Source of the DNA: Lysobacteraceae bacterium
GTDB taxonomy: Bacteria > Pseudomonadota > Gammaproteobacteria > Xanthomonadales > Xanthomonadaceae
Direction: 5' to 3'
Assembly: GCA_030681035.1 (NCBI GenBank)
Contig: JAUXUI010000061.1
Location: 1 to 64,000, forward strand
Length of the DNA stretch: 64,000 nt
The position numbers and the translations under genes are program-made. The notes under the pieces are model-generated. The model was given only the letters and a program-made list of their open reading frames with translations. It did not search any database and was not told where the DNA came from. Below, in pieces: positions 1 to 64,000 of this stretch (position 1 is its first letter; each line of letters opens with the position of its first letter).

Positions 1-130
1 GGCGCGGGCGCTCACCGGTACCGCGAAGCTGCGCTTCGCAAACGGTACCGTCTTGCCCCACTCTCTCCGCCATCTTCGATGGCTTTGTTCGTGCGATTCC
101 CGGCCCGCGCCAGCGGCGCGGGCGCTCACC
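1..130. repeat. Direct and inverted repeats at the left window edge
   Basis: The 16-base string GGCGCGGGCGCTCACC occurs at 1-16 and again, identical, at 115-130. Just inside the first copy two GGTACC hexamers (17-22 and 44-49) flank a hairpin with 7-bp arms, GCGAAGC at 23-29 and GCTTCGC at 33-39. No protein-coding evidence in this stretch. The structure probably continues left of the window, so its real extent is unknown. Confidence 0.5.
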
Positions 131-220
131 TCTTGCGACATCGCCCTGCGTGTAAGTCAACCAGACCCCGTTCCTTGCAGAGTCGTTGACGGTGTGAAAA
201 CCACAGTTTACAATCTATCC

Positions 221-523
221 ATGCTCGAACTGGTCAAATCCGCCACTTTCGATGCGTGGTTTCGTGGCCTACGTGACATTCGCGCCAAAGCTCGAATCGC
301 GGCACGACTGGACCGCATGGCCGATGGAAACTTCGGTGACGTCAAGCCGGTGGGCCATGGCGTCAGCGAGCTGCGGATCGACCACGGACCCGGTTACCGG
401 GTGTACTTCATGCAACGTGGCTCGGTGCTGGTGGTGGTGCTCGCCGGTGGCGACAAACGCAGCCAGCCTGCCGATATCAAGCTGGCACGTCGCATTGCGA
501 CTGATTGGGAGCGTGAATCATGA
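221..523 (+). CDS. Type II toxin, RelE/ParE superfamily (HigB-like addiction-module killer)
   Basis: A 100-residue basic protein of the phage-derived Gp49/HigB-like group of RelE/ParE toxins, a family of ribosome-dependent mRNA interferases or gyrase poisons. I chose the ATG at 221 because the protein then begins MLELVKSATFDAWFRGLRD, the usual N-terminus of this family; the frame is open further upstream but that part looks non-coding. The C-terminal half carries the typical core ELRIDHGPGYRVYF followed by VLAGGDK and a terminal helix. The stop overlaps the start of the next gene by 4 bp (ATGA, 520-523), so toxin comes before antitoxin, the order usual for this subfamily. The mRNA-cleavage activity is inferred from the family. 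Confidence 0.88.
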   Translation: MLELVKSATFDAWFRGLRDIRAKARIAARLDRMADGNFGDVKPVGHGVSELRIDHGPGYRVYFMQRGSVLVVVLAGGDKRSQPADIKLARRIATDWERES

Positions 524-825
524 AAGGCGTGCGAGAAACCTTTACCCGTTACGACTCGGCCGACTACCTCAAGACCGAAGCGGACATCGCGGCCTATCTC
601 GAAGCCTGCGCCGAGGAAGCGCCCAACGATGCGGCCTTCATGCTCAAAGCCCTGGGCACGATCGCGCGTGCGCGCAACATGAGCCGGCTGGCAGAGGAGA
701 CCGGCATGACGCGGGCTGGGCTTTACAAGGCACTTTCCGGTGAGGGCAATCCCAGTCTGGCCAACACCATGAAGGTGGCCAAAGCGTTGGGCTATCGGCT
801 TGCGCTGGTGCCGGATCGGGATTGA
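520..825 (+). CDS. Antitoxin with HTH domain (HigA-like addiction-module antidote)
   Basis: A 101-residue partner of the preceding toxin, translationally coupled to it. The N-terminus (about 1-45) resembles the antidote segment of this family, with FTRYDSADYLKTEADIAAYL. Residues about 50-95 form a Cro/C1-type helix-turn-helix: MSRLAEETGMTRAGLYKALS is the HTH core, followed by NPSLANTMKVAKALGYRLAL. Such antitoxins neutralise the toxin and repress their own operon. It lies next to repeats at the window edge, compatible with a mobile or recently acquired cassette (inference). Confidence 0.9.
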   Translation: MKGVRETFTRYDSADYLKTEADIAAYLEACAEEAPNDAAFMLKALGTIARARNMSRLAEETGMTRAGLYKALSGEGNPSLANTMKVAKALGYRLALVPDRD

Positions 826-1155
826 TTGCTCAATCCAGTGACAAGGGGGCACAACTCATCGATGAGCTTTCGCAAGAACTGAAACGCGGCAAGCTGAAGC
901 TGCCCCTTTTTGCACGGACGCTTCTCCCGCTCGCACACAACCATGGAACCATGATCGAGCATCATGTACTACGGCTGGATTGGCACGACAAGAACGAACT
1001 GAATCAGGCTGCCGCGCCCTTGCGTGATGGAAGCACTTACCTGAGCCGTATTTTCGCCGAGTTGTGCGGTTGATGGCGGGCAGCGACAGGGCAGGGCTGG
1101 CAAAACACCGCAACATGGCCTAAGTTGGGCGAAGGCTGGCTTGGGGGGGTAGCGC
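826..1155. other. Intergenic stretch, no confident gene
   Basis: Between the antitoxin and the response regulator. A plus-strand open frame (822-1073, TTG start, 83 codons) overlaps the antitoxin stop and would encode a peptide with PLFARTLLPLAHNHG and LRDGSTYLSRIFAELCG. I do not recognise it and see no good ribosome-binding site, so I do not call it a gene. It may be a fragment of a decayed gene. Confidence 0.4.
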
Positions 1156-1797
1156 ATGATTCGCGTTTTCTTGCTGGATGACCACTCGTTGGTGCGAACG
1201 GGATTTCGCATGATCCTGTCGTACGAGACCGATATGGAAGTGGTGGGCGAGGCGGCATCGGGCGAGGAGGGTTTGCCGCTGATTCGCCAGCTCAAGCCGG
1301 ATGTGGTGGTCTGTGATCTGCACCTGCCCGGGGTCAGTGGGCTTGAAGTGACCGAGCGCGTACGCCGCTGGGATCAGGGCAGCCGGGTGATCATCGTGTC
1401 GGTGCAGGACGAAGGCCCGATGCCGAGGCGACTGCTGGAAGTGGGGGCGTCGGGTTATCTGGGCAAGGGCGGCGAAGCCAGCGAATTGCTGAAGGCGATC
1501 CGCGAGGTCGCGCAGGGGCGCCGCTATCTGGCGCCGCAATTGGCGCAGCGCCTGGCGCTCGATGCCATGGTCGGCGGAGAGTCGCCATTCGATGGCTTGT
1601 CACCGCGTGAACTGGAAGTGGCAATGCTGCTGTGTCAGGGCAAGCGCCTGGAAGATATCGCGCAGCGTTTGAAGATCAGCGCCAAAACAGTGGCCACTCA
1701 CAAGTACCGCAGCTTCAACAAGCTTGGGGTCGAGGATGTCATGGCGCTGTCACGGCTGGCGCTGCAATACGGGGCAATCGAGCGTATCGACGCATGA
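1156..1797 (+). CDS. GacA/UvrY-like two-component response regulator (NarL/LuxR family)
   Basis: A 213-residue cytoplasmic regulator. The receiver domain (1-120) has the acidic pair DD in FLLDDHSLVRTG, the phospho-acceptor Asp in VVVCDLHLPGVSG (about residue 55), and the conserved Lys in GYLGKGG (about 103). A LuxR-type HTH follows (about 145-205): LSPRELEVAMLLCQG then AQRLKISAKTVATHKYRSFNKLGV. The layout and motifs match GacA/UvrY, which in gammaproteobacteria drive CsrA-sequestering small RNAs. No sensor kinase gene is adjacent, which is normal for orphan GacA-type regulators. The exact orthology is inferred. Confidence 0.88.
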   Translation: MIRVFLLDDHSLVRTGFRMILSYETDMEVVGEAASGEEGLPLIRQLKPDVVVCDLHLPGVSGLEVTERVRRWDQGSRVIIVSVQDEGPMPRRLLEVGASGYLGKGGEASELLKAIREVAQGRRYLAPQLAQRLALDAMVGGESPFDGLSPRELEVAMLLCQGKRLEDIAQRLKISAKTVATHKYRSFNKLGVEDVMALSRLALQYGAIERIDA

Positions 1798-1967
1798 CCC
1801 AGGCTTGACGCCACGGTGTTTGCAGGAGCGATTGCGTGCGCAAGCGTATGGCCACTTTTGCTGCCGCATACTGGCCAGAACGCCAACAGTGGGGCCCGTG
1901 GCACTGTCGGTAACAGTGGCAAGCCGGTATCCTTTCGGTCACCAAATCTCACCTGTCAGGGAAGGTA

Positions 1968-4900
1968 ATGTCCTCGTCCGTCAGTGCGCCTGTTTCAATC
2001 CATGGTGTCTCCCTGAAACCCATCGTTTCTGCCTTGCAAGCCACTCTGCCGCCAGCGCGTCAGGGTGAGGCAGCGTCTTTTGTCGCGGCGTTCTACGCGC
2101 GTCTGGAACAGGAAGAGTTCACAACGCGTGATGCGGCATCGTGGGCGGCGCTTGCCGGTGGATTTCTGGAGTTTGCGCGCGTGCGGCCAGCCGGTGAAAT
2201 GCGCGTGCGCGTTTTCAATCCTTCCTTGGAAGAGCATGGTTGGGACAGCCAGCATACGGCGCTGCAAATCGTCAATGACGATATGCCGTTTCTGGTTGAT
2301 TCGGTGACGATGGCGCTGACGCAGGCGGATGCATCCATCTATGTGCTCGGGCATCCGGTAACCCAAATCACCCGTGATGCGGCAGGGAGCATCGTTGCCG
2401 TTGGCGAGGGCAAACTCGAATCGTTGATGCACATTGAGTTTGATCGTCAGCTGGAGGTTGCCGACCTGGAGCGTATCGCTGCCAAGGTGCGCGCAGCAAT
2501 CGAGGATGTGCGCTCGTGTTTTCTTGATTGGCGCGCAATGCGTGAGCGCGTGCTGCAGATTGCTGCCGAGTTGCCGGGCCGCGAAATGCCGGTAAGTGCC
2601 GAGGGCCGTCAGGAGGCGCAGGACTTGCTGCGTTGGGTGGCAGACGATCACTTTACCTTCCTGGGTTTTCGTGAGTATGAGGTTGTGGGTGCGGGCGAAG
2701 ACGAATTGCTGCGCGCGGTGCCCGATACTGGCCTGGGTTTGCTCAAGCGCGATGATCGGGCGGGCAAGCCGCGTTCGTTGAAGACTCTGGCTGCACATCA
2801 CATGCCGCAATCGGGCTCGGTGGATGCGCTGATCATCACCAAAACCAATGCGCGTTCCACCGTGCATCGCCCCGGCTACATGGATTACATCGGTGTGCTG
2901 CGCTTCGACAACACTGGCCGCGCCATCGGCGAGCAGCGTTTTCTTGGCCTGTTCACCTCCAGCGCCTATAACCGCCGACCGTGGGACATCCCGCTGGTCA
3001 GGCATCGCTTTGAGTATGTAATGCGCCGCTCCGGGCTGGCCTTCAACAGCCACAGCGGCAAGGCACTGCGCCATATTCTTGAAACCCTGCCGCGCGATGA
3101 GCTGTTCCAGTCCACCGAGGACGAGTTGTTCCAGACCTGTCTTGGCATCCTCGGGCTGCAAGAGCGCGTACGCAGCCGCTTGTTCCTGCGTCGTGATCGC
3201 TATGGCCGTTTCTATTCGGTGCTCGCCTACATCCCGCGTGATCGCTTCAACACGGAAAACCGCCTGCGTATCGAAGCGTTGTTGATGGAAACCCTCAACG
3301 GCCAGCGCATCGATACCACCATTCAGGTGGGCGAATCGCCGCTCGCACAGTTGCATCTCATCGTGCGGCCAAAAGCCGGTGATCCGGGTGTGCCCGACAT
3401 GGATATGCTTGAACAGCGGCTATCGCAAATTGTGCGTAATTGGCATGACGATCTTCGCGATCTGCTGGTTTCCCGTCATGGCGAAGCGCATGGTTTGCGC
3501 TTGGCCAATCGATTTGGCAAAGCCCTGCCGCACAGCTATATCGAGCAAATCAGCGCTGAAGTGGCGGCCGATGACGTGGGCGACCTCGCCGCACTCGGCG
3601 ACGCCGACGATCTGCGCCTGCGCATGTATCGTGCGCCCGGTGCGGCGGGTGATATCCGCCTGAAGCTGTTTCGCCGCGACCACGGTACACCGCTGTCGGA
3701 TGTGTTGCCGATGATGGAAGCGATGGGGCTGCGTATTCTCAGCGAACATCCCTACGAGTTGTCGGTCGATGGCGCGATCATCGTTATCCAGGATTTTGTC
3801 ATTCGTGCCCAGCACGGCGAAATCGATGTTGAACAGGTGCGCGAGCACTTTGAACATGCATTCAAGCAGTTGTGGCACGGTCAAAGTGAAGTCGATGGTT
3901 TCATGCGGCTGGTGCTGACCGCCGGACTGGACTGGCGGCAGGTGGCGATGCTGCGGGCCTACTGCAAGTATCTGTTGCAGACCGGGGTGGCGTTTTCGCA
4001 GGCCTATATGGAGCAAACCCTGGCGCGCTATCCGCTGGCCGCGCGCTTGCTCGCCGAGTTGTTTGAATCGCGCTTTGATCCGGCCCATGATTGCCCGGAG
4101 GCAGGTTGCGCCGACGCAGCGCGGCAGGCACTGGCCACTGCGCTGGGCTCGATTCTTTCGCCCGACCAACATGCGGCGGCTGCGACGTTGATCGAACAGG
4201 TTTCCTATGCGCGCGGGCTTGATCGCGACGCACAAATCGACGCCTGCCATGATGCACTGGAAATCCTGCTCGATCAGGTATCAAGCATCGATGAAGACCG
4301 TATCTTGCGTCGCTTCATGGCGGTGATCGATGCTACCTTGCGCACCAATTTCCACCAGAAAACCACTGGCGAATATGCGCCATACATCAGTCTGAAGTTC
4401 GACCCGGCAAAGGTGCCGGATTTGCCCAGGCCGAGGCCGTATCGCGAGATTTTTGTCTGCGCGCCGCAAGTGGAAGGCGTGCATCTGCGTTTTGGCCCGG
4501 TGGCGCGCGGCGGCTTGCGTTGGTCGGATCGGCGCGAGGACTTCCGCACCGAAGTGCTGGGTTTGGTCAAGGCGCAAATGGTGAAAAACACCGTCATCGT
4601 GCCGGTTGGCGCCAAGGGTGGTTTTTTCGTCAAGCGCCCGCCTGCAGGTGGCGATCGCGATGCCGTGCTCAAAGAGGGCATCGCCTGCTACCAGATGTTC
4701 ATCAATGGCCTGCTCGATATTACCGATAATCTGGTCGATGGCGAGCTGGTGCATCCGCACGATGTGGTACGCCACGATGGCGATGACCCGTATCTGGTGG
4801 TGGCCGCCGACAAGGGCACCGCTACGTTCTCGGATATCGCCAATGCCATTGCGCTTGAGCGCGGCTTCTGGTTGGGCGATGCGTTCGCTTCCGGTGGCTC

Positions 4901-6917
4901 GGTAGGCTACGACCACAAGGGCATGGGCATCACCGCGCGGGGTGCCTGGGAGTCGGTGAAGCGTCATTTCCGTGCATTGGGTGTCGATTGCCAGAACGAG
5001 GATTTCACCTGCGTCGGCGTCGGTGACATGTCTGGCGATGTGTTTGGCAATGGCATGCTGCTGTCGCGCCATATCCGGCTGCTGGCGGCTTTCGATCATC
5101 GCCATATCTTCATCGACCCGGCGCCCGATGCGGCACGCAGTTTCATCGAGCGCGAGCGCCTGTTCAAGCTGCCACGCTCAAGTTGGGACGATTACGATCG
5201 CAGTCTGATTTCCGCTGGCGGTGGCATTTACCCGCGCTCGCTGAAAACCATCAACCTCGGTGCCGAGTTGAAACAGGTGCTGGGCATCGATGCCGAAATC
5301 ACCAAGATGAGTCCGGCCGAATTGATGAACGCCATTTTGCAGGCGCCGGTCGATCTGTTCTGGAATGGCGGCATCGGCACCTACATCAAGGCCAGCAGCG
5401 AAAGCCACGACGACGTCGGTGATCGTACCAATAACCCATTGCGTGTCGATGGCAACGCGTTGCGCTGCAGGGTGGTGGGCGAAGGCGGCAATCTGGGCCT
5501 GACCCAACGCGGCCGCATCGAGGCGGCGATGTCGGGAGTGTTGCTCAATACCGATTTCATCGACAACTCGGCCGGAGTGGACACCTCCGACCACGAAGTC
5601 AACATCAAGATATTGCTCGACGATGCAGTGAAGTCGGGTGAGCTGAATACCGAGCAGCGAAACACCCTGCTCGCCAGCATGACCGATGAGGTTGGTGCGT
5701 TGGTGCTGAACGACAACTATCGTCAGAATCAGGCTATCAGCGTGATGGAGCGCATGAGCGTGGCACGGCTTGGCTCCAAGGCGCACTTCATGCGCACGCT
5801 CGAATCCAAGGGCCTGCTGGATCGAGCACTTGAATATCTACCAACCGACGCCGATCTGACTCAGCGCAAGGCGCGTGGGCAAGGCTTGACTCGCCCCGAG
5901 CTCTCGGTGCTGCTGTCGTACGCCAAGATCGTCATCTTCCAGCAAATGCTTGATTCGGACGTGCCGGAAGACCCGTATTTATCGAAGGAATTGCTGCGCT
6001 ATTTCCCGCAGCCTTTGCAGGATCGGTTTGCCGAGCAAATGCAGCGGCACCGCCTGCGCCGCGAAATCATTGCCACTGCGGTCACCAATTCACTGGTCAA
6101 TCGCATGGGCAGCACCTTCATGCTGCGTATGAAAGAGGACACTGGCGAGAACGCGGCAGAAGTGGCCAAGGCCTATACCATCACCCGCGAAGTACTCGAT
6201 TCACGCGCATTATGGGCAGCGATTGACGAACTGGATATGAAGGTGCCCGAGTCGGCGCAGATTGATGCGCTGCAACGTATCTGGGTGCTGCAACGCGCAT
6301 TGACGCGCTGGTTCCTCGCCCGGCCGGGGCAACTGGGCCAGATTGCGGCCATGGTCGAGCGTTACCAGCCCGGAATGGACGCATTGCGCGCCGCCTTGCC
6401 TGCGGTGCTTGATGAATCGGCAGCGGAGCGTTTTGAGGCTGACCGGGCACAGTGGCAGGAGCAGGGTTTTCCCGAGGCACTGGCGACATCACTCGCCGGT
6501 TTGCCGCTGCTCAACGCCAGTCTCGACATCATCGATTGTGCCAGCCACTGCAATCGCAGCGTGGAAGACGTTGCCACCGTATTCTTCGCGCTCGGCGAGG
6601 GCCTGCACCTGAACTGGTTGCTGGGTCGGGTGGATGAATTGCCAGTAGAAGGCCGCTGGCACGCCAATGCACGCGGCGTGTTGCGCGATGAGTTGCAGGA
6701 TCGGCAATCGGCGTTGGCTGAGCGCATTCTTGCCGTTGCTGATCCCGCGGTGGGTGCCAGAGAGCTGGTCGAGGCCTGGTTGAATCGTGATGATCCGGCA
6801 TTGACCGGCACCCGCGCAGTACTGGATGAATTACGTGCTCAGCGCAGCATGGACTTTCCGACGATTTCGGTAGCGGCACGCCGGCTGGGCCAATTGGTGC
6901 AGGGTAGTGCATCCTGA
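1968..6917 (+). CDS. gdhB: NAD-specific glutamate dehydrogenase, large (about 180 kDa) type
   Basis: A 1649-residue enzyme of the bacterial large NAD-GDH family (usual length about 1600), oxidising glutamate to 2-oxoglutarate and ammonia. A long N-terminal part with ACT-like segments (residues about 30-700) precedes the catalytic region (about 830-1240): EGVHLRFGPVARGGLRWSDR, the glycine-rich VPVGAKGGFFVKR around residue 880, then GVGDMSGDVFGNGMLLS and FWNGGIGTYIK. A C-terminal helical part follows. The start is supported by GGGAAGG a few bases before ATG at 1968. The gene stands alone; a palindromic repeat follows its stop. Such enzymes are usually catabolic and allosterically controlled; the regulation here is not visible. 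Confidence 0.96.
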   Translation: MSSSVSAPVSIHGVSLKPIVSALQATLPPARQGEAASFVAAFYARLEQEEFTTRDAASWAALAGGFLEFARVRPAGEMRVRVFNPSLEEHGWDSQHTALQIVNDDMPFLVDSVTMALTQADASIYVLGHPVTQITRDAAGSIVAVGEGKLESLMHIEFDRQLEVADLERIAAKVRAAIEDVRSCFLDWRAMRERVLQIAAELPGREMPVSAEGRQEAQDLLRWVADDHFTFLGFREYEVVGAGEDELLRAVPDTGLGLLKRDDRAGKPRSLKTLAAHHMPQSGSVDALIITKTNARSTVHRPGYMDYIGVLRFDNTGRAIGEQRFLGLFTSSAYNRRPWDIPLVRHRFEYVMRRSGLAFNSHSGKALRHILETLPRDELFQSTEDELFQTCLGILGLQERVRSRLFLRRDRYGRFYSVLAYIPRDRFNTENRLRIEALLMETLNGQRIDTTIQVGESPLAQLHLIVRPKAGDPGVPDMDMLEQRLSQIVRNWHDDLRDLLVSRHGEAHGLRLANRFGKALPHSYIEQISAEVAADDVGDLAALGDADDLRLRMYRAPGAAGDIRLKLFRRDHGTPLSDVLPMMEAMGLRILSEHPYELSVDGAIIVIQDFVIRAQHGEIDVEQVREHFEHAFKQLWHGQSEVDGFMRLVLTAGLDWRQVAMLRAYCKYLLQTGVAFSQAYMEQTLARYPLAARLLAELFESRFDPAHDCPEAGCADAARQALATALGSILSPDQHAAAATLIEQVSYARGLDRDAQIDACHDALEILLDQVSSIDEDRILRRFMAVIDATLRTNFHQKTTGEYAPYISLKFDPAKVPDLPRPRPYREIFVCAPQVEGVHLRFGPVARGGLRWSDRREDFRTEVLGLVKAQMVKNTVIVPVGAKGGFFVKRPPAGGDRDAVLKEGIACYQMFINGLLDITDNLVDGELVHPHDVVRHDGDDPYLVVAADKGTATFSDIANAIALERGFWLGDAFASGGSVGYDHKGMGITARGAWESVKRHFRALGVDCQNEDFTCVGVGDMSGDVFGNGMLLSRHIRLLAAFDHRHIFIDPAPDAARSFIERERLFKLPRSSWDDYDRSLISAGGGIYPRSLKTINLGAELKQVLGIDAEITKMSPAELMNAILQAPVDLFWNGGIGTYIKASSESHDDVGDRTNNPLRVDGNALRCRVVGEGGNLGLTQRGRIEAAMSGVLLNTDFIDNSAGVDTSDHEVNIKILLDDAVKSGELNTEQRNTLLASMTDEVGALVLNDNYRQNQAISVMERMSVARLGSKAHFMRTLESKGLLDRALEYLPTDADLTQRKARGQGLTRPELSVLLSYAKIVIFQQMLDSDVPEDPYLSKELLRYFPQPLQDRFAEQMQRHRLRREIIATAVTNSLVNRMGSTFMLRMKEDTGENAAEVAKAYTITREVLDSRALWAAIDELDMKVPESAQIDALQRIWVLQRALTRWFLARPGQLGQIAAMVERYQPGMDALRAALPAVLDESAAERFEADRAQWQEQGFPEALATSLAGLPLLNASLDIIDCASHCNRSVEDVATVFFALGEGLHLNWLLGRVDELPVEGRWHANARGVLRDELQDRQSALAERILAVADPAVGARELVEAWLNRDDPALTGTRAVLDELRAQRSMDFPTISVAARRLGQLVQGSAS

Positions 6918-6955
6918 GGGCTGTGTTTATGGTCGCCGGGGCAGGCTTGTGCCGG

Positions 6956-7068
6956 GTCGCCCACAGGGTGGGCTCCTACAAATATGCGTTAACGCACCCG
7001 TGTAGGAGCCCACCCTGTGGGCGACCGACAGGTGGAGCGTCGGTTTCGAGTAGGGGCAGGCCCTGTGG
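6956..7068. repeat. REP-like palindrome, family A (copies 1 and 2)
   Basis: Two perfect 25-bp arms in opposite orientation, 6956-6980 (GTCGCCCACAGGGTGGGCTC followed by CTACA) and 7001-7025, separated by 20 bases, so the transcript would fold into a long hairpin just after gdhB. A partial third copy (CCCTGTGGGCGAC) lies near 7056-7068. The same unit recurs at 22361, 22532, 41024, 41070 and 41118. It may act as a transcription terminator or mRNA 3'-end stabiliser; that role is inferred. Confidence 0.88.
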
Positions 7069-7163
7069 GCGACTATCACGATGGTTTTTCACGGTGCCCG
7101 GTTTGTGACGTGGCTGTCGCTTGCAGGGTAAGCTAGGCCACCCCGCCGCTGTTGGCCGTTCCG

Positions 7164-7934
7164 ATGGCAGATCATCCCCGAATCGCGTTTCTTGCCAGCC
7201 GAGCAGAGCCGGCGCAACAAGCACTCGCTGCGCTTACCGACGGGCATGGCCAATGCGTGCCGGAAGATGCCGATGTGCTGTGTGCGCTGGGCGGCGATGG
7301 CTTCATGCTGCAAACCCTGCATCGCTACGGCCACCTGCAACGGCCGGTGTTTGGCATGAAGCTGGGCACGGTCGGTTTTTTGATGAATCAGTACCGCGCC
7401 GACGGCTTGACCGAGCGCCTCGCCACTGCCGAACCCGCCGTGCTGCGGCCGCTGCAGATGACCGCGATTACCGAATCGGGAGCCAGCGCCAGCCTGTTGG
7501 CCTACAACGAAGTATCGCTGCTGCGGCAAACCCGACAGACCGCGCATGTGTGCATCGAGCTCAATGACCGCGAACGTCTGGGCGAGCTCATTTGCGATGG
7601 CGTGATGGTGGCGACTGCGGCCGGTAGCACTGCTTATAATTTTTCCGCGCACGGGCCCATCCTGCCGCTGGGCAGCAATGTGATTGCGTTGACTCCGATC
7701 GCGGCATTTCGGCCACGGCGCTGGCGCGGTGCGGTACTGCGCTCCGATACCCGGGTGCGGCTGCGTATTCTCGATCCCGACAAACGCCCGGTCAGCGTGA
7801 CCGCCGATTCGCATGAAGTGCGTGATGTGATCGAAGTGACGGTGCGCGAGTCCAGCGACCAGACCGTTACCTTGCTGTTCGATCCCGAGCACAATCTGGA
7901 AGAACGTATCCTCAACGAACAGTTCTTGACCTGA
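7164..7934 (+). CDS. nadK: NAD kinase
   Basis: A 256-residue cytoplasmic enzyme phosphorylating NAD to NADP. The diagnostic GGDG motif is at residues 43-46 (ALGGDGFML), followed by the NE/D region YNEVSLLR and the conserved glycine-rich [21 protein letters not shown] chose ATG 7164; a TTG four codons earlier is possible and no strong Shine-Dalgarno sequence decides between them. The 5'-nucleotidase begins 6 bp after the stop, so the two are probably co-transcribed and both act on nucleotides. Confidence 0.94.
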
Positions 7935-7940
7935 CCGCGC

Positions 7941-8918
7941 ATGACCCAAACTATCCAAGCACCGGGTTCCGCTCCCGCCGAGCCACCTGGACGTTGCAAC
8001 GGCGCACGTCTGATGGTGGCGATTTCGGCGCGGGCGTTGTTTGATCTCGAAGAGAGCCACCAGTTATTCGAAACACAGGGGCTGGAAGCCTATGCCGACT
8101 ATCAGCGCGGCCTGGAGAACCAACGCCTGGCGCCGGGCATTGCGTTTCCACTGGTACGCAAGTTGCTCGCGCTCAATACCCTGGTGCGAGAACACGCACC
8201 GGATGCACTGCACGCAGGGCAGGTGCCATTGGTCGAGGTAATCTTGCTGTCACGCAATTCATCCGATACCGGCCTGCGCATTTTCAATTCGATCGAAAGT
8301 TATGGCCTGGATATCGTGCGTGCGGTGTTCACCAGTGGCGCGCCGGTGTTTCCGTACATCAAGCCGTTCGGCGCGCATCTGTTCCTGTCGGCCAACCCCG
8401 ATTCGGTACGCACCGCGCTGCAAAACGGCGTCGGCGCGGCCACCATCCTGCCGTCCAAAGCAGCGGGTTTTGCCAGCGAGCAACTGCGCATCGCGTTTGA
8501 TGGCGATGCGGTGGTGTTTGGCGATGAGTCCGAGCGCATCAGTCAGGAGCAGGGTGTGGAGGCGTTTGCCCGCAATGAGCGCGAACTGGCCGAGCAGCCG
8601 CTGTCCGGCGGGCCATTCAAGGGATTTCTTGCGGCTCTGCACCAGATCCAGGGCGCGTTTCCGGCAGAGGATTCGCCGATTCGCACCGCGTTGGTCACTG
8701 CCCGTTCGGCGCCCGCGCACAAGCGGGTGATCCTCACCCTGCGCCAGTGGGGAGTGCGCCTGGACGAGGCCCTGTTTCTTGGCGGCCGCGACAAGGGGCC
8801 ATTCCTGCAAGCGTTTGGTGCCGATATCTTCTTCGACGATTCCCATCACAACACTGAATCCGCCCGCCAGCATGTCGCCACCGGCCACGTGCCGCATGGG
8901 ATCAGCAATCGCGGTTGA
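7941..8918 (+). CDS. Cytosolic 5'-nucleotidase (NT5C1-like family)
   Basis: A 325-residue protein of the 5'-nucleotidase family related to animal cytosolic 5'-nucleotidase I, which dephosphorylates nucleoside monophosphates such as AMP. Typical stretches are MVAISARALFDLEESHQLFE near the N-terminus, EVILLSRNSSDTGLRIFNSI (about 95-115), LFLSANPDSV, AFDGDAVVFGDESE (about 190, an HAD-like acidic motif), GPFKGFL and ALFLGGRDKGPFLQAFGADI. It follows nadK by 6 bp. The first about 20 residues are proline/alanine-rich and poorly conserved, so a later start is possible. Substrate preference cannot be read from the sequence. Confidence 0.9.
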   Translation: MTQTIQAPGSAPAEPPGRCNGARLMVAISARALFDLEESHQLFETQGLEAYADYQRGLENQRLAPGIAFPLVRKLLALNTLVREHAPDALHAGQVPLVEVILLSRNSSDTGLRIFNSIESYGLDIVRAVFTSGAPVFPYIKPFGAHLFLSANPDSVRTALQNGVGAATILPSKAAGFASEQLRIAFDGDAVVFGDESERISQEQGVEAFARNERELAEQPLSGGPFKGFLAALHQIQGAFPAEDSPIRTALVTARSAPAHKRVILTLRQWGVRLDEALFLGGRDKGPFLQAFGADIFFDDSHHNTESARQHVATGHVPHGISNRG

Positions 8919-8957
8919 CCGCCGCAGCGCGAGGCATTATCCTGTTGCGCTCGCTCC

Positions 8958-9032
8958 GGGCGGTTAGCTCAGCGGTAGAGCACTGCCTTCACACGGCAGG
9001 TGTCGCAGGTTCGATCCCTGCACCGCCCACCA
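8958..9032 (+). tRNA. tRNA-Val (anticodon CAC)
   Basis: Complete cloverleaf: acceptor arms GGGCGGT (8958-8964) and ACCGCCC (9022-9028), D-arm AGCTCAGCGGTAGAGC, anticodon stem CTGCC/GGCAG around loop TTCACAC giving anticodon CAC for GTG codons, T-arm GCAGG-TTCGATC-CCTGC, discriminator A and an encoded CCA at 9030-9032. It stands alone, followed by a terminator hairpin. Confidence 0.97.
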
Positions 9033-9045
9033 AAAAAAGCGTTGA

Positions 9046-9084
9046 GAAAGGCCCTGATTGAAAGATCGGGGCCTTTCCGGTTTT
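9046..9084 (+). terminator. Rho-independent terminator after tRNA-Val
   Basis: Stem GAAAGGCCC (9046-9054) pairs with GGGCCTTTC (9069-9077), followed by CGGTTTTG. Its position 14 bp after the tRNA suits termination of the tRNA transcript; it could also serve the converging vapBC transcript. Confidence 0.75.
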
Positions 9085-9111
9085 GTGTGTCCCATAATGG
9101 TGGCCTCGCTG

Positions 9112-9519
9112 CTACCGCAGCCAGTTTTCGCACTGCAATCCCGGTACCCGCTTGAATTCAGACAGGTTATCGGTAATCAATACCAAACCCATGCTGACCG
9201 CCTGCGCAGCAATCAGCAGGTCCATGGGGCCGATGCATGTTCCCTTGCGTTCCATCGCGGCGCGGATGCGGCCGTAGGCGATGGCGGCATTGGCATCAAA
9301 ACCTGCCAGAGGCATCTCTGCGGTCAGGTCGCGCACGGCGGCAAGCAGTGCGGATTTGCGCGCACTTTTTTCCGCGCCGGTCTGTAGTTCGGCCAGCACG
9401 ATGCTCGACAGATGCAAACGGCTCGGAGCCATTCTCGCCAAGCGGTTCAACAGCACCTGCGGTTCGCCGCGCAATGCGGCGCTCAGAATATTGGTATCGA
9501 GCAGATACTCGGCTGCCAC
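9112..9519 (-). CDS. vapC: PIN-domain ribonuclease toxin VapC
   Basis: A 135-residue PIN-domain toxin, a Mg-dependent endoribonuclease family usually cutting tRNA or rRNA. The acidic active-site residues are visible: Asp in YLLDTNILS (about residue 8), Glu in IVLAELQTG (about 44), Asp in IGPMDLLIAA (about 99) and Asp in LITDNLSEF (about 117). The C-terminus VPGLQCENWLR is typical of VapC. The start lies 2 bp after the stop of the antitoxin gene on the same strand, so the pair is co-translated. Confidence 0.94.
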   Translation of the reverse strand: MAAEYLLDTNILSAALRGEPQVLLNRLARMAPSRLHLSSIVLAELQTGAEKSARKSALLAAVRDLTAEMPLAGFDANAAIAYGRIRAAMERKGTCIGPMDLLIAAQAVSMGLVLITDNLSEFKRVPGLQCENWLR

Positions 9520-9521
9520 AG

Positions 9522-9761
9522 TCAGCGGCTCAGTGGTTGAACCGGCTCAAGTACGCCCTGTTCGGGCCGATCAATGGCAAGTTGGCCATGGTTGGCGCGG
9601 ATGGCTGCGAACATGTCGGCCGCCGTGCGCGGCTTGGGCCGCAGCATCAGCACGCCGTCGCGTTCGGTAATCTCTACTTCGTCTGCTTCCAGGCGAAACC
9701 GCGCCGGAATACGAACGGCTTGCGCTTTACCCAATGTGAATAGTTTGGCAGTGGTGGCCAT
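9522..9761 (-). CDS. vapB: Antitoxin VapB (SpoVT/AbrB fold)
   Basis: A 79-residue AbrB-type DNA-binding antitoxin. The N-terminus MATTAKLFTLGKAQAVRIPA matches the VapB/MazE-like beta-hairpin, followed by FRLEADEVEITERDGVLMLR. The C-terminal tail would wrap the toxin. An ATG 15 bases upstream (9776) would add MGAKA; I prefer 9761 because VapB proteins usually begin with a short lead to the KLF motif. A strong promoter-like pair lies just upstream (9800-9828). The operon is normally autorepressed by the VapBC complex. Confidence 0.9.
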   Translation of the reverse strand: MATTAKLFTLGKAQAVRIPARFRLEADEVEITERDGVLMLRPKPRTAADMFAAIRANHGQLAIDRPEQGVLEPVQPLSR

Positions 9762-9799
9762 GGCCTTGGCTCCCATTTGTTTGGTAATTCCAGAAGCGT

Positions 9800-9828
9800 A
9801 TCGTACGGCGCGAAGTCTAGTATATCAA
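9800..9828 (-). promoter_or_regulatory. Sigma-70-like promoter for vapBC
   Basis: On the minus strand, -35 TTGATA (9828-9823), a 17-bp spacer and -10 TACGAT (9805-9800). The start codon of vapB is about 39-44 bases downstream. Five of six -35 bases and four of six -10 bases match consensus with ideal spacing. Confidence 0.6.
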
Positions 9829-9886
9829 TGGGGGATATCCCCGTCGGTTCAGCTTGCCTGTGTCCGGTTCCGCCTTGCTGGGCAAA

Positions 9887-10741
9887 TCAGCCAAGCTGTT
9901 CGCGCGCGTCCTGCGCATCGAGCCATTCCATGGCGTCGCGCGGCGGCGACTTTGCCGCCTTGCCCAGTGCTGCCTGAATATCGGACTCGCGGCGCTTGCC
10001 ATACAGCAGGCGAAGTACGTTGGCGTGCTCGACATGCACGATCGGCGCTTTCGGGCACAGCTTGATCGCGCTGGCGATGTGCTCTTCGGCTTTGGCGGCC
10101 TTGGCGCCGTAGGTGAGGCCGGCTACCAATGCGCCGACTTTGGCGATCAATTCGGCATGGTAAACGCCCATCGCGAGGTGGGCTTCGGCGTGTTTGGGTG
10201 CCAGTTGCAGCGTGTTTTCCAGATGCTCGCGAATACGCCCGGCCAGACCCATTTTCAGTGCTTTGGCAATGCTGATACCTTGGCTGTATCGGCCCAGCGC
10301 GAAGGCGAGCCGATAGTGGCTGTTGGCCTCCTCGGGCAGCGCTTCGACGGCCGCCTCGGCCAGTTGCGCGGCGAGCTCGAAGCGTGCGATGTGCTCGTCT
10401 TCGTCGTCCACCAGATAGGCGGTGTGGATGCCCAGCGCCTTGACCGCGACTGACGCACCGAGTGCGCCGAGCGCGGCGCCGGTGTTGTAGGCCTCGGCAA
10501 AATCACCCAGATGAAAGGCAAGCCAGGCGGCCTGCAAGCGTTCGCTCAAGCGGTCGGCATCGACCCCTTTTGGTGCTTTGCCAACGGCTTTTATCAAGGC
10601 GTTGGCGCGTGGCACATCGGGGAATGGTTCCTGATCGCCGGCATGCAATTGCGGCCAATGCTTTTTCAGGGTTTTACCGTCCAGCGCCAGCGCTGAAGCG
10701 TCAAAGGGGCAGGGGGCGAAACGGAGTTTGCGGATGGCCAT
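9887..10741 (-). CDS. TPR-like repeat protein of unknown function
   Basis: A 284-residue cytoplasmic protein without signal peptide. Helical TPR-like units are visible in the middle: AAWLAFHLGDFAEAYNTGA (about 90-110), EEANSHYRLAFALGRYSQG (about 155-175) and APKHAEAHLAMGVYHAELIA (about 200-220), ending with HVEHANVLRLLYGKRRESDI. The HAEAHLAMGVYHAE segment resembles TatT/RMD-type TPR proteins, which are scaffold proteins, so no catalytic role can be assigned. It is transcribed divergently from the phasin gene across about 167 bp. The N-terminal 60 residues (FAPCPFDASALALDGKTL) are not recognised. Confidence 0.7.
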   Translation of the reverse strand: MAIRKLRFAPCPFDASALALDGKTLKKHWPQLHAGDQEPFPDVPRANALIKAVGKAPKGVDADRLSERLQAAWLAFHLGDFAEAYNTGAALGALGASVAVKALGIHTAYLVDDEDEHIARFELAAQLAEAAVEALPEEANSHYRLAFALGRYSQGISIAKALKMGLAGRIREHLENTLQLAPKHAEAHLAMGVYHAELIAKVGALVAGLTYGAKAAKAEEHIASAIKLCPKAPIVHVEHANVLRLLYGKRRESDIQAALGKAAKSPPRDAMEWLDAQDAREQLG

Positions 10742-10908
10742 GGCTGCGCTCGCAATGCAGGTTGGGTGTCAGCCTGAAGCATCGCCCGCAACGGGCGTTG
10801 ACGCAAGCTGCTTCGGTAGTGTGAATACTCAGCCATTGCTAGGCACCATGCGGGTGTCGATCGACCCTTGGCCAAGGATGGCCTTCCCCCATAAACGAGG
10901 TATTGGCC

Positions 10909-11337
10909 ATGACCAGACAAGTGAAAGCGCGACGTAGCACTTCCCGCAAGCCCAACCAGCCGCGTGATTTCTGGCTGGCCGGTATCGGTGCTGTATCGCT
11001 GGCGCGCAAGCAGGTAGTGAGCTCGTATTCGCTGCTGCTTGATCGCGCGCAGGATCTGCGTGCGCAGTCCCGCAAGGCGGTGGTCGATACCCTCGGTAAT
11101 GCCGATGACATGCTTGCCAACGTGCGTGAAACGCTGCTTGATCGCACTGCCGAAGCGCAAGCCCGCGCCAGCAAAGTGATTGGCCAGGTTCGCAGCGCCG
11201 CTGAGTCAGCGCTGGCGCCGGTGCTGGCACGCTTCGGCGTCGCCACCAAGGCCAAGCGTGTACGCAAACCCGCACGCAAGCCGGCTGCCCGCCGGGCTGC
11301 GGTGAAAACCAGCAAAGCACGTCGCAAAGCTGCCTGA
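10909..11337 (+). CDS. Phasin family protein (PhaF/PhaI type) with basic C-terminal tail
   Basis: A 142-residue protein. The N-terminal and central part (FWLAGIGAVSLARKQ, then a long amphipathic helix rich in A, D, L, R) matches polyhydroxyalkanoate granule-associated phasins. The last about 35 residues are an Ala/Lys/Arg/Pro-rich histone-like tail (KPARKPAARRAAVKTSKARR), as in PhaF, which binds DNA and helps partition granules. The ATG at 10909 is preceded by GAGG 8 bases upstream. A terminator follows. The convergent neighbours are a TetR regulator and an acyl-CoA-binding protein, which fits lipid or PHA metabolism, though no PHA synthase gene is in the window. Confidence 0.82.
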   Translation: MTRQVKARRSTSRKPNQPRDFWLAGIGAVSLARKQVVSSYSLLLDRAQDLRAQSRKAVVDTLGNADDMLANVRETLLDRTAEAQARASKVIGQVRSAAESALAPVLARFGVATKAKRVRKPARKPAARRAAVKTSKARRKAA

Positions 11338-11374
11338 GGCGACAGCCCCTTTGGGCATCGCCTCTCGCACCAAG

Positions 11375-11404
11375 ACAGGGCATCCGCTCGGGTGCCCTGT
11401 GTTT
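11375..11404. terminator. Terminator hairpin between convergent phasin and TetR genes
   Basis: Perfect 8-bp stem ACAGGGCA (11375-11382) / TGCCCTGT (11393-11400) with a 10-base loop, followed by GTTT on the plus strand. It lies between two convergent genes and may serve both. Confidence 0.65.
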
Positions 11405-12033
11405 CAGACCTGGCGATAGGCTTTGGTCAAGGTATCCAGATGCACGCGCTCGGCATCACGCAGGAACGGCGCCATCAGCATCATCACCTGCACGATGCCC
11501 TTGCGGATGGCGATCTGCTCGTCGCGCTCGCCAGTGGCGCTGGCGTAGTTGAGCCAGAACGTCGCGATCACCAGAATATTGGTGGCGGTGGCCTCGATCT
11601 CGGCCGCCGAGGCACGCATGATGCTTGCCCGCACCAGCCCGCGCATCACCTCCACCGAACTTTCCGATGCCCGCTTGAGGATGCGCGCAAAGCGCATGCG
11701 CAGGCGGCGATTGCGGCTGAGGATGTCGATCAGGTCGCGATACAGAAAACGGAAATCCCAGATGCATTCGAACACCAGATGCAGTTGCAGCCAGATGTCT
11801 TCCAGCTCCGGCAAGCGCGACTCCGGCGCCACCAGAGCGGCATCCATGCGCTCTTCATAGCGCGCGAACAACTGCTCGATGATGTCGTCCTTGTTGCGGA
11901 AGTGGTAGTACAGATTGCCGGGGCTGATGTCCATCTCATCGGCAATGTGATTGGTCGTGACGTTCGGCTCGCCCTGTTCATTGAACATGGCGAGCGAGGT
12001 GTCGAGAATCCGCTGGCGGGTCTGCCGCGCCAT
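11404..12033 (-). CDS. TetR/AcrR family transcriptional regulator
   Basis: A 209-residue repressor-type protein. The N-terminal HTH (about 5-50) is clear: TRQRILDTSLAMFNEQGEPN, then TTNHIADEMDISPGNLYYHF and RNKDDIIEQLF. The C-terminal ligand-binding part is hydrophobic and aromatic (LHLVFECIWDFRFLYRDLID) and is shared with a proteobacterial TetR subfamily often found near lipid genes. It starts 8 bp after the acyl-CoA-binding protein gene on the same strand, so the two form an operon; an acyl-CoA or fatty-acid ligand is a reasonable guess, not shown. Confidence 0.9.
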   Translation of the reverse strand: MARQTRQRILDTSLAMFNEQGEPNVTTNHIADEMDISPGNLYYHFRNKDDIIEQLFARYEERMDAALVAPESRLPELEDIWLQLHLVFECIWDFRFLYRDLIDILSRNRRLRMRFARILKRASESSVEVMRGLVRASIMRASAAEIEATATNILVIATFWLNYASATGERDEQIAIRKGIVQVMMLMAPFLRDAERVHLDTLTKAYRQV

Positions 12034-12041
12034 AGTCCGGG

Positions 12042-12299
12042 CTAGCCGGTGAGCTTGTTGACGAGGGCGACGTACTGCTTCATCGCGTCTTCGCTATCAA
12101 GGCCCTTGAGCTTTTCCCAGGCGTCGTACTTGGCAGTGCCGATGAAATCGAAAAAACCGGGCTTGTCGCCGCTCACGTCACCCTCCGCGCCCTGCTTGTA
12201 CAGGGCATAAAGACGCAACAGGGTGTCGTTGTCAGGTCGATCCGCCAACGCCATCAACGCCTTCGCCGCCTGTTCGAATTGCTCTTTGAGATCAGCCAT
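12042..12299 (-). CDS. Acyl-CoA-binding protein (ACBP)
   Basis: An 85-residue single-domain ACBP that binds medium- and long-chain acyl-CoA esters. Family hallmarks are present: LKEQFEQAAKAL, the motif LLRLYALYKQGAEGD (residues 27-41), then KPGFFDFIGTAKYDAWEKLK and DAMKQYVALVNKL. Length is exactly that of the free-standing domain. The ATG at 12299 is the first in-frame start consistent with the family. It leads an operon with the TetR regulator. ACBPs are common in eukaryotes and patchy in bacteria, including some Xanthomonadales. Confidence 0.95.
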   Translation of the reverse strand: MADLKEQFEQAAKALMALADRPDNDTLLRLYALYKQGAEGDVSGDKPGFFDFIGTAKYDAWEKLKGLDSEDAMKQYVALVNKLTG

Positions 12300-12403
12300 C
12301 ACGTTTCCCCCAGGTGAGTATGCGTTGATACCACGCGCGGCGGGGGCGGTCAACGTGGCGCGGCCCGCCAACACCACCGTCATTGCAATCGGTCGGCAGT
12401 GCC

Positions 12404-13696
12404 TCACAGGCTGGTGAGCACCCCGGCAATGGTGGCGGTCATGAAGGTGGCCAGCGAGCCACCAAGCACAGCGCGCAGGCCGAGCCGGGCCAGGTCGCTG
12501 CGCCGCTCCGGTGCCAGCCCGCCGATACCGCCGATCTGGATTGCAATCGAGCTGAAATTGGCGAATCCGCACAGGGCGTAGGTGGCAATCAGCCGGCCCT
12601 TGTCGGTCAGCATCACGCCATCCACATTGCCCTTGATGATTTCGGCCAGTTGCAGATAGGCGACGAACTCGTTGATCACCACCTTCTGCCCGATCAGCCC
12701 ACCAACCACGGTGGCATCCTGCCACGGCACACCGATCACCCAGGCCAATGGCGCCAGCAGATACCCCAACAGGGTGGCGAGGTTGGTGGGCTGGCCGAGC
12801 AGCGTGGCCAGGCCGGTGATTTCACCGATCCAGGTCAGCGGTCCGTCCACCAGCGCAATCAGGGCGATGAAGGCCAGCAGCATGGCGCCGATGTTCAGCG
12901 CCAGACGCAGGCCATCGGCTGCACCCGATGCCGCCGCATCGATAACATTGCTGCTGGTTTTTTCGATCTCCATACGGACGCTGCCGAGGGTCAGTGGGGT
13001 GCCGGTTTCCGGGATCAGCAGCTTGGCCAGCACCATGGTGGCCGGTGCCGCCATGATCGAAGCTGCCAGCAGGTGCTTGGCATAAAATGCTTGCTGCACC
13101 GGATCGCCACCGCCGAGCATGCCGACATAGGCCGCCAGCACGCCGCCGGCGATATGCGCCATGCCGCCGATCATCATCGTCATCAGCTCGGATTCGGTCA
13201 TTTTGCTGATGTACGGGCGCACTGTCAGCGGTGCTTCGGTCTGGCCGATGAACACGCTGGCGCAGACGCTGGTGGTTTCCGCACCCGACACCTTCATCAC
13301 TTTGGTGATGGCCAGCGCCATTACCCGCACCACCGCCTGCATCACCCCCAGATGGTAGAGCACGCCCATCAGCGCGGCGAAGAAGATGATGGTGGGCAAC
13401 ACCTGAAAGGCGAAAATGAAGCCGTAGGTATCGGCATCCATCAGGCTGCCGAAAATGAAGCGTGAGCCTTCGGTGACATACGACAGCAGCTTCACAAAGC
13501 CGTTGCCGAGCAGGTTGAACACCTCGCGCCCGCCGGGAACGCGCAACACCAGCGCGGCGAAGCCGATTTGCAGGGCGATGCCGGTGAGCACCAGGCGCCA
13601 GTTCACCGCGCGACGGTTGTTGGAAAACAGCCAGGCAATACCGATCAAGGTCGCCAGGCCAAACAGCCCGAATAGAATATCAATCACGTTATGCAT
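12404..13696 (-). CDS. Concentrative nucleoside transporter (NupC/CNT family)
   Basis: A 430-residue inner-membrane symporter importing nucleosides with protons or sodium. The N-terminus has two to three TM helices (IDILFGLFGLATLIGIAWLF). The signature region SVFIGQTEAPLTVRPYISKM, TESELMTMMIGGMAHIAGGV and LAAYVG is intact; this segment forms the nucleoside and Na-binding core in CNT structures. The C-terminal part LATYALCGFANFSSIAIQIG is also conserved. It is a single-gene unit between the ACBP gene and a GDT1-type transporter gene. Confidence 0.94.
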   Translation of the reverse strand: MHNVIDILFGLFGLATLIGIAWLFSNNRRAVNWRLVLTGIALQIGFAALVLRVPGGREVFNLLGNGFVKLLSYVTEGSRFIFGSLMDADTYGFIFAFQVLPTIIFFAALMGVLYHLGVMQAVVRVMALAITKVMKVSGAETTSVCASVFIGQTEAPLTVRPYISKMTESELMTMMIGGMAHIAGGVLAAYVGMLGGGDPVQQAFYAKHLLAASIMAAPATMVLAKLLIPETGTPLTLGSVRMEIEKTSSNVIDAAASGAADGLRLALNIGAMLLAFIALIALVDGPLTWIGEITGLATLLGQPTNLATLLGYLLAPLAWVIGVPWQDATVVGGLIGQKVVINEFVAYLQLAEIIKGNVDGVMLTDKGRLIATYALCGFANFSSIAIQIGGIGGLAPERRSDLARLGLRAVLGGSLATFMTATIAGVLTSL

Positions 13697-13768
13697 CCCC
13701 CGAGTAGTCAGGCAGCGTAGTGCAGCGGCGGTTTTCGGGCAAGGCGCGGTGCAGCGAGGCGCGCCGAA

Positions 13769-14329
13769 TCATACCCAGTTCAACGCGATCACCAGTGCCA
13801 GCGACGCAAACACGGCGGCGGCGACATAACGCGCCAGATGCAGCGGCAGGCGCTTGGCGAAGCGCGCACCCAGATACACCACCGGCACGTTGGCCAGCAG
13901 CATGCCGATGGTGGTGCCCATCACCACTTGCCACAGCGGCGTCCAGCTCGCCGCCAGCACCACGGTGGCAATCTGGGTTTTGTCACCCATCTCGGCCAGA
14001 AAGAACGCGATAACGGTGGCGATGAACGCACTGCGTCCGTCGGTTTTGGCGTCATCGTCATCGAGCGTGTCAGGGATCAAGGCCCAGATCGCGACCGCCA
14101 CGAATGAGCCGACTACCAGCCAGCGCAGAGTTTGCGGCGAAAACCACTGCGCCACCCACGCACCCAAGCCCGCTGCAGCGGCGTGGTTGAGCACGGTGGC
14201 GACGAAAATCCCCGCGATAATCGGAACCGGTCGGCGAAAGCGCGCGGCCAGCAGCAGCGCGAGCAGTTGGGTTTTATCGCCGATCTCGGCAATCGCCACC
14301 GCCAGGGTAGATACGTACAGTGCTTGCAA
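13769..14329 (-). CDS. TMEM165/GDT1 (UPF0016) family cation transporter
   Basis: A 186-residue, six-helix inner-membrane protein made of two inverted halves. Both family motifs E-x-G-D-K-T are present: AEIGDKTQLLAL near residue 15 and AEMGDKTQIATV near residue 115. Members export Mn(2+) (MneA/MntX) or exchange Ca/Mn for protons. The start is TTG at 14329 with GAGG 6 bases upstream on the minus strand. I looked for a manganese riboswitch upstream and could not recognise one. Substrate is inferred from the family. Confidence 0.9.
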   Translation of the reverse strand: MQALYVSTLAVAIAEIGDKTQLLALLLAARFRRPVPIIAGIFVATVLNHAAAAGLGAWVAQWFSPQTLRWLVVGSFVAVAIWALIPDTLDDDDAKTDGRSAFIATVIAFFLAEMGDKTQIATVVLAASWTPLWQVVMGTTIGMLLANVPVVYLGARFAKRLPLHLARYVAAAVFASLALVIALNWV

Positions 14330-14479
14330 GGCGGGCCTCGACTCTAGTTTGACGAACCGTCAGCTTAGCGTAACGTTGCGCTTTCGCGTTGGTGGATGAT
14401 GGAGATTGCAGCGATGATGCCGTGGTGTGTCGTCCTGGTTGGTGGCCTGATCGCATTGCGTGCGAATGGCAGCGCCTGA

Positions 14480-15100
14480 ATGGCCAGCGACCTGCACGAC
14501 GTGCGGCTGGATACTGTCGTGCAGACACTGCTCGATAGTGGTACACGCCGCGTGCTTGATCTGGGCTGTGGCCCTGGCGAATTGTTGCTGCGGCTGGCCC
14601 GCGAAGCGCAGTTTGTCGAGATTGTCGGTATCGATATCGACGCGGAGGCGTTGCACGAGGCGCGTCGGGTGCTGGGCCTTGGCTTGCCGTTTCCCGGTGA
14701 TCGCATCCAGGTGCGTCATGGTTCCTTTGCTGCGGCGGATGCCGCGCTGGCCGGGTTTGACGCCGCCGCGCTGGTGGAAACCATCGAGCACCTCGATCCG
14801 CGCTTGCTCGGGCGGATGGAAACGGCCGTGTTTGCCGGCATGCGCCCGGGCGTGGTGTTGGTGACCACGCCCAATCAGGAATACAACGTGGTGCATGGCA
14901 TGGCGCCGGGTGAGCGCCGTCATCCGGGGCATCGTTTTGAATGGAACCGTGCGCGCTTTCGGCAGTGGGCGCAGGGTGTGGCCGGGCGCAATGGCTATGC
15001 CGTGCAGTATTCCGACATCGGCCCGCTGCATCCGCAGCACGGCAGTTCGACCCAGATGGCGCAATTCAGCCGCGCGATGGCTATGCCGTTATCGCGCTGA
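14480..15100 (+). CDS. Stand-alone Hen1-like RNA 3'-terminal 2'-O-methyltransferase domain
   Basis: A 206-residue SAM-dependent methyltransferase. Motif I is LDLGCGPGELLLRLA and the acidic SAM-binding residue is in VGIDIDAEA. What separates it from generic methyltransferases is the Hen1 metal site: ExxEH at residues 100-104 (VETIEHLD), then VTTPNQEYNVV, and a second His in RHPGHRFEWNR (H151). In known bacterial Hen1 these four residues bind Mn and methylate the 3'-terminal ribose during RNA repair with Pnkp. Here the usual N-terminal ligase-activating domain is missing and no Pnkp gene is near. It overlaps the 3' end of the fructokinase gene by 12 bp, tail to tail. Activity on RNA is inferred. 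Confidence 0.8.
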   Translation: MASDLHDVRLDTVVQTLLDSGTRRVLDLGCGPGELLLRLAREAQFVEIVGIDIDAEALHEARRVLGLGLPFPGDRIQVRHGSFAAADAALAGFDAAALVETIEHLDPRLLGRMETAVFAGMRPGVVLVTTPNQEYNVVHGMAPGERRHPGHRFEWNRARFRQWAQGVAGRNGYAVQYSDIGPLHPQHGSSTQMAQFSRAMAMPLSR

Positions 15101-15991
15101 AGTAATTGCCAAAGCCAGCGCGCCGAGAATGCCGGCGTTCGGTTCCAGTTGCGCCGGCACCACGTAATTGCGCAGGGCATCGGCTGCATCGAGCGCACCG
15201 ACGTAGCCACCCAGCCAATGCTGAGTGCGTTCGCGGATCGGATTGAACAGGGCTGCTTGTTGCATCACCCCGCCGCCAAAAACGATCCGTTGCGGCGACA
15301 GCGCCAGGGTGATCTGCGCGCACAACTGGCCCAGATAATCGGCCTGGATACGCCAGGCGGGATGTTCAGCCGGTAACTCGGCCAGGCTTGCGCCGTAGCG
15401 GGCAATGATCGCAGGTCCGCTGGCCAGGCCTTCCAGACAATCGCCGTGGAAGGGGCAGGTGCCGGCGAAATCCGGATCCTCGCGATGGCGCCGCGGGCAC
15501 AGATGGCCCAGCTCGGCATGCATCAGCCCGTGCAGTGGCCGGCCATGCACCATCACCCCACCGCCGATGCCGGTGCCGACTGTGACGTACACCACCGGGT
15601 CGAGACCACGCCCTGCGCCCCAGCGTTGCTCGGCCATCGCTGCCGCGTTGACGTCGGTGTCGAGCGCGACCGGCAAGGCCAATGCCGTTTGCACCGTGCC
15701 AAGCAGGTTGAAGTCGCTCCAGCCGGGTTTTGGTGTGGCACCGATGTGGCCAAAAGCGGGATGTTGCGGGATCAGATGCAGTGGCCCAAAGCTGGCAATG
15801 CCCACACCATGCAACGGGCCATGGCGCTGCGCGGCATCGCGCAAAAACGCCAGCGCAGTGCCCAGCGTGGTTTGCGGGTCGCTGGTCGGGCAGCGTTCGC
15901 AGGCGAGCAGTTCGCCGCTGGCATTGCCGATGGCGAATACGGTTTTGGTGCCGCCGGTTTCGATCGCAGCAAAGCGTTGCGTGTGGTTCAT
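15089..15991 (-). CDS. ROK-family fructokinase
   Basis: A 300-residue sugar kinase of the bacterial ROK type. The N-terminal ATP-binding loop is AIETGGTKTVFAIGN, the catalytic segment is ALDTDVNAAAMAEQRWGAG, and the phosphate motif is YVTVGTGIGGGVMVHG. The zinc site LCPRRH...CPFHGDCLEG is the ROK signature. It is last in a minus-strand operon, 10 bp after amylosucrase, whose reaction releases fructose from sucrose, so fructose to fructose-6-phosphate is the expected role. ATG at 15991 is used; a GTG 6 bases upstream is possible. A glucokinase activity cannot be excluded. Confidence 0.9.
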   Translation of the reverse strand: MNHTQRFAAIETGGTKTVFAIGNASGELLACERCPTSDPQTTLGTALAFLRDAAQRHGPLHGVGIASFGPLHLIPQHPAFGHIGATPKPGWSDFNLLGTVQTALALPVALDTDVNAAAMAEQRWGAGRGLDPVVYVTVGTGIGGGVMVHGRPLHGLMHAELGHLCPRRHREDPDFAGTCPFHGDCLEGLASGPAIIARYGASLAELPAEHPAWRIQADYLGQLCAQITLALSPQRIVFGGGVMQQAALFNPIRERTQHWLGGYVGALDAADALRNYVVPAQLEPNAGILGALALAITSAR

Positions 15992-16001
15992 GGCCACGGG
16001 C

Positions 16002-17879
16002 TCATGTCGATGCCAACCAACGCAGATCGTAAGGCATCAGGGTGAACGTGCTCGGGCATGCAGTGTCGTGCAGCAGATCGCGCCAGTGCTGGCCGGCAAG
16101 CGATGACAATTGCGCGAGATCGAAGGTCATCGGTTGCGCACCGAGGTTGTACAGGCCAATGAAGTGCTCGCCGCGTGTGATGCCGAGCAGGGCAGGTTGC
16201 GATAAAACCAATGCACGCATCGGTGTGCTCGGACGCAGGCTGGCGCAGTGGCGTCGCGCCTGAATCAGGCGCTCGATCTCGCTGCGCAAGCGATTGAACG
16301 GCGATGCCTGCGCCAGTTTCCAGTCCATGGCGGGCCGGTGCAGACCGCGGCCATCGGCGTCGGCGGTGTCGCGGTAATTGCGGTTGTTGCCAAGGCCGTA
16401 TTCATCGCCCATGTAGATCTGCGGGATGCCGGCGGCGCTCAGGGCAATGGCATACAACAGCAGGTGCCGGCGCAGGGCCAGCTCGATGGCGTCGTCATCG
16501 TCTGCGGCCAGCGCGCGATGCAGGCCCAGCAGCGAGGCGGTCATGCCGTTGCTGCCATGAAAAACGTGCGGATCGGTGCTTTGAAACGCTTCGCCATCGG
16601 CGTAACTGTCACGCTCATCGCCGGCAAAGAAACGCGCGATTCGGGCCAGATCAAAACCGCGGTGGCCAGTGCGGCCAGCCGCTTCCTCGCGCAATACCCA
16701 CCAGCCGATGTCGTCGTGGCAGCGCACGTAGCTGAGCCAGACGCAGCCAGCGGGTGGCGCCGGGGTGCGCGCAATCACATCGGCCACGATTTCGGCGCGT
16801 TGCTCGGCCAATGCCGCCCAACTCGCGGCCATCAGGCTGCTGTGATAGGCCAGTTGGCATTCCTTGCCCGCCTGATCGTCAGTGCCGAAGTAAGGCGATA
16901 CCTCAGGCAGCGGCACGATTACTTCGGCCTTGAGCGCAACGCTGGACGCCGCGATATCGATGACCGCGCGCAGGGCCTGCAACACGGCATGCGCTTCGGG
17001 CAGGTTGCGGCAATCACTGCCGGCGCGTTTCCACAGGTAGGCGGCCGAATCCAGACGGAATACTTCCACGCCGCGATTGGCCATACCCAGCAGGGCCAGC
17101 GCCATGCGCTGAAACAGGTCGGGATTGCTCCAGTTCAAGTCCCACTGATAACGGTTGAATGTGGTCCACACCCAGGCGTTGAGTTCAGGCACATAACTGA
17201 AGTTTCCGGGAGCCGATTCGGGAAACACCTGCGGCAGGTCGGCTTCCAGCCGTTCGATTTGTGCGCGATCCGTGTACACATGGAAAAACTGCCGGAAGTG
17301 CGGGTCGCCGGCTCGCGCCGCCAGCGCCCATGGGTGATCGTCGGCGCAATGGTTGAGCACGAAGTCTGCCGCAAGGCTGATGCCGTGCTCGCGCAGGCTT
17401 GCAGCCAGCGCTTCAAGCTCGGCGTTGCTACCCAGTGCCGGTTCGATCTGGCCGTAATCGCTGATCGCAAAACCGCCGTCATTGTCGCCAGCGCGGGCTT
17501 TCAGGAATGGCAGCAGGTGCAGGTAGCGGATGCCCAACTCATGCAGATACGGCACCCGCTCGCGCACGCCCTCAAGGTTGCCGGCAAAACGTTCGACATA
17601 GGTGCTGTAGCCGACCATGTCGGCGCGATCCAGCCAGTCGGCGGGGCGCGCGGTATCGAGTTCAAGCAGATCATCCGGGCGCTGATTGATGGCGTGCGCC
17701 AGCCCGGCGAGCAGGCAGCGGATCGGCTCGGTTACGCCGTCATTGAGTGCATACAGTGACGACAGCAGGCCAAACAAACGCGGGCCATGGGCATCGAAGC
17801 GCGCCAGCGCAACACTGCGACGCGGTGCGATGAGCCCGGCAGCAAAATGCCGCCGGGCAGTTGTGAGCAAATCGGTCAT
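16002..17879 (-). CDS. Amylosucrase (GH13 subfamily 4, SuxB-like)
   Basis: A 625-residue alpha-glucan-forming or sucrose-hydrolysing enzyme (Neisseria amylosucrase has 636). The (beta/alpha)8 catalytic residues are visible: nucleophile D277 in VFRLDSAAYLW, acid/base E319 in LKAEVIVPL, and D389 in VRCHDDIGWW. Family features include DWLDRADMVGYSTYVERFAG, LLPFLKARAGDNDGGFAISD and IYMGDEYGLGNN. No signal peptide, so it acts on sucrose in the cytoplasm. It sits 15 bp after the TonB receptor gene and 10 bp before the fructokinase gene. Xanthomonas SuxB is a close relative; whether it polymerises or only hydrolyses is not decided here. Confidence 0.93.
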   Translation of the reverse strand: MTDLLTTARRHFAAGLIAPRRSVALARFDAHGPRLFGLLSSLYALNDGVTEPIRCLLAGLAHAINQRPDDLLELDTARPADWLDRADMVGYSTYVERFAGNLEGVRERVPYLHELGIRYLHLLPFLKARAGDNDGGFAISDYGQIEPALGSNAELEALAASLREHGISLAADFVLNHCADDHPWALAARAGDPHFRQFFHVYTDRAQIERLEADLPQVFPESAPGNFSYVPELNAWVWTTFNRYQWDLNWSNPDLFQRMALALLGMANRGVEVFRLDSAAYLWKRAGSDCRNLPEAHAVLQALRAVIDIAASSVALKAEVIVPLPEVSPYFGTDDQAGKECQLAYHSSLMAASWAALAEQRAEIVADVIARTPAPPAGCVWLSYVRCHDDIGWWVLREEAAGRTGHRGFDLARIARFFAGDERDSYADGEAFQSTDPHVFHGSNGMTASLLGLHRALAADDDDAIELALRRHLLLYAIALSAAGIPQIYMGDEYGLGNNRNYRDTADADGRGLHRPAMDWKLAQASPFNRLRSEIERLIQARRHCASLRPSTPMRALVLSQPALLGITRGEHFIGLYNLGAQPMTFDLAQLSSLAGQHWRDLLHDTACPSTFTLMPYDLRWLAST

Positions 17880-17895
17880 GGTTACGTGTCGGTCC

Positions 17896-20382
17896 TCAGA
17901 ACTCGTAACGCAGGCTGACCTGGGCCGATCGCCCCGGGATGGTGCGAGCACGGATGATGTTGTCCTGGCCGGCGACGATCGAGCCTTCTTCGGACTCGGT
18001 TATCGCAAACTTGTCGAACAGATTGTTGACATCCAGTGCCAGCACCAGTGTGTCGGTGAGGCGGTAGTTGGCGAACACATTGACCTGCGCATAGGCCGGC
18101 ATCTTGAGCTGGTTGTTGTCTTGCGCAAACGATGCGCTGGTGCCAATGATGTTCACGCCAAGGCGGTAGTCGTAGCCCTCGTAGGCGGCGGTGCCCTGGT
18201 AGATGAAGTCGGCCTGCCGGCGCGGCGTGTTGCCCTCAACCTCGGGTGTGATCTGGTCCTTGTTGATCTCGGCATCGGTATAGGTGACGCCACCGCTGAA
18301 GGTGAACTGATCAATGCGGTACGAGGTTTCAAGCTCGACGCCATACGCTTCAAACGTGCGGTCGAAGAAACGCTGGCTGGTGAGTTCGAAGTTCTGTTCG
18401 CTGGTCTCGGCATGGAAGCCGGTAACGAATACGTTCAGATCACCATAACGCCATTTCACACCCGCTTCTTGTTGCTTGACCACATCAACGGATTGTCGTG
18501 AATCGACATTGCCATCGGGCTGGATCACGCCGAACAACAGGCGGTCGGCATTGGCGCGGCCACCACGGCTGACGCGGGCAAAGCCGGCAAGGTCGTCGCT
18601 GAACAGGTAGTTGGCACCGAACGAATACGAGGTGTACGACCAGTCGTAGTTGACCGGATTCTGGTTGGCGACATCAACCACCGAAACGCTACGCTCGGTC
18701 TGCTGGATGATGCCATCGCCGTTGACATCGAAGTCGGTCGCTTGCACAGGCCCGGCGAAGCTGCCGTCGGCATTGCCGTAATCCTGGCGAATGCTGGCGT
18801 CAAGGGTCAACTTGTCCATGGTGAAGGTCAGTGCCGCGTAGGGCGCGTCGATGTCGTAATCGACATCGTAGCTGCGGGTGCAGCAGTTGCCGAATGCAGG
18901 TACCCCGAAGGCATACAAGCCGCCTTGCGAGAACGGGGTGCCATCAGCGGCAAACACATCAATCAGCGCCGCATTGTTGCCCTTGAGTTCCTGCAGGTAA
19001 GAGTTCCAAGTCCAGTCCAACGCGATGGTTTGCGATGATTTGTAGTACCCGGCTACGAAGTCCAGTTGCCGGCCCGCGCCAAGGTCGAACGCACGCGAGA
19101 GTTTCAGATCATTGGCGGTATTGTCCAGCGAGTTGATCTCGGAATTGAACAGCACCGTATTGATGACCTGACCGGTGAACGCAGTGCCGGCGTTGGGGCC
19201 GTTCGCATACTTCAGCGTTGCACCGGTGCCGGCAATCGATTCGGCGATGCCGGCACCATCGCCAACCGAGGCTGGAAAGGGCGACACGAACCGGCCATCG
19301 GTGTTGGCCGTACGGAAGCGATCGGCAAGCTTCCAGCCACCGCCCAGCTCGAACTCCAGCTCGGTGCCAAATGCCGTGGTGCGCGGATGCATGCCGTCGT
19401 CGATGTCGGTGACGCGGCGGTTGTTTTCGCCGTCGAGGCCGAAATCGGTGCGGAAGAACGGGCTGTGCGGGGTGTCGTGCTTGGCATCGAAGCCGGGCAG
19501 GCTGCCGAGGTTGGGGTTGCTGTTGCTGCCGTTGGCCAGCACCGGCATCGGCAGGATGCCGATGGCGCGATCATTGAGATGCTTGAAGTTGAAACGGATG
19601 AAACCGTTGTCGAACTCGCGGGTGAGGTTGGCCTTGATCTGCCCACCCTTTTCCGCAGTAAAGCCGGCATCGCGCACGCTGTCGCCGCTGCGGTAGAAGC
19701 CGCCAACATGGAAACGCCAGTCGTCATTGATCGGGCCGCCGTAATGGAAGTCATAACGGGTGTTGTCGAAGCCCTCGAGGAAACCGCGGCTGATGCCGAC
19801 ACTACCGCCTTCCACCTCGCCGGTGTTGCTGATGAAGTTGATGATGCCGCCCGGCGAATTGCTGGCGAAGGTTGACGCCGAGCCGCCACGGATCGCTTCC
19901 ACCCGATCCAGGCTGTAATCATTGCGCAGGAAGATGTCGGCATTGCCGAAGGCGATGTCGCCAAACTCCAGTACCGGCAGGCCGTCTTCCTGCAATTGCA
20001 GGAACTTGGCACCGCCGGATGCCACCGGCAAGCCACGTACCGCGATATTGGCGTTGCCTTCGCCGCCGGAGGCTTCCGAGCGGATGCCGGGGATGTTGCG
20101 GAAGATCTCGGCGGTGGAACGTGGCGCCGAGTTCTGGATCGATTCGATGCCGATCACGCTGCTCGACACACTTTCCTGCATGCGAGTGCGGGTGCCGGAG
20201 GTGCCAGTGACAACCACCGCGTCCAGATTGATCGCGTCACTCACACGGGCGCGCTGGCTGTTTTCGGGATTGTCTTTGCCTTTGGAGTTCGTGGTGTCTT
20301 GCGAAAATGCCGGTGCTGAAGCCAGTGCGGCGGTGATCGCCAGTGCCAGTACACAGCGACGATGTGACTGCATGGTATTCAT
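17896..20382 (-). CDS. TonB-dependent outer-membrane receptor (SuxA-like, probable sucrose uptake)
   Basis: An 828-residue receptor. The start at 20382 gives a signal peptide (CVLALAITAALASAPAFSQD) cut after about residue 27. A TonB-box-like stretch follows (NLDAVVVTGTSG), then the plug domain (NIPGIRSEASGGEGNANIAV, VEAIRGGSASTFASNSPGGI) and a 22-strand barrel. The protein ends in F (QVSLRYEF), as outer-membrane barrels do. It is the first gene of the operon with amylosucrase and fructokinase, and a perfect LacI-type palindrome lies 70 bp upstream of its start. Together this argues for sucrose or a related oligosaccharide as substrate. Confidence 0.92.
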   Translation of the reverse strand: MNTMQSHRRCVLALAITAALASAPAFSQDTTNSKGKDNPENSQRARVSDAINLDAVVVTGTSGTRTRMQESVSSSVIGIESIQNSAPRSTAEIFRNIPGIRSEASGGEGNANIAVRGLPVASGGAKFLQLQEDGLPVLEFGDIAFGNADIFLRNDYSLDRVEAIRGGSASTFASNSPGGIINFISNTGEVEGGSVGISRGFLEGFDNTRYDFHYGGPINDDWRFHVGGFYRSGDSVRDAGFTAEKGGQIKANLTREFDNGFIRFNFKHLNDRAIGILPMPVLANGSNSNPNLGSLPGFDAKHDTPHSPFFRTDFGLDGENNRRVTDIDDGMHPRTTAFGTELEFELGGGWKLADRFRTANTDGRFVSPFPASVGDGAGIAESIAGTGATLKYANGPNAGTAFTGQVINTVLFNSEINSLDNTANDLKLSRAFDLGAGRQLDFVAGYYKSSQTIALDWTWNSYLQELKGNNAALIDVFAADGTPFSQGGLYAFGVPAFGNCCTRSYDVDYDIDAPYAALTFTMDKLTLDASIRQDYGNADGSFAGPVQATDFDVNGDGIIQQTERSVSVVDVANQNPVNYDWSYTSYSFGANYLFSDDLAGFARVSRGGRANADRLLFGVIQPDGNVDSRQSVDVVKQQEAGVKWRYGDLNVFVTGFHAETSEQNFELTSQRFFDRTFEAYGVELETSYRIDQFTFSGGVTYTDAEINKDQITPEVEGNTPRRQADFIYQGTAAYEGYDYRLGVNIIGTSASFAQDNNQLKMPAYAQVNVFANYRLTDTLVLALDVNNLFDKFAITESEEGSIVAGQDNIIRARTIPGRSAQVSLRYEF

Positions 20383-20451
20383 GATGGATGCCCTCCCAGG
20401 TGGTTTTTCGACGATGCCCCTCACCGTCTGGTGCGCATTGTCAGCACGTTC

Positions 20452-20465
20452 TGCAATCGATTGCA
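20452..20465. promoter_or_regulatory. LacI-family operator palindrome
   Basis: TGCAATCGATTGCA is a perfect 14-bp palindrome with the central CG typical of LacI/GalR operators. It lies 70 bp upstream of the TonB receptor start and in the region divergent from the transporter gene. The LacI gene 2 kb away is the obvious candidate to bind it. Confidence 0.75.
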
Positions 20466-20574
20466 AGAAATCCGTTTGGTTGCTTCCAAACACAGTGGCA
20501 GATCGCTTGATAAAGCGCTATGCAAAGCCATTACATGCATAGCTCGGTGGCTGGCTCACGCTGCGGTGCAGCAT

Positions 20575-20588
20575 TGAAAACGATTGCG
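20575..20588. promoter_or_regulatory. Second, imperfect LacI-type operator before the transporter gene
   Basis: TGAAAACGATTGCG matches the palindrome at 20452 at 11 of 14 positions, including the central CGATTGC. It lies 42 bp upstream of the SSS transporter start. Two sites 123 bp apart could allow repression of both divergent units, possibly by looping (inference). Confidence 0.45.
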
Positions 20589-20629
20589 GTATGTCATCAT
20601 TCGCGCACTGACAGCCGCCGGGGGACGCA

Positions 20630-22219
20630 ATGCCGAACATCGACACCACCTTGAGTGGCATGGATCTGGCGATCATCGCCATCTATGCCATCGGCATCGT
20701 TGCCCTGGGTCTGCTCACCTCGCGCCGCAGTGCGAGCGCCGAGGATTATTTTCTCGCCAGCCGCTCGATGCGCTGGCCGACGATCGGGCTGGCATTGCTT
20801 GCCTCCAACATCTCATCGACCACCCTGATCGGCCTTGCCGGCGCCGCGTATGCCATCGGCATCTCGGTGTACAACTACGAGTGGATGGCAGCGTTGGTGC
20901 TGGCGTTCTTCTGCGTGTTCTTCCTGCCGTTTTTGTTGCGATCCAAGGTGTATACGCTGCCCGAATATCTGGAGCGGCGTTATGACCGCCGCGCGCGGCT
21001 GTATTTTTCCGGTTTGACGATCTTCCTCAATATCGTGGTCGATACCGCCGGCACCCTGTTTGGTGGTGCGTTGATGCTCAAGCTGGTGATGCCGGGCCTG
21101 CCGCTGTGGCAGATTGTGGCAATCCTGGCTGCCTCGGCCGGTGTTTACACGGTGGTTGGCGGCTTGCGTGCGGTGATCTACACCGAAACCGTGCAGGCGG
21201 TGATCCTGCTGGGTGCGTCGTTCTTCATCGCCTGGTTTGCGTTCGACAAAGCCGGCGGCTGGGATCATGTGATGAGCTCGATCGACCCGGCCAAGCTGTC
21301 GCTGGTGCGTCCGAACGACGATCCCGGTGTGCCCTGGCTGGGCACGCTGATTGGCGCATCGCTGATTGGCTTCTATTTTTGGTGTACCAATCAGTTCATG
21401 GTGCAGCGGATACTGTCGGCCAAGGATGAAAACCATGGCCGTTGGGGCGCTCTGTTTGCCGGGTTCCTGAAGTTGCCGGTGCTGTTTCTGATGGTGTTGC
21501 CGGGCACCTGCGCGATCTTGCTGTATCCCGAGCTGAAGCGTGCCGATCTGGTCTACCCGACGCTGGTGTTCGACCTGCTGCCGCATGGCTTGATTGGCTT
21601 GGTGATGGCGGGTTTCTTTGCCGCGATCATGTCGTCGATCGCCAGCACCTTCAATTCAGCGGCAACGCTGTTGACCATGGACTTCATCCGGCCGCTGCGC
21701 CCGAGCGCCGACGATGCCTCATTGGTGCGAACCGGCCGTATCGCCACGATGGTGTTCATGGTGCTGGCGGTGTATTGGGCGCCGCAGATCGAGCGCTTTG
21801 CCTCGCTGTGGCAATACCTGCAAGCGGTGCTGGCCTACGCGGTGGGGCCGATTTGCGCGCTGTTTCTGGTGGGCCTGTTCTGGCGCGGTGCCAACGCCAC
21901 CGGCGCGGTGGCCTGCATCGCGGTCGGTGTGCTGGGTGGGATCGGCCTGTTTTACTTCAATGTGATGGCTGCGGTGCCGTGGTCGCTGCACTTTTTATAC
22001 ATCACCCCAATTCTGTTTCTCGCCTGCTCGGCAGCGCTGGTGGTGGTCAGCCTGTTCAGCGCTCCCGACCCGCACTCGGACAACACCATGCGCTGGACAC
22101 CGGCATTTTTCCGCGCCGAATCGCTGGCTTTGCAAGCGGTGCCGTTGTGGCAGAACTATCGCGTGCAAGCGAGCGCGCTGGTTGCGGCTACGCTGGCGCT
22201 GGTGTTCTGGTTTCGCTGA
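20630..22219 (+). CDS. Sodium:solute symporter (SSS/SLC5 family), probable sugar importer
   Basis: A 529-residue inner-membrane protein with about 14 TM helices. Family features include DYFLASRSMRWPTIGLALLA, SNISSTTLIGLAGAAY, VYTVVGGLRAVIYTETVQA, WCTNQFMVQRILSAKDENHG and FFAAIMSSIASTFNSAAT, close to bacterial sugar SGLT proteins. A GGGGGAC ribosome-binding site precedes ATG 20630. Divergent from the TonB receptor and close to operator sites, it is the likely inner-membrane step for sucrose. In the Xanthomonas sux locus that step is done by a transporter of another family, so this is a non-homologous replacement (inference). Confidence 0.92.
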   Translation: MPNIDTTLSGMDLAIIAIYAIGIVALGLLTSRRSASAEDYFLASRSMRWPTIGLALLASNISSTTLIGLAGAAYAIGISVYNYEWMAALVLAFFCVFFLPFLLRSKVYTLPEYLERRYDRRARLYFSGLTIFLNIVVDTAGTLFGGALMLKLVMPGLPLWQIVAILAASAGVYTVVGGLRAVIYTETVQAVILLGASFFIAWFAFDKAGGWDHVMSSIDPAKLSLVRPNDDPGVPWLGTLIGASLIGFYFWCTNQFMVQRILSAKDENHGRWGALFAGFLKLPVLFLMVLPGTCAILLYPELKRADLVYPTLVFDLLPHGLIGLVMAGFFAAIMSSIASTFNSAATLLTMDFIRPLRPSADDASLVRTGRIATMVFMVLAVYWAPQIERFASLWQYLQAVLAYAVGPICALFLVGLFWRGANATGAVACIAVGVLGGIGLFYFNVMAAVPWSLHFLYITPILFLACSAALVVVSLFSAPDPHSDNTMRWTPAFFRAESLALQAVPLWQNYRVQASALVAATLALVFWFR

Positions 22220-22235
22220 CGCGTGGAGAGCATTG

Positions 22236-22556
22236 GGTCCGCGAAGGACGCAAAGAGCGCAAAAAGTGCAAAGTGCCAGGAGCAAGCGAGCGCGCTGGCA
22301 CGATCACGCAGCGATGCGGTGGTGCAATGTCTGCGTCGGCTCTATGCGTTGCGGCATTTGGTCGCCCACAGGGTGGGCTCCTACAGGGAGCGTTCACCGC
22401 TTTCGTGGGAGCGCGCCTGCGCGCGAAGCGCTTTCGCCAGTTCGTTCGCCGGCAGGCCGGCTCCCACAGAAGCACTGGCTCGCACCGGCGTGCAACTCAG
22501 TTGCTCCTACAGGGGTGCTTCAAGGCGCGTTTGTAGGAGCCCACCCTGTGGGCGAC
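22236..22556. repeat. Composite cluster of intergenic repeats (families A and C plus other REP types)
   Basis: Non-coding stretch between two convergent genes. It begins with a GGTCCGCGAAGGACGCAAAG run (family C, about 22237-22275). Two perfect family A arms then face each other at 22361-22385 and 22532-22556. Between them are three further short palindromes of the kind common in pseudomonads and Lysobacter: GTGGGAGCGCGCCTGCGCGC (about 22404), TTCGCCGGCAGGCCGGCTCC (about 22446) and a GCAACTCAGTTGCTCCTACA unit (about 22492). This looks like stepwise insertion of REP units into one another. Confidence 0.85.
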
Positions 22557-22579
22557 CGGCTGTTGGGCTGATGTTGCGA

Positions 22580-23623
22580 TCAAGCCGATTCGCGCACGAT
22601 CAATTGCGGTGCGATCACAGTGGTGTCCACCGGCAGATTGGCGCAGCGGGCGATTAGCTTGTCGACCAGCAGGCGCGCACCCAACGCCAGGTCCTGGCGG
22701 ATCGTGGTCAGTGAGGGGTGGCTGTAGGCAGCAAGGGCAATATCGTCAAAACCAATCACCGACACGTCCTGCGGTACGCGCAGGCCGGCATCGGCCAGTG
22801 CCCGGATCGCGCCGACGGCAATCACATCGGAGACCGCGAAAATCCCGTCCGGGCGCGCACCCTTGGCCAGCATCGCTTTGACCGCGCGGTAGGCATCATC
22901 GAGCTCAAACTCGGTGCGTACCAGTAGCGTTCGATCCGGAGTCAGTCCCTGTTCGGCCAGCGCACGGCGATAACCTGCAAAACGCGGTGCGATTTCCGGC
23001 AGCCGCTCATCGCCGAGAAACGCAATGCGTCTGCGGCCGTGTTCGAGCAGGTGGCGGGTGGCCAGCAAGCCACCAAGCTGATTGTCGCTGCCGACACTCG
23101 GATAAGCCTGGTCGGCAAGCTGCTCACCCCAGGCGACGATTGCCAAACCACCTTGCGCGGCACGGTTGATCGCCTCGTGCTCGAAGCTTTGCCCAATAAG
23201 AATCACACCATCGGCCTGGCCGCCGTTGAGCAGGTCCTCGATCCAGCCATCCTGGTGTTTGGCGACCTTGCTCAGCAGCATGCTGTAACCACGGCTGGTG
23301 AGTTCGTCGGCCAGCAGGGCCAGCATCGTCATCATGAACGGATCGTACAAATGCTGTGCGCGTTGGTGCGCCAGCGGTACTGCGACCGAAACGATGCCGG
23401 TGCGTTTGGAGCGCAGGCTGCGTGCCGCCGGGTTGATGCGGTAGCCGGCGTCGGCAGCAATTTTTTGCACCAGCGCACGGGTACGCGCGGCCACTGCCGG
23501 GTTGTTGGCCAGCGCACGCGACACCGTTGATTCGGATACGCCGGCCATGCGCGCGATGTCGCTCATCTGCAGCGGCCCGTGCAGCGGCTCGGTGGCCGTT
23601 TTTATTGATTTACGTGGGCTCAT
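22580..23623 (-). CDS. LacI-family repressor (SuxR-like)
   Basis: A 347-residue regulator. The N-terminal HTH (about 18-45) reads MSDIARMAGVSESTVSRALA, followed by the hinge NPAARSLRSKRTG. The periplasmic-binding-protein-like effector domain follows, with GVILIGQSFEH, YPSVGSDNQLGGLLATRHLL, RRIAFLGDERLPEIAPRF and VSVIGFDDIALAAYSHPSLT. It converges on the sugar transporter gene and neighbours the sucrose genes, so it most likely controls them through the operator palindromes at 20452 and 20575. The effector is probably sucrose or a breakdown product; that is inference. Confidence 0.92.
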   Translation of the reverse strand: MSPRKSIKTATEPLHGPLQMSDIARMAGVSESTVSRALANNPAVAARTRALVQKIAADAGYRINPAARSLRSKRTGIVSVAVPLAHQRAQHLYDPFMMTMLALLADELTSRGYSMLLSKVAKHQDGWIEDLLNGGQADGVILIGQSFEHEAINRAAQGGLAIVAWGEQLADQAYPSVGSDNQLGGLLATRHLLEHGRRRIAFLGDERLPEIAPRFAGYRRALAEQGLTPDRTLLVRTEFELDDAYRAVKAMLAKGARPDGIFAVSDVIAVGAIRALADAGLRVPQDVSVIGFDDIALAAYSHPSLTTIRQDLALGARLLVDKLIARCANLPVDTTVIAPQLIVRESA

Positions 23624-23649
23624 CGCGCCAGGAAACCTCTGAACAAGTC

Positions 23650-23779
23650 GTCACCCCGGCGAAAGCCGGGGTCCAGGGCTGTTGATCAAACTGGATTCCC
23701 GCTTTACTCGCACTGCGTGCTCGCCCTTCGGGCCGCCTTCGGCGTTCGGGTGCTGCGCGCCTCGTCGCGGGAATGACGA
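23650..23779. repeat. REP-like element, family B (copy 1)
   Basis: Starts with a hairpin, GTCACCCCGGCGAAAGCCGG plus GGTCCA (23650-23675), then CTGGATTCCCGC (about 23691) and ends with TCGCGGGAATGACGA near 23779; the outer parts can pair (ATTCCCGC with GCGGGAAT). The same frame occurs at 26236-26337, and the hairpin's inverse form again near 61668. No coding potential seen in 23624-23871. Confidence 0.75.
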
Positions 23780-23871
23780 AGATACACCTGTTCAGAGCAT
23801 CCCTGGTGCAGCGAATAAAGGCGTGATCCGCTCAGGTTGTCTGAAACGATGGAACTCGCCGTTGTGCGTAA

Positions 23872-24939
23872 TCACACCGGTGAGTTATCCGTCGGTGGTT
23901 TGGGTGGCGGCGGTGGTTGCGGTGCTGACGGTGGTTTCGGCGGCGCGGGTGGGGCAAAAAACTCAACCTCGCGCAGGGCTGGCGAAGTGACCTCCAGTTG
24001 TTGACTGCGTTTGTCGCGCAACACCGCAAAGGTAATTTTGCTGCCCGCTTCCTTTTCGCGCAGCGCACGCATCACCGCACGTGGACTTTTTACTTCCTTG
24101 CCATCGATGGCGGTGATTACATCGCCGGCCTTGAGTTGGTCGAGGCCATCTTTGCCATCGCGCAGCACCAGTACCCCGGCTTCGGTGCCGAAGTAATGGC
24201 CGAGACCGGGGTTGATTTCGGCAAGGCTCAGCCCGCTCCAACGGAATGCCTGGCGTAGCCGGTTGAAGCGACAGGCGTCCGGGTCGTCGGCGCATCCGGC
24301 CATCGGTGCAATGCGTGCGATTTCCATTTCGACCCCGGGGTCGATGATGCCGTGGAAACGCCCTGTGCCGTCATGGCCACTGTGCGGCACCATCACGTCA
24401 CCATTTCGATGCCACATCATCACGCTTGGCATCGACTCAGCCTTGAGCGTGATTTGTTGCTCCTTGCCGTCGCGTTGATAGCGGAGTTTGACGGCATCGC
24501 CATCTTTCAGCTCGCCGATCAGTTTGCGCGTTTGCGCCATGCGTTCTTGCGCCGTCTTGCCGACGATTTTGTGGCCGTTTACCACCAGCAGTTGATCGCC
24601 CGAATGCAGCCCGGCTTTGGCCGCAGGGCCGTCCGGCGTGACGGCAGCAATCATGACGCCATTGCCTTCTTCGTTTTCTGCCATCACGATGCCGATGATC
24701 GGCCGCGACATGTCGAGGCTGCGCAGGGTCATGACCCTGCGTTTACGAGCCTGCTGCGGGTCAGCGCCGGCCTGCCCGCGCGAGAGTTCGGCAACGCGTC
24801 GGGCGGCATCACGCAGATCGGCTTGCGCCGCTGCCAGGGTTGCTGCCGTGTCTTCTGTCGCTGTCGCTGTGTCCTGCGCTGACACTGGCGCGCAAAAGAA
24901 CGATGCGGCAAGGGCGAGGGACAATAATTGGTTGTTCAT
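23872..24939 (-). CDS. Secreted or periplasmic protein with two PDZ domains
   Basis: A 355-residue protein with signal peptide (LLSLALAASFFCAPVSAQD, cleavage after about residue 21). After an Ala-rich helix comes PDZ 1 (about 75-165: GIVMAENEEGNGVMIAAVTP, GPAAKAGLHSGDQLLVVNG). PDZ 2 follows (about 240-320: AGVLVLRDGKDGLDQLKAGD, VITAIDGKEVKSPRAVMRAL). There is no protease domain. The end is proline-rich (FFAPPAPPKPPSAPQPPPPP). It lies 32 bp downstream of the anti-sigma-like gene in the same operon, which suggests envelope-stress sensing, as PDZ proteins bind C-termini of misfolded outer-membrane proteins. That role is inference. Confidence 0.85.
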   Translation of the reverse strand: MNNQLLSLALAASFFCAPVSAQDTATATEDTAATLAAAQADLRDAARRVAELSRGQAGADPQQARKRRVMTLRSLDMSRPIIGIVMAENEEGNGVMIAAVTPDGPAAKAGLHSGDQLLVVNGHKIVGKTAQERMAQTRKLIGELKDGDAVKLRYQRDGKEQQITLKAESMPSVMMWHRNGDVMVPHSGHDGTGRFHGIIDPGVEMEIARIAPMAGCADDPDACRFNRLRQAFRWSGLSLAEINPGLGHYFGTEAGVLVLRDGKDGLDQLKAGDVITAIDGKEVKSPRAVMRALREKEAGSKITFAVLRDKRSQQLEVTSPALREVEFFAPPAPPKPPSAPQPPPPPKPPTDNSPV

Positions 24940-24971
24940 GGGACGTTTCTCCTGCGATCAATCAGTAACGC

Positions 24972-25523
24972 TCAATAGGTGTATACCAAGGCATCGACGC
25001 CATTTTGTTCGCCGCGGGTGGCAAGCCATTGCTGCGTGGCTTGCAAGCCAGCGAGTTCGCGCAGTACTTGCACACGCTGCTGCCACACCAGCAGCCGTTG
25101 CTCTGGAGCAAGTGCAGTGTTGCCAAGCTGGCTGTCGATCACTGCCAACTGGTCTTCAAGCTCGGCGCTGAGCGACATCATCGGCGCGCTGGTACTGATG
25201 TCGCTGCTATCGGCAATCAGTGCTTCCAGTTGCGCCGATTCAGCAAGCAGTTGTGGCAACGGATCAGCCATCGAAGTGTTGGTGGTAGCGCTCGGCTCGG
25301 GGGTAATGCGCAACTGGCTGGATACCAGCAACGCCAGAAGCAACGATGCAGCAAGTGCCAATGGCCAGCGTTGTTGCCGGCGTTTTTTGCGTGCCGCAAG
25401 CGCCGCCGCCAGCGCCGGCCATGCAGGGCGTGATGGCGATTGCAACGGCAGTGCGCGCAGCGCGTCAACAACGCTGATGCCGCCGTGCGGTGAGGGAGGG
25501 TTGTTGTGTAAATCATCAAGCAT
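24972..25523 (-). CDS. Single-pass membrane protein, candidate anti-sigma factor
   Basis: A 183-residue protein. The first about 50 residues are cytoplasmic, then one TM helix (WPLALAASLLLALLVSSQL, about 53-71), and a periplasmic helical part (LPQLLAESAQLEALIADSSD; ELAGLQATQQWLATRGEQNG). No catalytic motif and no zinc-binding HxxxCxxC. The gene overlaps the 3' end of the sigma factor gene by 8 bp. This position and topology are those of anti-sigma factors, but sequence similarity to a known family is not evident to me. Confidence 0.6.
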   Translation of the reverse strand: MLDDLHNNPPSPHGGISVVDALRALPLQSPSRPAWPALAAALAARKKRRQQRWPLALAASLLLALLVSSQLRITPEPSATTNTSMADPLPQLLAESAQLEALIADSSDISTSAPMMSLSAELEDQLAVIDSQLGNTALAPEQRLLVWQQRVQVLRELAGLQATQQWLATRGEQNGVDALVYTY

Positions 25524-26106
25524 GACGTCGCTCCTCTTCCACGGGGATGACGTGGTCGGGTTCCTGCAGCAGGGCGCGCAGGCGGCGAGTGCCGCGCGCG
25601 AGTTGTGATTTGGAAAAGCTCAGGCTGCGTTCCATCGCCTGCGCAATTTCCTCGTGGGTGTAGCCCTCGACGTGATAAAGCCAGATCACGCTGCGCGTGT
25701 TGGCCGGTAATTGTTCCAGCGCGCGCAACAGCAATGCGTGATCTGCAGCAGCCGGCGGCAACAACTGTTCGCCAGCATCCATCTCGGGTTCCGGAGGCTC
25801 GTCGCTGTAGTTCACCGTGCCGCGGCGACGCAGGCGCATCAGTGCTTCGTTCACCGCAATCTGGCGTAACCACGCCCAGAATGGCGATTCGCCGCGAAAA
25901 CTGCCAATGCGCTCGAACAACCGCAGCATGGTGTCGTGCAATGCATCTTGTGCTTCCTCACGGTCACCGAGCAGGCGCAGGGCAACGGTGTACACCGGGC
26001 GTTCAAAACGGCGGTAGATTTGCTCGAAGGCATCGGCATGGCCATCACGCGCGCGCTTGACGATTGCGTCGGGCAGATCGATGGCAAAGGTAGATGGCTG
26101 GATCAC
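25516..26106 (-). CDS. ECF-type RNA polymerase sigma factor
   Basis: A 196-residue sigma-70-family protein lacking region 1 and 3. Region 2 (about 20-85) is DGHADAFEQIYRRFERPVYT, then EEAQDALHDTMLRLFERIGS and SPFWAWLRQIAVNEALMRLR. Region 4 (about 125-180) is RALEQLPANTRSVIWLYHVE, GYTHEEIAQAMERSLSFSKS and QLARGTRRLRALL. The start codon is GTG at 26106. It heads a three-gene operon with the candidate anti-sigma factor and the PDZ protein, and presumably autoregulates it; no clear ECF-type promoter could be assigned. Confidence 0.92.
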   Translation of the reverse strand: MIQPSTFAIDLPDAIVKRARDGHADAFEQIYRRFERPVYTVALRLLGDREEAQDALHDTMLRLFERIGSFRGESPFWAWLRQIAVNEALMRLRRRGTVNYSDEPPEPEMDAGEQLLPPAAADHALLLRALEQLPANTRSVIWLYHVEGYTHEEIAQAMERSLSFSKSQLARGTRRLRALLQEPDHVIPVEEERRHA

Positions 26107-26466
26107 AGGCTATAGGATGCGCCATAAGCCGATTGCGTCGCAGACGTGCCTTTACGGCCCATCGAAAAACGGGGTGAGTAAAGCATTCGAGGGCAGGCAT
26201 CCAGTGCCTCGCTCTTGCCTAGCCTCGTGAAGTCACTGGATTCCCGCTTTACGGCGGGCTGTCCATGCCCGCCGCCCTGCGGGCCAGCTTCGCTGTTCGC
26301 GCGCGCTCCAGGCGCGCGCAGTCGCGGGAATGACGAATCAGGGGGATTCCGACTTTAATAAGTGCCATTCGAATCTGCCCCCATTTTTCCCCGATTTCCC
26401 CCCAGAGGCCGATGGATTCCTTGGCGTTCTTGGCGTTTTGGCGAGAGACATGCCTTCAAGCCCTGT
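26107..26466. other. Intergenic region with a family B repeat
   Basis: About 360 bp between the sigma factor gene and the PepSY gene. It contains the repeat at 26236-26337 and an AT-richer tail with TTGGCGTTCTTGGCGTTTTG (about 26422-26441), akin to family C runs in inverted orientation. I see no gene. Confidence 0.6.
26236..26337. repeat. REP-like element, family B (copy 2)
   Basis: CTGGATTCCCGCTTTACGGC at the left and TCGCGGGAATGACGAA at the right, so the ends pair (TTCCCGC with GCGGGAA). Internal palindromes include GGCGGGC...GCCCGCC and GCGCGCTCCAGGCGCGC. It shares both ends with 23691-23779 but not the middle. Confidence 0.75.
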
Positions 26467-27249
26467 TTACCGGTGGCGCGATGCGCGGTGGCGGTGACGC
26501 TGCTTCCACCACATCCACAGGCCAGAGCACGCCAGCACGATCAGGGCGATGGCGCTGGCATCCATCAGCCAGGGGCCGAAACGGCCGAGGAAACGGCCGC
26601 TGTGCAGGTCGCCGATCACCCGTGATGCCGACACGCCCTTGCCACGGAAGGCAGTCAGCGCCTTGTTGAGGCTGGCTTGCGGTGGCGCTGTATCGGCGTT
26701 GGCCCAGCGGATGGCACCGGATGTTGCCGGTTGCCATTGCAGCAGATCGGCGCTGGCCAGCAGACGGCCTTCGCTGCGGATGGCGATCATGCCTTGCGCA
26801 TCATTGCCGATTGCCGTGATCGGCCCGGGCAGGCTGCTGCGGTCGATACGTTCCAGCAGTTCGCCGCTCAGGGTGAGCAACAGCAATTGTTCATGGTTGG
26901 CAATGGCGATCAGGCTGTCATTGGCGACCGCACCGATTGGCTCGGCGAGGTCGTCAGCAACCGGCTTGCCGTCGAGATAAAGGTGCGAGTCGATCCAGAT
27001 CAGCCAGCCGGCCGGGCTGGGCATGGCACGCGGCGATAAAACCGGCTCGATGTGGTACAGCGCCAACAACCACGGTGCGTCGAACGCGCGTTCGTTCAGG
27101 CGCAGCCCCACTGCGTGTGACAGCATGATGCCGGTGCTGGCGAGCAGCAGCACCAGTAACGCCGCAGCAACGCCGATGCGGCGATGCCAGCGGTGCAACA
27201 GGCGTTGCAGGTGGTTGCCGCCGTGCTTGTACGGCGAGCGGCTCATCAT
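26467..27249 (-). CDS. PepSY-associated membrane protein
   Basis: A 260-residue inner-membrane protein with two TM helices: IGVAAALLVLLLASTGIMLS (about 24-43) and MDASAIALIVLACSGLWMWW (about 228-248). The first helix with HRRIGV and the last with GLWMWWKQR are typical of PepSY_TM proteins, which carry electrons through membrane haems or take part in iron-siderophore reduction. The periplasmic middle has a loop region (LIWIDSHLYLDGKPVADDL) and a final LHSGRFLGRFGPW. The start overlaps the stop of the FMN-binding protein gene (ATGA). Upstream in-frame sequence to 27633 is shadow coding of that gene and is excluded. Confidence 0.78.
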   Translation of the reverse strand: MMSRSPYKHGGNHLQRLLHRWHRRIGVAAALLVLLLASTGIMLSHAVGLRLNERAFDAPWLLALYHIEPVLSPRAMPSPAGWLIWIDSHLYLDGKPVADDLAEPIGAVANDSLIAIANHEQLLLLTLSGELLERIDRSSLPGPITAIGNDAQGMIAIRSEGRLLASADLLQWQPATSGAIRWANADTAPPQASLNKALTAFRGKGVSASRVIGDLHSGRFLGRFGPWLMDASAIALIVLACSGLWMWWKQRHRHRASRHR

Positions 27250-27767
27250 GGCTTGTCCGACATGGCGGCGCGGTGCAGGTAAAGGGCGAGCCGTGCCATC
27301 GAGCGCATGGCGTTGACCGATAGCGTGGCACCAGCGATGCCATCGAAGCGTCCGTTCAGGGCGAGGTCCTGGTCGAGTGACAGGCCGATGAGCTGGTCGC
27401 GAAAATTGGGGTAGCGAATTTCCCAACCGCGTGTTTCCCGATAGATCAGCACATGGGCGCTGACGATGCGGCCATCCTCCACCACAAAGCCGGCGGTGAT
27501 CGGCTCTTCCTTGCCGACTTTTTCGAGAATCCATGCGCTGCGCTGACCGCTGCGCCAGTAACGCTGCCGTAGATTGGGCAGGCGTTGGCCGACAATGCGG
27601 CTGATGCCGGACTGGATGTCCGGCGTCAGCCACAGCACCGCCTGGCTTGGCGTTGCGCCAGTGAACGCGCTGGCGACGAACGCTTCAGGTGTTTCGATCA
27701 CCTGTGCCGCATGCACTTGGCATGCGGCGAGCAGGGCGAAGATGAATGACAGCAGGCGATGATTCAT
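27246..27767 (-). CDS. Exported FMN-binding domain protein
   Basis: A 173-residue protein with signal peptide (LLSFIFALLAACQVHA, cut after about residue 20). The C-terminal FMN-binding domain has the flavinylation-type motif DGIAGATLSVNAM (about 142-154), where a Thr is commonly linked to FMN by ApbE. Upstream is VEDGRIVSAHVLIYRETRGW. Such proteins are periplasmic electron carriers. It sits 6 bp after the porin gene and overlaps the PepSY gene, so porin, flavoprotein and membrane electron carrier are expressed together. A role in metal reduction at the cell envelope is inferred. Confidence 0.88.
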   Translation of the reverse strand: MNHRLLSFIFALLAACQVHAAQVIETPEAFVASAFTGATPSQAVLWLTPDIQSGISRIVGQRLPNLRQRYWRSGQRSAWILEKVGKEEPITAGFVVEDGRIVSAHVLIYRETRGWEIRYPNFRDQLIGLSLDQDLALNGRFDGIAGATLSVNAMRSMARLALYLHRAAMSDKP

Positions 27768-27773
27768 GTGATG

Positions 27774-29105
27774 TCAGAATTGATAGCCAATACCCAGGTT
27801 GAGACGGTCATCGTCCTGAACGCCATTGGGGGTGCTCTCGAATTGGTAGTCGAGCTTGAACACGACCTCGGGTACCGGCCAATAGTTGAAGCCGAACGAG
27901 GTGACATCAAAGCGGGTATCGACGCCTTTCAGCCCGGACTGCGTATCCCAACGCTCGTGGCGGCCGAAGAAACCCAACGTACCGGTAGCCACCGCGAAAC
28001 GATATGACGGCTCGACATACCAGCCGTACTGGCTGTCGCGGCCCAGTGCCTTGACGTCGGCCGCGCCTTCAATATCCCAATGCGCGTACAGCGCACGCAG
28101 GCCGAAACCATTGCGCAGTATATCCGCGTGCGCTTCCAGCAAGGTGGCATCGATACCGCGTGCGCCCTGGGTGACGTCCTGCTGATACTGGCCGCTGACA
28201 CCAAGTTCGACGCCGGGAATGCCCTTCCATTTCAGGCGGCCGGTGTAGGCGACATCCTCGGCTGGCGCTTCGGATACGCTTTTGCGACCACCGCGAATCG
28301 CGAAATTGCTGTCGACCTGCAAACCGGAGTGGGTGGCGAGGTCGTAGGAAAAACCCTGGCCGAAGGTGCCGTTGAGGGCGACACCCCCTTCGCGCCAAGT
28401 GGTGGGGATGATCTGATTTTCGATCCGGTTGCGCTCGACGCCGAAGAAGGTGGGTGGCTCGTGGGTCTCGTTGAGGATGCCGACCGGCACCAAAAACACG
28501 CCAGCACGCAGGCTGTGGCGGTCGTTCTCGCCAAGGCGCCAACCGAAGGCAGAGGTCAGGTCGGCTTCAAGGAATGCCTGTTCCAGTTCCACCGCGCCAT
28601 TCTTCTCGGTGTCGGCGTGTTCGACTTCCAGTTCCGATTGCAGCCGCAGCCAGTCGTTGAAGCGGTGGCCGGCGAACAACACGAAGCGGTGAAAATCGAT
28701 CTCGTCGCTATTGCCGCCGTTGTAGTGCATCTCGCCATAGCCGCCCAGCGTGGTGCGCTGCCACCAGCCATCACTACCGAGCCCGGCATCGGAAAGTGCG
28801 GTTTCGACCACGCCACCGGTGGCCTCGATCCGTTCTTCGTTCTGCGCCAGCCGTGCTTCAATTTGCTCGATGCGCGCAACTTCCGCTGCGGCAGGTGCGG
28901 TAGCGGATGCGCTGTGGGTTTGGTTTTGCAATTGCTCGATACGTGCTTGCATGGCCTCCAGTTGTTCTTGCTGGGCTTGCAGCATTTGCCACATTGCCTC
29001 GCGGCTGGGCAGGTTGGTGCTGTCTTGCGACCAGGCCGGTGTGGCGAGGGTCATCATTACGGCAAGCGTGAGTGTGCGCATCACCAGTGTGCGTGTAGCA
29101 GGCAT
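27774..29105 (-). CDS. Porin with N-terminal coiled coil
   Basis: A 443-residue outer-membrane protein. Signal peptide (LTLAVMMTLATPAWSQD, cleaved near residue 26), then a coiled coil (about 35-90: MLQAQQEQLEAMQARIEQLQ, IEQIEARLAQNEERIEATGG), then a porin barrel (TTLGGYGEMHYNGGNSDEID, FHRFVLFAGHRFNDWLRLQS) ending in F (LNLGIGYQF). The domain order recalls phosphate-selective-porin/OprP-like proteins. It leads the operon with the FMN-binding and PepSY genes. A repeated-hexamer site resembling a Fur box lies about 60 bp upstream, which would make it iron-responsive; substrate unknown. Confidence 0.85.
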   Translation of the reverse strand: MPATRTLVMRTLTLAVMMTLATPAWSQDSTNLPSREAMWQMLQAQQEQLEAMQARIEQLQNQTHSASATAPAAAEVARIEQIEARLAQNEERIEATGGVVETALSDAGLGSDGWWQRTTLGGYGEMHYNGGNSDEIDFHRFVLFAGHRFNDWLRLQSELEVEHADTEKNGAVELEQAFLEADLTSAFGWRLGENDRHSLRAGVFLVPVGILNETHEPPTFFGVERNRIENQIIPTTWREGGVALNGTFGQGFSYDLATHSGLQVDSNFAIRGGRKSVSEAPAEDVAYTGRLKWKGIPGVELGVSGQYQQDVTQGARGIDATLLEAHADILRNGFGLRALYAHWDIEGAADVKALGRDSQYGWYVEPSYRFAVATGTLGFFGRHERWDTQSGLKGVDTRFDVTSFGFNYWPVPEVVFKLDYQFESTPNGVQDDDRLNLGIGYQF

Positions 29106-29166
29106 CGTTATGTCCCCTATACGATTTGCGGTTGGATGGGCAGCCGCTGAGTGGCTGTGCGTTTAT

Positions 29167-29191
29167 GCTAACGCTAACGCGAACGATTCGC
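29167..29191. promoter_or_regulatory. Fur-box-like hexamer array
   Basis: GCTAAC (29167-29172), GCTAAC (29173-29178), GCGAAC (29179-29184), G, then ATTCGC (29186-29191): three direct hexamers and one inverted, the layout of a Fur site (F-F-F-x-R). The hexamers deviate from the GATAAT consensus (four, four, three and four of six bases), so this is only a candidate. It lies between the divergent porin and stomatin genes. Confidence 0.35.
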
Positions 29192-29283
29192 AATAACTAC
29201 CGTGAGATACTGGCATTGGTATCCACGGGCGGCGGGTTAAGATGTCGCCTACTCGTACACATAACTCTTGGGGTCCGCCGATC

Positions 29284-30237
29284 ATGGATATCGTTGCCAT
29301 CGCGTTTTTGCTGTTCGCTGTCGTTACCGTGCTCAAAGGGGTGCGGATCGTGCCGCAGGGTTATGAGTGGACGGTGGAGCGCTTTGGCCGCTACGACCGC
29401 ACCCTGGTGCCAGGGCTGGGCCTGACGGTGCCGTGGGTGGAGGCAATCGGGCGCAAGTTGAACATGATGGAACAGGTGCTGGATGTGCCCTCGCAGGAAG
29501 TGATCACCAAGGACAATGCGGTGGTACGCGTCGATGGCATCGTTTTTTTCCAGGTGCTCGATGCCGCCAAGGCGGCCTACGAGGTTGCCACGCTGGAAAT
29601 TGCGATTCTCAACCTGACCATGACCAATGTGCGCACCGTGCTTGGTTCGATGGATCTGGATGAGTCGCTGTCCAAGCGCGACGAGATCAACGCCCGCTTG
29701 TTGATCGTGGTCGACGAGGCCACCCATCCGTGGGGGATCAAGGTCAACCGCATCGAGATCAAGGACATCCAGCCGCCACGCGATCTGATCGATTCGATGG
29801 CACGGCAGATGAAAGCCGAGCGCGAAAAGCGCGCCAACATTCTGGAAGCCGAGGGTTTCCGTCAGGCCGCGATCCTCAAGGCCGAGGGCGAGAAGCAGGC
29901 GGCGGTGCTGGAAGCCGAGGGTCGGCGCGAGGCGTCGTTCCGCGATGCCGAGGCGCGCGAGCGGCTGGCGCAAGCCGAGGCCAAGGCGACCGAGCTGGTC
30001 AGTGATGCGATTGCCAAGGGCGATGTGCAGGCGATCAACTATTTTATCGCGCAAAAGTATGTCGAGGCGCTGCGCGAGTTCGCCCACTCGCCAAACCAGA
30101 AGACCTTGCTGATGCCAATGGAGACCACCGGGATACTCGGCTCGTTGGCCGGTATCGTGGAAATTGGTCGCGCCGCCGGCGCAGCAAACACCAGCGCCAC
30201 AGCGGCGCGCGCCAATCCGTTCATCAAGCCGGAGTAA
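29284..30237 (+). CDS. SPFH-domain stomatin/QmcA-like membrane protein
   Basis: A 317-residue protein with an N-terminal TM helix ([20 protein letters not shown]), the SPFH/band-7 domain (about 25-190: [40 protein letters not shown]) and a long coiled coil (about 175-255: [20 protein letters not shown]). The motif [17 protein letters not shown] is characteristic of paraslipins/QmcA. It forms large oligomeric rings in the membrane. ATG 29284 was chosen because it directly precedes the TM helix. The NfeD gene follows 3 bp later, the conserved partnership of slipins. Confidence 0.93.
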
Positions 30238-30240
30238 GCC

Positions 30241-30684
30241 ATGGATCTGATCGGTGAAAACTGGTTCTGGTGGGCATTGGCGCTGTTATTGCTGGCTGCC
30301 GAAGCATTGGTGCCCGGCGTGTTCCTGCTCTGGCTGGGTCTGGCTGCGGGCGGTACCGGCGCGCTAAAGCTGTTGATACCGGGGATGGCGCCGGTGACGC
30401 AGTGGATCGTGTTTTCGTTCCTGTCGCTGGTTTCGGTGGGCGTAGCCTGGCAGATTCGCCGTCGCAGTTCGGTCAAGGTGACCGATCAGCCGCTGTTGAA
30501 CCAGCGCTCGGCGCAATTGGTCGGCCGTGTGTATCCGCTCGATAGCGCGATCATCAATGGCCGTGGCCGGCTGAAGATCGGCGATGCTTTTTGGCATGTG
30601 GAAGGTCCAGATACCGATGCGGGTATGCGGGTGCGCATCGTCGGTGTGCATGACATGGTGTTGCGTGTGGTTGCGGTGGATTGA
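30241..30684 (+). CDS. NfeD-like membrane protein (slipin partner)
   Basis: A 147-residue inner-membrane protein. Two TM segments are visible (WWALALLLLAAEALVPGVFL; WIVFSFLSLVSVGVAWQI) and a C-terminal OB-fold domain (about 80-147: LVGRVYPLDSAIINGRGRLK, VRIVGVHDMVLRVVAV). This is the short NfeD form (YbbK/YbbL-like partner) without the ClpP-type protease domain. It is expressed with the QmcA-like gene 3 bp upstream. Confidence 0.92.
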   Translation: MDLIGENWFWWALALLLLAAEALVPGVFLLWLGLAAGGTGALKLLIPGMAPVTQWIVFSFLSLVSVGVAWQIRRRSSVKVTDQPLLNQRSAQLVGRVYPLDSAIINGRGRLKIGDAFWHVEGPDTDAGMRVRIVGVHDMVLRVVAVD

Positions 30685-30687
30685 AGG

Positions 30688-30897
30688 ACTCGGGACTCGG
30701 GAAAAGCGTAAAGCACTCGGGTCCGCAAAGGACGCGAAGGACGCAAATAACAGCATTTGGGTGGGCGGCTGTCGGGTTTCGCCACGCGTCACCCGTTCTT
30801 CTACTGACCCGGATTCGTGCTTTCCTTTGCGCACTTGGCGACCTTTGCGGACCATTTGATCTTCCCGATCTCCGGCTTTATCGAGTCCCGAGTCCCG
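30688..30897. repeat. Inverted-repeat element, family C
   Basis: Left side: GACTCGGGACTCGGG (about 30687-30702) and GGTCCGCAAAGGACGCGAAG (30719-30739). Right side, inverted: a related TTGCGCACTTGGCGACCTTT run (about 30828-30846) leading to GCGGAC and then GAGTCCCGAGTCCC (30883-30896). The whole about 210-bp stretch between nfeD and gcvT is thus an imperfect palindrome. The GGTCCGC(A/G)AAGGACGC unit also occurs at 22237. Confidence 0.65.
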
Positions 30898-30940
30898 GCT
30901 TCTCTGCGATAATGCATGCCTTTCCTTCTGGGCGAGCGCC

Positions 30941-32032
30941 ATGATTCAGCACACTGTTCTCAATGCCAGCCACCGCGCGCTGGGCGCCAAGATGGTGGAT
31001 TTCGGTGGTTGGGACATGCCGATTCATTACGGTTCGCAGATCGAGGAACACCATCTGGTGCGCCGCGATGCCGGCATGTTCGATGTCTCGCACATGACCG
31101 TGATCGACCTGCATGGCGACAACGTGCGGCCGTTTCTGCGTCATCTGCTGGCCAACAACATTGGCAAGCTCAAAACGCCGGGCAAAGCCTTGTATTCGTG
31201 CATGCTCAACGAGCGTGGCGGTGTGATCGATGACCTGATCGTTTATTTTCGCGATGAAACCTGGTTTCGGCTGGTGGTGAACGCGGCAACACGTGACAAG
31301 GACATGGTCTGGATCAACGTGCAGGCTTCGGCATTCGATGTCGAGGTCAAGGAGCGCCCAGAGCTGGCGATGATTGCGGTGCAGGGCCCCAATGCACGGG
31401 AAAAAATGGCTTCGTTGTTGTCGCCCGAAGGCGCCACGGCTGCGGCAAATCTGGCCAAGTTCGTCGCTGCCGATATTGATGGCCTGTTCATTGCGCGCAC
31501 CGGCTACACCGGTGAAGACGGCTACGAGGTGATCGTGCCCGAATCCGATGCGGTGGACCTGTGGAACCGGTTGCTCGCCGCAGGTATCAAGCCTGCAGGC
31601 CTGGGCGCACGCGACACCTTGCGGCTGGAGGCGGGCATGCCGCTGTACGGCCAGGATATGGATGAAACCGTGAGCCCACTGGAAGCCGGGCTGGCATGGA
31701 CGGTCAGTTTGGACACTGATCGCAGTTTCATCGGCCGGGCTGCGCTGGAAAATCAGAAAGCCCAGGGCGTGCCACGGCAAACCATCGGTCTGGTGATGGA
31801 CGACAAGGGTGTGTTGCGCCACGGTCAGCGTTTGTTGAGCGCGGCCGGAGCTGGCGAGATTCTCTCGGGTACCTTCTCCCCGACGCTCGGCCTGGCAATT
31901 GCCATGGGCCGTGTTCCTGCTGGCGAGGCGGGTGCGGTGCGGGTGGATATCCGTGGCCGCGAAGTGCCGCTTCGTGTGGTCCGCATGCCGTTTGTTCGTG
32001 ATGGCAAGGCGCAGCCCGAGGTATTGATCTGA
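30941..32032 (+). CDS. gcvT: Aminomethyltransferase (glycine cleavage T protein)
   Basis: A 363-residue tetrahydrofolate-dependent enzyme of the glycine cleavage system. Visible hallmarks: [20 protein letters not shown] (about 13-32), [37 protein letters not shown] (about 187-201) and [20 protein letters not shown] (about 223-242), the last being the catalytic and folate-binding region. C-terminal barrel from about 285. gcvH follows after 140 bp. No glycine riboswitch was recognised in the repeat-filled upstream region. Confidence 0.96.
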
Positions 32033-32172
32033 CACTGTGATCGCATTGAACCGTGTTGCTTTTAGTACAATGTGCCGCTCGTGAAACCCTGGCCATCGGG
32101 TCACGCAGGCGGTGCCAAAAGACCCCAATCCACGTTTTGCCGTCCACAACCAGCCCAGCGCAGGAGCCAGTC

Positions 32173-32568
32173 ATGAGTGAAATCCCGGGTGATCTGAAGT
32201 TTCTCAAATCCCACGAGTGGGCCCGTGTCGAAGATAGCGGTCGCGTTACGGTTGGCATTTCCGATCACGCGCAGGGTTTGCTCGGCGATCTGGTTTACGT
32301 CGAGTTGCCGAACGTTGGCGATGAGGTTGAGCAATCGGTTGGTGTAGCGGTGGTCGAATCGGTCAAGGCTGCCTCGGATGTCTATAGCCCGGTGTCGGGC
32401 ACGGTGGTTGCAGTAAACACCGAGCTGGCCGACAAGCCCGAAAAGATCAATGAAGATGCTTACGGCGAGGGATGGATATTTGTTGTCGAGATGTCAGAGC
32501 CCGAGCAACTCAACGAGTTGCTCACGCCAGATGATTACGCCGAGTTGATCGAAGACGAAGCACATTGA
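32173..32568 (+). CDS. gcvH: Glycine cleavage H protein (lipoyl carrier)
   Basis: A 131-residue lipoyl protein carrying the aminomethyl intermediate between P, T and L proteins. The lipoyl-lysine is K65 in [17 protein letters not shown]. Other hallmarks: [20 protein letters not shown] and [28 protein letters not shown] ribosome-binding site precedes ATG 32173. A -10-like TACAAT lies at 32066-32071 in the leader, so it may have its own promoter. A terminator hairpin immediately follows the stop. Confidence 0.97.
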
Positions 32569-32573
32569 CTCCC

Positions 32574-32598
32574 ACCGGCCGCATTGCGGCCGGTTTTA
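32574..32598 (+). terminator. Rho-independent terminator after gcvH
   Basis: Perfect 9-bp stem ACCGGCCGC (32574-32582) / GCGGCCGGT (32586-32594) with a 3-base loop and TTTTATT tail. It stands between gcvH and gcvPA and could limit read-through to gcvPA. Confidence 0.8.
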
Positions 32599-32621
32599 TT
32601 ACCGCTGGATGGAATCCTGTC

Positions 32622-33983
32622 ATGCCGTTCATTCCCCATAGCGAAACCGATGTCAACAGCATGTTGCATGCCATCGGTGTCGCGCGCATCGAAGACCTGT
32701 TCGACGAAATTCCCGAGTCGCTGAAGATTGGCGCGCTGGATCGGGTGCCCGAAGGTCTGTCTGAAATGGAGCTTGCCCGGCGGATGGCGCAATACGCGCG
32801 CAGCGATGAGGTGGACCTTTGTTTTGCCGGCGCCGGCGCCTACGAGCACCACATTCCTTCAGCGGTATGGCAGATCGTGGGGCGCGGCGAGTTCTATTCG
32901 GCGTATACGCCGTATCAGGCCGAGGCGAGTCAGGGCACGCTGCAACTGATTTATGAATACCAGACCATGATCACCCGGTTGACTGGCATGGACGTGTCCA
33001 ATGCCTCGATGTACGACGGCGCCACTGCGGTGGCCGAAGCGGTGTTGATGGCCGAGCGCAGCCGCAAACGCGGTGGCGCCCGCCGTGTGCTGGTGCCCAC
33101 CTCGTTGCATCCGGCCTACCGCAAGACCATGGCGACCATCCTCAACCTTCAGAACATCGTGATCGACGAGATACCTTGTCCCGAAGGTGTGCTGACAATT
33201 GATGCGCTGGAGCGCGTTACCGATGAGTTCACGGTGCTGGTCATCGCGCAGCCCAATTTTTTTGGCCTGATCGAGGATGTCGATGCACTGACCAATTGGG
33301 CGCATGCACGTGGCGCGTTGGCTATTGCGGTAGTCAACCCGGTCGCGCTGGGTTTGCTCAAAGCGCCAGGGCAGTGGGGTGATAACGGTGTTGATATCGC
33401 CTGTGGCGATGGTCAACCGCTGGGTGTGCCGATGTCATCGGGCGGGCCGTATTTCGGGTTTCTGACCTGTCGTCAAGAGTTGATACGCAACATGCCGGGC
33501 CGGATCGTTGGTCGTACGACCGATCTTGATGGTCGTCCTGGTTTTGCGCTGACGTTGCAAGCGCGCGAGCAGCACATTCGTCGTGCCAAGGCAACGTCCA
33601 ATATCTGCACCAACCAAGGATTACTGGTTACGGCTGCAACCATCCACATGGCATTGCTCGGTCCACAAGGCTTGCGCAATGTTGCTGGTCATTGCGCGGT
33701 GCAGACCCGAACCTTGTACAACGCCTTGTGCGCGTTGCCCGGCGTGGAGCCGGTGTTCCCCGGGCGGCCGTTTTTCCACGAAGTTGCATTGCGCCTGCCG
33801 GTTGCGGCAAGTGAGTTGATCGAGAAAATGGCACGCAAACGGATCGTTGCCGGTGTATCGCTGGCTGACGAATACCCCGAGTTGGGCGATGCGTTGCTGG
33901 TGTGTGCCACCGAAACAAAAACCGATCAAGATATCGCGCGCTTCGTTGGCGAAGTGGCTATCGCGATCGAGCGAGTCGCATAG
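32622..33983 (+). CDS. gcvPA: Glycine dehydrogenase (decarboxylating) subunit 1
   Basis: A 453-residue protein equal to the N-terminal half of the P protein. ATG 32622 gives [20 protein letters not shown], the usual start. Family stretches: [80 protein letters not shown] and [20 protein letters not shown]. The PLP-binding lysine belongs to the other subunit, GcvPB, whose gene is expected directly downstream but is absent here: about 730 bp of non-coding DNA and an H1-like gene follow. GcvPB must be encoded elsewhere for this to function. Confidence 0.95.
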
Positions 33984-34717
33984 CGGCGAAGCGAAGGCGT
34001 TGTCGCGCAGCAACCGAACGCTTGAGCCATCCGTTTTTTCTTGTGCAACCGTGATCGACAGCGTCAAAGGCTTGCGCATTTTCGCTTGTGCATCGCGCAA
34101 AAGTTGCTTTCAGGTGTGTGTTCGTGAGTTTGTGATGCACAAACTTCAGGGCGACTTTTTTTAGCGTGCGATGCAACGGCTTGAACATCACACGAGCGAA
34201 ATAATTTCAAGCGGTACACTGCAAACGCAGTGTTGATGCGGCTTTCAGCGCTACAACGAATTTTCGGCATTGATTTTTTTTCTTTCCACGATGCACGCAA
34301 CGCTGTTGCAGGTTGCGCGGTGAAGTGCGCGCGCAGGAAAAAAAACAGCACATGCTTATTGACAGCATCATTCGTCGTGATTAGCGTTCGCTCAGCAAAC
34401 ACGCAAAGCGGATGGGGTGATTACGATTCGTAAGGCAACACGCTCGATGCATCACGGGATGCTGCACGCATCGTCGCGATCGACGTGGGGTCTGCTTCTC
34501 TCGAAAAAAACGAGGGAAGACATTGCTGCCATTTGTTGGTTTCATGCGCCCGGGTCGTTCGCGACGCGGGCGTTGTCATGTACACCTGCCGATGTTCGGC
34601 AGGCCATCGGTTCTGGCGACTGTGAATGTGCAGTTCCAGGACGCTTCGGGTCGGTATTCCGGAGCGGTTAGTTGTTTACTGGGCGTCATCAACACCCATC
34701 TGACGAGGAGCAACATC
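33984..34717. other. Long non-coding stretch with several hairpins (possible RNA gene or leader)
   Basis: About 730 bp without a credible protein gene and, in 34000-34420, visibly more A/T-rich than its surroundings. Structures: AGTTTGTG-ATG-CACAAACT (34127-34145) followed 10 bases later by seven Ts; ACACTGC-AAAC-GCAGTGT (34216-34233); a T8 run at about 34275; and a very stable hairpin of 11 bp with one G-G mismatch around a TTCG tetraloop (34547-34572). A promoter-like pair lies at 34359-34387. The part after it may be a long 5' leader of the H1-like gene. Confidence 0.5.
34359..34387 (+). promoter_or_regulatory. Sigma-70-like promoter candidate
   Basis: A consensus -35 TTGACA (34359-34364), 17-bp spacer, and a weak -10 TAGCGT (34382-34387). 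It would start a transcript near 34394, about 325 bases before the H1-like protein gene. Confidence 0.4.
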
Positions 34718-35008
34718 ATGGCAACGAAGAAAGCAGCGAAGAAACCGGCAGCCAAGAAAGCTGCCAAGAAGGTAGTCAAGAAAGCAGCGGCAAAAGTGGC
34801 AGTCAAGAAAGTCGCCAAGAAGGCCGTAAAGAAGGCAGCGCCGAAGAAAGCGGCCAAGAAGGTAGCCAAGAAAGCGGCGCCGAAGAAAGCTGCCGCAAAG
34901 AAAGCTGCACCAAAGAAAGCTGCGAAAAAAGCGGCTCCCAAGCGTGCGGCTGGCAAAAAGTCGGCTGCGCCGACGATTCTGCAGTCACCGGTCGCGCCAG
35001 TTCTATAA
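34718..35008 (+). CDS. Histone H1-like lysine/alanine-rich DNA-binding protein
   Basis: A 96-residue low-complexity protein: the first about 82 residues are nearly all K, A, V and P in AAKK/APKK-type repeats (KKAAKKVAKKAAPKKAAAKK), then a short unrelated tail, SAAPTILQSPVAPVL. A strong ribosome-binding site GACGAGGAG lies 7 bases before ATG 34718. Such proteins bind and condense DNA, like the C-terminal tail of histone H1 or AlgP/HctB-type proteins. The repeats make length variation between strains likely. A perfect terminator follows. The specific role is unknown. Confidence 0.85.
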   Translation: MATKKAAKKPAAKKAAKKVVKKAAAKVAVKKVAKKAVKKAAPKKAAKKVAKKAAPKKAAAKKAAPKKAAKKAAPKRAAGKKSAAPTILQSPVAPVL

Positions 35009-35036
35009 GTTGCGTCGTAGCTTCATGTGAGCGTAA

Positions 35037-35075
35037 CTCTCTCTCCGCACGCCCAGGCGGAGAGAGAGCGTTTTT
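35037..35075 (+). terminator. Rho-independent terminator after the H1-like gene
   Basis: Perfect 12-bp stem CTCTCTCTCCGC (35037-35048) / GCGGAGAGAGAG (35057-35068), 8-base loop, then CGTTTTT. Confidence 0.9.
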
Positions 35076-35109
35076 CACGGTTCACACGGTTTTTTGAGCA
35101 CTGATAGAT

Positions 35110-37209
35110 ATGCACCACAACGTTACGCCTATTGATCGCCAACGCGCCGCGTTGATAGGCAATGTTGATCTGTTTCGTGAGTTGGCTGAGCAGTCCAGCG
35201 ATGTATTGATGCTGGTCTCCAGTTCAGGATGCGTCGCCTACGTCAGTCCGGCGGTTACCGCGATGCTGGCGTACACCCCCAGCGAGCTTGTTGGCCGTCA
35301 CGTTTTGCGTTTCGTATCAAGCGACGATGTCATCCGAATGCGGCAGCTATGGGCGCGCGTTCGATGCAGCGAGGCGCGCGAGGTCAGCGTTGAGTGCCGC
35401 GTACGCAACCAACGCAATGACTGGCAATGGCTTGAGGCCCGGATACGCTGGCTCCCCAGTGATGGCATCAACTCGGCGCGCTGGATTGCCAGCTTGCGTG
35501 ATGTGACTGAGCGTCGGCAATTGGAGCAGCGATTGATTGCCGAGAAGGTGCGCGCACAGGCGACATTGCGCGCCATCACCGATGGCGTGATTACGGTGGA
35601 CAGCAGCGGCTGTGTGGACTACATCAATCCAGCTGCTGAACGTATTTTGGGCTGGTCCGCCGACAAGGCGTTGGGTCAGTCGGTCGAGGCGATTTTTCCG
35701 CTGGTGCAGTCGCCACGTAAAATGCCTGGGAAAACGTCGCTGGCGGCGCTGGCCGCCTGGTTTCACTCAATGTCGGAGCGGCCGGTGAGTGTGCGCCGTC
35801 GCGAGGGTGGCGACGTGTTGTTGCAAATGGCTGTAGCCAGTGTCGCCGACAGCGATGGCCAGCCGCAAGGTCTGGTGCTGACTTTCCGCGATATTGCGCA
35901 GACCACAGGCATCGTTCGTGAACTGAGCTTTCGCAGCAGTCACGATGCGCTGACTGGTCTGCTAAACCGTGAGGAGTTTACCCGCCATCTGCGACGCTGC
36001 GTGACCGAGGTGGCATCGGGTGCGGGTGAGCACGTGTTGGTGGTCATCGATCTTGATCAGTTCAGGCTGGTAAACGATGCATGCGGACACGCTGCCGGCG
36101 ATGCACTGTTGCGTGATGTGGCGGCGGTGTTGACTTCCGCAGCAGGCGAGAATGACCCGGTGGCACGCCTGGGCGGTGATGAGTTTGGTTTGCTGATGCT
36201 TGATTGCGGCATGGGTGAAGCGCTCGTCAGGACCCGCTACTTGGCTGCGGCAATTGAACGCATCCGTTTTGCCTGGGGTGATCGGCAGTTTGCGACGACG
36301 GCATCCATTGGCCTTGCGCCGGTGCAACGCGGCAGCGGCAACCATGATGCAGTGATCCAGGCAGCCGATGCAGCGTGTTTTGCCGCGCACGAGCACGGCG
36401 GTAACCGCGTTAATGTGTATTCGCAAAATGATGCGGATCTTATCCGTCGTCAGGACGAAATGCAGTGGTTGCCCCGGTTGCAGACGGCCTTGGAAGTAGG
36501 CGATTTTCAGCTGCTGGCGCATGACATTGTGCCAAGTGCGACAGGCAGGCCAGATGGCTGCAGCGTAGAGGTGCTGATTGCAATGCGCAGCGCAAGCGGA
36601 AGGCTGATTGCGCCTTGTGAGTTCCTGCCAGTTGCCCGCCGATTCGGCTTGATGGTGCGCATAGATCAATGGGTGTTGCAGCAGGTATGCGACTGGTTAC
36701 GCTGGCGTCGTACTTCCGGTCGCGTTGCGCCGCAACTGGTGGCGGTCAATTTGTCGGGGTCATCGTTGTGTGACCCGGAGTTTCGCGCCTTTGCTGAACA
36801 GCAGCTGCGGGCATTGCTGGATCCGAGTGTCCTATGTTTCGAGATCACTGATGGCGAGGCAATCACTGATTTTGATGCGGTTGGCATGTTCATGGAACGA
36901 GCGCGGTTGTTGGGTTGCCGCTTTGCGCTGGATGATTTCGGTAGTGGCTTGTCTTCGTTCGCGTATTTGCGCCGCCTGCCGGTGGATTACGTCAAAATCG
37001 ACGGTCAGTTCGTTCGCGACGCGACGCGAGACGCAGTGAGTTTGGCAATGGTTGATGCCATCCACAAAATGGCACACGTACTTGGCCTGAAGACAATCGG
37101 TGAGAACGTCGAGAATGAGGCGACACTCAAACGCATGCGCGAGATCGGCGTTGATTACTGCCAAGGTTACTATTTCGGCATGCCGCAGCCTTTGCTAGGG
37201 CTGCCGTAG
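35110..37209 (+). CDS. Cyclic-di-GMP protein with PAS-PAS-GGDEF-EAL domains
   Basis: A 699-residue cytoplasmic protein without TM helices. PAS 1 (about 20-135: LAEQSSDVLMLVSSSGCVAY), PAS 2 (about 145-265: LRAITDGVITVDSSGCVDYI), GGDEF (about 275-440) with an intact active motif RLGGDEFGLL (residues 355-359), and EAL (about 450-695). In EAL the signature reads EVL (residue 487), NLSGSSL and FEITDGEAI keep the metal-binding Asn and Glu, DDFGSG (608) and VKIDGQFV are intact, and the loop-6 region reads GENVENEAT. So diguanylate cyclase activity looks likely and phosphodiesterase activity possible but uncertain. No partner gene is adjacent; rnpB follows on the other strand. Confidence 0.9.
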   Translation: MHHNVTPIDRQRAALIGNVDLFRELAEQSSDVLMLVSSSGCVAYVSPAVTAMLAYTPSELVGRHVLRFVSSDDVIRMRQLWARVRCSEAREVSVECRVRNQRNDWQWLEARIRWLPSDGINSARWIASLRDVTERRQLEQRLIAEKVRAQATLRAITDGVITVDSSGCVDYINPAAERILGWSADKALGQSVEAIFPLVQSPRKMPGKTSLAALAAWFHSMSERPVSVRRREGGDVLLQMAVASVADSDGQPQGLVLTFRDIAQTTGIVRELSFRSSHDALTGLLNREEFTRHLRRCVTEVASGAGEHVLVVIDLDQFRLVNDACGHAAGDALLRDVAAVLTSAAGENDPVARLGGDEFGLLMLDCGMGEALVRTRYLAAAIERIRFAWGDRQFATTASIGLAPVQRGSGNHDAVIQAADAACFAAHEHGGNRVNVYSQNDADLIRRQDEMQWLPRLQTALEVGDFQLLAHDIVPSATGRPDGCSVEVLIAMRSASGRLIAPCEFLPVARRFGLMVRIDQWVLQQVCDWLRWRRTSGRVAPQLVAVNLSGSSLCDPEFRAFAEQQLRALLDPSVLCFEITDGEAITDFDAVGMFMERARLLGCRFALDDFGSGLSSFAYLRRLPVDYVKIDGQFVRDATRDAVSLAMVDAIHKMAHVLGLKTIGENVENEATLKRMREIGVDYCQGYYFGMPQPLLGLP

Positions 37210-37232
37210 CCTTTGTCGCCATATCTGAAAAA

Positions 37233-37597
37233 GTGCGGAGCCGGCCTGTAAGCCGGGTTCTGTCAAGGGCAGTCATTCCTCTCGGTGCCGTGTCGCCACG
37301 GCACTCCAGCAGCCTACCCGGACGCGGTGCGGGCCACACCAATGCGTCCCTATTTGGCCTTGCTCCAGGTGGGGTTTGCCGTGCCGTGCGGCGTTGGCCC
37401 CGCACGCGGTGCGCTCTTACCGCACCATTTCACCCTTACCGCTCCGCGCGCGAAAACGCGCAGCGAAGGTTGGCGGTATCTTTCTGTTGCACTTTCCGTC
37501 GGCTTGCGCCGCCCAGGCGTTACCTGGCACCTTGCCCTGTGGAGCCCGGACTTTCCTCGGCGTGCCTACGCACGACGCGACTGCCCGGCCGACTCCG
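37233..37597 (-). ncRNA. rnpB: RNase P RNA (bacterial type A)
   Basis: Read on the minus strand, the 5' end GGAGTCGGCC (37596-37587) pairs with GGCCGGCTCC (37246-37237) to form helix P1. The conserved core blocks appear in order: GAGGAAAGTCCGGGCTCC, ACGGAAAGTGCAACAGAAAG, GGTAAGGGTGAAAGG-like sequence around 37430, AGAGGAATGACTGCC and ACAGAACCCGGCTTA. A run of five Ts follows P1 (37232-37228), a plausible terminator. This RNA is the catalytic part of the enzyme that cuts tRNA 5' leaders; it is converged upon by the GGDEF-EAL gene. Confidence 0.97.
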
Positions 37598-37689
37598 CAG
37601 GGGCATTGTACGCTGGATACGATGCGTGTGAGCTTTGTGGTGAGTGCTCACTGTCTGACTGCGCCGCGCTGATACGTTCGCCATCATTT

Positions 37690-37900
37690 GTTCGTAGGGA
37701 AACCCCGGCTTCGGTATTTGGGGACACGCTTTGCAAACACAGGAATATCTGCGTACGCACGTCGATTACATCCACGGCAACCCGGCGAAGCACGGCCTGG
37801 TGGGCCGGAATGTCGATTGGCCGTATTCGTCGTTGCACGCGTATGCGTCGCCCATTGGGCGATATGCAACGCGGCGAACAACCGGCCGGCCGCAAGCCGC
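37690..37900 (+). pseudogene. Remnant of a REP-associated tyrosine transposase (RAYT, Y1 family)
   Basis: One reading frame after a TAG stop near 37699 gives WGHALQTQEYLRTHVDYIHG followed by NPAKHGLVGRNVDWPYSSLH AYA (37722-37850). The block HVDYIHxNPxKHGLV...DWPYSSLH is the conserved C-terminal end of RAYT/TnpA_REP proteins. The N-terminal half with the HUH motif and the catalytic tyrosine is not in the preceding sequence, which is the rnpB gene. So only about 50 codons survive. RAYTs are thought to mobilise REP sequences, several families of which are in this window. Confidence 0.75.
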
Positions 37901-37915
37901 CGTGTTTGCGCAAGC

Positions 37916-38425
37916 TCAGCCGGGTATCGCAGCTGCTTGGATCTGCCAGGCGCAGCGCAACTGCACCTCGTCGCAATTGTTGCCGGCGCCGGAACGGTCG
38001 ATCACCAGAAAATCGCTGGTCACCTTGAGCGCCAGCAGAGGATGGTGCCAAACCCCACGATGCAGGTTGATGCCTTGCCCTGGCTGCGCCAAAAAGGCGC
38101 GTGGAACGGCGTCGGGGCTGCTGCCGACAACAACCAGATACGGGTTTGCCGCCAGCGGCATGAACGCCTGGCTGCCGAGCGGGTGACGTTCGAGCATGCG
38201 CACCATGAATGGCAGCTCGCGCGGCTGCGCACGAAAGATGCTGATGACCGGCTTGCCGCCGTCGGCATCGGCGTCGATAAGCGCCAGCGCGTGGAATCGT
38301 TGCGCGGTGCCGTCGTTGATGCGGATGACGTTTGCTGCACCGGCGCTGTCGATCACATCGCCGAACGGCGCAAAGGCCTGGCTGCTGAGTGCTTCGACCG
38401 GCAGCGGCACGGATCGATCAGTCAC
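37916..38425 (-). CDS. allA: Ureidoglycolate lyase
   Basis: A 169-residue cupin-like enzyme splitting ureidoglycolate into glyoxylate and urea. Family features: [38 protein letters not shown] (with the metal-binding [11 protein letters not shown], about 102-112), LVVVGSS and the strongly conserved [15 protein letters not shown] (about 137-151). It starts with GTG overlapping the stop of the allantoicase gene (GTGA, 38422-38425) and is the last of four ureide genes. Confidence 0.93.
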
Positions 38426-39432
38426 GCCGGCCAGCCGCGCAGGCGCAGGCGCGAGACGCCGCCATCCGGGAAGATGTTGAAGCGCACATGGGTAATCGGC
38501 TGGTGTTGCACGATCTCACTGCCAAAAAAATGTTGGTGATCGGCCTGCAGTGCGTGCTCGGGCAGCAGCGTCGGCCAGAACATCGATTGCGTGATCAACG
38601 ATTCGGGCGTTGACGCGGGCACTGCGGCGCCCTGAATGCTGCAACGATCAGGGTAGTTGCCCTTGAAGTGGCCAGTGTCCACCTCAATCGCTTCAATGAT
38701 GCCCGGATGTGCCAGCGCGATCAGGCACCAGTCGTTGCCGGGCTCACGCCGACGCCGGGTTTCCCAGCCATCGCCCATATGGCTGCCACGGCCCGGCAAC
38801 AGCAGGTTGCTAGCCAGGCCGAAGTGCTGATTGTTGGTGGCAACGATGGTGCCACCTTGCAGGGCGCTGGCCAGATCAACCAGTCCGGCGGCATCGGTTG
38901 CCGTGTGATCAAACTGCGGCGTGCCGTAGACCCGCAGCCGAGCCAGCCCGCCATCGGGCAGCAGGTTGACGCGCACATGGGTGCAAAACCGGATCTGGGT
39001 GATGGCGTGATAATGATGTGCATCGCCACCCAGATCGGTTGCGGCCACCAGTTCGAACCAGACGGTGTCAGCATCGGGGTCGTCATCGGCAACACAGCAA
39101 CCCTCCACCGATGCTGCCGGTGGGTAGTTGCCGGTGAAGTGGCTGGTATCCAGATCAATGCCGTGGATGCGTCCGGGGCGCGCCAGCCGCACGATGCACC
39201 AGTCATGGCCGGAAACGCGCTTGCGCCGGCTTTCCCAGCCATCCATCCATTTACCGTTGCTGTCGTACTTGCCGGGAATGAAAACCGCTGGCTCGGGATT
39301 GAGCATGCGTTGCATGGCCGCGAAAAAATCATCGCTGCATGCCAGCGCCTGCGCGCCGAGGCGGGCGTCGGCCAGATTCACATGGCGACGGGTGAACTCG
39401 GGTGCGTCGGGGTCGATTGCAGGCAAGGCCAT
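38422..39432 (-). CDS. alc: Allantoicase
   Basis: A 336-residue enzyme hydrolysing allantoate to ureidoglycolate and urea. It has the two tandem allantoicase repeats: [20 protein letters not shown] (about 66-85) with [20 protein letters not shown], and [20 protein letters not shown] (about 225-245) with [20 protein letters not shown]. Both end with H-x-R-x-N-x-x-P-D-G-G motifs ([20 protein letters not shown] and [20 protein letters not shown]). Its start is 6 bp after the uraD stop and its stop overlaps allA, so the enzymes act in sequence from one mRNA. Confidence 0.96.
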
Positions 39433-39438
39433 GAGGGT

Positions 39439-39945
39439 TCAGTCCTGGAACAGATCGGAAAGGCGGAAGTGGGCGATACGCGCGATCTGGCGCAGCGCTT
39501 CGTCGAGTTCGTGCGTCGGCGCGTTATTCAGGCGTTCGGCCATGTTGGCAATGATACTGTCGCGGCCATGCCCGCGCACGGCAAGGATAAAGGGAAAGCC
39601 GAAGCGTTGCTGATAGGCGTCGTTGAGTGCGTTGATGCGCGAAAACTCGTCCGCGCTGCACTGATCCAGCCCAGCGCCGTGCTGCTCGCTGCGCGAAGCT
39701 GCGGTGAGTTGATCGCGGATCGCGGCCTTGCCGGCCAGTTGCGGATGGGCGCGGATCAGCACCAATTTTTCGACATCGCTGGCGCTATCGACCACCGCGC
39801 ACATCGCGGCGTGCAGTGCATCGATGCGGGCAAATGGCCGCTGCGCGAACACGCGCTCGGCCACCCATGGCGAATGCTCGAAAATGCCGCCGAGCCGGGC
39901 GACGAATGCGCCGATATCCAACGCATTGAGCTGGTCGAGGGTCAT
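39439..39945 (-). CDS. uraD: OHCU decarboxylase
   Basis: A 168-residue 2-oxo-4-hydroxy-4-carboxy-5-ureidoimidazoline decarboxylase, the last step from urate to (S)-allantoin. Hallmarks: LGGIFEHSPWVAERVFAQRP with the catalytic His, IRAHPQLAGK (about 65-74), and NDAYQQRFGFPFILAVRGHG (about 108-127). ATG 39945 overlaps the stop of puuE (ATGA, 39942-39945). Typical length of the free-standing enzyme. Confidence 0.95.
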   Translation of the reverse strand: MTLDQLNALDIGAFVARLGGIFEHSPWVAERVFAQRPFARIDALHAAMCAVVDSASDVEKLVLIRAHPQLAGKAAIRDQLTAASRSEQHGAGLDQCSADEFSRINALNDAYQQRFGFPFILAVRGHGRDSIIANMAERLNNAPTHELDEALRQIARIAHFRLSDLFQD

Positions 39946-40868
39946 GGCGCTGGATGCCGTTGCTGCCAGTGGCGGGCGATGTCGATGCGCCGGCAAATCC
40001 ACACCCGCTCGTGTTTTTCGAGGTGATCGAGAAAGCGTTGCAGGGCGATGAAGCGGCCGGGACGACCGAGGATGCGGCCATGCATGCCGATCGACAGCAT
40101 GCGCGGGGTGTGCTCGCCTTCGGCGTACAGCACATCGAAGCTGTCGCGCAGGTAGTCGAAGAAATGGCCAGCGGTGTTGAAGCCCTGCGGCGTGGCGAAG
40201 CGCATGTCGTTGCAATCGAGCGTGTACGGCACCACCAGGTGCGGCTGGGTGCTGCCATCGCCGCACGTCACCGACGTCCAAAACGGCAGCTCGTCGCCGT
40301 AGTAATCCGAGTCGTAGGCAAAGCCGCCGTGCTCGACCACCAGGCGCCGGGTGTTGGGGCTGTCGCGGCCGGTGTACCAGCCCAGCGGCGCGCTGCCGGT
40401 GAGTTCACGATGTATCTGCACGGCGCGTGCCATGTGCTCGCGTTCAACCTCGGCTGCGATGTTCTGATAGTGGATCCAGCGCCAGCCGTGCGCGGCGATC
40501 TCGTGATCGGCGTCGATACAGGCGCCGATGAGCTCGCGATTGCGTTGCATCGCCATCGCCACTGCGAACACGGTCAGCGGCAGGCCGCGACGCTGGAATT
40601 CGTCGAGAATGCGCCACGCGCCAACCCGGCTGCCATACTCGTAGATCGACTCCATGCTCAGGTGCCGATCCGGATAACTGGCGGCGCCGATGATCTCGGA
40701 CAGAAACTGCTCGCTGCCGGCATCGCCATGCAGCACGCAGTTTTCGCCGCCTTCTTCCACGTTCAGCACGAACTGCACGGCCACCCGCGCATGGCCCGGC
40801 CAATCGGCGAAAGGCGGGGTTCGGCCGTAGCCGGTGAGGTCACGCGGGTAGTCGGAGGTTGCTGGCAT
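39942..40868 (-). CDS. puuE: Allantoinase, polysaccharide-deacetylase type (PuuE)
   Basis: A 308-residue metal-independent allantoinase of the NodB-like carbohydrate esterase fold, hydrolysing allantoin to allantoate. Visible features: YPRDLTGYGRTPPFADWPGH, VQFVLNVEEGGENCVLHGDA, SMESIYEYGSRVGAWRILDE, HEIAAHGWRWIHYQ (about 124-137), WYTGRDSPNTRRLV and MHGRILGRPGR. It is the first gene of the ureide operon. ATG 40868 is preferred over a GTG 6 bases earlier. No uricase or HIU hydrolase gene lies upstream; that space is filled with repeats. Confidence 0.94.
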   Translation of the reverse strand: MPATSDYPRDLTGYGRTPPFADWPGHARVAVQFVLNVEEGGENCVLHGDAGSEQFLSEIIGAASYPDRHLSMESIYEYGSRVGAWRILDEFQRRGLPLTVFAVAMAMQRNRELIGACIDADHEIAAHGWRWIHYQNIAAEVEREHMARAVQIHRELTGSAPLGWYTGRDSPNTRRLVVEHGGFAYDSDYYGDELPFWTSVTCGDGSTQPHLVVPYTLDCNDMRFATPQGFNTAGHFFDYLRDSFDVLYAEGEHTPRMLSIGMHGRILGRPGRFIALQRFLDHLEKHERVWICRRIDIARHWQQRHPAP

Positions 40869-41023
40869 TGACACGGCGCTTCAGCAAGGGCAATGCGCTA
40901 GTGTAGTGCTGCATTGTGGTTGGCGCTTGTCTTGTCAGGCGACAATCGCAAGATTGCCTTGCTGATAGCACCGCGCCGCGCAGGCTGTCGCGGGTGTTCG
41001 CATCTGCGGTAGCGTTGTTGCCG

Positions 41024-41142
41024 GTCGCCCACAGGGTGGGCTCCCACAGAGATGGATAACGGTGCTTTGTGTAGGACCCACCCTGTGGGCGACAACAGGC
41101 GCGCGTCGTGGCTTTTTTGTAGGAGCCCACCCTGTGGGCGAC
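41024..41142. repeat. REP-like palindromes, family A (three copies)
   Basis: One forward arm at 41024-41048 (with one base changed, CTCCCACA) and two inverted arms at 41070-41093 (one base shorter, AGGACCCACC) and 41118-41142 (perfect). The rest of the 40869-41299 gap shows no gene. Confidence 0.85.
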
Positions 41143-41299
41143 CTACCGCAGCGTCGGGGCCGCTACCCCACCAACAGCAGAGCGATCGACGGCGCGATTC
41201 TGAAAGTACCGCCAGGTACGAAGCACTACACTGGTCGACAATGCAGCGCCCGTTGCGCAAGCGGCGCTGTGGTGTTGCCGCCGCTGCGGCAATGCCGCG

Positions 41300-41515
41300 T
41301 CAGCGCTTGCCTACCACCAGCATCAGCCCGCCAGCAATGATCGCCGCCACTCCGGCCCACAGTGGCACGTTGACGCGTTCCTTTTCGTCAATGCTCATGT
41401 GCATCGAGCCGATGTCGGCGTGGTGGGTTTCGCTGGTGTAGCTGAAGCCGCCGTAGGCCAGCGCGAGTGCGCCGAGCACGATCAGTGCCAGCGCGACAAC
41501 TTTCAATGCGTTCAT
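41300..41515 (-). CDS. Small membrane protein, DUF3185 family
   Basis: A 71-residue protein with two TM helices: VVALALIVLGALALAYGGFS (about 6-25) and VPLWAGVAAIIAGGLMLVVG (about 50-69), joined by a charged loop YTSETHHADIGSMHMSIDEK. The loop with a 'T-x-x-H-x-x-x-x-G' arrangement is typical of DUF3185. Function unknown; relatives are often stress-induced. An AGGA ribosome-binding site precedes the ATG. It is 44 bp after another tiny membrane protein gene, on the same strand. Confidence 0.8.
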   Translation of the reverse strand: MNALKVVALALIVLGALALAYGGFSYTSETHHADIGSMHMSIDEKERVNVPLWAGVAAIIAGGLMLVVGKR

Positions 41516-41558
41516 TGCGGTGTTCCTCAGTGGGTATCGCCAATGGCTGGCGGTGCAG

Positions 41559-41705
41559 CTACAGGCGCCGGCCCTGAATGACGCGAATCAGCACCACGAC
41601 GATGGCCACGACCAGCAGGATATGGATGAATCCGCCCATTGAATAGGACGTCACCAGCCCCAGCGCCCACAAAATCAGCAGGATGATTGCAATGGTTTCC
41701 AACAT
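41559..41705 (-). CDS. Lmo0937-like 48-residue membrane protein
   Basis: A 48-residue peptide: MLETIAIILLILWALGLVTS then YSMGGFIHILLVVAIVVVLI and RVIQGRRL. Two short TM helices separated by SYSMGG and a basic tail match the tiny Lmo0937-type membrane protein family, widespread and of unknown function, often near stress genes. AGGAG lies 8 bases before the ATG at 41705. It probably forms a transcript with the DUF3185 gene. Confidence 0.85.
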   Translation of the reverse strand: MLETIAIILLILWALGLVTSYSMGGFIHILLVVAIVVVLIRVIQGRRL

Positions 41706-42264
41706 GAGGGTATCTCCTGATAGGGCAATCTGACAGTTGTCGCTGGTCACGATGCTCGCATGGCTGACGTTGGTCTGTGCGTTGTCGAACACAAGCCGCC
41801 CTGCCCCGCACAGGGCAACGCTCGGGATGATGGTGACATGCGTTCCACGCGTTAGCGGCGCGGCTTGCGCGCTGTCGAATATGTGCGCTAACGGACAGAG
41901 GCTTTGCGGCACGGCCGGTATAACACAACGGTGCCGGATGCCTTCGGTGCGCGGTGGCGATGCTACCGCTGTCGGATGGGTGTGCGCTGTCATTGCGGTT
42001 GCGGGACAGCATCGGCATACGACCGTGGCTGGACGTGGAAGCGCGGCGTCGGAGCGATCCATGGCCGCCCGCAGCGACGCGCGACACGATAGATAGCGGA
42101 TGCACAGCACCGTTTCGCGCGGCGTATTACATGCCAGACGCGGGCTTCGACTTGTCAACCAGAAAAGGCGGTCTCACGTTGCGCAAGCTGCTACGACATT
42201 CACCCAGTCGCCGCATTGCCGGGGCCGCAATCGCGCCTGCAAATGACGCTTCGAGCGCTCCGCG
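41706..42264. other. Intergenic control region before the large glucan/phosphoketolase operon
   Basis: About 560 bp between two divergently oriented units. I see no credible gene on either strand; the open frames have no recognisable product. It should contain the promoters for the tiny membrane protein pair (minus) and for the 17-kb operon (plus). A loose promoter-like TTGTCA lies at about 42153 but no convincing -10 partner. Confidence 0.5.
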
Positions 42265-45200
42265 ATGACCATCCAGTCGTCACTGCGCGACCTGCGTCGG
42301 GTTGCCGCAACAGTGCGCAATCGCTGGCGCAGCGCGCGCCGCATCGCACCGGGCCTGTATGCGCAGGCACCGCTGCGCGCCGAATTGTTCAGCGCCGACC
42401 AGATGGAGCAGCACGGCATGATGCTGGCCGCGGCGCATGTGCTTGGTGGCGGCGGTCGGCCCAATCGCCTGTTGCAGCGATTGGGCGAAAACGAACAAGT
42501 GCTGATCGCCAGCCATGCACTGCTGACCGCAGCGGTCAAGGCGCATTTTCCGATCGCGCCGGCAGGAGAATGGCTGCTCGACAACTTTTACCTGATCGAG
42601 GGCCAGATCCGCACCGCGCGTCAGCACCTGCCCAATGACTACAGCCGCGAACTGCCGCAGCTGGCGAACACCCATTCACGGGGGCTGCCTCGGGTGTACG
42701 ACCTCGCTCAGGAAACCATCGCCCATGGCGACGGCCGGGTGGATGCGGAATCGTTGGGTCGTTTCGTGGCCGCCTACCAGACCGTCGCGCCGCTGGCACT
42801 GGGAGAATTGTGGGCGATTCCGATCATGCTGCGGCTGGCACTGATCGAGAATCTGCGCCGGGTGGCGGCACGCATCGGCGTCGATCGCGAACACATCAAT
42901 CTGGCTCAGGATTGGGCCACACGCATGCTTCAGATCGCGCACTCCGATCCCAAGAGTCTGATTCTGGTGATTGCCGACATGGCGCGTTCGCAACCACCGA
43001 TGACGAGTGCCTTCGTCGCCGAGTTGGCGCGTCGCCTGCAAGGGCAGGGGCCCGCGCTGGCGCTGCCGCTGACCTGGATTGAGCAGTTGCTGGCGGAGTC
43101 GAGCCAGACCATCGAGCAGATGGTGCTGCTGGAGAACCAGCAACAGGCGGCCGACCAGGTTGCCATCGGCAATTCGATTGGCAGTCTGCGTTTTCTGGGG
43201 GCAATGGACTGGCGCGCGTTTGTCGAGTCGATGAGTGTGGTCGAGGACAGCCTGCGCCAGGACCGCAGCGGCATTTATGGCGAGATGGATTTCGCGACCC
43301 GTGATCAATACCGGCGGGTCGTCGATCGTCTCGCCAAGCGCAGCCCGATGACCGAGTTGCAGGTGGCGCAAGCGGCGATCACGCTGGCCCGGCGCAGTGC
43401 CTGCGAAGCTCCCGATCGGGCGTTCGCCGCGCATGTCGGTTATTACCTGATCGACGCGGGCGTCGCACAGCTTGAGACGGCTGTGGCGGCGCAGGTGCCG
43501 CTGTGGCAGCGGCTGCGGCGCTGGGCGTCGCGGCTGCCGCTGCCGCTCTACCTGGGGGCGATCGCATTGTTGACGACGTTGTTTGCGCTGGCATTGCTGA
43601 GCATGGCGCACCAGCGTTTCGCATTCGGCGGATCGTTTGTGCTGATCGGAATATTGTCGGTATTTGCGGCCAGCCAGTTGGCGTCGGTGCTGACCAACTG
43701 GGCCGCCACCCTGCTGGCATCGCCGCAGCGTTTGCCGCGCATGGATTACTCGCAAGGGCTGCCGGCGGCGATGCGCACGCTGGTGGTGGTGCCCTGCCTG
43801 CTCAGCACGCCGGCCAGTGTCGAGGCATTGCTCGAAGGGCTGGAAGTGCGCTTTCTGGGCAATCAGGACGACTACCTGCACTTTGCCCTGCTCAGCGATT
43901 TTTGTGATGCCGCTGCACCCACTCTCGCCGAGGACGACGCGCTGCTGGATATTGCCCGCCTGGGCATCGATAAGTTGAACGAAAAATATCCGGGTGCCAG
44001 TGGCGATCGGTTCGTGCTGCTGCATCGCGCCCGCCAGTGCAATGTAGCCGAGCGGGTGTGGATGGGGTTTGAACGCAAGCGCGGCAAGCTGACCCAGTTG
44101 AATGCGCTGTTGCGCGGTGCCGGCCACGAATGTTTTTCGCTGGTGGTCGGCAGCATCAAGGCGCTGGATGAGGTGGCGTATGTGATTACTCTGGATACCG
44201 ACACCCAATTGCCACGCGACAGCGCCCGGCAATTCATCGGTACCATGGCGCATCCGCTCAATCGTCCGCGCTACGATCAAGAACTTCAGCGCACCAGCGG
44301 CGGTTACAGCATCCTGCAGCCGCGGGTCGCTGCCAGCCTCGAAGGCGCCAGCCGCTCGCACTACGCGCAGTTGTTTGGCAGCGAAGCGGGCCTGGATCCC
44401 TATACGCGCTCGGTCTCCGATGTGTATCAGGACGTGTTTGGCGAGGGCTCGTTCATCGGCAAGGGGATTTACCATGTCGATGCCTTCGAGCAGTCGCTGC
44501 AAGGGCGTCTGCCCGACAATCTGATTCTGAGCCACGATCTGCTGGAAGGTTGCCACGCGCGTTCCGGCCTGCTCAGCGACGTACCGGTGTACGAGGAGTA
44601 TCCAGCCAGCTATGCCGCCGACATGAGTCGGCGCGAGCGCTGGATTCGCGGCGATTGGCAGATCGTGCAGTGGTTGCTGCCGCGCGTCACCGCCGCCGAT
44701 GGGGTGCGCCAGATCAATCCACTATCGGCGCTGTCGCGCTGGAAAATACTCGACAATTTGCGGCGTAGCCTGGTGCCGCCAGCGTTGCTGTTGCTGCTGC
44801 TGATCGGCTGGTCGGCGGTGGCCCACGACGGCATCTGGACGCTGGCGGTATTGGGCTTGGTGCTGCTGCCGCCAGTGCTGGCGACGGTGGTGGATCTGAT
44901 GCAGCGTCCGCGCGAAGTGCTGCTGGGTCAGCATCTGGCGGCAGTCGCCCGTTCGGCCGGACGCAATCTGGTGCAGGCCGCATATGCGCTCGCCTGCCTG
45001 CCCTATGAAGCCACCGTCAGTCTCTCTGCGATCGCTCGCAGCGTGTGGCGGATGGGAATCAGCAAGCGGCGCCTGCTGGAGTGGAAGCCCTATGCAGCGC
45101 TTCAGTCCGGCGCAGCGACCACGCTGACTGCGTCGTACGCGACGATGTGGCCAGCGCCACTGTTTGCCGCACTCAGCGCGCTTGCGCTCGGGTTGCGGCA

Positions 45201-48200
45201 ACCTGCCGCCTTGCTGCAGGTGGCGCCATTGCTGGCGTTGTGGCTGCTGGCACCTATGTTCGCCTGGTGGCTCAGCCGGCCGCTGCGTCCGCGGGATGCG
45301 ATGTTGTCGATGACGCAGACCCGATTTTTGCGCGCGACCGCGCGCAAGACCTGGGCGTTCTTTGATCACTTTGTGGGTGCCGACGATCACTGGCTGGTGC
45401 CCGACAACTTTCAGGAGCAACCCGGGCCGGTTGTCGCCCACCGCACCTCGCCGACCAATATCGGCTTGGCGCTGCTGGCAAACCTTGCCGCCTGCGACTT
45501 CGGCTATGTCAGCGCGGGTTCGTGCATCGCGCGCACCGGCAACACCTTCGACACCTTGAGCAAGCTGGCGCGTTATCACGGCCATTTTTTCAACTGGTAC
45601 GACACCGTGTCGCTGGCGCCGCTGGCGCCGCGCTACATCTCCTCAGTGGACAGCGGCAATCTGTGCGGACACCTGCTGACACTGCGTGCCGGGTTGCTGG
45701 CGTTGGTGGACGCGCCGATCGTCAACGCACGCCTGTTCGAAGGGCTGAGCGATACCTTGGAATTGGTCGCGGCCGCCGGCGCTGCCGACGATACGACGCT
45801 GCAAAGCGTACAGCGCACATTGCAGGGCGCGCTGAGCAACCCGCCGACAACCCTGCCGGCGATCTGGCAGGTCCTGCAAACGCTGGCAGCCGGAGGCGCC
45901 AGCGTGTTGGCCGATCGCGACGTGGCGAGTGACGCCGATGCGCGGCCTGCGGAACCATGGATATGGGCGGATGCCTTCGTGCGCCAGTGTGCCGACGCTC
46001 GCGATGAGCTGGCATTGCTGGCGCCGTGGGCGGCGCAGTCCGCTACCGGCGATCAGGCACCGAGGGGTGCGGCGGCGGACTTCAGCGGCGTGCCGACATT
46101 GCGCGAGCTGGCGCGCGTCGGCCAGCGCTGGGCATCGTCTGCAACCGCGGCTGAAACTGCGGCGCTGGCTGGGGCGGGTAGCGCTGAGCACAGCGAATGG
46201 CACGCGCAGATTGTGCTGGGCAGCCAGCGTGCGGCCCAGCGGATCGTCGCGATCGAACATTTGGTGGTGCAGGCCGGTGAGTTTGCCAACGTGCAGTATG
46301 GTTTTTTGTACGACGCCTCGCGCCACCTGCTCGCGATTGGCTACAACGTCGACGAGTTCCGCCGCGACAGCGGTTACTACGATCTGCTCGCTTCGGAAGC
46401 GCGTCTGTGCAGCTTTGTCGCGATTGCTCAGGGCCAGTTGCCGCAGGAAACCTGGTTTGCGCTGGGGCGTCTGCTGACCAGCGCCGGCGGCCAGCCGGTG
46501 CTGGTGTCGTGGAGCGGATCGATGTTCGAGTATCTGATGCCGCTGCTGGTGATGCCGAGCTTCGCCGGGTCGCTGCTGGATCAGACCTGTGCTGCAGCGG
46601 TGCAGCGACAGATTGCTTTCGGTCATCAGCGTGGCTTGCCGTGGGGGGTGTCCGAGTCCGGTTACAACATCGTCGATGCCGGTCTGAATTACCAGTACCA
46701 CGCCTTTGGCGTGCCAGGCCTGGGGCTCAAGCGCGGGCTGGCGGAGGCCTCGGTGGTAGCGCCGTATGCGTCGGCGCTGGCGCTGATGGTGGCGCCAGAA
46801 GAGGCCTGCGAAAACCTGCAACGTCTCGCGGCGCTGGGCATGCAGGGCCGGTTCGGCTTCTACGAGGCGATCGACTACACGCCGTCGCGACTCACCCGTG
46901 GTCAATCCGGCGCCGTGGTGCGCTCGTTCATGGCGCATCACCATGGCATGACCCTGTTGTCGCTGGCTTCGGTATTGCTGGATCGCCCGATGCAACGGCG
47001 TTTTGCGTCCGATCCGTTGTTCCAGGCAGGCATGTTGCTACTTCAGGAGCGAACCTTGAAAACCAATCTGTATTACACCCGGATCACCGAGCATGCCCAT
47101 GGCACCGCGATGGCCGATGCGCCGGCGGCTTTGGCACAGGTGCCGATGGCCGCCGACACCCCGACGCCGCAGGTACAACTGCTGTCGAATGGTCGCTATC
47201 ACGTCATGCTCACCAACGCTGGCGGTGGCTACAGTCGCTGGAAGGATCTTGCGGTCACGCGCTGGCGTGAAGACGCTACCCGCGATCATTGGGGCACCTT
47301 CATCTACTTGCGCGATGTTGACAGCGGCCATGCCTGGTCGGCAGCCCACCAGCCGACCTGTACCACGGCAGACGCGTACGAAGCGATGTTTTCCGAGGGT
47401 CGCGCCGAGTTCCGCCGCCGCGACCGCGATATCGAGACCTATTCCGAGATCGCGGTGTCGCCCGAAGACGATATCGAGCTGCGCCGGTTGCGCATTACCA
47501 ACCGCTCGCGCACGCGTCGCACCATCGAGATCACCAGTTACACCGAGGTGGTGATTGCGCCACCGGCCGCCGATGTGATGCAGCCCTCGTTTGGCAATTT
47601 GTTCGTGCAGACCGAGATTTTGCCCGAGCGTCGCGCCATCGTGTGCATGCGCCGGCCGCGATCGGCCGACGAGCCGGTGCCGTGGATGCTTCACCTGATG
47701 GCGGCGCACGGCAGCGATGTCGGCACCGTTTCCTACGAGACCGATCGCATGCGCTTTGTCGGGCGCGGCAGGAGCTTGGCGACGCCGGCGGCGTTGGACG
47801 CCGTCGGCGCGCTCTCGGGGACCGATGGTTCGGTGCTCGACCCGATCGTCGCGATTCGTTGCCGGGTGGTGCTGGAAGCCGAGCAGTCGATCACCCTCGA
47901 TTGGGTGCTGGGCATGACCGACAGCCGCGAGAACTGCGTCGCGTTGATCGACAAATACCGCGATCGGCATCTCGCCGACCGTGTTTGCGATCTCGCCTGT
48001 ACCCATAACGGCGTGACCTTGCGCCAGATCAACGCCACTGAAGCCGACGCGCAGATATATCGGAAACTGGCTGGAGCCGTGCTGTATGCCAATTCGGCAT
48101 TGCGCGCGGAAGCCTCGGTGCTGTTGCAGAACCGTCGCGGTCAGTCCGGCCTGTGGGGTTATGCGATCTCCGGGGACTTGCCGATCGTGCTGCTGACGAT

Positions 48201-51108
48201 CAGCGATTCCAGCCAGATCGAGTTGGCGCGGCAACTGATCCAGTGCCATGCCTATTGGCGGCTGAAGGGTCTGGTGGTCGATCTGGTGATCTCCAACGAG
48301 GAGCACGCCGGCTACCGGCAGCGTCTGCAGGACCAGATCATGGGCCTGATTGCGACCGGCACCGAGGCCCACGCGATCGACCGCCCCGGCGGTATCTTCG
48401 TGCGCGCCGGCGAGCAGATTCCGCACGAGGACCGGATTCTGCTCAAGACCGTCGCGCGCGCCATCATTGTCGATACCCAGGGGCCGCTGCTCGATCAGGT
48501 CAATCGGCGGCCCGTCCCGGAGCGCCGTGCGGCGTTGCTGGTACCCGCTCGCAGTCATCGCCACGATCCGCCAGCCAGCACCGATGCCGCGCGCAGTGAC
48601 TTGCTCCTCGGCAACGACCTGGGCGGGTTCAGCACCGATGGCAGTGAATACGTCATCAGCACCACCCAGGCGCGGATGACGCCGGCGCCGTGGGTCAACG
48701 TGCTGGCCAACCCGGAGTTCGGCAGCGTGGTGACCGAAAGCGGGTCCGCCTATACCTGGAGCGAAAACGCCCACGAATTCCGGCTGACGCCGTGGAGCGA
48801 CGATCCGGTTGGTACCGGCGGTGGCGAGGCGTTTTTCGTGCGCGACGAGGAGAGCGGCTACTTCTGGTCACCCACGCCGCTGCCCTGTCGCGGCGCAATG
48901 CCCTATGTCACCCGCCACGGTTTTGGTTACAGCGTGTTCGAGCACACCGAGGGTGGCATTCACTCGGAGTTGTGGGTCTACGTGGATTTGCACGATGCGG
49001 TCAAGTTCTCGGTGCTCAAGCTGCGCAACGGGTCCGGCCGCGCGCGGCGGCTGTCGGTCACCGGCTACGTCGAATGGGTGCTGGGCGACCTGCGCCCGCG
49101 CAGCGCCATGCACGTGGTCACCACCATCGACGCGGTTAGCGGTGCGCTGTTCGCACACAATGCCTACAACACCGAGTTCGCCTCACGGCTGGCGTTCTTC
49201 GATGCCGATGGCGCCGGGCTGTCGCGCTCGGTGAGCGGCGATCGCAGTGAGTTCATCGGCCGCAACGGCAGCCTGGAGGCGCCTGCGGCAATGCGGCACG
49301 CGCGACTGCCGGGCCGCCTTGGGGCCGCGCTGGATCCGTGTGGGGCGATCCAGACCGCGTTCGAGCTTGCCGACGGCGAGGAGCGCGAAACCGTATTCCG
49401 GCTCGGCGCCGGGCACGACATCGACACCACCCGCGCGCTCGTAGCGCGCCTGCAAAAGCCCGGCGCGGCGCGGGCTGCGCTGGACGCCGTGCGCAGCTAT
49501 TGGCGCCGCACCCTGGGCGCGGTACAGGTGACCACGCCCGACCCGCAGCTGGACGTGCTTGCCAACGGCTGGCTGCTGTACCAGACACTGGCCTGCCGGA
49601 TGTGGGCGCGCAGTGGTTTCTACCAGTCCGGCGGCGCGTTCGGATTTCGCGATCAGTTGCAGGATGCGATGGCGTTGGTGCATGCGCAGCCGGCGCTGTT
49701 GCGCGAGCACCTGCTGCGTTGTGCGCAGCGGCAGTTCGTCGAGGGCGACGTGCAGCACTGGTGGCATCCGCCGCTGGGTCGTGGCGTGCGCACCCGCTGT
49801 TCCGATGATTTTCTGTGGCTGCCGCTCGCGGTGTCCCGCTACGTGGTGGCGAGCGGCGATCGGGCGGTGCTCGATGAAAGCCTGCATTTCCTGGAAGGGC
49901 GGGCGCTGGGTGCCGACGAGGAGTCGTATTACGACCTGCCGGCGCAAAGCGCGCAAACCGCCAGCTTGTATCAGCATTGCGTGCGGGCGATCGAGCACGG
50001 CCTGCGCCTGGGCGAGCGCGGGCTGCCGTTGATGGGATCGGGCGACTGGAACGATGGCATGAATCTGGTCGGCATCAAAGGCAAGGGCGAAAGCGTGTGG
50101 CTGGGCTTCCTGCTGTATCAGGTGCTGATCGCGTTCATCGATGTCGCTACTCAGCACGGTGACGTGGCCTTCGCCGACCGCTGTCGCGAGCAGGCACAGG
50201 CGCTGCGCGACAACATCGCCGCCAACGCCTGGGACGGTGCCTGGTACCGGCGCGCCTGGTTCGACGATGGCACCCCATTGGGCGCGTCCAGCAATGATGA
50301 GTGCCGCATCGACTCGATTTCGCAGAGCTGGTCGGTGCTCTCGGGTGGCGGCGAACCGGCGCATGCCGCGCAGGCTATGGAATCGCTCGACAGCCATTTG
50401 GTGCGACGCGATGCCGGCCTGATCCAGTTGCTCGATCCGCCGTTCGACACCTCCAAACTCAATCCCGGCTACATCAAGGGCTATGTGCCGGGCGTGCGCG
50501 AAAACGGCGGCCAGTACACCCATGCCGCGGTGTGGGCGGCAATGGCGTTTGCCAAGCTCGGCGACGGCCGTCGCGCCTGGGAGTTGCAGTCCCTGATCAA
50601 TCCGCTGAGCCACACCGGCAGCGCCGCCGCGGTGGCAGTCTACAAGGCCGAGCCGTATGTGGTGGCGGCCGATGTCTACGCGATTGCGCCACACACCGGG
50701 CGCGGCGGCTGGAGCTGGTACACCGGCTCGGCGGGCTGGCTGTATCGGCTGATGGTGGAGTCGCTGCTGGGCCTGCGCCGCGAGGGCGCGCGCCTGTTCA
50801 TCGAGCCGTGCCTGCCCGACGCGTGGCCAGGCTTTTCGCTCGCCTATCGCTTTGGCGAAACCGTGTACCGGATCGAAGTAACGCAGCTCGCGGCCAGCGA
50901 TGCGGGCGTACACAGCCGCACGTCGCTCGATGGGGTCGATGTCGGCGATCAGGGCATTACGCTGAGCGATGACGGTCAGGCGCACGCGGTCGCGGTCGCG
51001 ATCATGCGGCGGCCGAAGGCGCCGTCCGCATCACACCCCGTGCTGCCGGCATCGCCGCTGCGACCGCCGCGGGCGCGTGCCGGGCGCAAGCAGGAAAAGA
51101 CGCCATGA
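42265..51108 (+). CDS. Cyclic beta-1,2-glucan synthase-like protein (GT84-glucoamylase-GH94)
   Basis: A 2947-residue multidomain membrane protein of the NdvB/Cgs family, which makes cyclic beta-1,2-glucans from UDP-glucose. Order: N-terminal helical part (1-420), TM helices (about 425-485), GT84 glycosyltransferase domain with [20 protein letters not shown] (around 644) and [17 protein letters not shown], more TM helices (about 840-875 and 965-1005), glucoamylase-like domain (about 1330-1540: [39 protein letters not shown]), then two GH94 beta-sandwich segments (about 1640 and 2140) and the GH94 catalytic part (about 2400-2850: [20 protein letters not shown] near 2460; [13 protein letters not shown] near 2594). 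It overlaps zwf by 4 bp. The GH94 part phosphorolyses beta-glucan, giving glucose-1-phosphate, and sets ring size. Whether the product here is cyclic is inferred. Confidence 0.93.
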
Positions 51109-52535
51109 GCACCGCGCGCTCAGATGCTTTCGTGTTCTTCGGCGCGACCGGTGATCTTGCCTACCGCAAGATATTTCCGGCGTTGCAGGCGCTGATTCGC
51201 AGTGGCGATCTTGACATCCCGATCATCGGCGTCGCCCGCGCCGGCTGGAGCGTGGCGCAATTGCGCGCGCGGGCACGTGCCAGCCTGCACGAGCACGGCG
51301 ACTTCGATGCCAAGGCGTTTGCGCGGCTGGCGGCGCAACTGCGCTATGTCGATGGCGACTATCAGGATGCCGCCACCTATCGGTTGTTGAAACAGGCGCT
51401 GGATGGCGCGCATCGGCCGATCCATTACCTCGCGGTGCCGCCCAGCATGTTCGGCGCGGTGGTGCAGGGACTGGCGCAGTCGGGCTGCAACACGCACGCC
51501 CGGATCATCGTCGAAAAACCGTTCGGGCGCGATCTGGCATCGGCCAGGGCGCTCAACCGCGACTTGCATGCGGTGTTCGACGAATCGGCAGTGTTTCGCA
51601 TCGACCACTACCTGGGCAAGGAGGCGGTGCAGAACCTGCTGTACTTCCGTTTCGCCAACGCGTTTCTGGACCCGCTGTGGAACCGTCACTACGTCGACAA
51701 CGTGCAGATCACCATGGCCGAGACCCTCGGCGTGCAGGGCCGTGGCGCATTTTACGAGGACGTTGGCACCATTCGCGACGTGGTGCAAAACCACATGTTG
51801 CAGGTGGTTTCCTTGTTGGCGATGGACGCCCCGGTGGCGCACGATCTGGAGGCGATCCGCGCCGAAAAACTGCGCCTGCTGCGCGCGATCCGGCCGCTGT
51901 CGCGCGAGCATCTGGTGCGTGGCCAGTTCCGCGGTTATCGCAGCGAGAAGGGTGTGGCTGCCGACTCGCAGGTCGAGACCTTCGCTGCCCTGCGCCTGCA
52001 TATCGACAACTGGCGCTGGAGCGGGGTGCCGTTCTACATCCGCGCCGGCAAATGCCTGCCGGTCGACACCACTGAGGTACTGGTGTGCTTGAAGCGTCCG
52101 CCACTGGCGGTGTTCGACGCTACTCGCCAATCCGCTTCCAATTATTTTCGCTTCCGGCTCAGCCCCGAGGTGGTGATCTCGGCCGGTGCGCGGGTCAAGC
52201 AGCACGGCACCGCAATGCGCGGCGAGCCGGTTGAACTGATCGCCCGCCACGAGTCGCCGAGCGACGAATTGCCTTATGAGCGCCTGCTGCGCGCGGCGCT
52301 GCGCGGCGATGCCGGCTTGTTTACCCGCGACGACAGTGTCGAAGCGGCATGGCGCGTGGTCGATCCGGTGCTGGGCACGGCGGCCGACCACGAGAATCCG
52401 TTGCACCTGTATCGCAAAGGCAGTTGGGGCCCGCTGGCGGCGCGCCAATTGGTGGCGGGTAAACGCGGTTGGCACGACCCGGTGCCCGAAGCGGCGGTGC
52501 CGTGCAGCGATGCCCGGGCCGGGAGCGCGCCATGA
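51105..52535 (+). CDS. zwf: Glucose-6-phosphate dehydrogenase
   Basis: A 476-residue cytoplasmic enzyme oxidising glucose-6-phosphate to 6-phosphogluconolactone. The N-terminal nucleotide loop is [19 protein letters not shown]. The substrate-binding signature RIDHYLGKE is at residues 165-173, the EKPFGRDL motif at about 139. C-terminal features include [20 protein letters not shown]. Its start overlaps the glucan synthase stop and its stop overlaps the HAD gene (ATGA). No gnd or pgl is in the operon, so 6-phosphogluconate metabolism is encoded elsewhere. Confidence 0.96.
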
Positions 52536-53257
52536 GTGCAACCGTGCCGCTGGTGGTCCTGATCGATGTCGACAATACCCTGCTCGACAACGACCGCTTC
52601 GCCAGCGATCTTCGCGCCCACCTCGATGCCGGCTTCGGCAGCGCCGAGTGCGCGCGCTACTGGCGCATCTACGATGCCTTGCGCGCCGAGTCGGGTTACG
52701 CCGATTACCTCGGCGCATTGCAGCGCTTTCGCAGCGCAGCGCTCGACCATCACGCACTGCTGCAGGTGTCGTCGTTCGTGCTCGACTACCCGTTCGCGGA
52801 GCGCCTGTATCCGGGCGCGCTGGCCGCGCTCGCGCATCTGCATACCCTGGGCACGACGGTCGTGCTCTCGGATGGCGACATCGTGTTCCAGCCGCGCAAG
52901 ATCATGCGTTCCGGCTTGTGGGACGCGGTGGCCGGGCGGGTACTGGTCACGGTGCACAAGGAACGCGCACTGGAGTTGGTGGAGCAGGCGTTTCCGGCGC
53001 GGCATTACGTGCTGATCGATGACAAACCGGCGTTGCTGGCGGCGATCAAGCGTCGGCTTGGCGCACGCCTGACCAGCGTGTTTGTGCAGCAGGGTCATTA
53101 CGCCGCGGTTGCGTGGCCCGGCGCCGAACCACCTGCGGATCTGGTGCTGGACGGCATCGACGACGCCTGCGCGCTGGCATCGGATCAGTTGCAATCGGGC
53201 GGCTGCAACACGCACGCCGCATTCCCCGTCACTGCGCAGTACCAGGAGCCCACATGA
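52532..53257 (+). CDS. HAD-superfamily hydrolase of unknown substrate
   Basis: A 241-residue protein with HAD motifs: [14 protein letters not shown] (D12 and D14 by the pattern DxDxT); [16 protein letters not shown], a Lys in [22 protein letters not shown]. The cap segment (about 20-100) is helical. It overlaps zwf and tal by 4 bp on both sides, so it is an integral part of the operon and probably dephosphorylates a sugar phosphate made there, but the sequence does not say which one. The last about 30 residues ([20 protein letters not shown]) look like an unstructured tail. Confidence 0.82.
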
Positions 53258-54363
53258 AAGCCACCCAAGCGTTGCACGACAGCGGCCAGAGCCTGTGGCT
53301 GGACAACATCACCCGCGACCTGCTCGACAGCGGCACGCTCAAGCGGTACATCGACACAATGTCGATCACTGGGCTGACCTCCAACCCAAGCATCTTCGAG
53401 AAGGCGATCGGCAATGGCAATTTCTACGACGATGCCATTGCGGTCAAGGCGCGGGCAGGGAAGTCGGGGGAAGAACTATTCACCGAAATCGCGCTGGAAG
53501 ATCTGCGCCGCGCCGCCGATCTGCTGCGACCGGTGTTCGAGCGCAGCAAGTACGCCGATGGCTGGGTATCGATGGAGGTGTCGCCGCTGTTGGCTTACGA
53601 TGCCAAAGGTAGCATCGCGGCGGGCATGCAGATCCATCAATTGGCCGATCGCGTCAACCTGTTCGTGAAGATTCCCGGCACGCCGCCGGGGTTGCAAGCA
53701 ATCGAGGAACTCATCTTCGCAGGGGTGCCGGTCAACGTCACCCTGCTGTTTTCCAGCGCGCAATATCTTGCCGCCGCCGACGCCTATCAGCGCGGGCTCG
53801 AACGCCGAATCGAGGCTGGACTGGATGCCGATATCCGCTCGGTGGCCTCGCTCTTCGTCAGCCGCTGGGACGTGGAGGTACACGACCAGGTGCCCGCCAA
53901 CCTGCGCAACCAGCTCGGCATTGCCATTTGCGGACAAACCTACCGTTGCCACCGGCAACTGCGTGCATCGCGGCGCTGGCAACACCTGGCGCGACAGGGG
54001 GCACACAGCCAGCGGCTGCTGTGGGCCAGCACCGGCAGCAAGGATCCGTTTGCGTCGGAAACGATGTATGTCGAGGCGTTGGCAGCACCCGACACCATCA
54101 ACACGATGCCGGAAAAGACCCTGCTGGCATTTGCCAAACATGGCGTGATCGATCACATGATGGTGGAGGATGGGCTGGAGGCGGAAGCGATGCTGGCCCG
54201 ATTCACCGCGGCCGGCGTCGACCTCGACGCGCTGGCGCTGCAATTGCAAAAACAGGGCGCGCAAGCGTTTGTGGCGTCGTGGCAACACCTGCTGCAGTGC
54301 ATTGCCGACAAGATGGCGACGGCAGCGCGCGCGGCACCGGCACAACAACGCCAGGGGCAATGA
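53254..54363 (+). CDS. tal: Transaldolase
   Basis: A 369-residue transaldolase of the longer bacterial type, moving a dihydroxyacetone unit between sugar phosphates (sedoheptulose-7-P plus glyceraldehyde-3-P to erythrose-4-P plus fructose-6-P). The Schiff-base lysine is K139 in NLFVKIPGTPPGLQAIEELI. Other features: LWLDNITRDLLDSGTLKRYI, TGLTSNPSIFEKAI, VNVTLLFSSAQYL, ASLFVSRWDVEV, LLWASTGSKDPF. The start chosen at 53254 overlaps the preceding stop (ATGA). A 4-bp gap separates it from pgm. With phosphoketolase it would recycle carbon in a shunt; its usual partner transketolase is broken here. Confidence 0.95.
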   Translation: MKATQALHDSGQSLWLDNITRDLLDSGTLKRYIDTMSITGLTSNPSIFEKAIGNGNFYDDAIAVKARAGKSGEELFTEIALEDLRRAADLLRPVFERSKYADGWVSMEVSPLLAYDAKGSIAAGMQIHQLADRVNLFVKIPGTPPGLQAIEELIFAGVPVNVTLLFSSAQYLAAADAYQRGLERRIEAGLDADIRSVASLFVSRWDVEVHDQVPANLRNQLGIAICGQTYRCHRQLRASRRWQHLARQGAHSQRLLWASTGSKDPFASETMYVEALAAPDTINTMPEKTLLAFAKHGVIDHMMVEDGLEAEAMLARFTAAGVDLDALALQLQKQGAQAFVASWQHLLQCIADKMATAARAAPAQQRQGQ

Positions 54364-54367
54364 GCGC

Positions 54368-56020
54368 ATGAACATCGCGATCAGTCCGCGCGCGGGCAAG
54401 CCGGCCGCAATCGCGCCGTTGCTGGATGTGCCCCAGTTGCTCGCCGCCTATCTCGACCTGCGCCCGGACCCTGCGTTGCCGGCGCAGCGGGTGGTGTTCG
54501 GCACTTCCGGGCATCGTGGCAGCGCGCTGCAGCGCAGCTTCAACGAGTGGCATGTGCTGGCGATGGCGCAGGCGATTTGTGATTTCCGGGTGCGCATGGT
54601 GATCGACGGCCCGTTGTATCTGGGCTTTGATACCCACGCGCTGTCGCAGCCGGCATTCGCGACGGCGCTGGAGGTGCTGGCGGCAAACGGCGTCACCACC
54701 CTGATCGCCAGCGGCGACGAGTTCACACCGACCCCGGCCATCTCGCACGCAATCCTCGCCTACAACCGCGGACGCAGCAGCCACCTGGCCGACGGCATCG
54801 TGATCACGCCCTCGCACAACCCGCCCGCAGATGGCGGCTTCAAGTACAACCCGCCGCATGGCGGTCCGGCTGGCAGTGGGGTCACCGGCTGGATTCAGGA
54901 TCGCGCCAATGCGCTGCTGGTCGGTGGCGTTGCTGCGGTGCGGCGGATACCACTGACCCGGGCGCGTGCCAGCACCACCACCCATCATCATGATTTTCTC
55001 GGCAGCTATGTCGCGGATCTGGCGCAGGTGATCGACTGCGAGGCAATCCGCCGCAGCGGTTTGCGTATTGGTGTTGATGCCCTCGGCGGCGCCGGGGTGC
55101 GCTACTGGGCGCGTATCGCCGAGTACCACGGGTTCGATCTGAGTGTGGTCAACACGGTCGTCGATCCGCAATTCGGCTTCATGAGCCGCGACTGGGATGG
55201 TCAGATCCGGATGGACCCATCCTCGCCGTTCGCCATGCAGCGGCTGATTGCGCGCAAGGATCGCTACGACATCGCCTTTGCCTGCGATACCGACTACGAC
55301 CGCCATGGCATCGTTGCGCCCAGCGTCGGCCTGCTGCCGAGCAACCACTATCTGTGTGTTGCCATCGACTACCTGTTTCGCCAGCGTCCGCAGTGGTCGC
55401 CGCAGGCGGCGGTCGGCAAGAGCGTGGTCAGCAGCGGCGTGATCGATCGTGTCGCCAGCCGGCTTGGTCGCGGCGTCCGCGAGGTTCCGGTCGGTTTCAA
55501 ATGGTTCGTCGATGGCTTGCTGGACGGCACGCTTGGCTTTGCCGGCGAGGAGAGTGCTGGCGCCAGCTTCAGCCGCATCGACGGCGCGGTATGGACCACC
55601 GACAAGGACGGCATCATCGCCGGCCTGCTCGCCGCCGAGATTACCGCCTGCACCGGCAGCGATCCGGGTGTGCTTTACCAAGCGCTCACCGAGGCCGTAG
55701 GCGAGGCGTTTGCCGATCGCGTCGAAGCACCGGCCGATGCCGGGCAGAAGGCGCGGCTGGCGCAATTGACACCGCAGCAGGTGCAGATCAGCGCGCTGGC
55801 CGGCGAGAGCATCGACAGCGTGATCGATCATGCGCCCGGCAATGGCGCGCCGATCGGCGGCATCAAGGTAAGCACCGCCAACGGCTGGTTTGCCGCGCGC
55901 CCCTCCGGCACCGAAGCGCTGTACAAGATTTATGCGGAAAGTTTCCGCAGCCGGCCGCATCTACAAGCCATCCTGAGCGAGGCGCAGACTTTGGTTGATG
56001 CCGCGCTGGAGGTCGCATGA
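54368..56020 (+). CDS. pgm: Phosphoglucomutase (alpha-D-phosphohexomutase family)
   Basis: A 550-residue enzyme interconverting glucose-1-phosphate and glucose-6-phosphate. The phosphoserine is S149 in VITPSHNPPADGGFKYNPPH. The N-terminal substrate loop is VFGTSGHRGSALQRSFNEWH; the metal-binding loop is FACDTDYDRHG (about 313); the sugar loop is GFAGEESAGASF (about 391); and the phosphate loop is RPSGTEALYKIYAES near the end. It overlaps ackA by 4 bp. In this operon it can take glucose-1-phosphate from the GH94 domain and hand glucose-6-phosphate to Zwf. Confidence 0.96.
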   Translation: MNIAISPRAGKPAAIAPLLDVPQLLAAYLDLRPDPALPAQRVVFGTSGHRGSALQRSFNEWHVLAMAQAICDFRVRMVIDGPLYLGFDTHALSQPAFATALEVLAANGVTTLIASGDEFTPTPAISHAILAYNRGRSSHLADGIVITPSHNPPADGGFKYNPPHGGPAGSGVTGWIQDRANALLVGGVAAVRRIPLTRARASTTTHHHDFLGSYVADLAQVIDCEAIRRSGLRIGVDALGGAGVRYWARIAEYHGFDLSVVNTVVDPQFGFMSRDWDGQIRMDPSSPFAMQRLIARKDRYDIAFACDTDYDRHGIVAPSVGLLPSNHYLCVAIDYLFRQRPQWSPQAAVGKSVVSSGVIDRVASRLGRGVREVPVGFKWFVDGLLDGTLGFAGEESAGASFSRIDGAVWTTDKDGIIAGLLAAEITACTGSDPGVLYQALTEAVGEAFADRVEAPADAGQKARLAQLTPQQVQISALAGESIDSVIDHAPGNGAPIGGIKVSTANGWFAARPSGTEALYKIYAESFRSRPHLQAILSEAQTLVDAALEVA

Positions 56021-57261
56021 ACGCCGCCATCGGGCCTCGCCGGGCCGGTGCGATGCCGCCGCCCGCACCGCGTATCCTGGCGATCAATGGCGGCTCTTCC
56101 AGCGTCAAGTTTGCGTTGTTCGAGGCGGTTTCGCCAATGGCGCGCGTATGCTCGGGCAACGTGGAGCGGATCGGCCAACCGCACACGCGGCTGCGGATCG
56201 ACGGTGCGCCGACGGGCGATGCCAGCGCGCACGCGTCGGCGATTGGCGATCATGTGCAGGCGCTGGATGCAGTAATCGCCTGCCTGCGCGAACGCGGCGA
56301 AGCCGACGGCGTGGTGGCGATCGGGCATCGGCTGGTGCATGGCGGCCCCGACTTCAGCACCCCGCAACGGCTCAACGCCGAGGTGGTGGCGAAGTTGCGC
56401 AAGTTGGTGATGTTCGACCCCGAACACCTGCCGGCGGAAATCGCCTTGATCCAGGCAGCCGGGCGGCACTACCCGCAATTGCCGCAGGTCGCGTGCTTCG
56501 ATACCGCGTTCCACCATGCGCTGCCGCAGGTGGCGCAGTGGCTGGCGATTCCGCGTCGCTATTGGGCACAAGGGGTACGCCGCTATGGCTTTCACGGGTT
56601 GTCGTATCAGTATCTGATCGGCGAACTGGCGCGTGTGGCAGGGACGGATGTCGCCAACGGCCGCGTCATCCTGGCGCATCTTGGGCACGGCGCCAGCATC
56701 AGCGCGCTGCGCCACGGTAAACCGGTGGACACCAGCATGGGCTTCACGCCGGCTTCGGGTCTGCCGATGGGTCAACGCTGTGGCGACATTGATCCCGGGC
56801 TGGCCTGGTTTTTGGCGCAAACCGAAGGCATGGATGCGGAGCGCTGCCAGCAGATGCTGACCACCGAGTCCGGTTTGCTCGGAGTCTCGGAAACCAGCTC
56901 CGACATGCGCGATCTGCTGGCGTGCGAGGCCGACGACGTGCGCGCGGCGGATGCGGTGGCGCTGTTTTGTCATCAGACCAAAAAAGCCATCGCCGGCCTC
57001 GCCGCCAGCATCGGCGGGATCGACACCCTGGTGTTCGCCGGTGGCATCGGCGAAAACGCGGCACCGGTGCGCGCGCGCATCTGCGCCGATCTGGGGTTCC
57101 TCGGCATCGTGCTCGACCCGCAACGCAATGCCGCGCACGCAGCGCTGATTTCGAGCACCGACGCACGGGTGCAAGTGCGGGTCATCCACACGGATGAAGA
57201 ACGTGTGATCGCGCTGGCGGTGGCTGATCTACTCAATGACGCTGCAATCCAGGAGCAATAG
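56017..57261 (+). CDS. ackA: Acetate kinase
   Basis: A 414-residue kinase turning acetyl-phosphate and ADP into acetate and ATP. Visible: RILAINGGSSSVKFALFEAV (phosphate loop, about 12-31), the substrate loop AIGHRLVHGGPDFSTPQRL, VACFDTAFHHALPQVAQWLA, RRYGFHGLSYQYLIGELARV, ILAHLGHGASISALRHGKPV and VFAGGIGENAAPVR. It lies immediately before phosphoketolase, 3 bp apart, the classical pairing in which acetyl-phosphate made by phosphoketolase is used for ATP. Confidence 0.96.
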   Translation: MNAAIGPRRAGAMPPPAPRILAINGGSSSVKFALFEAVSPMARVCSGNVERIGQPHTRLRIDGAPTGDASAHASAIGDHVQALDAVIACLRERGEADGVVAIGHRLVHGGPDFSTPQRLNAEVVAKLRKLVMFDPEHLPAEIALIQAAGRHYPQLPQVACFDTAFHHALPQVAQWLAIPRRYWAQGVRRYGFHGLSYQYLIGELARVAGTDVANGRVILAHLGHGASISALRHGKPVDTSMGFTPASGLPMGQRCGDIDPGLAWFLAQTEGMDAERCQQMLTTESGLLGVSETSSDMRDLLACEADDVRAADAVALFCHQTKKAIAGLAASIGGIDTLVFAGGIGENAAPVRARICADLGFLGIVLDPQRNAAHAALISSTDARVQVRVIHTDEERVIALAVADLLNDAAIQEQ

Positions 57262-57264
57262 AGC

Positions 57265-59646
57265 ATGGCGCACACCACGTTGAGCGCAACCACACTGCAA
57301 GCCATCGATGCTTACTGGCGTGCGGCGAACTATCTGGCGGTGGGGCAGATATTTCTGTACGACAACCCGCTGCTGCGCCGGCCGCTTGCGTTGAGCGACG
57401 TCAAACACATGCTGCTTGGTCACTGGGGCACCACGCCCGGACAGAACTTCATCTACGTGCATCTGAACCGGGTCATCAAGCAGTACGACCTCGACATGAT
57501 CTATGTCTGCGGCCCCGGCCACGGTGGGCCGGCGGTGCTGGCCAATACCTGGCTGGAGGGCAGCTACAGCGAAATCTATCCCGAGATCACGCAGGACGAG
57601 ACCGGGATGCAGAAGCTTTTCCGGCAGTTCTCCTTTCCCGGCGGTGTTCCCAGTCATGCCTCGCCGGAATGCCCGGGCTCGATCCACGAGGGCGGCGAGT
57701 TGGGTTACTCGCTCAGCCATGCGTTCGGGGCGGTGTTCGACAACCCCGGCTTGATCGTCGCCTGCGTGATTGGCGATGGCGAGGCCGAGACCGGGCCGCT
57801 GGCCACGGCCTGGCATTCGAACAAGTTTCTCGATGCCGTTGGTGATGGTGCGGTGCTGCCGATCCTGCACCTCAACGGTTACAAGATTGCCAATCCGAGC
57901 GTGCTCGCGCGCATCGATCGCGACGAACTGGAACAGCTATTGCGCGGCTACGGCTGGACCCCGTATTTCGTCGAGGGCCACGAGCCGGCGTTGATGCACG
58001 CGGCGATGGCGGCCGCGCTGGATGCGGTGGTGGCGAGCATTCGCGCGATCCAGCATGCGGCGCGAATCGAGCACGAAACCACGCGCCCGCGCTGGCCGAT
58101 GATCGTACTGGTGTCGCCCAAGGGCTGGACTGGCCCGAAGATCGTTGAGGGCCTGCCGATCGAGGGCAATTTTCGTTCGCATCAGGTGCCGCTGCATCCG
58201 CGCACCCACCCCGCGCACCTGAAGCTGCTGGAGGACTGGCTCAAGAGCTATCACGCCGAGGAACTGTTCGACGCCGATGGCCATCTGTTGCCGGAGCTGG
58301 CGGCGCTGGCGCCGCTCGGCGCACGGCGCATGGGCGCCAACCAGCATGCCAATGGCGGCGTGCTGCTGCGTGATCTGCGGTTGCCGGATTTCCGTGATTA
58401 CGCAGTGCCGGTGCCGGTGCCAGGCGTACCCGGCATTGGCGACACCCATGTGCTCGGTGGGTTCTTGCGCGAGGTGGTTACGTTGAATCAGGACAACCGC
58501 AATTTTCGTGTGTTCGGCCCCGACGAAACGCTGTCCAACGGGCTGCGCGCGCTGTTTGAGGTCACCGCGCGCCAGTGGGATGCGCCAACGCAGCCGGGCG
58601 ACGAGTTTCTTGCGCCGCGCGGGCGGGTGATGGAAATGCTCAGCGAACACCAGTGCGAGGGTTGGCTGGAAGGCTATCTGCTCACCGGCCGCCACGGGCT
58701 GTTCAATTGCTATGAAGCGTTCATCCACATCATCGATTCGATGTTCAACCAGCACGCCAAATGGTTGAAGGTCAGCGCCGGGCTGCCGTGGCGGCGTCCG
58801 ATCGCCTCGCTCAATTATCTGCTGGCCTCGCATGTCTGGCGTCAGGATCACAACGGCTTCACCCATCAGGACCCCGGCTTCATCGACCATGTGGTCAACA
58901 AGAAGGCCGAAGTGGTGCGCGTGTATCTGCCACCCGACGCCAACTGCCTGCTGTCGGTGATGGATCACTGCCTGCGCAGCCGCCACTACGTCAACGTGGT
59001 GATTGCCGGCAAGCACCCGGCGCCGCAGTGGCTGGACATGGACGCGGCGGTGCGTCATTGCACCGCAGGCATCGGCATCTGGCCGTGGGCCGGCAACGCC
59101 GACGGCGAGCCCGATCTGGTGATGGCCTGTTGCGGCGACGTGCCGACGCTGGAGACGCTGGCGGCGGTATCGATCCTGCGCCAGCAGCTACCCGATCTCA
59201 AGGTGCGCGTGGTCAATGTGGTCGACCTGATGCGGTTGCAACCGCCCTCCGAGCACCCGCACGGGCTCGGCGACGCCGAATTCGACGCGCTGTTCACCAC
59301 CGACAAGCCGGTGATTTTCGCCTTCCACGCCTATCCGTGGCTGATCCACCGACTGACCTACCGGCGTACCAATCACCGCAACATCCACGTGCGCGGCTAC
59401 AAGGAGGAGGGCACCATCACCACGCCGTTCGACATGACCGTGCTCAACGATCTGGATCGCTTTCATCTGACGATGGACGCAATCGACCGGCTGCCGCAGA
59501 CCGGCGAGCGCGGTTTGAGCGTGAAGCTGCAATTGAACAATCTGCTGATTGCGCACCGCCAGTACATCAACCTGCATGGCGAGGACCTGCCCGAAATCCG
59601 CGACTGGGTCTGGCCCGGCCATTGCACCGTCGCTGCTGGCGCCTGA
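57265..59646 (+). CDS. xfp: Xylulose-5-phosphate/fructose-6-phosphate phosphoketolase
   Basis: A 793-residue thiamine-diphosphate enzyme splitting xylulose-5-P or fructose-6-P with phosphate into acetyl-P and glyceraldehyde-3-P or erythrose-4-P. Features: [60 protein letters not shown], the TPP-binding [20 protein letters not shown] (about 171-190), [20 protein letters not shown] (about 524-543) and [20 protein letters not shown]. Last intact gene of the operon. With AckA it gives one ATP per acetyl unit without CO2 loss. Substrate preference cannot be read from the sequence. Confidence 0.96.
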
Positions 59647-59661
59647 CGACATACCGCTGCG

Positions 59662-59822
59662 GTGCGTCCATCCGCATCGACGCCACCCCGGAAGCCACCC
59701 GGTTTACTGCGCGATCGGCAATGCATCAATACCCTGCGCTTGCTGTCGGTGGACATGGTGCAGCACGCCAACAATGGCCATCCGGGCTTGCCGCTGGGCG
59801 CTGGAGCCGATGGCGCGCGGTT
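59662..59822 (+). pseudogene. Transketolase gene remnant (N-terminal end only, frameshifted)
   Basis: A plus-strand frame gives DRQCINTLRLLSVDMVQHAN then NGHPGLPLGAG (from 59713), the unmistakable N-terminus of transketolase (compare typical (N/D)T(L/I)R.L(A/S)(V/M)D.VQ.ANSGHPG.P.GAAPMA). The expected continuation PMAR occurs in the next frame (EPMARG then stop at 59824), so a frameshift lies near 59800. Everything after it is missing; the convergent CHRD gene begins at 59833. It directly follows xfp, where an intact tkt would complete the shunt. Confidence 0.8.
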
Positions 59823-59832
59823 GAACGCTGGC

Positions 59833-60279
59833 TCAGGGCCGAACCGCGAGCTGCCCGCGTATTTCTCCCTTCGGATGGGTCGCGGTGTGCAGATTCACGT
59901 ACCATTTTCCAGCCAGCAGTTCGTCCATCTCGGTCGCTGTCAATGTCGTGGACCCGTTGATCGGACTGGCCAGGTTGCCACTGACAGCGACCGCCACCTC
60001 AGCATTTTCTCCCGCCAGCGCCGGACCGTGGAAATGTGTGGCCGTAAGCGGTTCGCTCAAGCCGGAGTAGCTGATCGCCCATTTCAGGACTCGGGTTCTG
60101 CGGTCAAAGCTGGCGGTGAGGGTGCCGCTGCCCGAGCTTAAGACAACGGGTACTTCGGAAGCCCCGGATAATCTGGCCGTTACGGTGCTGGAAGCAGCGG
60201 GTGTAGTGTTGGCGTTGAAAACGGTAAACACCAGCAAGATGATCAGTAATACGCTGTAAAACAATGTCTTGGATTGCAT
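59833..60279 (-). CDS. Exported CHRD-domain protein
   Basis: A 148-residue protein with an N-terminal signal peptide or anchor (LFYSVLLIILLVFTVFNA). The CHRD domain fills the rest: ARLSGASEVPVVLSSGSGTL, LKWAISYSGLSEPLTATHFH (about 65-85), GPALAGENAEVAVAVSGNLA, and the signature NLHTATHPKGEIRGQL at the end. CHRD domains occur in chordin and many bacterial secreted proteins; the ligand and role are unknown. A GGAGG ribosome-binding site precedes the start; a GTG 3 bases earlier is equally possible. It converges on the transketolase remnant. Confidence 0.9.
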   Translation of the reverse strand: MQSKTLFYSVLLIILLVFTVFNANTTPAASSTVTARLSGASEVPVVLSSGSGTLTASFDRRTRVLKWAISYSGLSEPLTATHFHGPALAGENAEVAVAVSGNLASPINGSTTLTATEMDELLAGKWYVNLHTATHPKGEIRGQLAVRP

Positions 60280-60282
60280 CAC

Positions 60283-60736
60283 CCATTCCTCCCGAAGTTG
60301 AGCCAGAACGCTGTAGATCTGTCACTGCAGATCATCAGCGTTGAGTCAACACTCGTCTGTACGCTGGCGCTCGCTGCAGACGGTTTTCCGGCAGTCGTCA
60401 GCCCTTGAAATCGAATTACCCCATCCACAGATCGGCCACCATCCGGTTGTCACGCTTTGAATCATCCTTCGGCAGGCAGCGTTCGTCGCCAGGGCATCAG
60501 CCAGCGCTACCGGTCGGTACTCGCAAAGCGCAATATGCGATTACCCCTCGAGGCGTGCGGCCTCCGGTTGGCACGATCAGGAACAGGCCATGCTGTTCAA
60601 TCGCATGTGTGGCGGCGTCGAGGATATGCAGTTACGTGGTGTCGAACCTCAGCTGACTTTGCCCCTCTCCCGGTGGTACGACGAACACGGCTGAGGTTCG
60701 ACACTAATCAGGTCGGGCCAGGGGTGTACAGCGTTG
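60283..60736. other. Intergenic region with a 15-bp inverted repeat
   Basis: About 450 bp between the CHRD gene and the peroxiredoxin-like gene. I find no gene. A perfect inverted repeat, GTGTCGAACCTCAGC (60639-60653) and GCTGAGGTTCGACAC (60690-60704), encloses 36 bases that contain CCCCTCTCCCGG, also part of the element at 61401. Confidence 0.6.
60639..60704. repeat. 15-bp perfect inverted repeat with 36-base spacer
   Basis: Arms at 60639-60653 and 60690-60704, exact complements. No T-run follows on either strand, so it is not a standard terminator; it may be a small mobile or REP-like unit. Confidence 0.7.
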
Positions 60737-61252
60737 CTACGCACGTCCTCTGATCGGGTAGTCATTGCTCATGACGAACTGTATCCCCTTCAACAGCGAT
60801 TCCAGATCGGGACGCGCGAACGGCGCATTTGAAATGTCGATAATCTGGGTGTTGCCATCCGGGTTGATCACAAACAGCCCCGGCTCCGCAAACCGCCGGT
60901 CGGTTTCCTCCGGCGAGCGCGGATCCGAGATGTACAGACCAAGCTGGCGCATCTCCTCGACCGTCAGGCCGTAACCAACCGGAAATTTCCAGCCACATTC
61001 GGCAGCTTCGGCTTCGGCCTTTTCCTTGCTGTCGGCTGAAAGTGCAAAAACTGCGATATCAGCGTCTTGAAAGTCGCCGAGCATCCCGTCAAGCGTGTTC
61101 AGGTACGCCTTGCACAGGGGACAATGTTTTCCTCTGTATATAATGAGAACTCGCCACCCTGACCCGTCTGCAGGGACTACGCGTTCACCGGAAACAGAAT
61201 TCCAACTCATTGCCGGAAATCCCGATCCAGCGGTCATTTTATTCGTGTCCAT
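60737..61252 (-). CDS. Peroxiredoxin-like protein (AhpC/TSA superfamily, CxxC type)
   Basis: A 171-residue thioredoxin-fold protein. The active-site region is IIYRGKHCPLCKAYLNTLDG (CPLC at about 43-46), with a CxxC pair where classical peroxiredoxins have TxxC, as in the peroxiredoxin-like subfamily. Other fold features are IAVFALSADSKEKAEAEAAE, FPVGYGLTVEEMRQLGLYIS and EPGLFVINPDGNTQIIDISN. ATG 61252 has GGAGATATA immediately upstream; the extra in-frame sequence further up is not needed. Probably reduces peroxides or acts as a thiol oxidoreductase in the cytoplasm. It stands alone. Confidence 0.85.
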   Translation of the reverse strand: MDTNKMTAGSGFPAMSWNSVSGERVVPADGSGWRVLIIYRGKHCPLCKAYLNTLDGMLGDFQDADIAVFALSADSKEKAEAEAAECGWKFPVGYGLTVEEMRQLGLYISDPRSPEETDRRFAEPGLFVINPDGNTQIIDISNAPFARPDLESLLKGIQFVMSNDYPIRGRA

Positions 61253-61400
61253 TATATCTCCTGGATGTTTTGTGGATAATTCAGCTGGTCTGTGCAATCA
61301 AATTCAACATCACGCTTATTGATGCCGGATTAGCGCCAATCAGGTCTTTCCTCATGGTAACGAGAGTGATAAATCGGCATGGTTTGGCTCTTCTGAAAAC

Positions 61401-61583
61401 CTGATTAGCGCTATATCTCAGCGGTAGAAGCCCCTCTCCCGCCGGGAGAGGGGTTGGGGGTGAGGGTTCGGTGCGAGTATCGGCCATCGTACGGGCTCGA
61501 ACCCTCATCCGGCGCTTCGCGCCACCTTCTCCCGGAGGGAGAAGGGGCCGAAGCCCGCCGGGCTGAGATATAGCGCTAATCAG
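61401..61583. mobile_element. MITE-like element with 22-bp perfect terminal inverted repeats
   Basis: Left end CTGATTAGCGCTATATCTCA plus GC (61401-61422) and its exact reverse complement at 61562-61583. The 139 bases between are made of two smaller palindromes: CCCCTCTCCCGCCGGGAGAG GGG (about 61431) and CCTTCTCCCGGAGGGAGAAG G (about 61530), linked by GAGGGTTCG and CGAACCCTC arms that also pair. So the full 183 bp folds into one long branched hairpin. No open frame. A related but partial sequence, GATTAGCGCCAATCAG, lies at 61329-61344. No clear target-site duplication was found. Confidence 0.8.
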
Positions 61584-61765
61584 CTTCCAAAGTCCGCAAT
61601 ACGCGGACCAGACGTTCTAGAAAAAAACAATGACTTACAGTTTTATTTCTTGAGAGGAAGTCAGTTGGACCCCAGCTTTCGCCGGGGTGGCGAGATGATG
61701 ATTTGCCGTCCAAGCGATATTGCGGCTTGGCCGCGCTACACTCCCGGTTTTTGCGAGCCCGCCCG

Positions 61766-62464
61766 ATGCCTGACCTGATCATAGCCGCCCCGGCCACGCC
61801 CACCTTGTCGGTGCGTGGCGATATCCGCCGATTTCCAGTGCATCGCATTTACTGCGTCGGCCGCAATTTCGCCGAGCATGCGCGCGAAATGGGCTCGGAG
61901 ATCGACCGCGGCAGCCCGGTATTTTTCATGAAACCCGCCGATGCGGTGCTGCCCGGTGGCGGCGATCAGCCGTTCCCCAGCGCCACCAGCGATATGCACC
62001 ACGAGGTCGAGCTGGTGGTTGCGCTCGGCCACGATGCCGATGGCGAAGTGGCTGCCGAGCAGGCCATGGCGCTGGTGCTCGGCTTCGCATTGGGGCTGGA
62101 TCTCACCCGCCGCGACCTGCAGGCCAGAGCCAAATCCAAGGGCCTGCCCTGGGATACCGCCAAAGGCTTCGACCGCTCCGCACCGATCAGCGAAATCATC
62201 CCTGCTGCGCAATTTGGCCCGCTCGGCGCGCAACAACTCACGCTCAGCGTCAACGGCAGCGTACGCCAGCAGGCGCCGCTGTCGGACATGGTCTGGTCGG
62301 TGCCGGAAATCATCGCTGAACTCTCGCGCCTGTACGAACTACGTGCCGGCGACCTGATCTTCATGGGCACACCAGCCGGCGTCGCTGCCCTGCAACCGGA
62401 CGATTGCTACCACGCCAGCATCGATGATGTGTTGCAACTCGACGGTCATTTCACTTCCCGCTGA
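61766..62464 (+). CDS. Fumarylacetoacetate hydrolase family protein
   Basis: A 232-residue metal-dependent hydrolase or isomerase of the FAH superfamily, acting on C-C bonds of acylpyruvates. Features: [44 protein letters not shown] with the metal ligands Glu (HHEVEL, about 71-76), [37 protein letters not shown] and [16 protein letters not shown]. Length and motifs resemble fumarylpyruvate hydrolase or FAHD1-type acylpyruvase. ATG 61766 gives the usual start; the upstream frame is in the repeat region. Substrate not determined. Confidence 0.9.
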
Positions 62465-62526
62465 GCGGCTACGCAGGTAAAGTCACGCCTTCGTCACGAT
62501 GGCGAGCATGGACCGGGGAAAGAGCG

Positions 62527-62925
62527 ATGAGCCTGATATCGGAGTTCAAGCAGTTTGCGATGCGCGGCAATGTGGTTGATCTGGCGGTGGGTGTGGTGAT
62601 TGGCGCGGCGTTCGGCAAGATCGTGTCGGCATTGGTCAGTGGCATCATCATGCCGGTGGTCGGTGTACTGGTCGGCGGGGTCAACTTCGCCGATCTGGCC
62701 ATTACCCTCAAACCCGGCACCGAGGGCGTCGAACCGGTGCTATTGCAGTACGGCTTGTTCGTGCAAAGCACGGTCGATTTCGTGATTATCGCGTTTGCGA
62801 TTTTCATTGCCATCAAGCTGATGAACAAAATGCAGCGCAAGCAAGAAGAGGCACCGCCAAAACCTGCCGAGCCTAGCGCCGAGGTGACGCTGCTGACCGA
62901 AATCCGCGACGCCCTCAAAAAATAA
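62527..62925 (+). CDS. mscL: Large-conductance mechanosensitive channel
   Basis: A 132-residue inner-membrane channel forming a pentamer that opens under hypo-osmotic tension. Amphipathic N-terminus [20 protein letters not shown], pore helix [20 protein letters not shown] (about 21-40), periplasmic loop [22 protein letters not shown]2 [20 protein letters not shown] (about 81-100), and the cytoplasmic helix [11 protein letters not shown]. All family features are intact. It lies 62 bp after the FAH gene; GGGGAAAGAGCG precedes the ATG. Confidence 0.97.
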
Positions 62926-62948
62926 CCTTGCACCCTTCTGGAGTCTGC

Positions 62949-64000
62949 ATGCGCATCCCCGCCCTGGCGCTCGCCGCCGCCCTGTTAGCTCCCCTCACCG
63001 CAACAATCGCCAACGAGGCGGCGTTCGCACCCGATGCACTGAAGTCTGCCGCCTACCTGCGCGATCTGGCCAACGGCGGCTCGGCGGCTTACGACATCGT
63101 GGAATCGTTGACCACCGAAGTGGGCCCGCGATTGGCTGGCAGTGCAGCAGATGCGCGCGCCGTTGCCTGGGCCAAGGCCAAGTTCCAGGAGCTGGGTTTT
63201 GATCGGGTGTGGACCGAACCGGTGACGTTTCCGCAGTGGCGTCGCGGTGTTGAACTCGCCGAAGTGCTTGCGCCCTACCCGCAGCCGCTGCATATCACTG
63301 CATTGGGGCTCAGTGTTGGCAGCAATGGCCCGATCGAAGCCGAGGTGGTGGCGTTTGCTGATCTGGCGGCATTGAGCGCTGCCGCACCCGGCAGCCTGAA
63401 CGGAAAGATCGCCTACATCGCCAATCGCATGATTCGCACCCGCGATGGCAAAGGCTACGGCCCGGCCGTGGGAGCTCGTTCTCGCGGTGCCAGCGAGGCC
63501 GCCGGCAAGGGCGCACTGGCGTTGTTGATTCGCTCCATCGGCACCGACCACGACCGCATGCCGCATACCGGCGCATTGCAGTATGCCGAGGGCGACAACG
63601 CGCCGCTGCGCATTCCGGCCGCAGCGCTATCCAATCCCGACGCTGATCTGCTATCGAACATGATCCGCCGTGGCCAACCGGTGCGATTGCGCCTTAACAT
63701 CGACGTGGGTGTCGTCGGCGTGGCCACCTCATACAACGTGATCGGCGAAATCACCGGCAGCAAATATCCCGAGCAAGTCGTCATCATCGGCGGCCATCTC
63801 GATTCCTGGGATCTGGGCACCGGCGCCATCGACGATGGTGCTGGCGTTGCCATCACCATGGCTGCCGGTGCATTGATCGGCGACCTGAAAACCCCACCCG
63901 AGCGCAGCGTCCGCGTGGTCGCCTTCGCCAACGAGGAACAGGGTCTGTTCGGTGGCAAGGCATACGCTGAACAGCACAAGGCCGAAATCAGTCAGCACAT
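62949..64000 (+). CDS. Secreted M28-family aminopeptidase (partial, cut by window end)
   Basis: At least 350 residues are in the window; the 3' end lies beyond it. Signal peptide (RIPALALAAALLAPLTATIA, cut near residue 21). A PA-type insert (about 130-240) precedes the M28 zinc peptidase domain with the first ligands in VVIIGGHLDSWDLGTGAIDD (His and two Asp, about 280-299) and the catalytic Glu pair in VVAFANEEQGLFGGKAYAEQ (about 324-343). This domain order matches bacterial plasma-glutamate-carboxypeptidase-like dipeptidases. It begins 23 bp after mscL. Substrate specificity is not evident. Confidence 0.92.
   Translation, partial: MRIPALALAAALLAPLTATIANEAAFAPDALKSAAYLRDLANGGSAAYDIVESLTTEVGPRLAGSAADARAVAWAKAKFQELGFDRVWTEPVTFPQWRRGVELAEVLAPYPQPLHITALGLSVGSNGPIEAEVVAFADLAALSAAAPGSLNGKIAYIANRMIRTRDGKGYGPAVGARSRGASEAAGKGALALLIRSIGTDHDRMPHTGALQYAEGDNAPLRIPAAALSNPDADLLSNMIRRGQPVRLRLNIDVGVVGVATSYNVIGEITGSKYPEQVVIIGGHLDSWDLGTGAIDDGAGVAITMAAGALIGDLKTPPERSVRVVAFANEEQGLFGGKAYAEQHKAEISQH

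What the first reader, a model, noticed from the sequence alone, without database searches (positions are those of the whole stretch)
14480..15100. Hen1-like methyltransferase without its Pnkp partner or N-terminal domain
ExxEH (100-104) and the later His (H151, GHRFEW) are the metal ligands of Hen1, which protects RNA 3' ends by ribose methylation. Classical bacterial Hen1 works with Pnkp in RNA repair and carries an extra N-terminal domain. Here the 206-residue catalytic domain is alone among sugar and transport genes. It may mark tRNA or small RNA 3' ends in a different process.
Basis: partly seen in the sequence, partly recalled or inferred. Interest (0 to 1): 0.55.

Follow-up and report, generated by a model that had tools for sequence, protein, structure and literature searches.

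The report
Stand-alone bacterial Hen1 RNA-end methylase
This gene encodes the RNA-end-methylating half of a bacterial RNA repair enzyme, without the part that contacts the repair ligase and in a genome where no such ligase was found, and it belongs to a separate branch of such short enzymes whose job in the cell is still unknown.

Summary
Confirmed. Window 14480-15100 (+) encodes a complete 206-residue Hen1 methyltransferase domain: four metal ligands (E100, E103, H104, H151), a SAM motif, a confident model (pLDDT 93.5), and the 11 best PDB fold matches are all Hen1. [quoted passage not shown] Searches of the 99.8%-complete genome found no Pnkp, PNKP ligase domain, RtcB or Piwi.

It is not an isolated oddity. 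Of the 80 nearest relatives kept, 59 lack the N-terminal domain; they form one side of a supported branch (SH-aLRT 99), mostly Pseudomonadota. PNKP ligase was found in 0 of 55 genomes with the short form and 14 of 14 with full-length Hen1. The gene is in 4 of 4 sampled genomes of its genus (own included) and under purifying selection.

[quoted passage not shown] Substrate and role are inferred. In 22 of 71 short-form loci, not in the window, it lies near SulP/Usp, DksA/TraR-like, HelD or a zinc-ribbon methyltransferase, which hints at a stress role. New variant of a known kind; no description found in the papers held, but key Hen1 papers were not held.

The parts
14480..15100 (+). solo hen1 gene: 206-aa Hen1 catalytic domain, stop codon included
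14477..14479 (+). in-frame TGA directly before the ATG; excludes an N-terminal domain in frame
   Evidence: sequence; 1 TGA in a match from 14477
14558..14578 (+). SAM-binding motif DLGCGPG, residues 27-33
   Evidence: G29, C30, G31, G33 invariant in the 44-row alignment
14777..14791 (+). ETIEH, residues 100-104: metal ligands E100, E103, H104
   Evidence: ligand assignment by homology to HEN1/HENMT1 in PMC10781085 (passages)
14864..14887 (+). TTPNQEYN, residues 129-136: conserved Hen1 motif
14930..14944 (+). HRFEW, residues 151-155: fourth metal ligand H151 and conserved motif

Best explanation
The gene encodes a free-standing, metal-dependent, SAM-dependent methyltransferase that adds a methyl group to the 2'-OH of the 3'-terminal ribose of RNA, without the Pnkp end-healing and ligase partner and without the N-terminal domain that activates that ligase. 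It belongs to a distinct branch of Hen1 ('solo Hen1'), found mostly in Pseudomonadota. Likely mechanism: E100, E103, H104 and H151 hold Mn2+ or Mg2+, which binds the 2'- and 3'-OH of a free 3' end; SAM donates the methyl; the capped 3' end then resists 3'-5' exonucleases, tailing or ligation. Shown: gene, fold, ligands, branch, no Pnkp or Pnkp ligase found. Inferred: catalysis with RNA 3' ends as substrate (about 0.85). Guessed: the physiological role, protection or marking of RNA 3' ends, perhaps under stress (about 0.35).
For: TIGR04074 2.2e-61 to the catalytic half only. PDB sequence matches are Hen1 first: 3jwj 2.3e-43, 3jwh 2.5e-43, human HENMT1 domain 5wy0 5.5e-25, plant HEN1 3htx 1.1e-17. 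AlphaFold2 model pLDDT 93.5, pTM 0.90; Foldseek ranks 1-11 are all Hen1 (E 4e-24 to 5e-17), the best other protein is at 1.9e-11. Metal ligands invariant in 91 of 91 rows. The matching residues bind the metal that contacts the 2'- and 3'-OH in plant HEN1 (PMC10781085 passages). Solo and full-length rows split at one branch, SH-aLRT 99. PNKP_ligase in 0 of 55 solo genomes and 14 of 14 full-length genomes; Pnkp model over cut-off in 0 of 41 and 8 of 8. Present in 4 of 4 genus genomes, own included; pN 0.087-0.115 against pS 0.299-0.398 between the window gene and its genus orthologues.
Against: No activity was measured. The residue before the fourth ligand, D in 21 of 21 full-length rows, is G in 55 of 70 others including the window; the matching plant Asp859 was proposed to help deprotonation (PMC10781085 passages). 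In human HENMT1 the domain alone is reported inactive without a short N-terminal FKPP motif (section 15); no equivalent was sought in the solo form. The score is below the TIGR04074 equivalog cut-off. The window's own context gives no partner or substrate clue.
Confidence: 0.7

Rival explanations
1. It is a decayed remnant of a Pnkp-Hen1 cassette: the N-terminal domain and pnkp were lost and the rest drifts.
For: Catalytic half only, no pnkp found.
Against: pN/pS about 0.23-0.31 against genus orthologues; ligands invariant in 70 of 70 rows; one supported branch across several classes; 4 of 4 genus genomes keep it.
Confidence: 0.03
2. It works in trans with another RNA ligase or repair system (RtcB, an Rnl2-like ligase, or Pnkp1-Rnl) encoded elsewhere.
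For: Hen1 of the Pnkp1-Rnl-Hen1 system also lies far from its partners (PMC4411300 section 5). RtcB is present in some solo genomes (10 of 42).
Against: RtcB in 10 of 42 solo genomes against 14 of 38 background genomes, not found in the window genome; PF09414 RNA ligase in 3 of 42 against 1 of 38, not found in the window genome; PNKP_ligase 0 of 55; no N-terminal ligase-contacting domain in any of 85 non-full-length loci. T4-type Pnkp1 and PF09511 ligases were not searched.
Confidence: 0.1
3. It matures guide or small RNAs for a prokaryotic Argonaute, as HENMT1 does for piRNAs.
For: Eukaryotic relatives do this, and HENMT1 works without Pnkp (PMC10781085 passages).
Against: Piwi domain PF02171 in 0 of 80 genomes, 42 of them with solo hen1. 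Divergent short Argonautes could escape that model; the control rang in 1 of 14 genomes (M. jannaschii).
Confidence: 0.03
4. It is a small-molecule methyltransferase (UbiG-like) that kept a Hen1-like pocket.
For: HEN1 is closest to UbiG-type small-molecule enzymes (PMC1397878 passages); D to G change beside the fourth ligand.
Against: Ligands and the motifs TTPN, HxFEW, R9, R147 and R157 are shared with full-length Hen1; UbiG model only 27.7 bits against 207.7 for Hen1; fold ranking.
Confidence: 0.08

Closest known systems
[quoted passage not shown] PDB 3jwg-3jwj)
   Same: Catalytic domain, 38-40% identity in the fold matches, same metal ligands, fold and SAM motif
   Different: [quoted passage not shown] T instead of V inside ExxEH in 64 of 70 rows; G for D before the fourth ligand in 55 of 70
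Hen1 of the Pnkp1-Rnl-Hen1 system (PDB 4xrp)
   Same: Hen1 gene not next to its partner genes (PMC4411300 section 5)
   Different: That Hen1 has an N-terminal domain and works with Rnl and Pnkp1; distant in sequence and fold rank 15
Animal HENMT1 and plant HEN1
   Same: Same ligands; work without Pnkp
   Different: Methylate small RNAs; no Piwi domain found here; extra regions; 28-32% identity in the fold matches

Membership tests
[quoted passage not shown]
   E100, E103, H104, H151; invariant in 91 of 91 rows
[quoted passage not shown]
   Foldseek ranks 1-11 all Hen1; phmmer 2e-43
[quoted passage not shown]
   No assay possible
Bacterial Pnkp-Hen1 cassette Hen1 (TIGR04074 equivalog) | Score over the curated cut-off of 340 bits | tested here: not met
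   207.7 bits, catalytic half only
Bacterial Pnkp-Hen1 cassette Hen1 (TIGR04074 equivalog) | N-terminal ligase-activating domain | tested here: not met
   TGA just before the ATG; domain profile 0 of 85 non-full-length loci against 29 of 29 full-length
Bacterial Pnkp-Hen1 cassette Hen1 (TIGR04074 equivalog) | Pnkp in the same operon or at least in the genome | tested here: not met
   flanking genes
Pnkp1-Rnl-Hen1 system | Rnl (Pnkp-ligase-like) present | tested here: inconclusive
   PNKP_ligase and PF09414 not found in G000; Rnl is about 20% identical to the Pnkp ligase and might escape
Pnkp1-Rnl-Hen1 system | T4-type Pnkp1 present | not tested
   No search was made
HENMT1-like small RNA maturation | Argonaute/Piwi partner | tested here: not met
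   PF02171 0 of 80 genomes, G000 included

The most novel reading that the evidence does not exclude
Solo Hen1 is a bacterial RNA 3'-end capping enzyme that acts outside RNA ligation, which would be the first such system in bacteria as far as I found. In several lineages it travels in a shuffled, partly mobile set of stress genes (SulP/Usp, DksA/TraR-like, HelD RNA polymerase recycler, RF3, zinc-ribbon methyltransferase) and stabilises or marks RNA 3' ends made when transcription and translation stall.
Probability: 0.25. Interest if true: 0.8.

Novelty: new variant of a known kind. Interest (0 to 1): 0.5.

Why it matters
Pnkp and Hen1 genes of bacteria are described as always sharing an operon (PMC4411300 section 5). 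Here is a whole branch in which no Pnkp was found. It is not rare beside the classical form: 5 catalytic-half-only against 6 full-length matches in 398 Pseudomonadota genomes (3 against 6 genera, the window's own counted) and 7 against 1 in 369 genomes of the window's class. If active, it would mean that some bacteria cap RNA 3' ends by ribose methylation for a purpose other than ligation, comparable to small-RNA protection in eukaryotes, and this can be tested directly by periodate-resistant 3'-end sequencing. Automated annotation can miss these genes: the one annotated example I saw, on a plasmid, is labelled only 'methyltransferase domain-containing protein'.

Tried and rejected
Tried and rejected: decayed cassette (selection and conservation); link to RtcB, Rnl2-like ligase or Piwi: no enrichment. 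Phage origin: no hit in 50,697 phage records at 1e-10, although a Xanthomonas jumbo phage is reported to carry a Hen1 homologue beside PNKP (PMC5852040 passages), so that search does not see distant phage Hen1. PADLOC gave only generic methyltransferase and helicase matches for 7 proteins. A promoter and terminator scan round the gene gave nothing above shuffles. A leader-peptide idea for the small in-frame ORF upstream was dropped because the upstream DNA is poorly conserved. The first gene calling produced antisense shadow ORFs; neighbourhood claims rest on the later caller, tblastn and the shadow-filtered clustering, and the later caller still has some. The root of the solo/full-length split was not determined (midpoint root only), so loss of the N-terminal domain against an ancestral short form is open. 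The neighbourhood probabilities were computed after choosing the genes, with an assumed copy number and genome size, and I do not lean on them.

Literature: search listings, and passages or sections of eight papers, showed no description of a solo proteobacterial Hen1. Three further papers on Hen1 and RNA repair, named from memory, are not held, so it may be described there. PMC1397878 (passages) listed bacterial Hen1 only in Firmicutes, Cyanobacteria and Actinobacteria in 2006.

Full report
What is there. ORF 14480-15100 (+) encodes 206 residues. An in-frame TGA lies directly before the ATG, and conservation with three close orthologues starts at the ATG while the upstream DNA diverges. The protein matches only the catalytic half (265-461 of 462) of the bacterial Hen1 model TIGR04074, 207.7 bits against a cut-off of 340. 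The best PDB sequence matches are the Hen1 domains 3jwj and 3jwh, then 3jwg, 3jwi, human HENMT1 and plant HEN1. A model built on 44 rows has pLDDT 93.5 and pTM 0.90; Foldseek ranks 1-11 are all Hen1 and the first other protein is at 1.9e-11.

Active site. E100, E103, H104 and H151 correspond to Glu796, Glu799, His800 and His860 of plant HEN1, which bind a metal touching the 2'- and 3'-OH of the RNA end (PMC10781085 passages; the correspondence is by motif). They are invariant in 70 of 70 rows outside my full-length list and in 21 of 21 full-length rows. Two positions separate the groups: residue 101 (V in 21 of 21 full-length, T in 64 of 70 others) and residue 150 (D in 21 of 21, G in 55 of 70). 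The latter matches plant Asp859, proposed to help proton removal, so catalysis may differ in detail. The 70 rows include L085, which later proved to carry the N-terminal domain, one row cut by its contig end (L067), and three repeats of other rows (L005, L006, L007).

A separate branch. The genome-contig scan, made with short peptides of the window protein and so biased towards its near kin, confirmed 138 relatives and kept the best 80. The N-terminal domain profile hits 21 of these 80 loci and none of the other 59. In a tree of 90 rows (66 solo, 21 full-length, 3 set aside as edge cases) one branch with SH-aLRT 99 has all 66 solo rows on one side and all 21 full-length rows on the other; of the edge rows, L085 falls with the full-length side and L067 and L090 with the solo side (quick method, midpoint root). 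Three solo rows are labelled as from other phyla (Acidobacteriota, Thermodesulfobacteriota, Myxococcota); the named rest are Pseudomonadota. Over all loci held, the profile, built from 21 full-length rows, hits 29 of 29 full-length loci (two of them the same place) and 0 of 85 others (71 after repeats are removed). Pnkp-like DNA lies in 25 of the 29 and in 0 of the 85.

No partner in the genome. Pnkp (TIGR04075) scores over its cut-off in 0 of 41 solo genomes and 8 of 8 full-length genomes (49 searched; one further locus, L058, was not held). Weaker Pnkp matches occur in 38 of the 41, all within positions 1-432 of 851, outside the ligase part, the best 85.2 bits in a 371-aa frame. PNKP_ligase is found in 0 of 55 solo genomes and 14 of 14 full-length ones; two of the 55 are probably counted twice, since G002/G004 and G003/G005 carry identical hen1 genes. 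The window genome, 99.8% complete in 144 contigs, shows neither. RtcB: 10 of 42 solo against 14 of 38 background. Rnl2-like PF09414: 3 of 42 against 1 of 38. Piwi: 0 of 80. The background is 38 genomes picked from the class sample without a Hen1 match; many solo genomes are of other groups, so these comparisons are rough.

Distribution. In 369 genomes of the window's class, 8 match at 1e-25 or better: 7 catalytic-half only (the window's included) and 1 full-length. In 398 genomes of the phylum, 11 match: 5 catalytic-half only (the window's, three from one genus, one more) and 6 full-length. All four sampled genomes of the window's genus have it, own included, with pN 0.087-0.115 and pS 0.299-0.398 against the window gene; none of the six other genomes of its family listed has a match at 1e-25. 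On plasmids, 19 of 72,556 records match at 1e-15; the best, in Comamonas, has the solo form and is annotated only as a methyltransferase domain-containing protein, while 14 of the other 18 carry the Hen1 name; I looked into two of the 19. No phage record matched at 1e-10, although phage XacN1 is reported to encode a Hen1 homologue beside PNKP (PMC5852040 passages).

Neighbourhood. In the window the gene stands alone: a divergent GDT1 cation/proton antiporter upstream and a convergent ROK kinase downstream. Across 71 solo loci in 20 clusters (65% single linkage of Hen1), several gene families recur within 7 kb in different clusters and varied order (cross-checked by tblastn): SulP anion transporter (5 clusters), universal stress protein (5), a zinc-ribbon plus Methyltransf_23 protein (5; in 8 of 9 loci 0.6-0.8 kb upstream on the same strand), DksA/TraR-like protein (5), HelD RNA polymerase recycling motor (4) and a protein weakly similar to polyamine aminopropyltransferases (4). 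Common families recur too: ABC transporter proteins in 7 clusters, a PAS-type protein (named by eye) in 4, and others in 3. Counting both calls, 22 of the 71 loci have at least one of the six named families and 49 have none. Names come; the zinc ribbon is read by eye. In the same tblastn, 1 of 29 full-length loci had a match to any of 15 neighbour queries (HelD, 4e-7), though these loci are from other groups. The zinc-ribbon methyltransferase is in 13 of 42 solo and 4 of 38 background genomes, HelD in 3 of 42 and 0 of 38; neither was found in the window genome. In one Rhodoferax genome, RF3, DksA/TraR-like, HelD, SulP, Usp and the zinc-ribbon protein lie together in a 15.8-kb stretch without hen1, whose copy in that genome is on another contig, so this set also exists apart from hen1. 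Around five to eight other zinc-ribbon genes in solo or background genomes I saw little of the set. I read it as a recombining stress-gene set with which solo hen1 sometimes travels, not as proof of a complex.

How it probably works. By family knowledge the enzyme transfers a methyl from SAM to the 2'-OH of a free 3'-terminal ribose. Bacterial Hen1 is reported to bind RNAs of 12-24 nt alike, without sequence specificity apart from a preference for a 3' G (PMC10781085 section 15). Without the N-terminal domain that activates the ligase (PMC4411300 passages), the product would be an RNA with a protected 3' end rather than a repaired junction. Shown: the gene, fold, ligands and branch, and that no Pnkp was found. 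Inferred: activity. Unknown: the substrate.

Novelty. PMC4411300 states that Pnkp and Hen1 genes are always in the same operon (section 5). The listings and passages I saw in the held library (and passages named above) showed no report of the solo branch; three papers I named from memory on Hen1 and RNA repair are not held. I rate it a new variant of a known kind.

Noticed in passing
L060 2840-3526, L070 6559-7248, L087 7279-8004 and others: A zinc-ribbon methyltransferase (Methyltransf_23) sits directly upstream of solo hen1 on the same strand, overlapping it by 4 bases in these three loci; possible functional partner in Rhodobacteraceae-type genomes.
   Followed up: partly
L109 (Comamonas plasmid NZ_CP101744.1 11995-30603) and L131 (G010:C25:62001-77804): Similar gene sets (SulP, Usp, DksA/TraR-like, RF3, and cfa, partial in the second) occur in both, with solo hen1 in the first and HelD and the zinc-ribbon methyltransferase in the second; an integrase and an IS3 transposase lie near the first.
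   Followed up: partly
L053, L070, L127, L129: Bacillus-type HelD (RNA polymerase recycling motor; NF041464 over cut-off in the two proteins scanned) lies within about 2.5 kb of solo hen1 in four Pseudomonadota loci.
   Followed up: partly
L091, L092, L100: Full-length Hen1 with the N-terminal domain but no Pnkp-like DNA in the fetched locus (also L085, on a short contig); these genomes were not searched for Pnkp.
   Followed up: no
window 13769-14329 (-): A GDT1 divalent cation/proton antiporter gene diverges from solo hen1; some Hen1 enzymes are reported to prefer Mn2+. Probably a coincidence of position.
   Followed up: no
G026, G027, G028, G029, G030, G034, G038: Separate 325-418 aa frames match the Pnkp phosphatase region with 60-85 bits, better than in the other solo genomes; they could be stand-alone phosphatases.
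   Followed up: no
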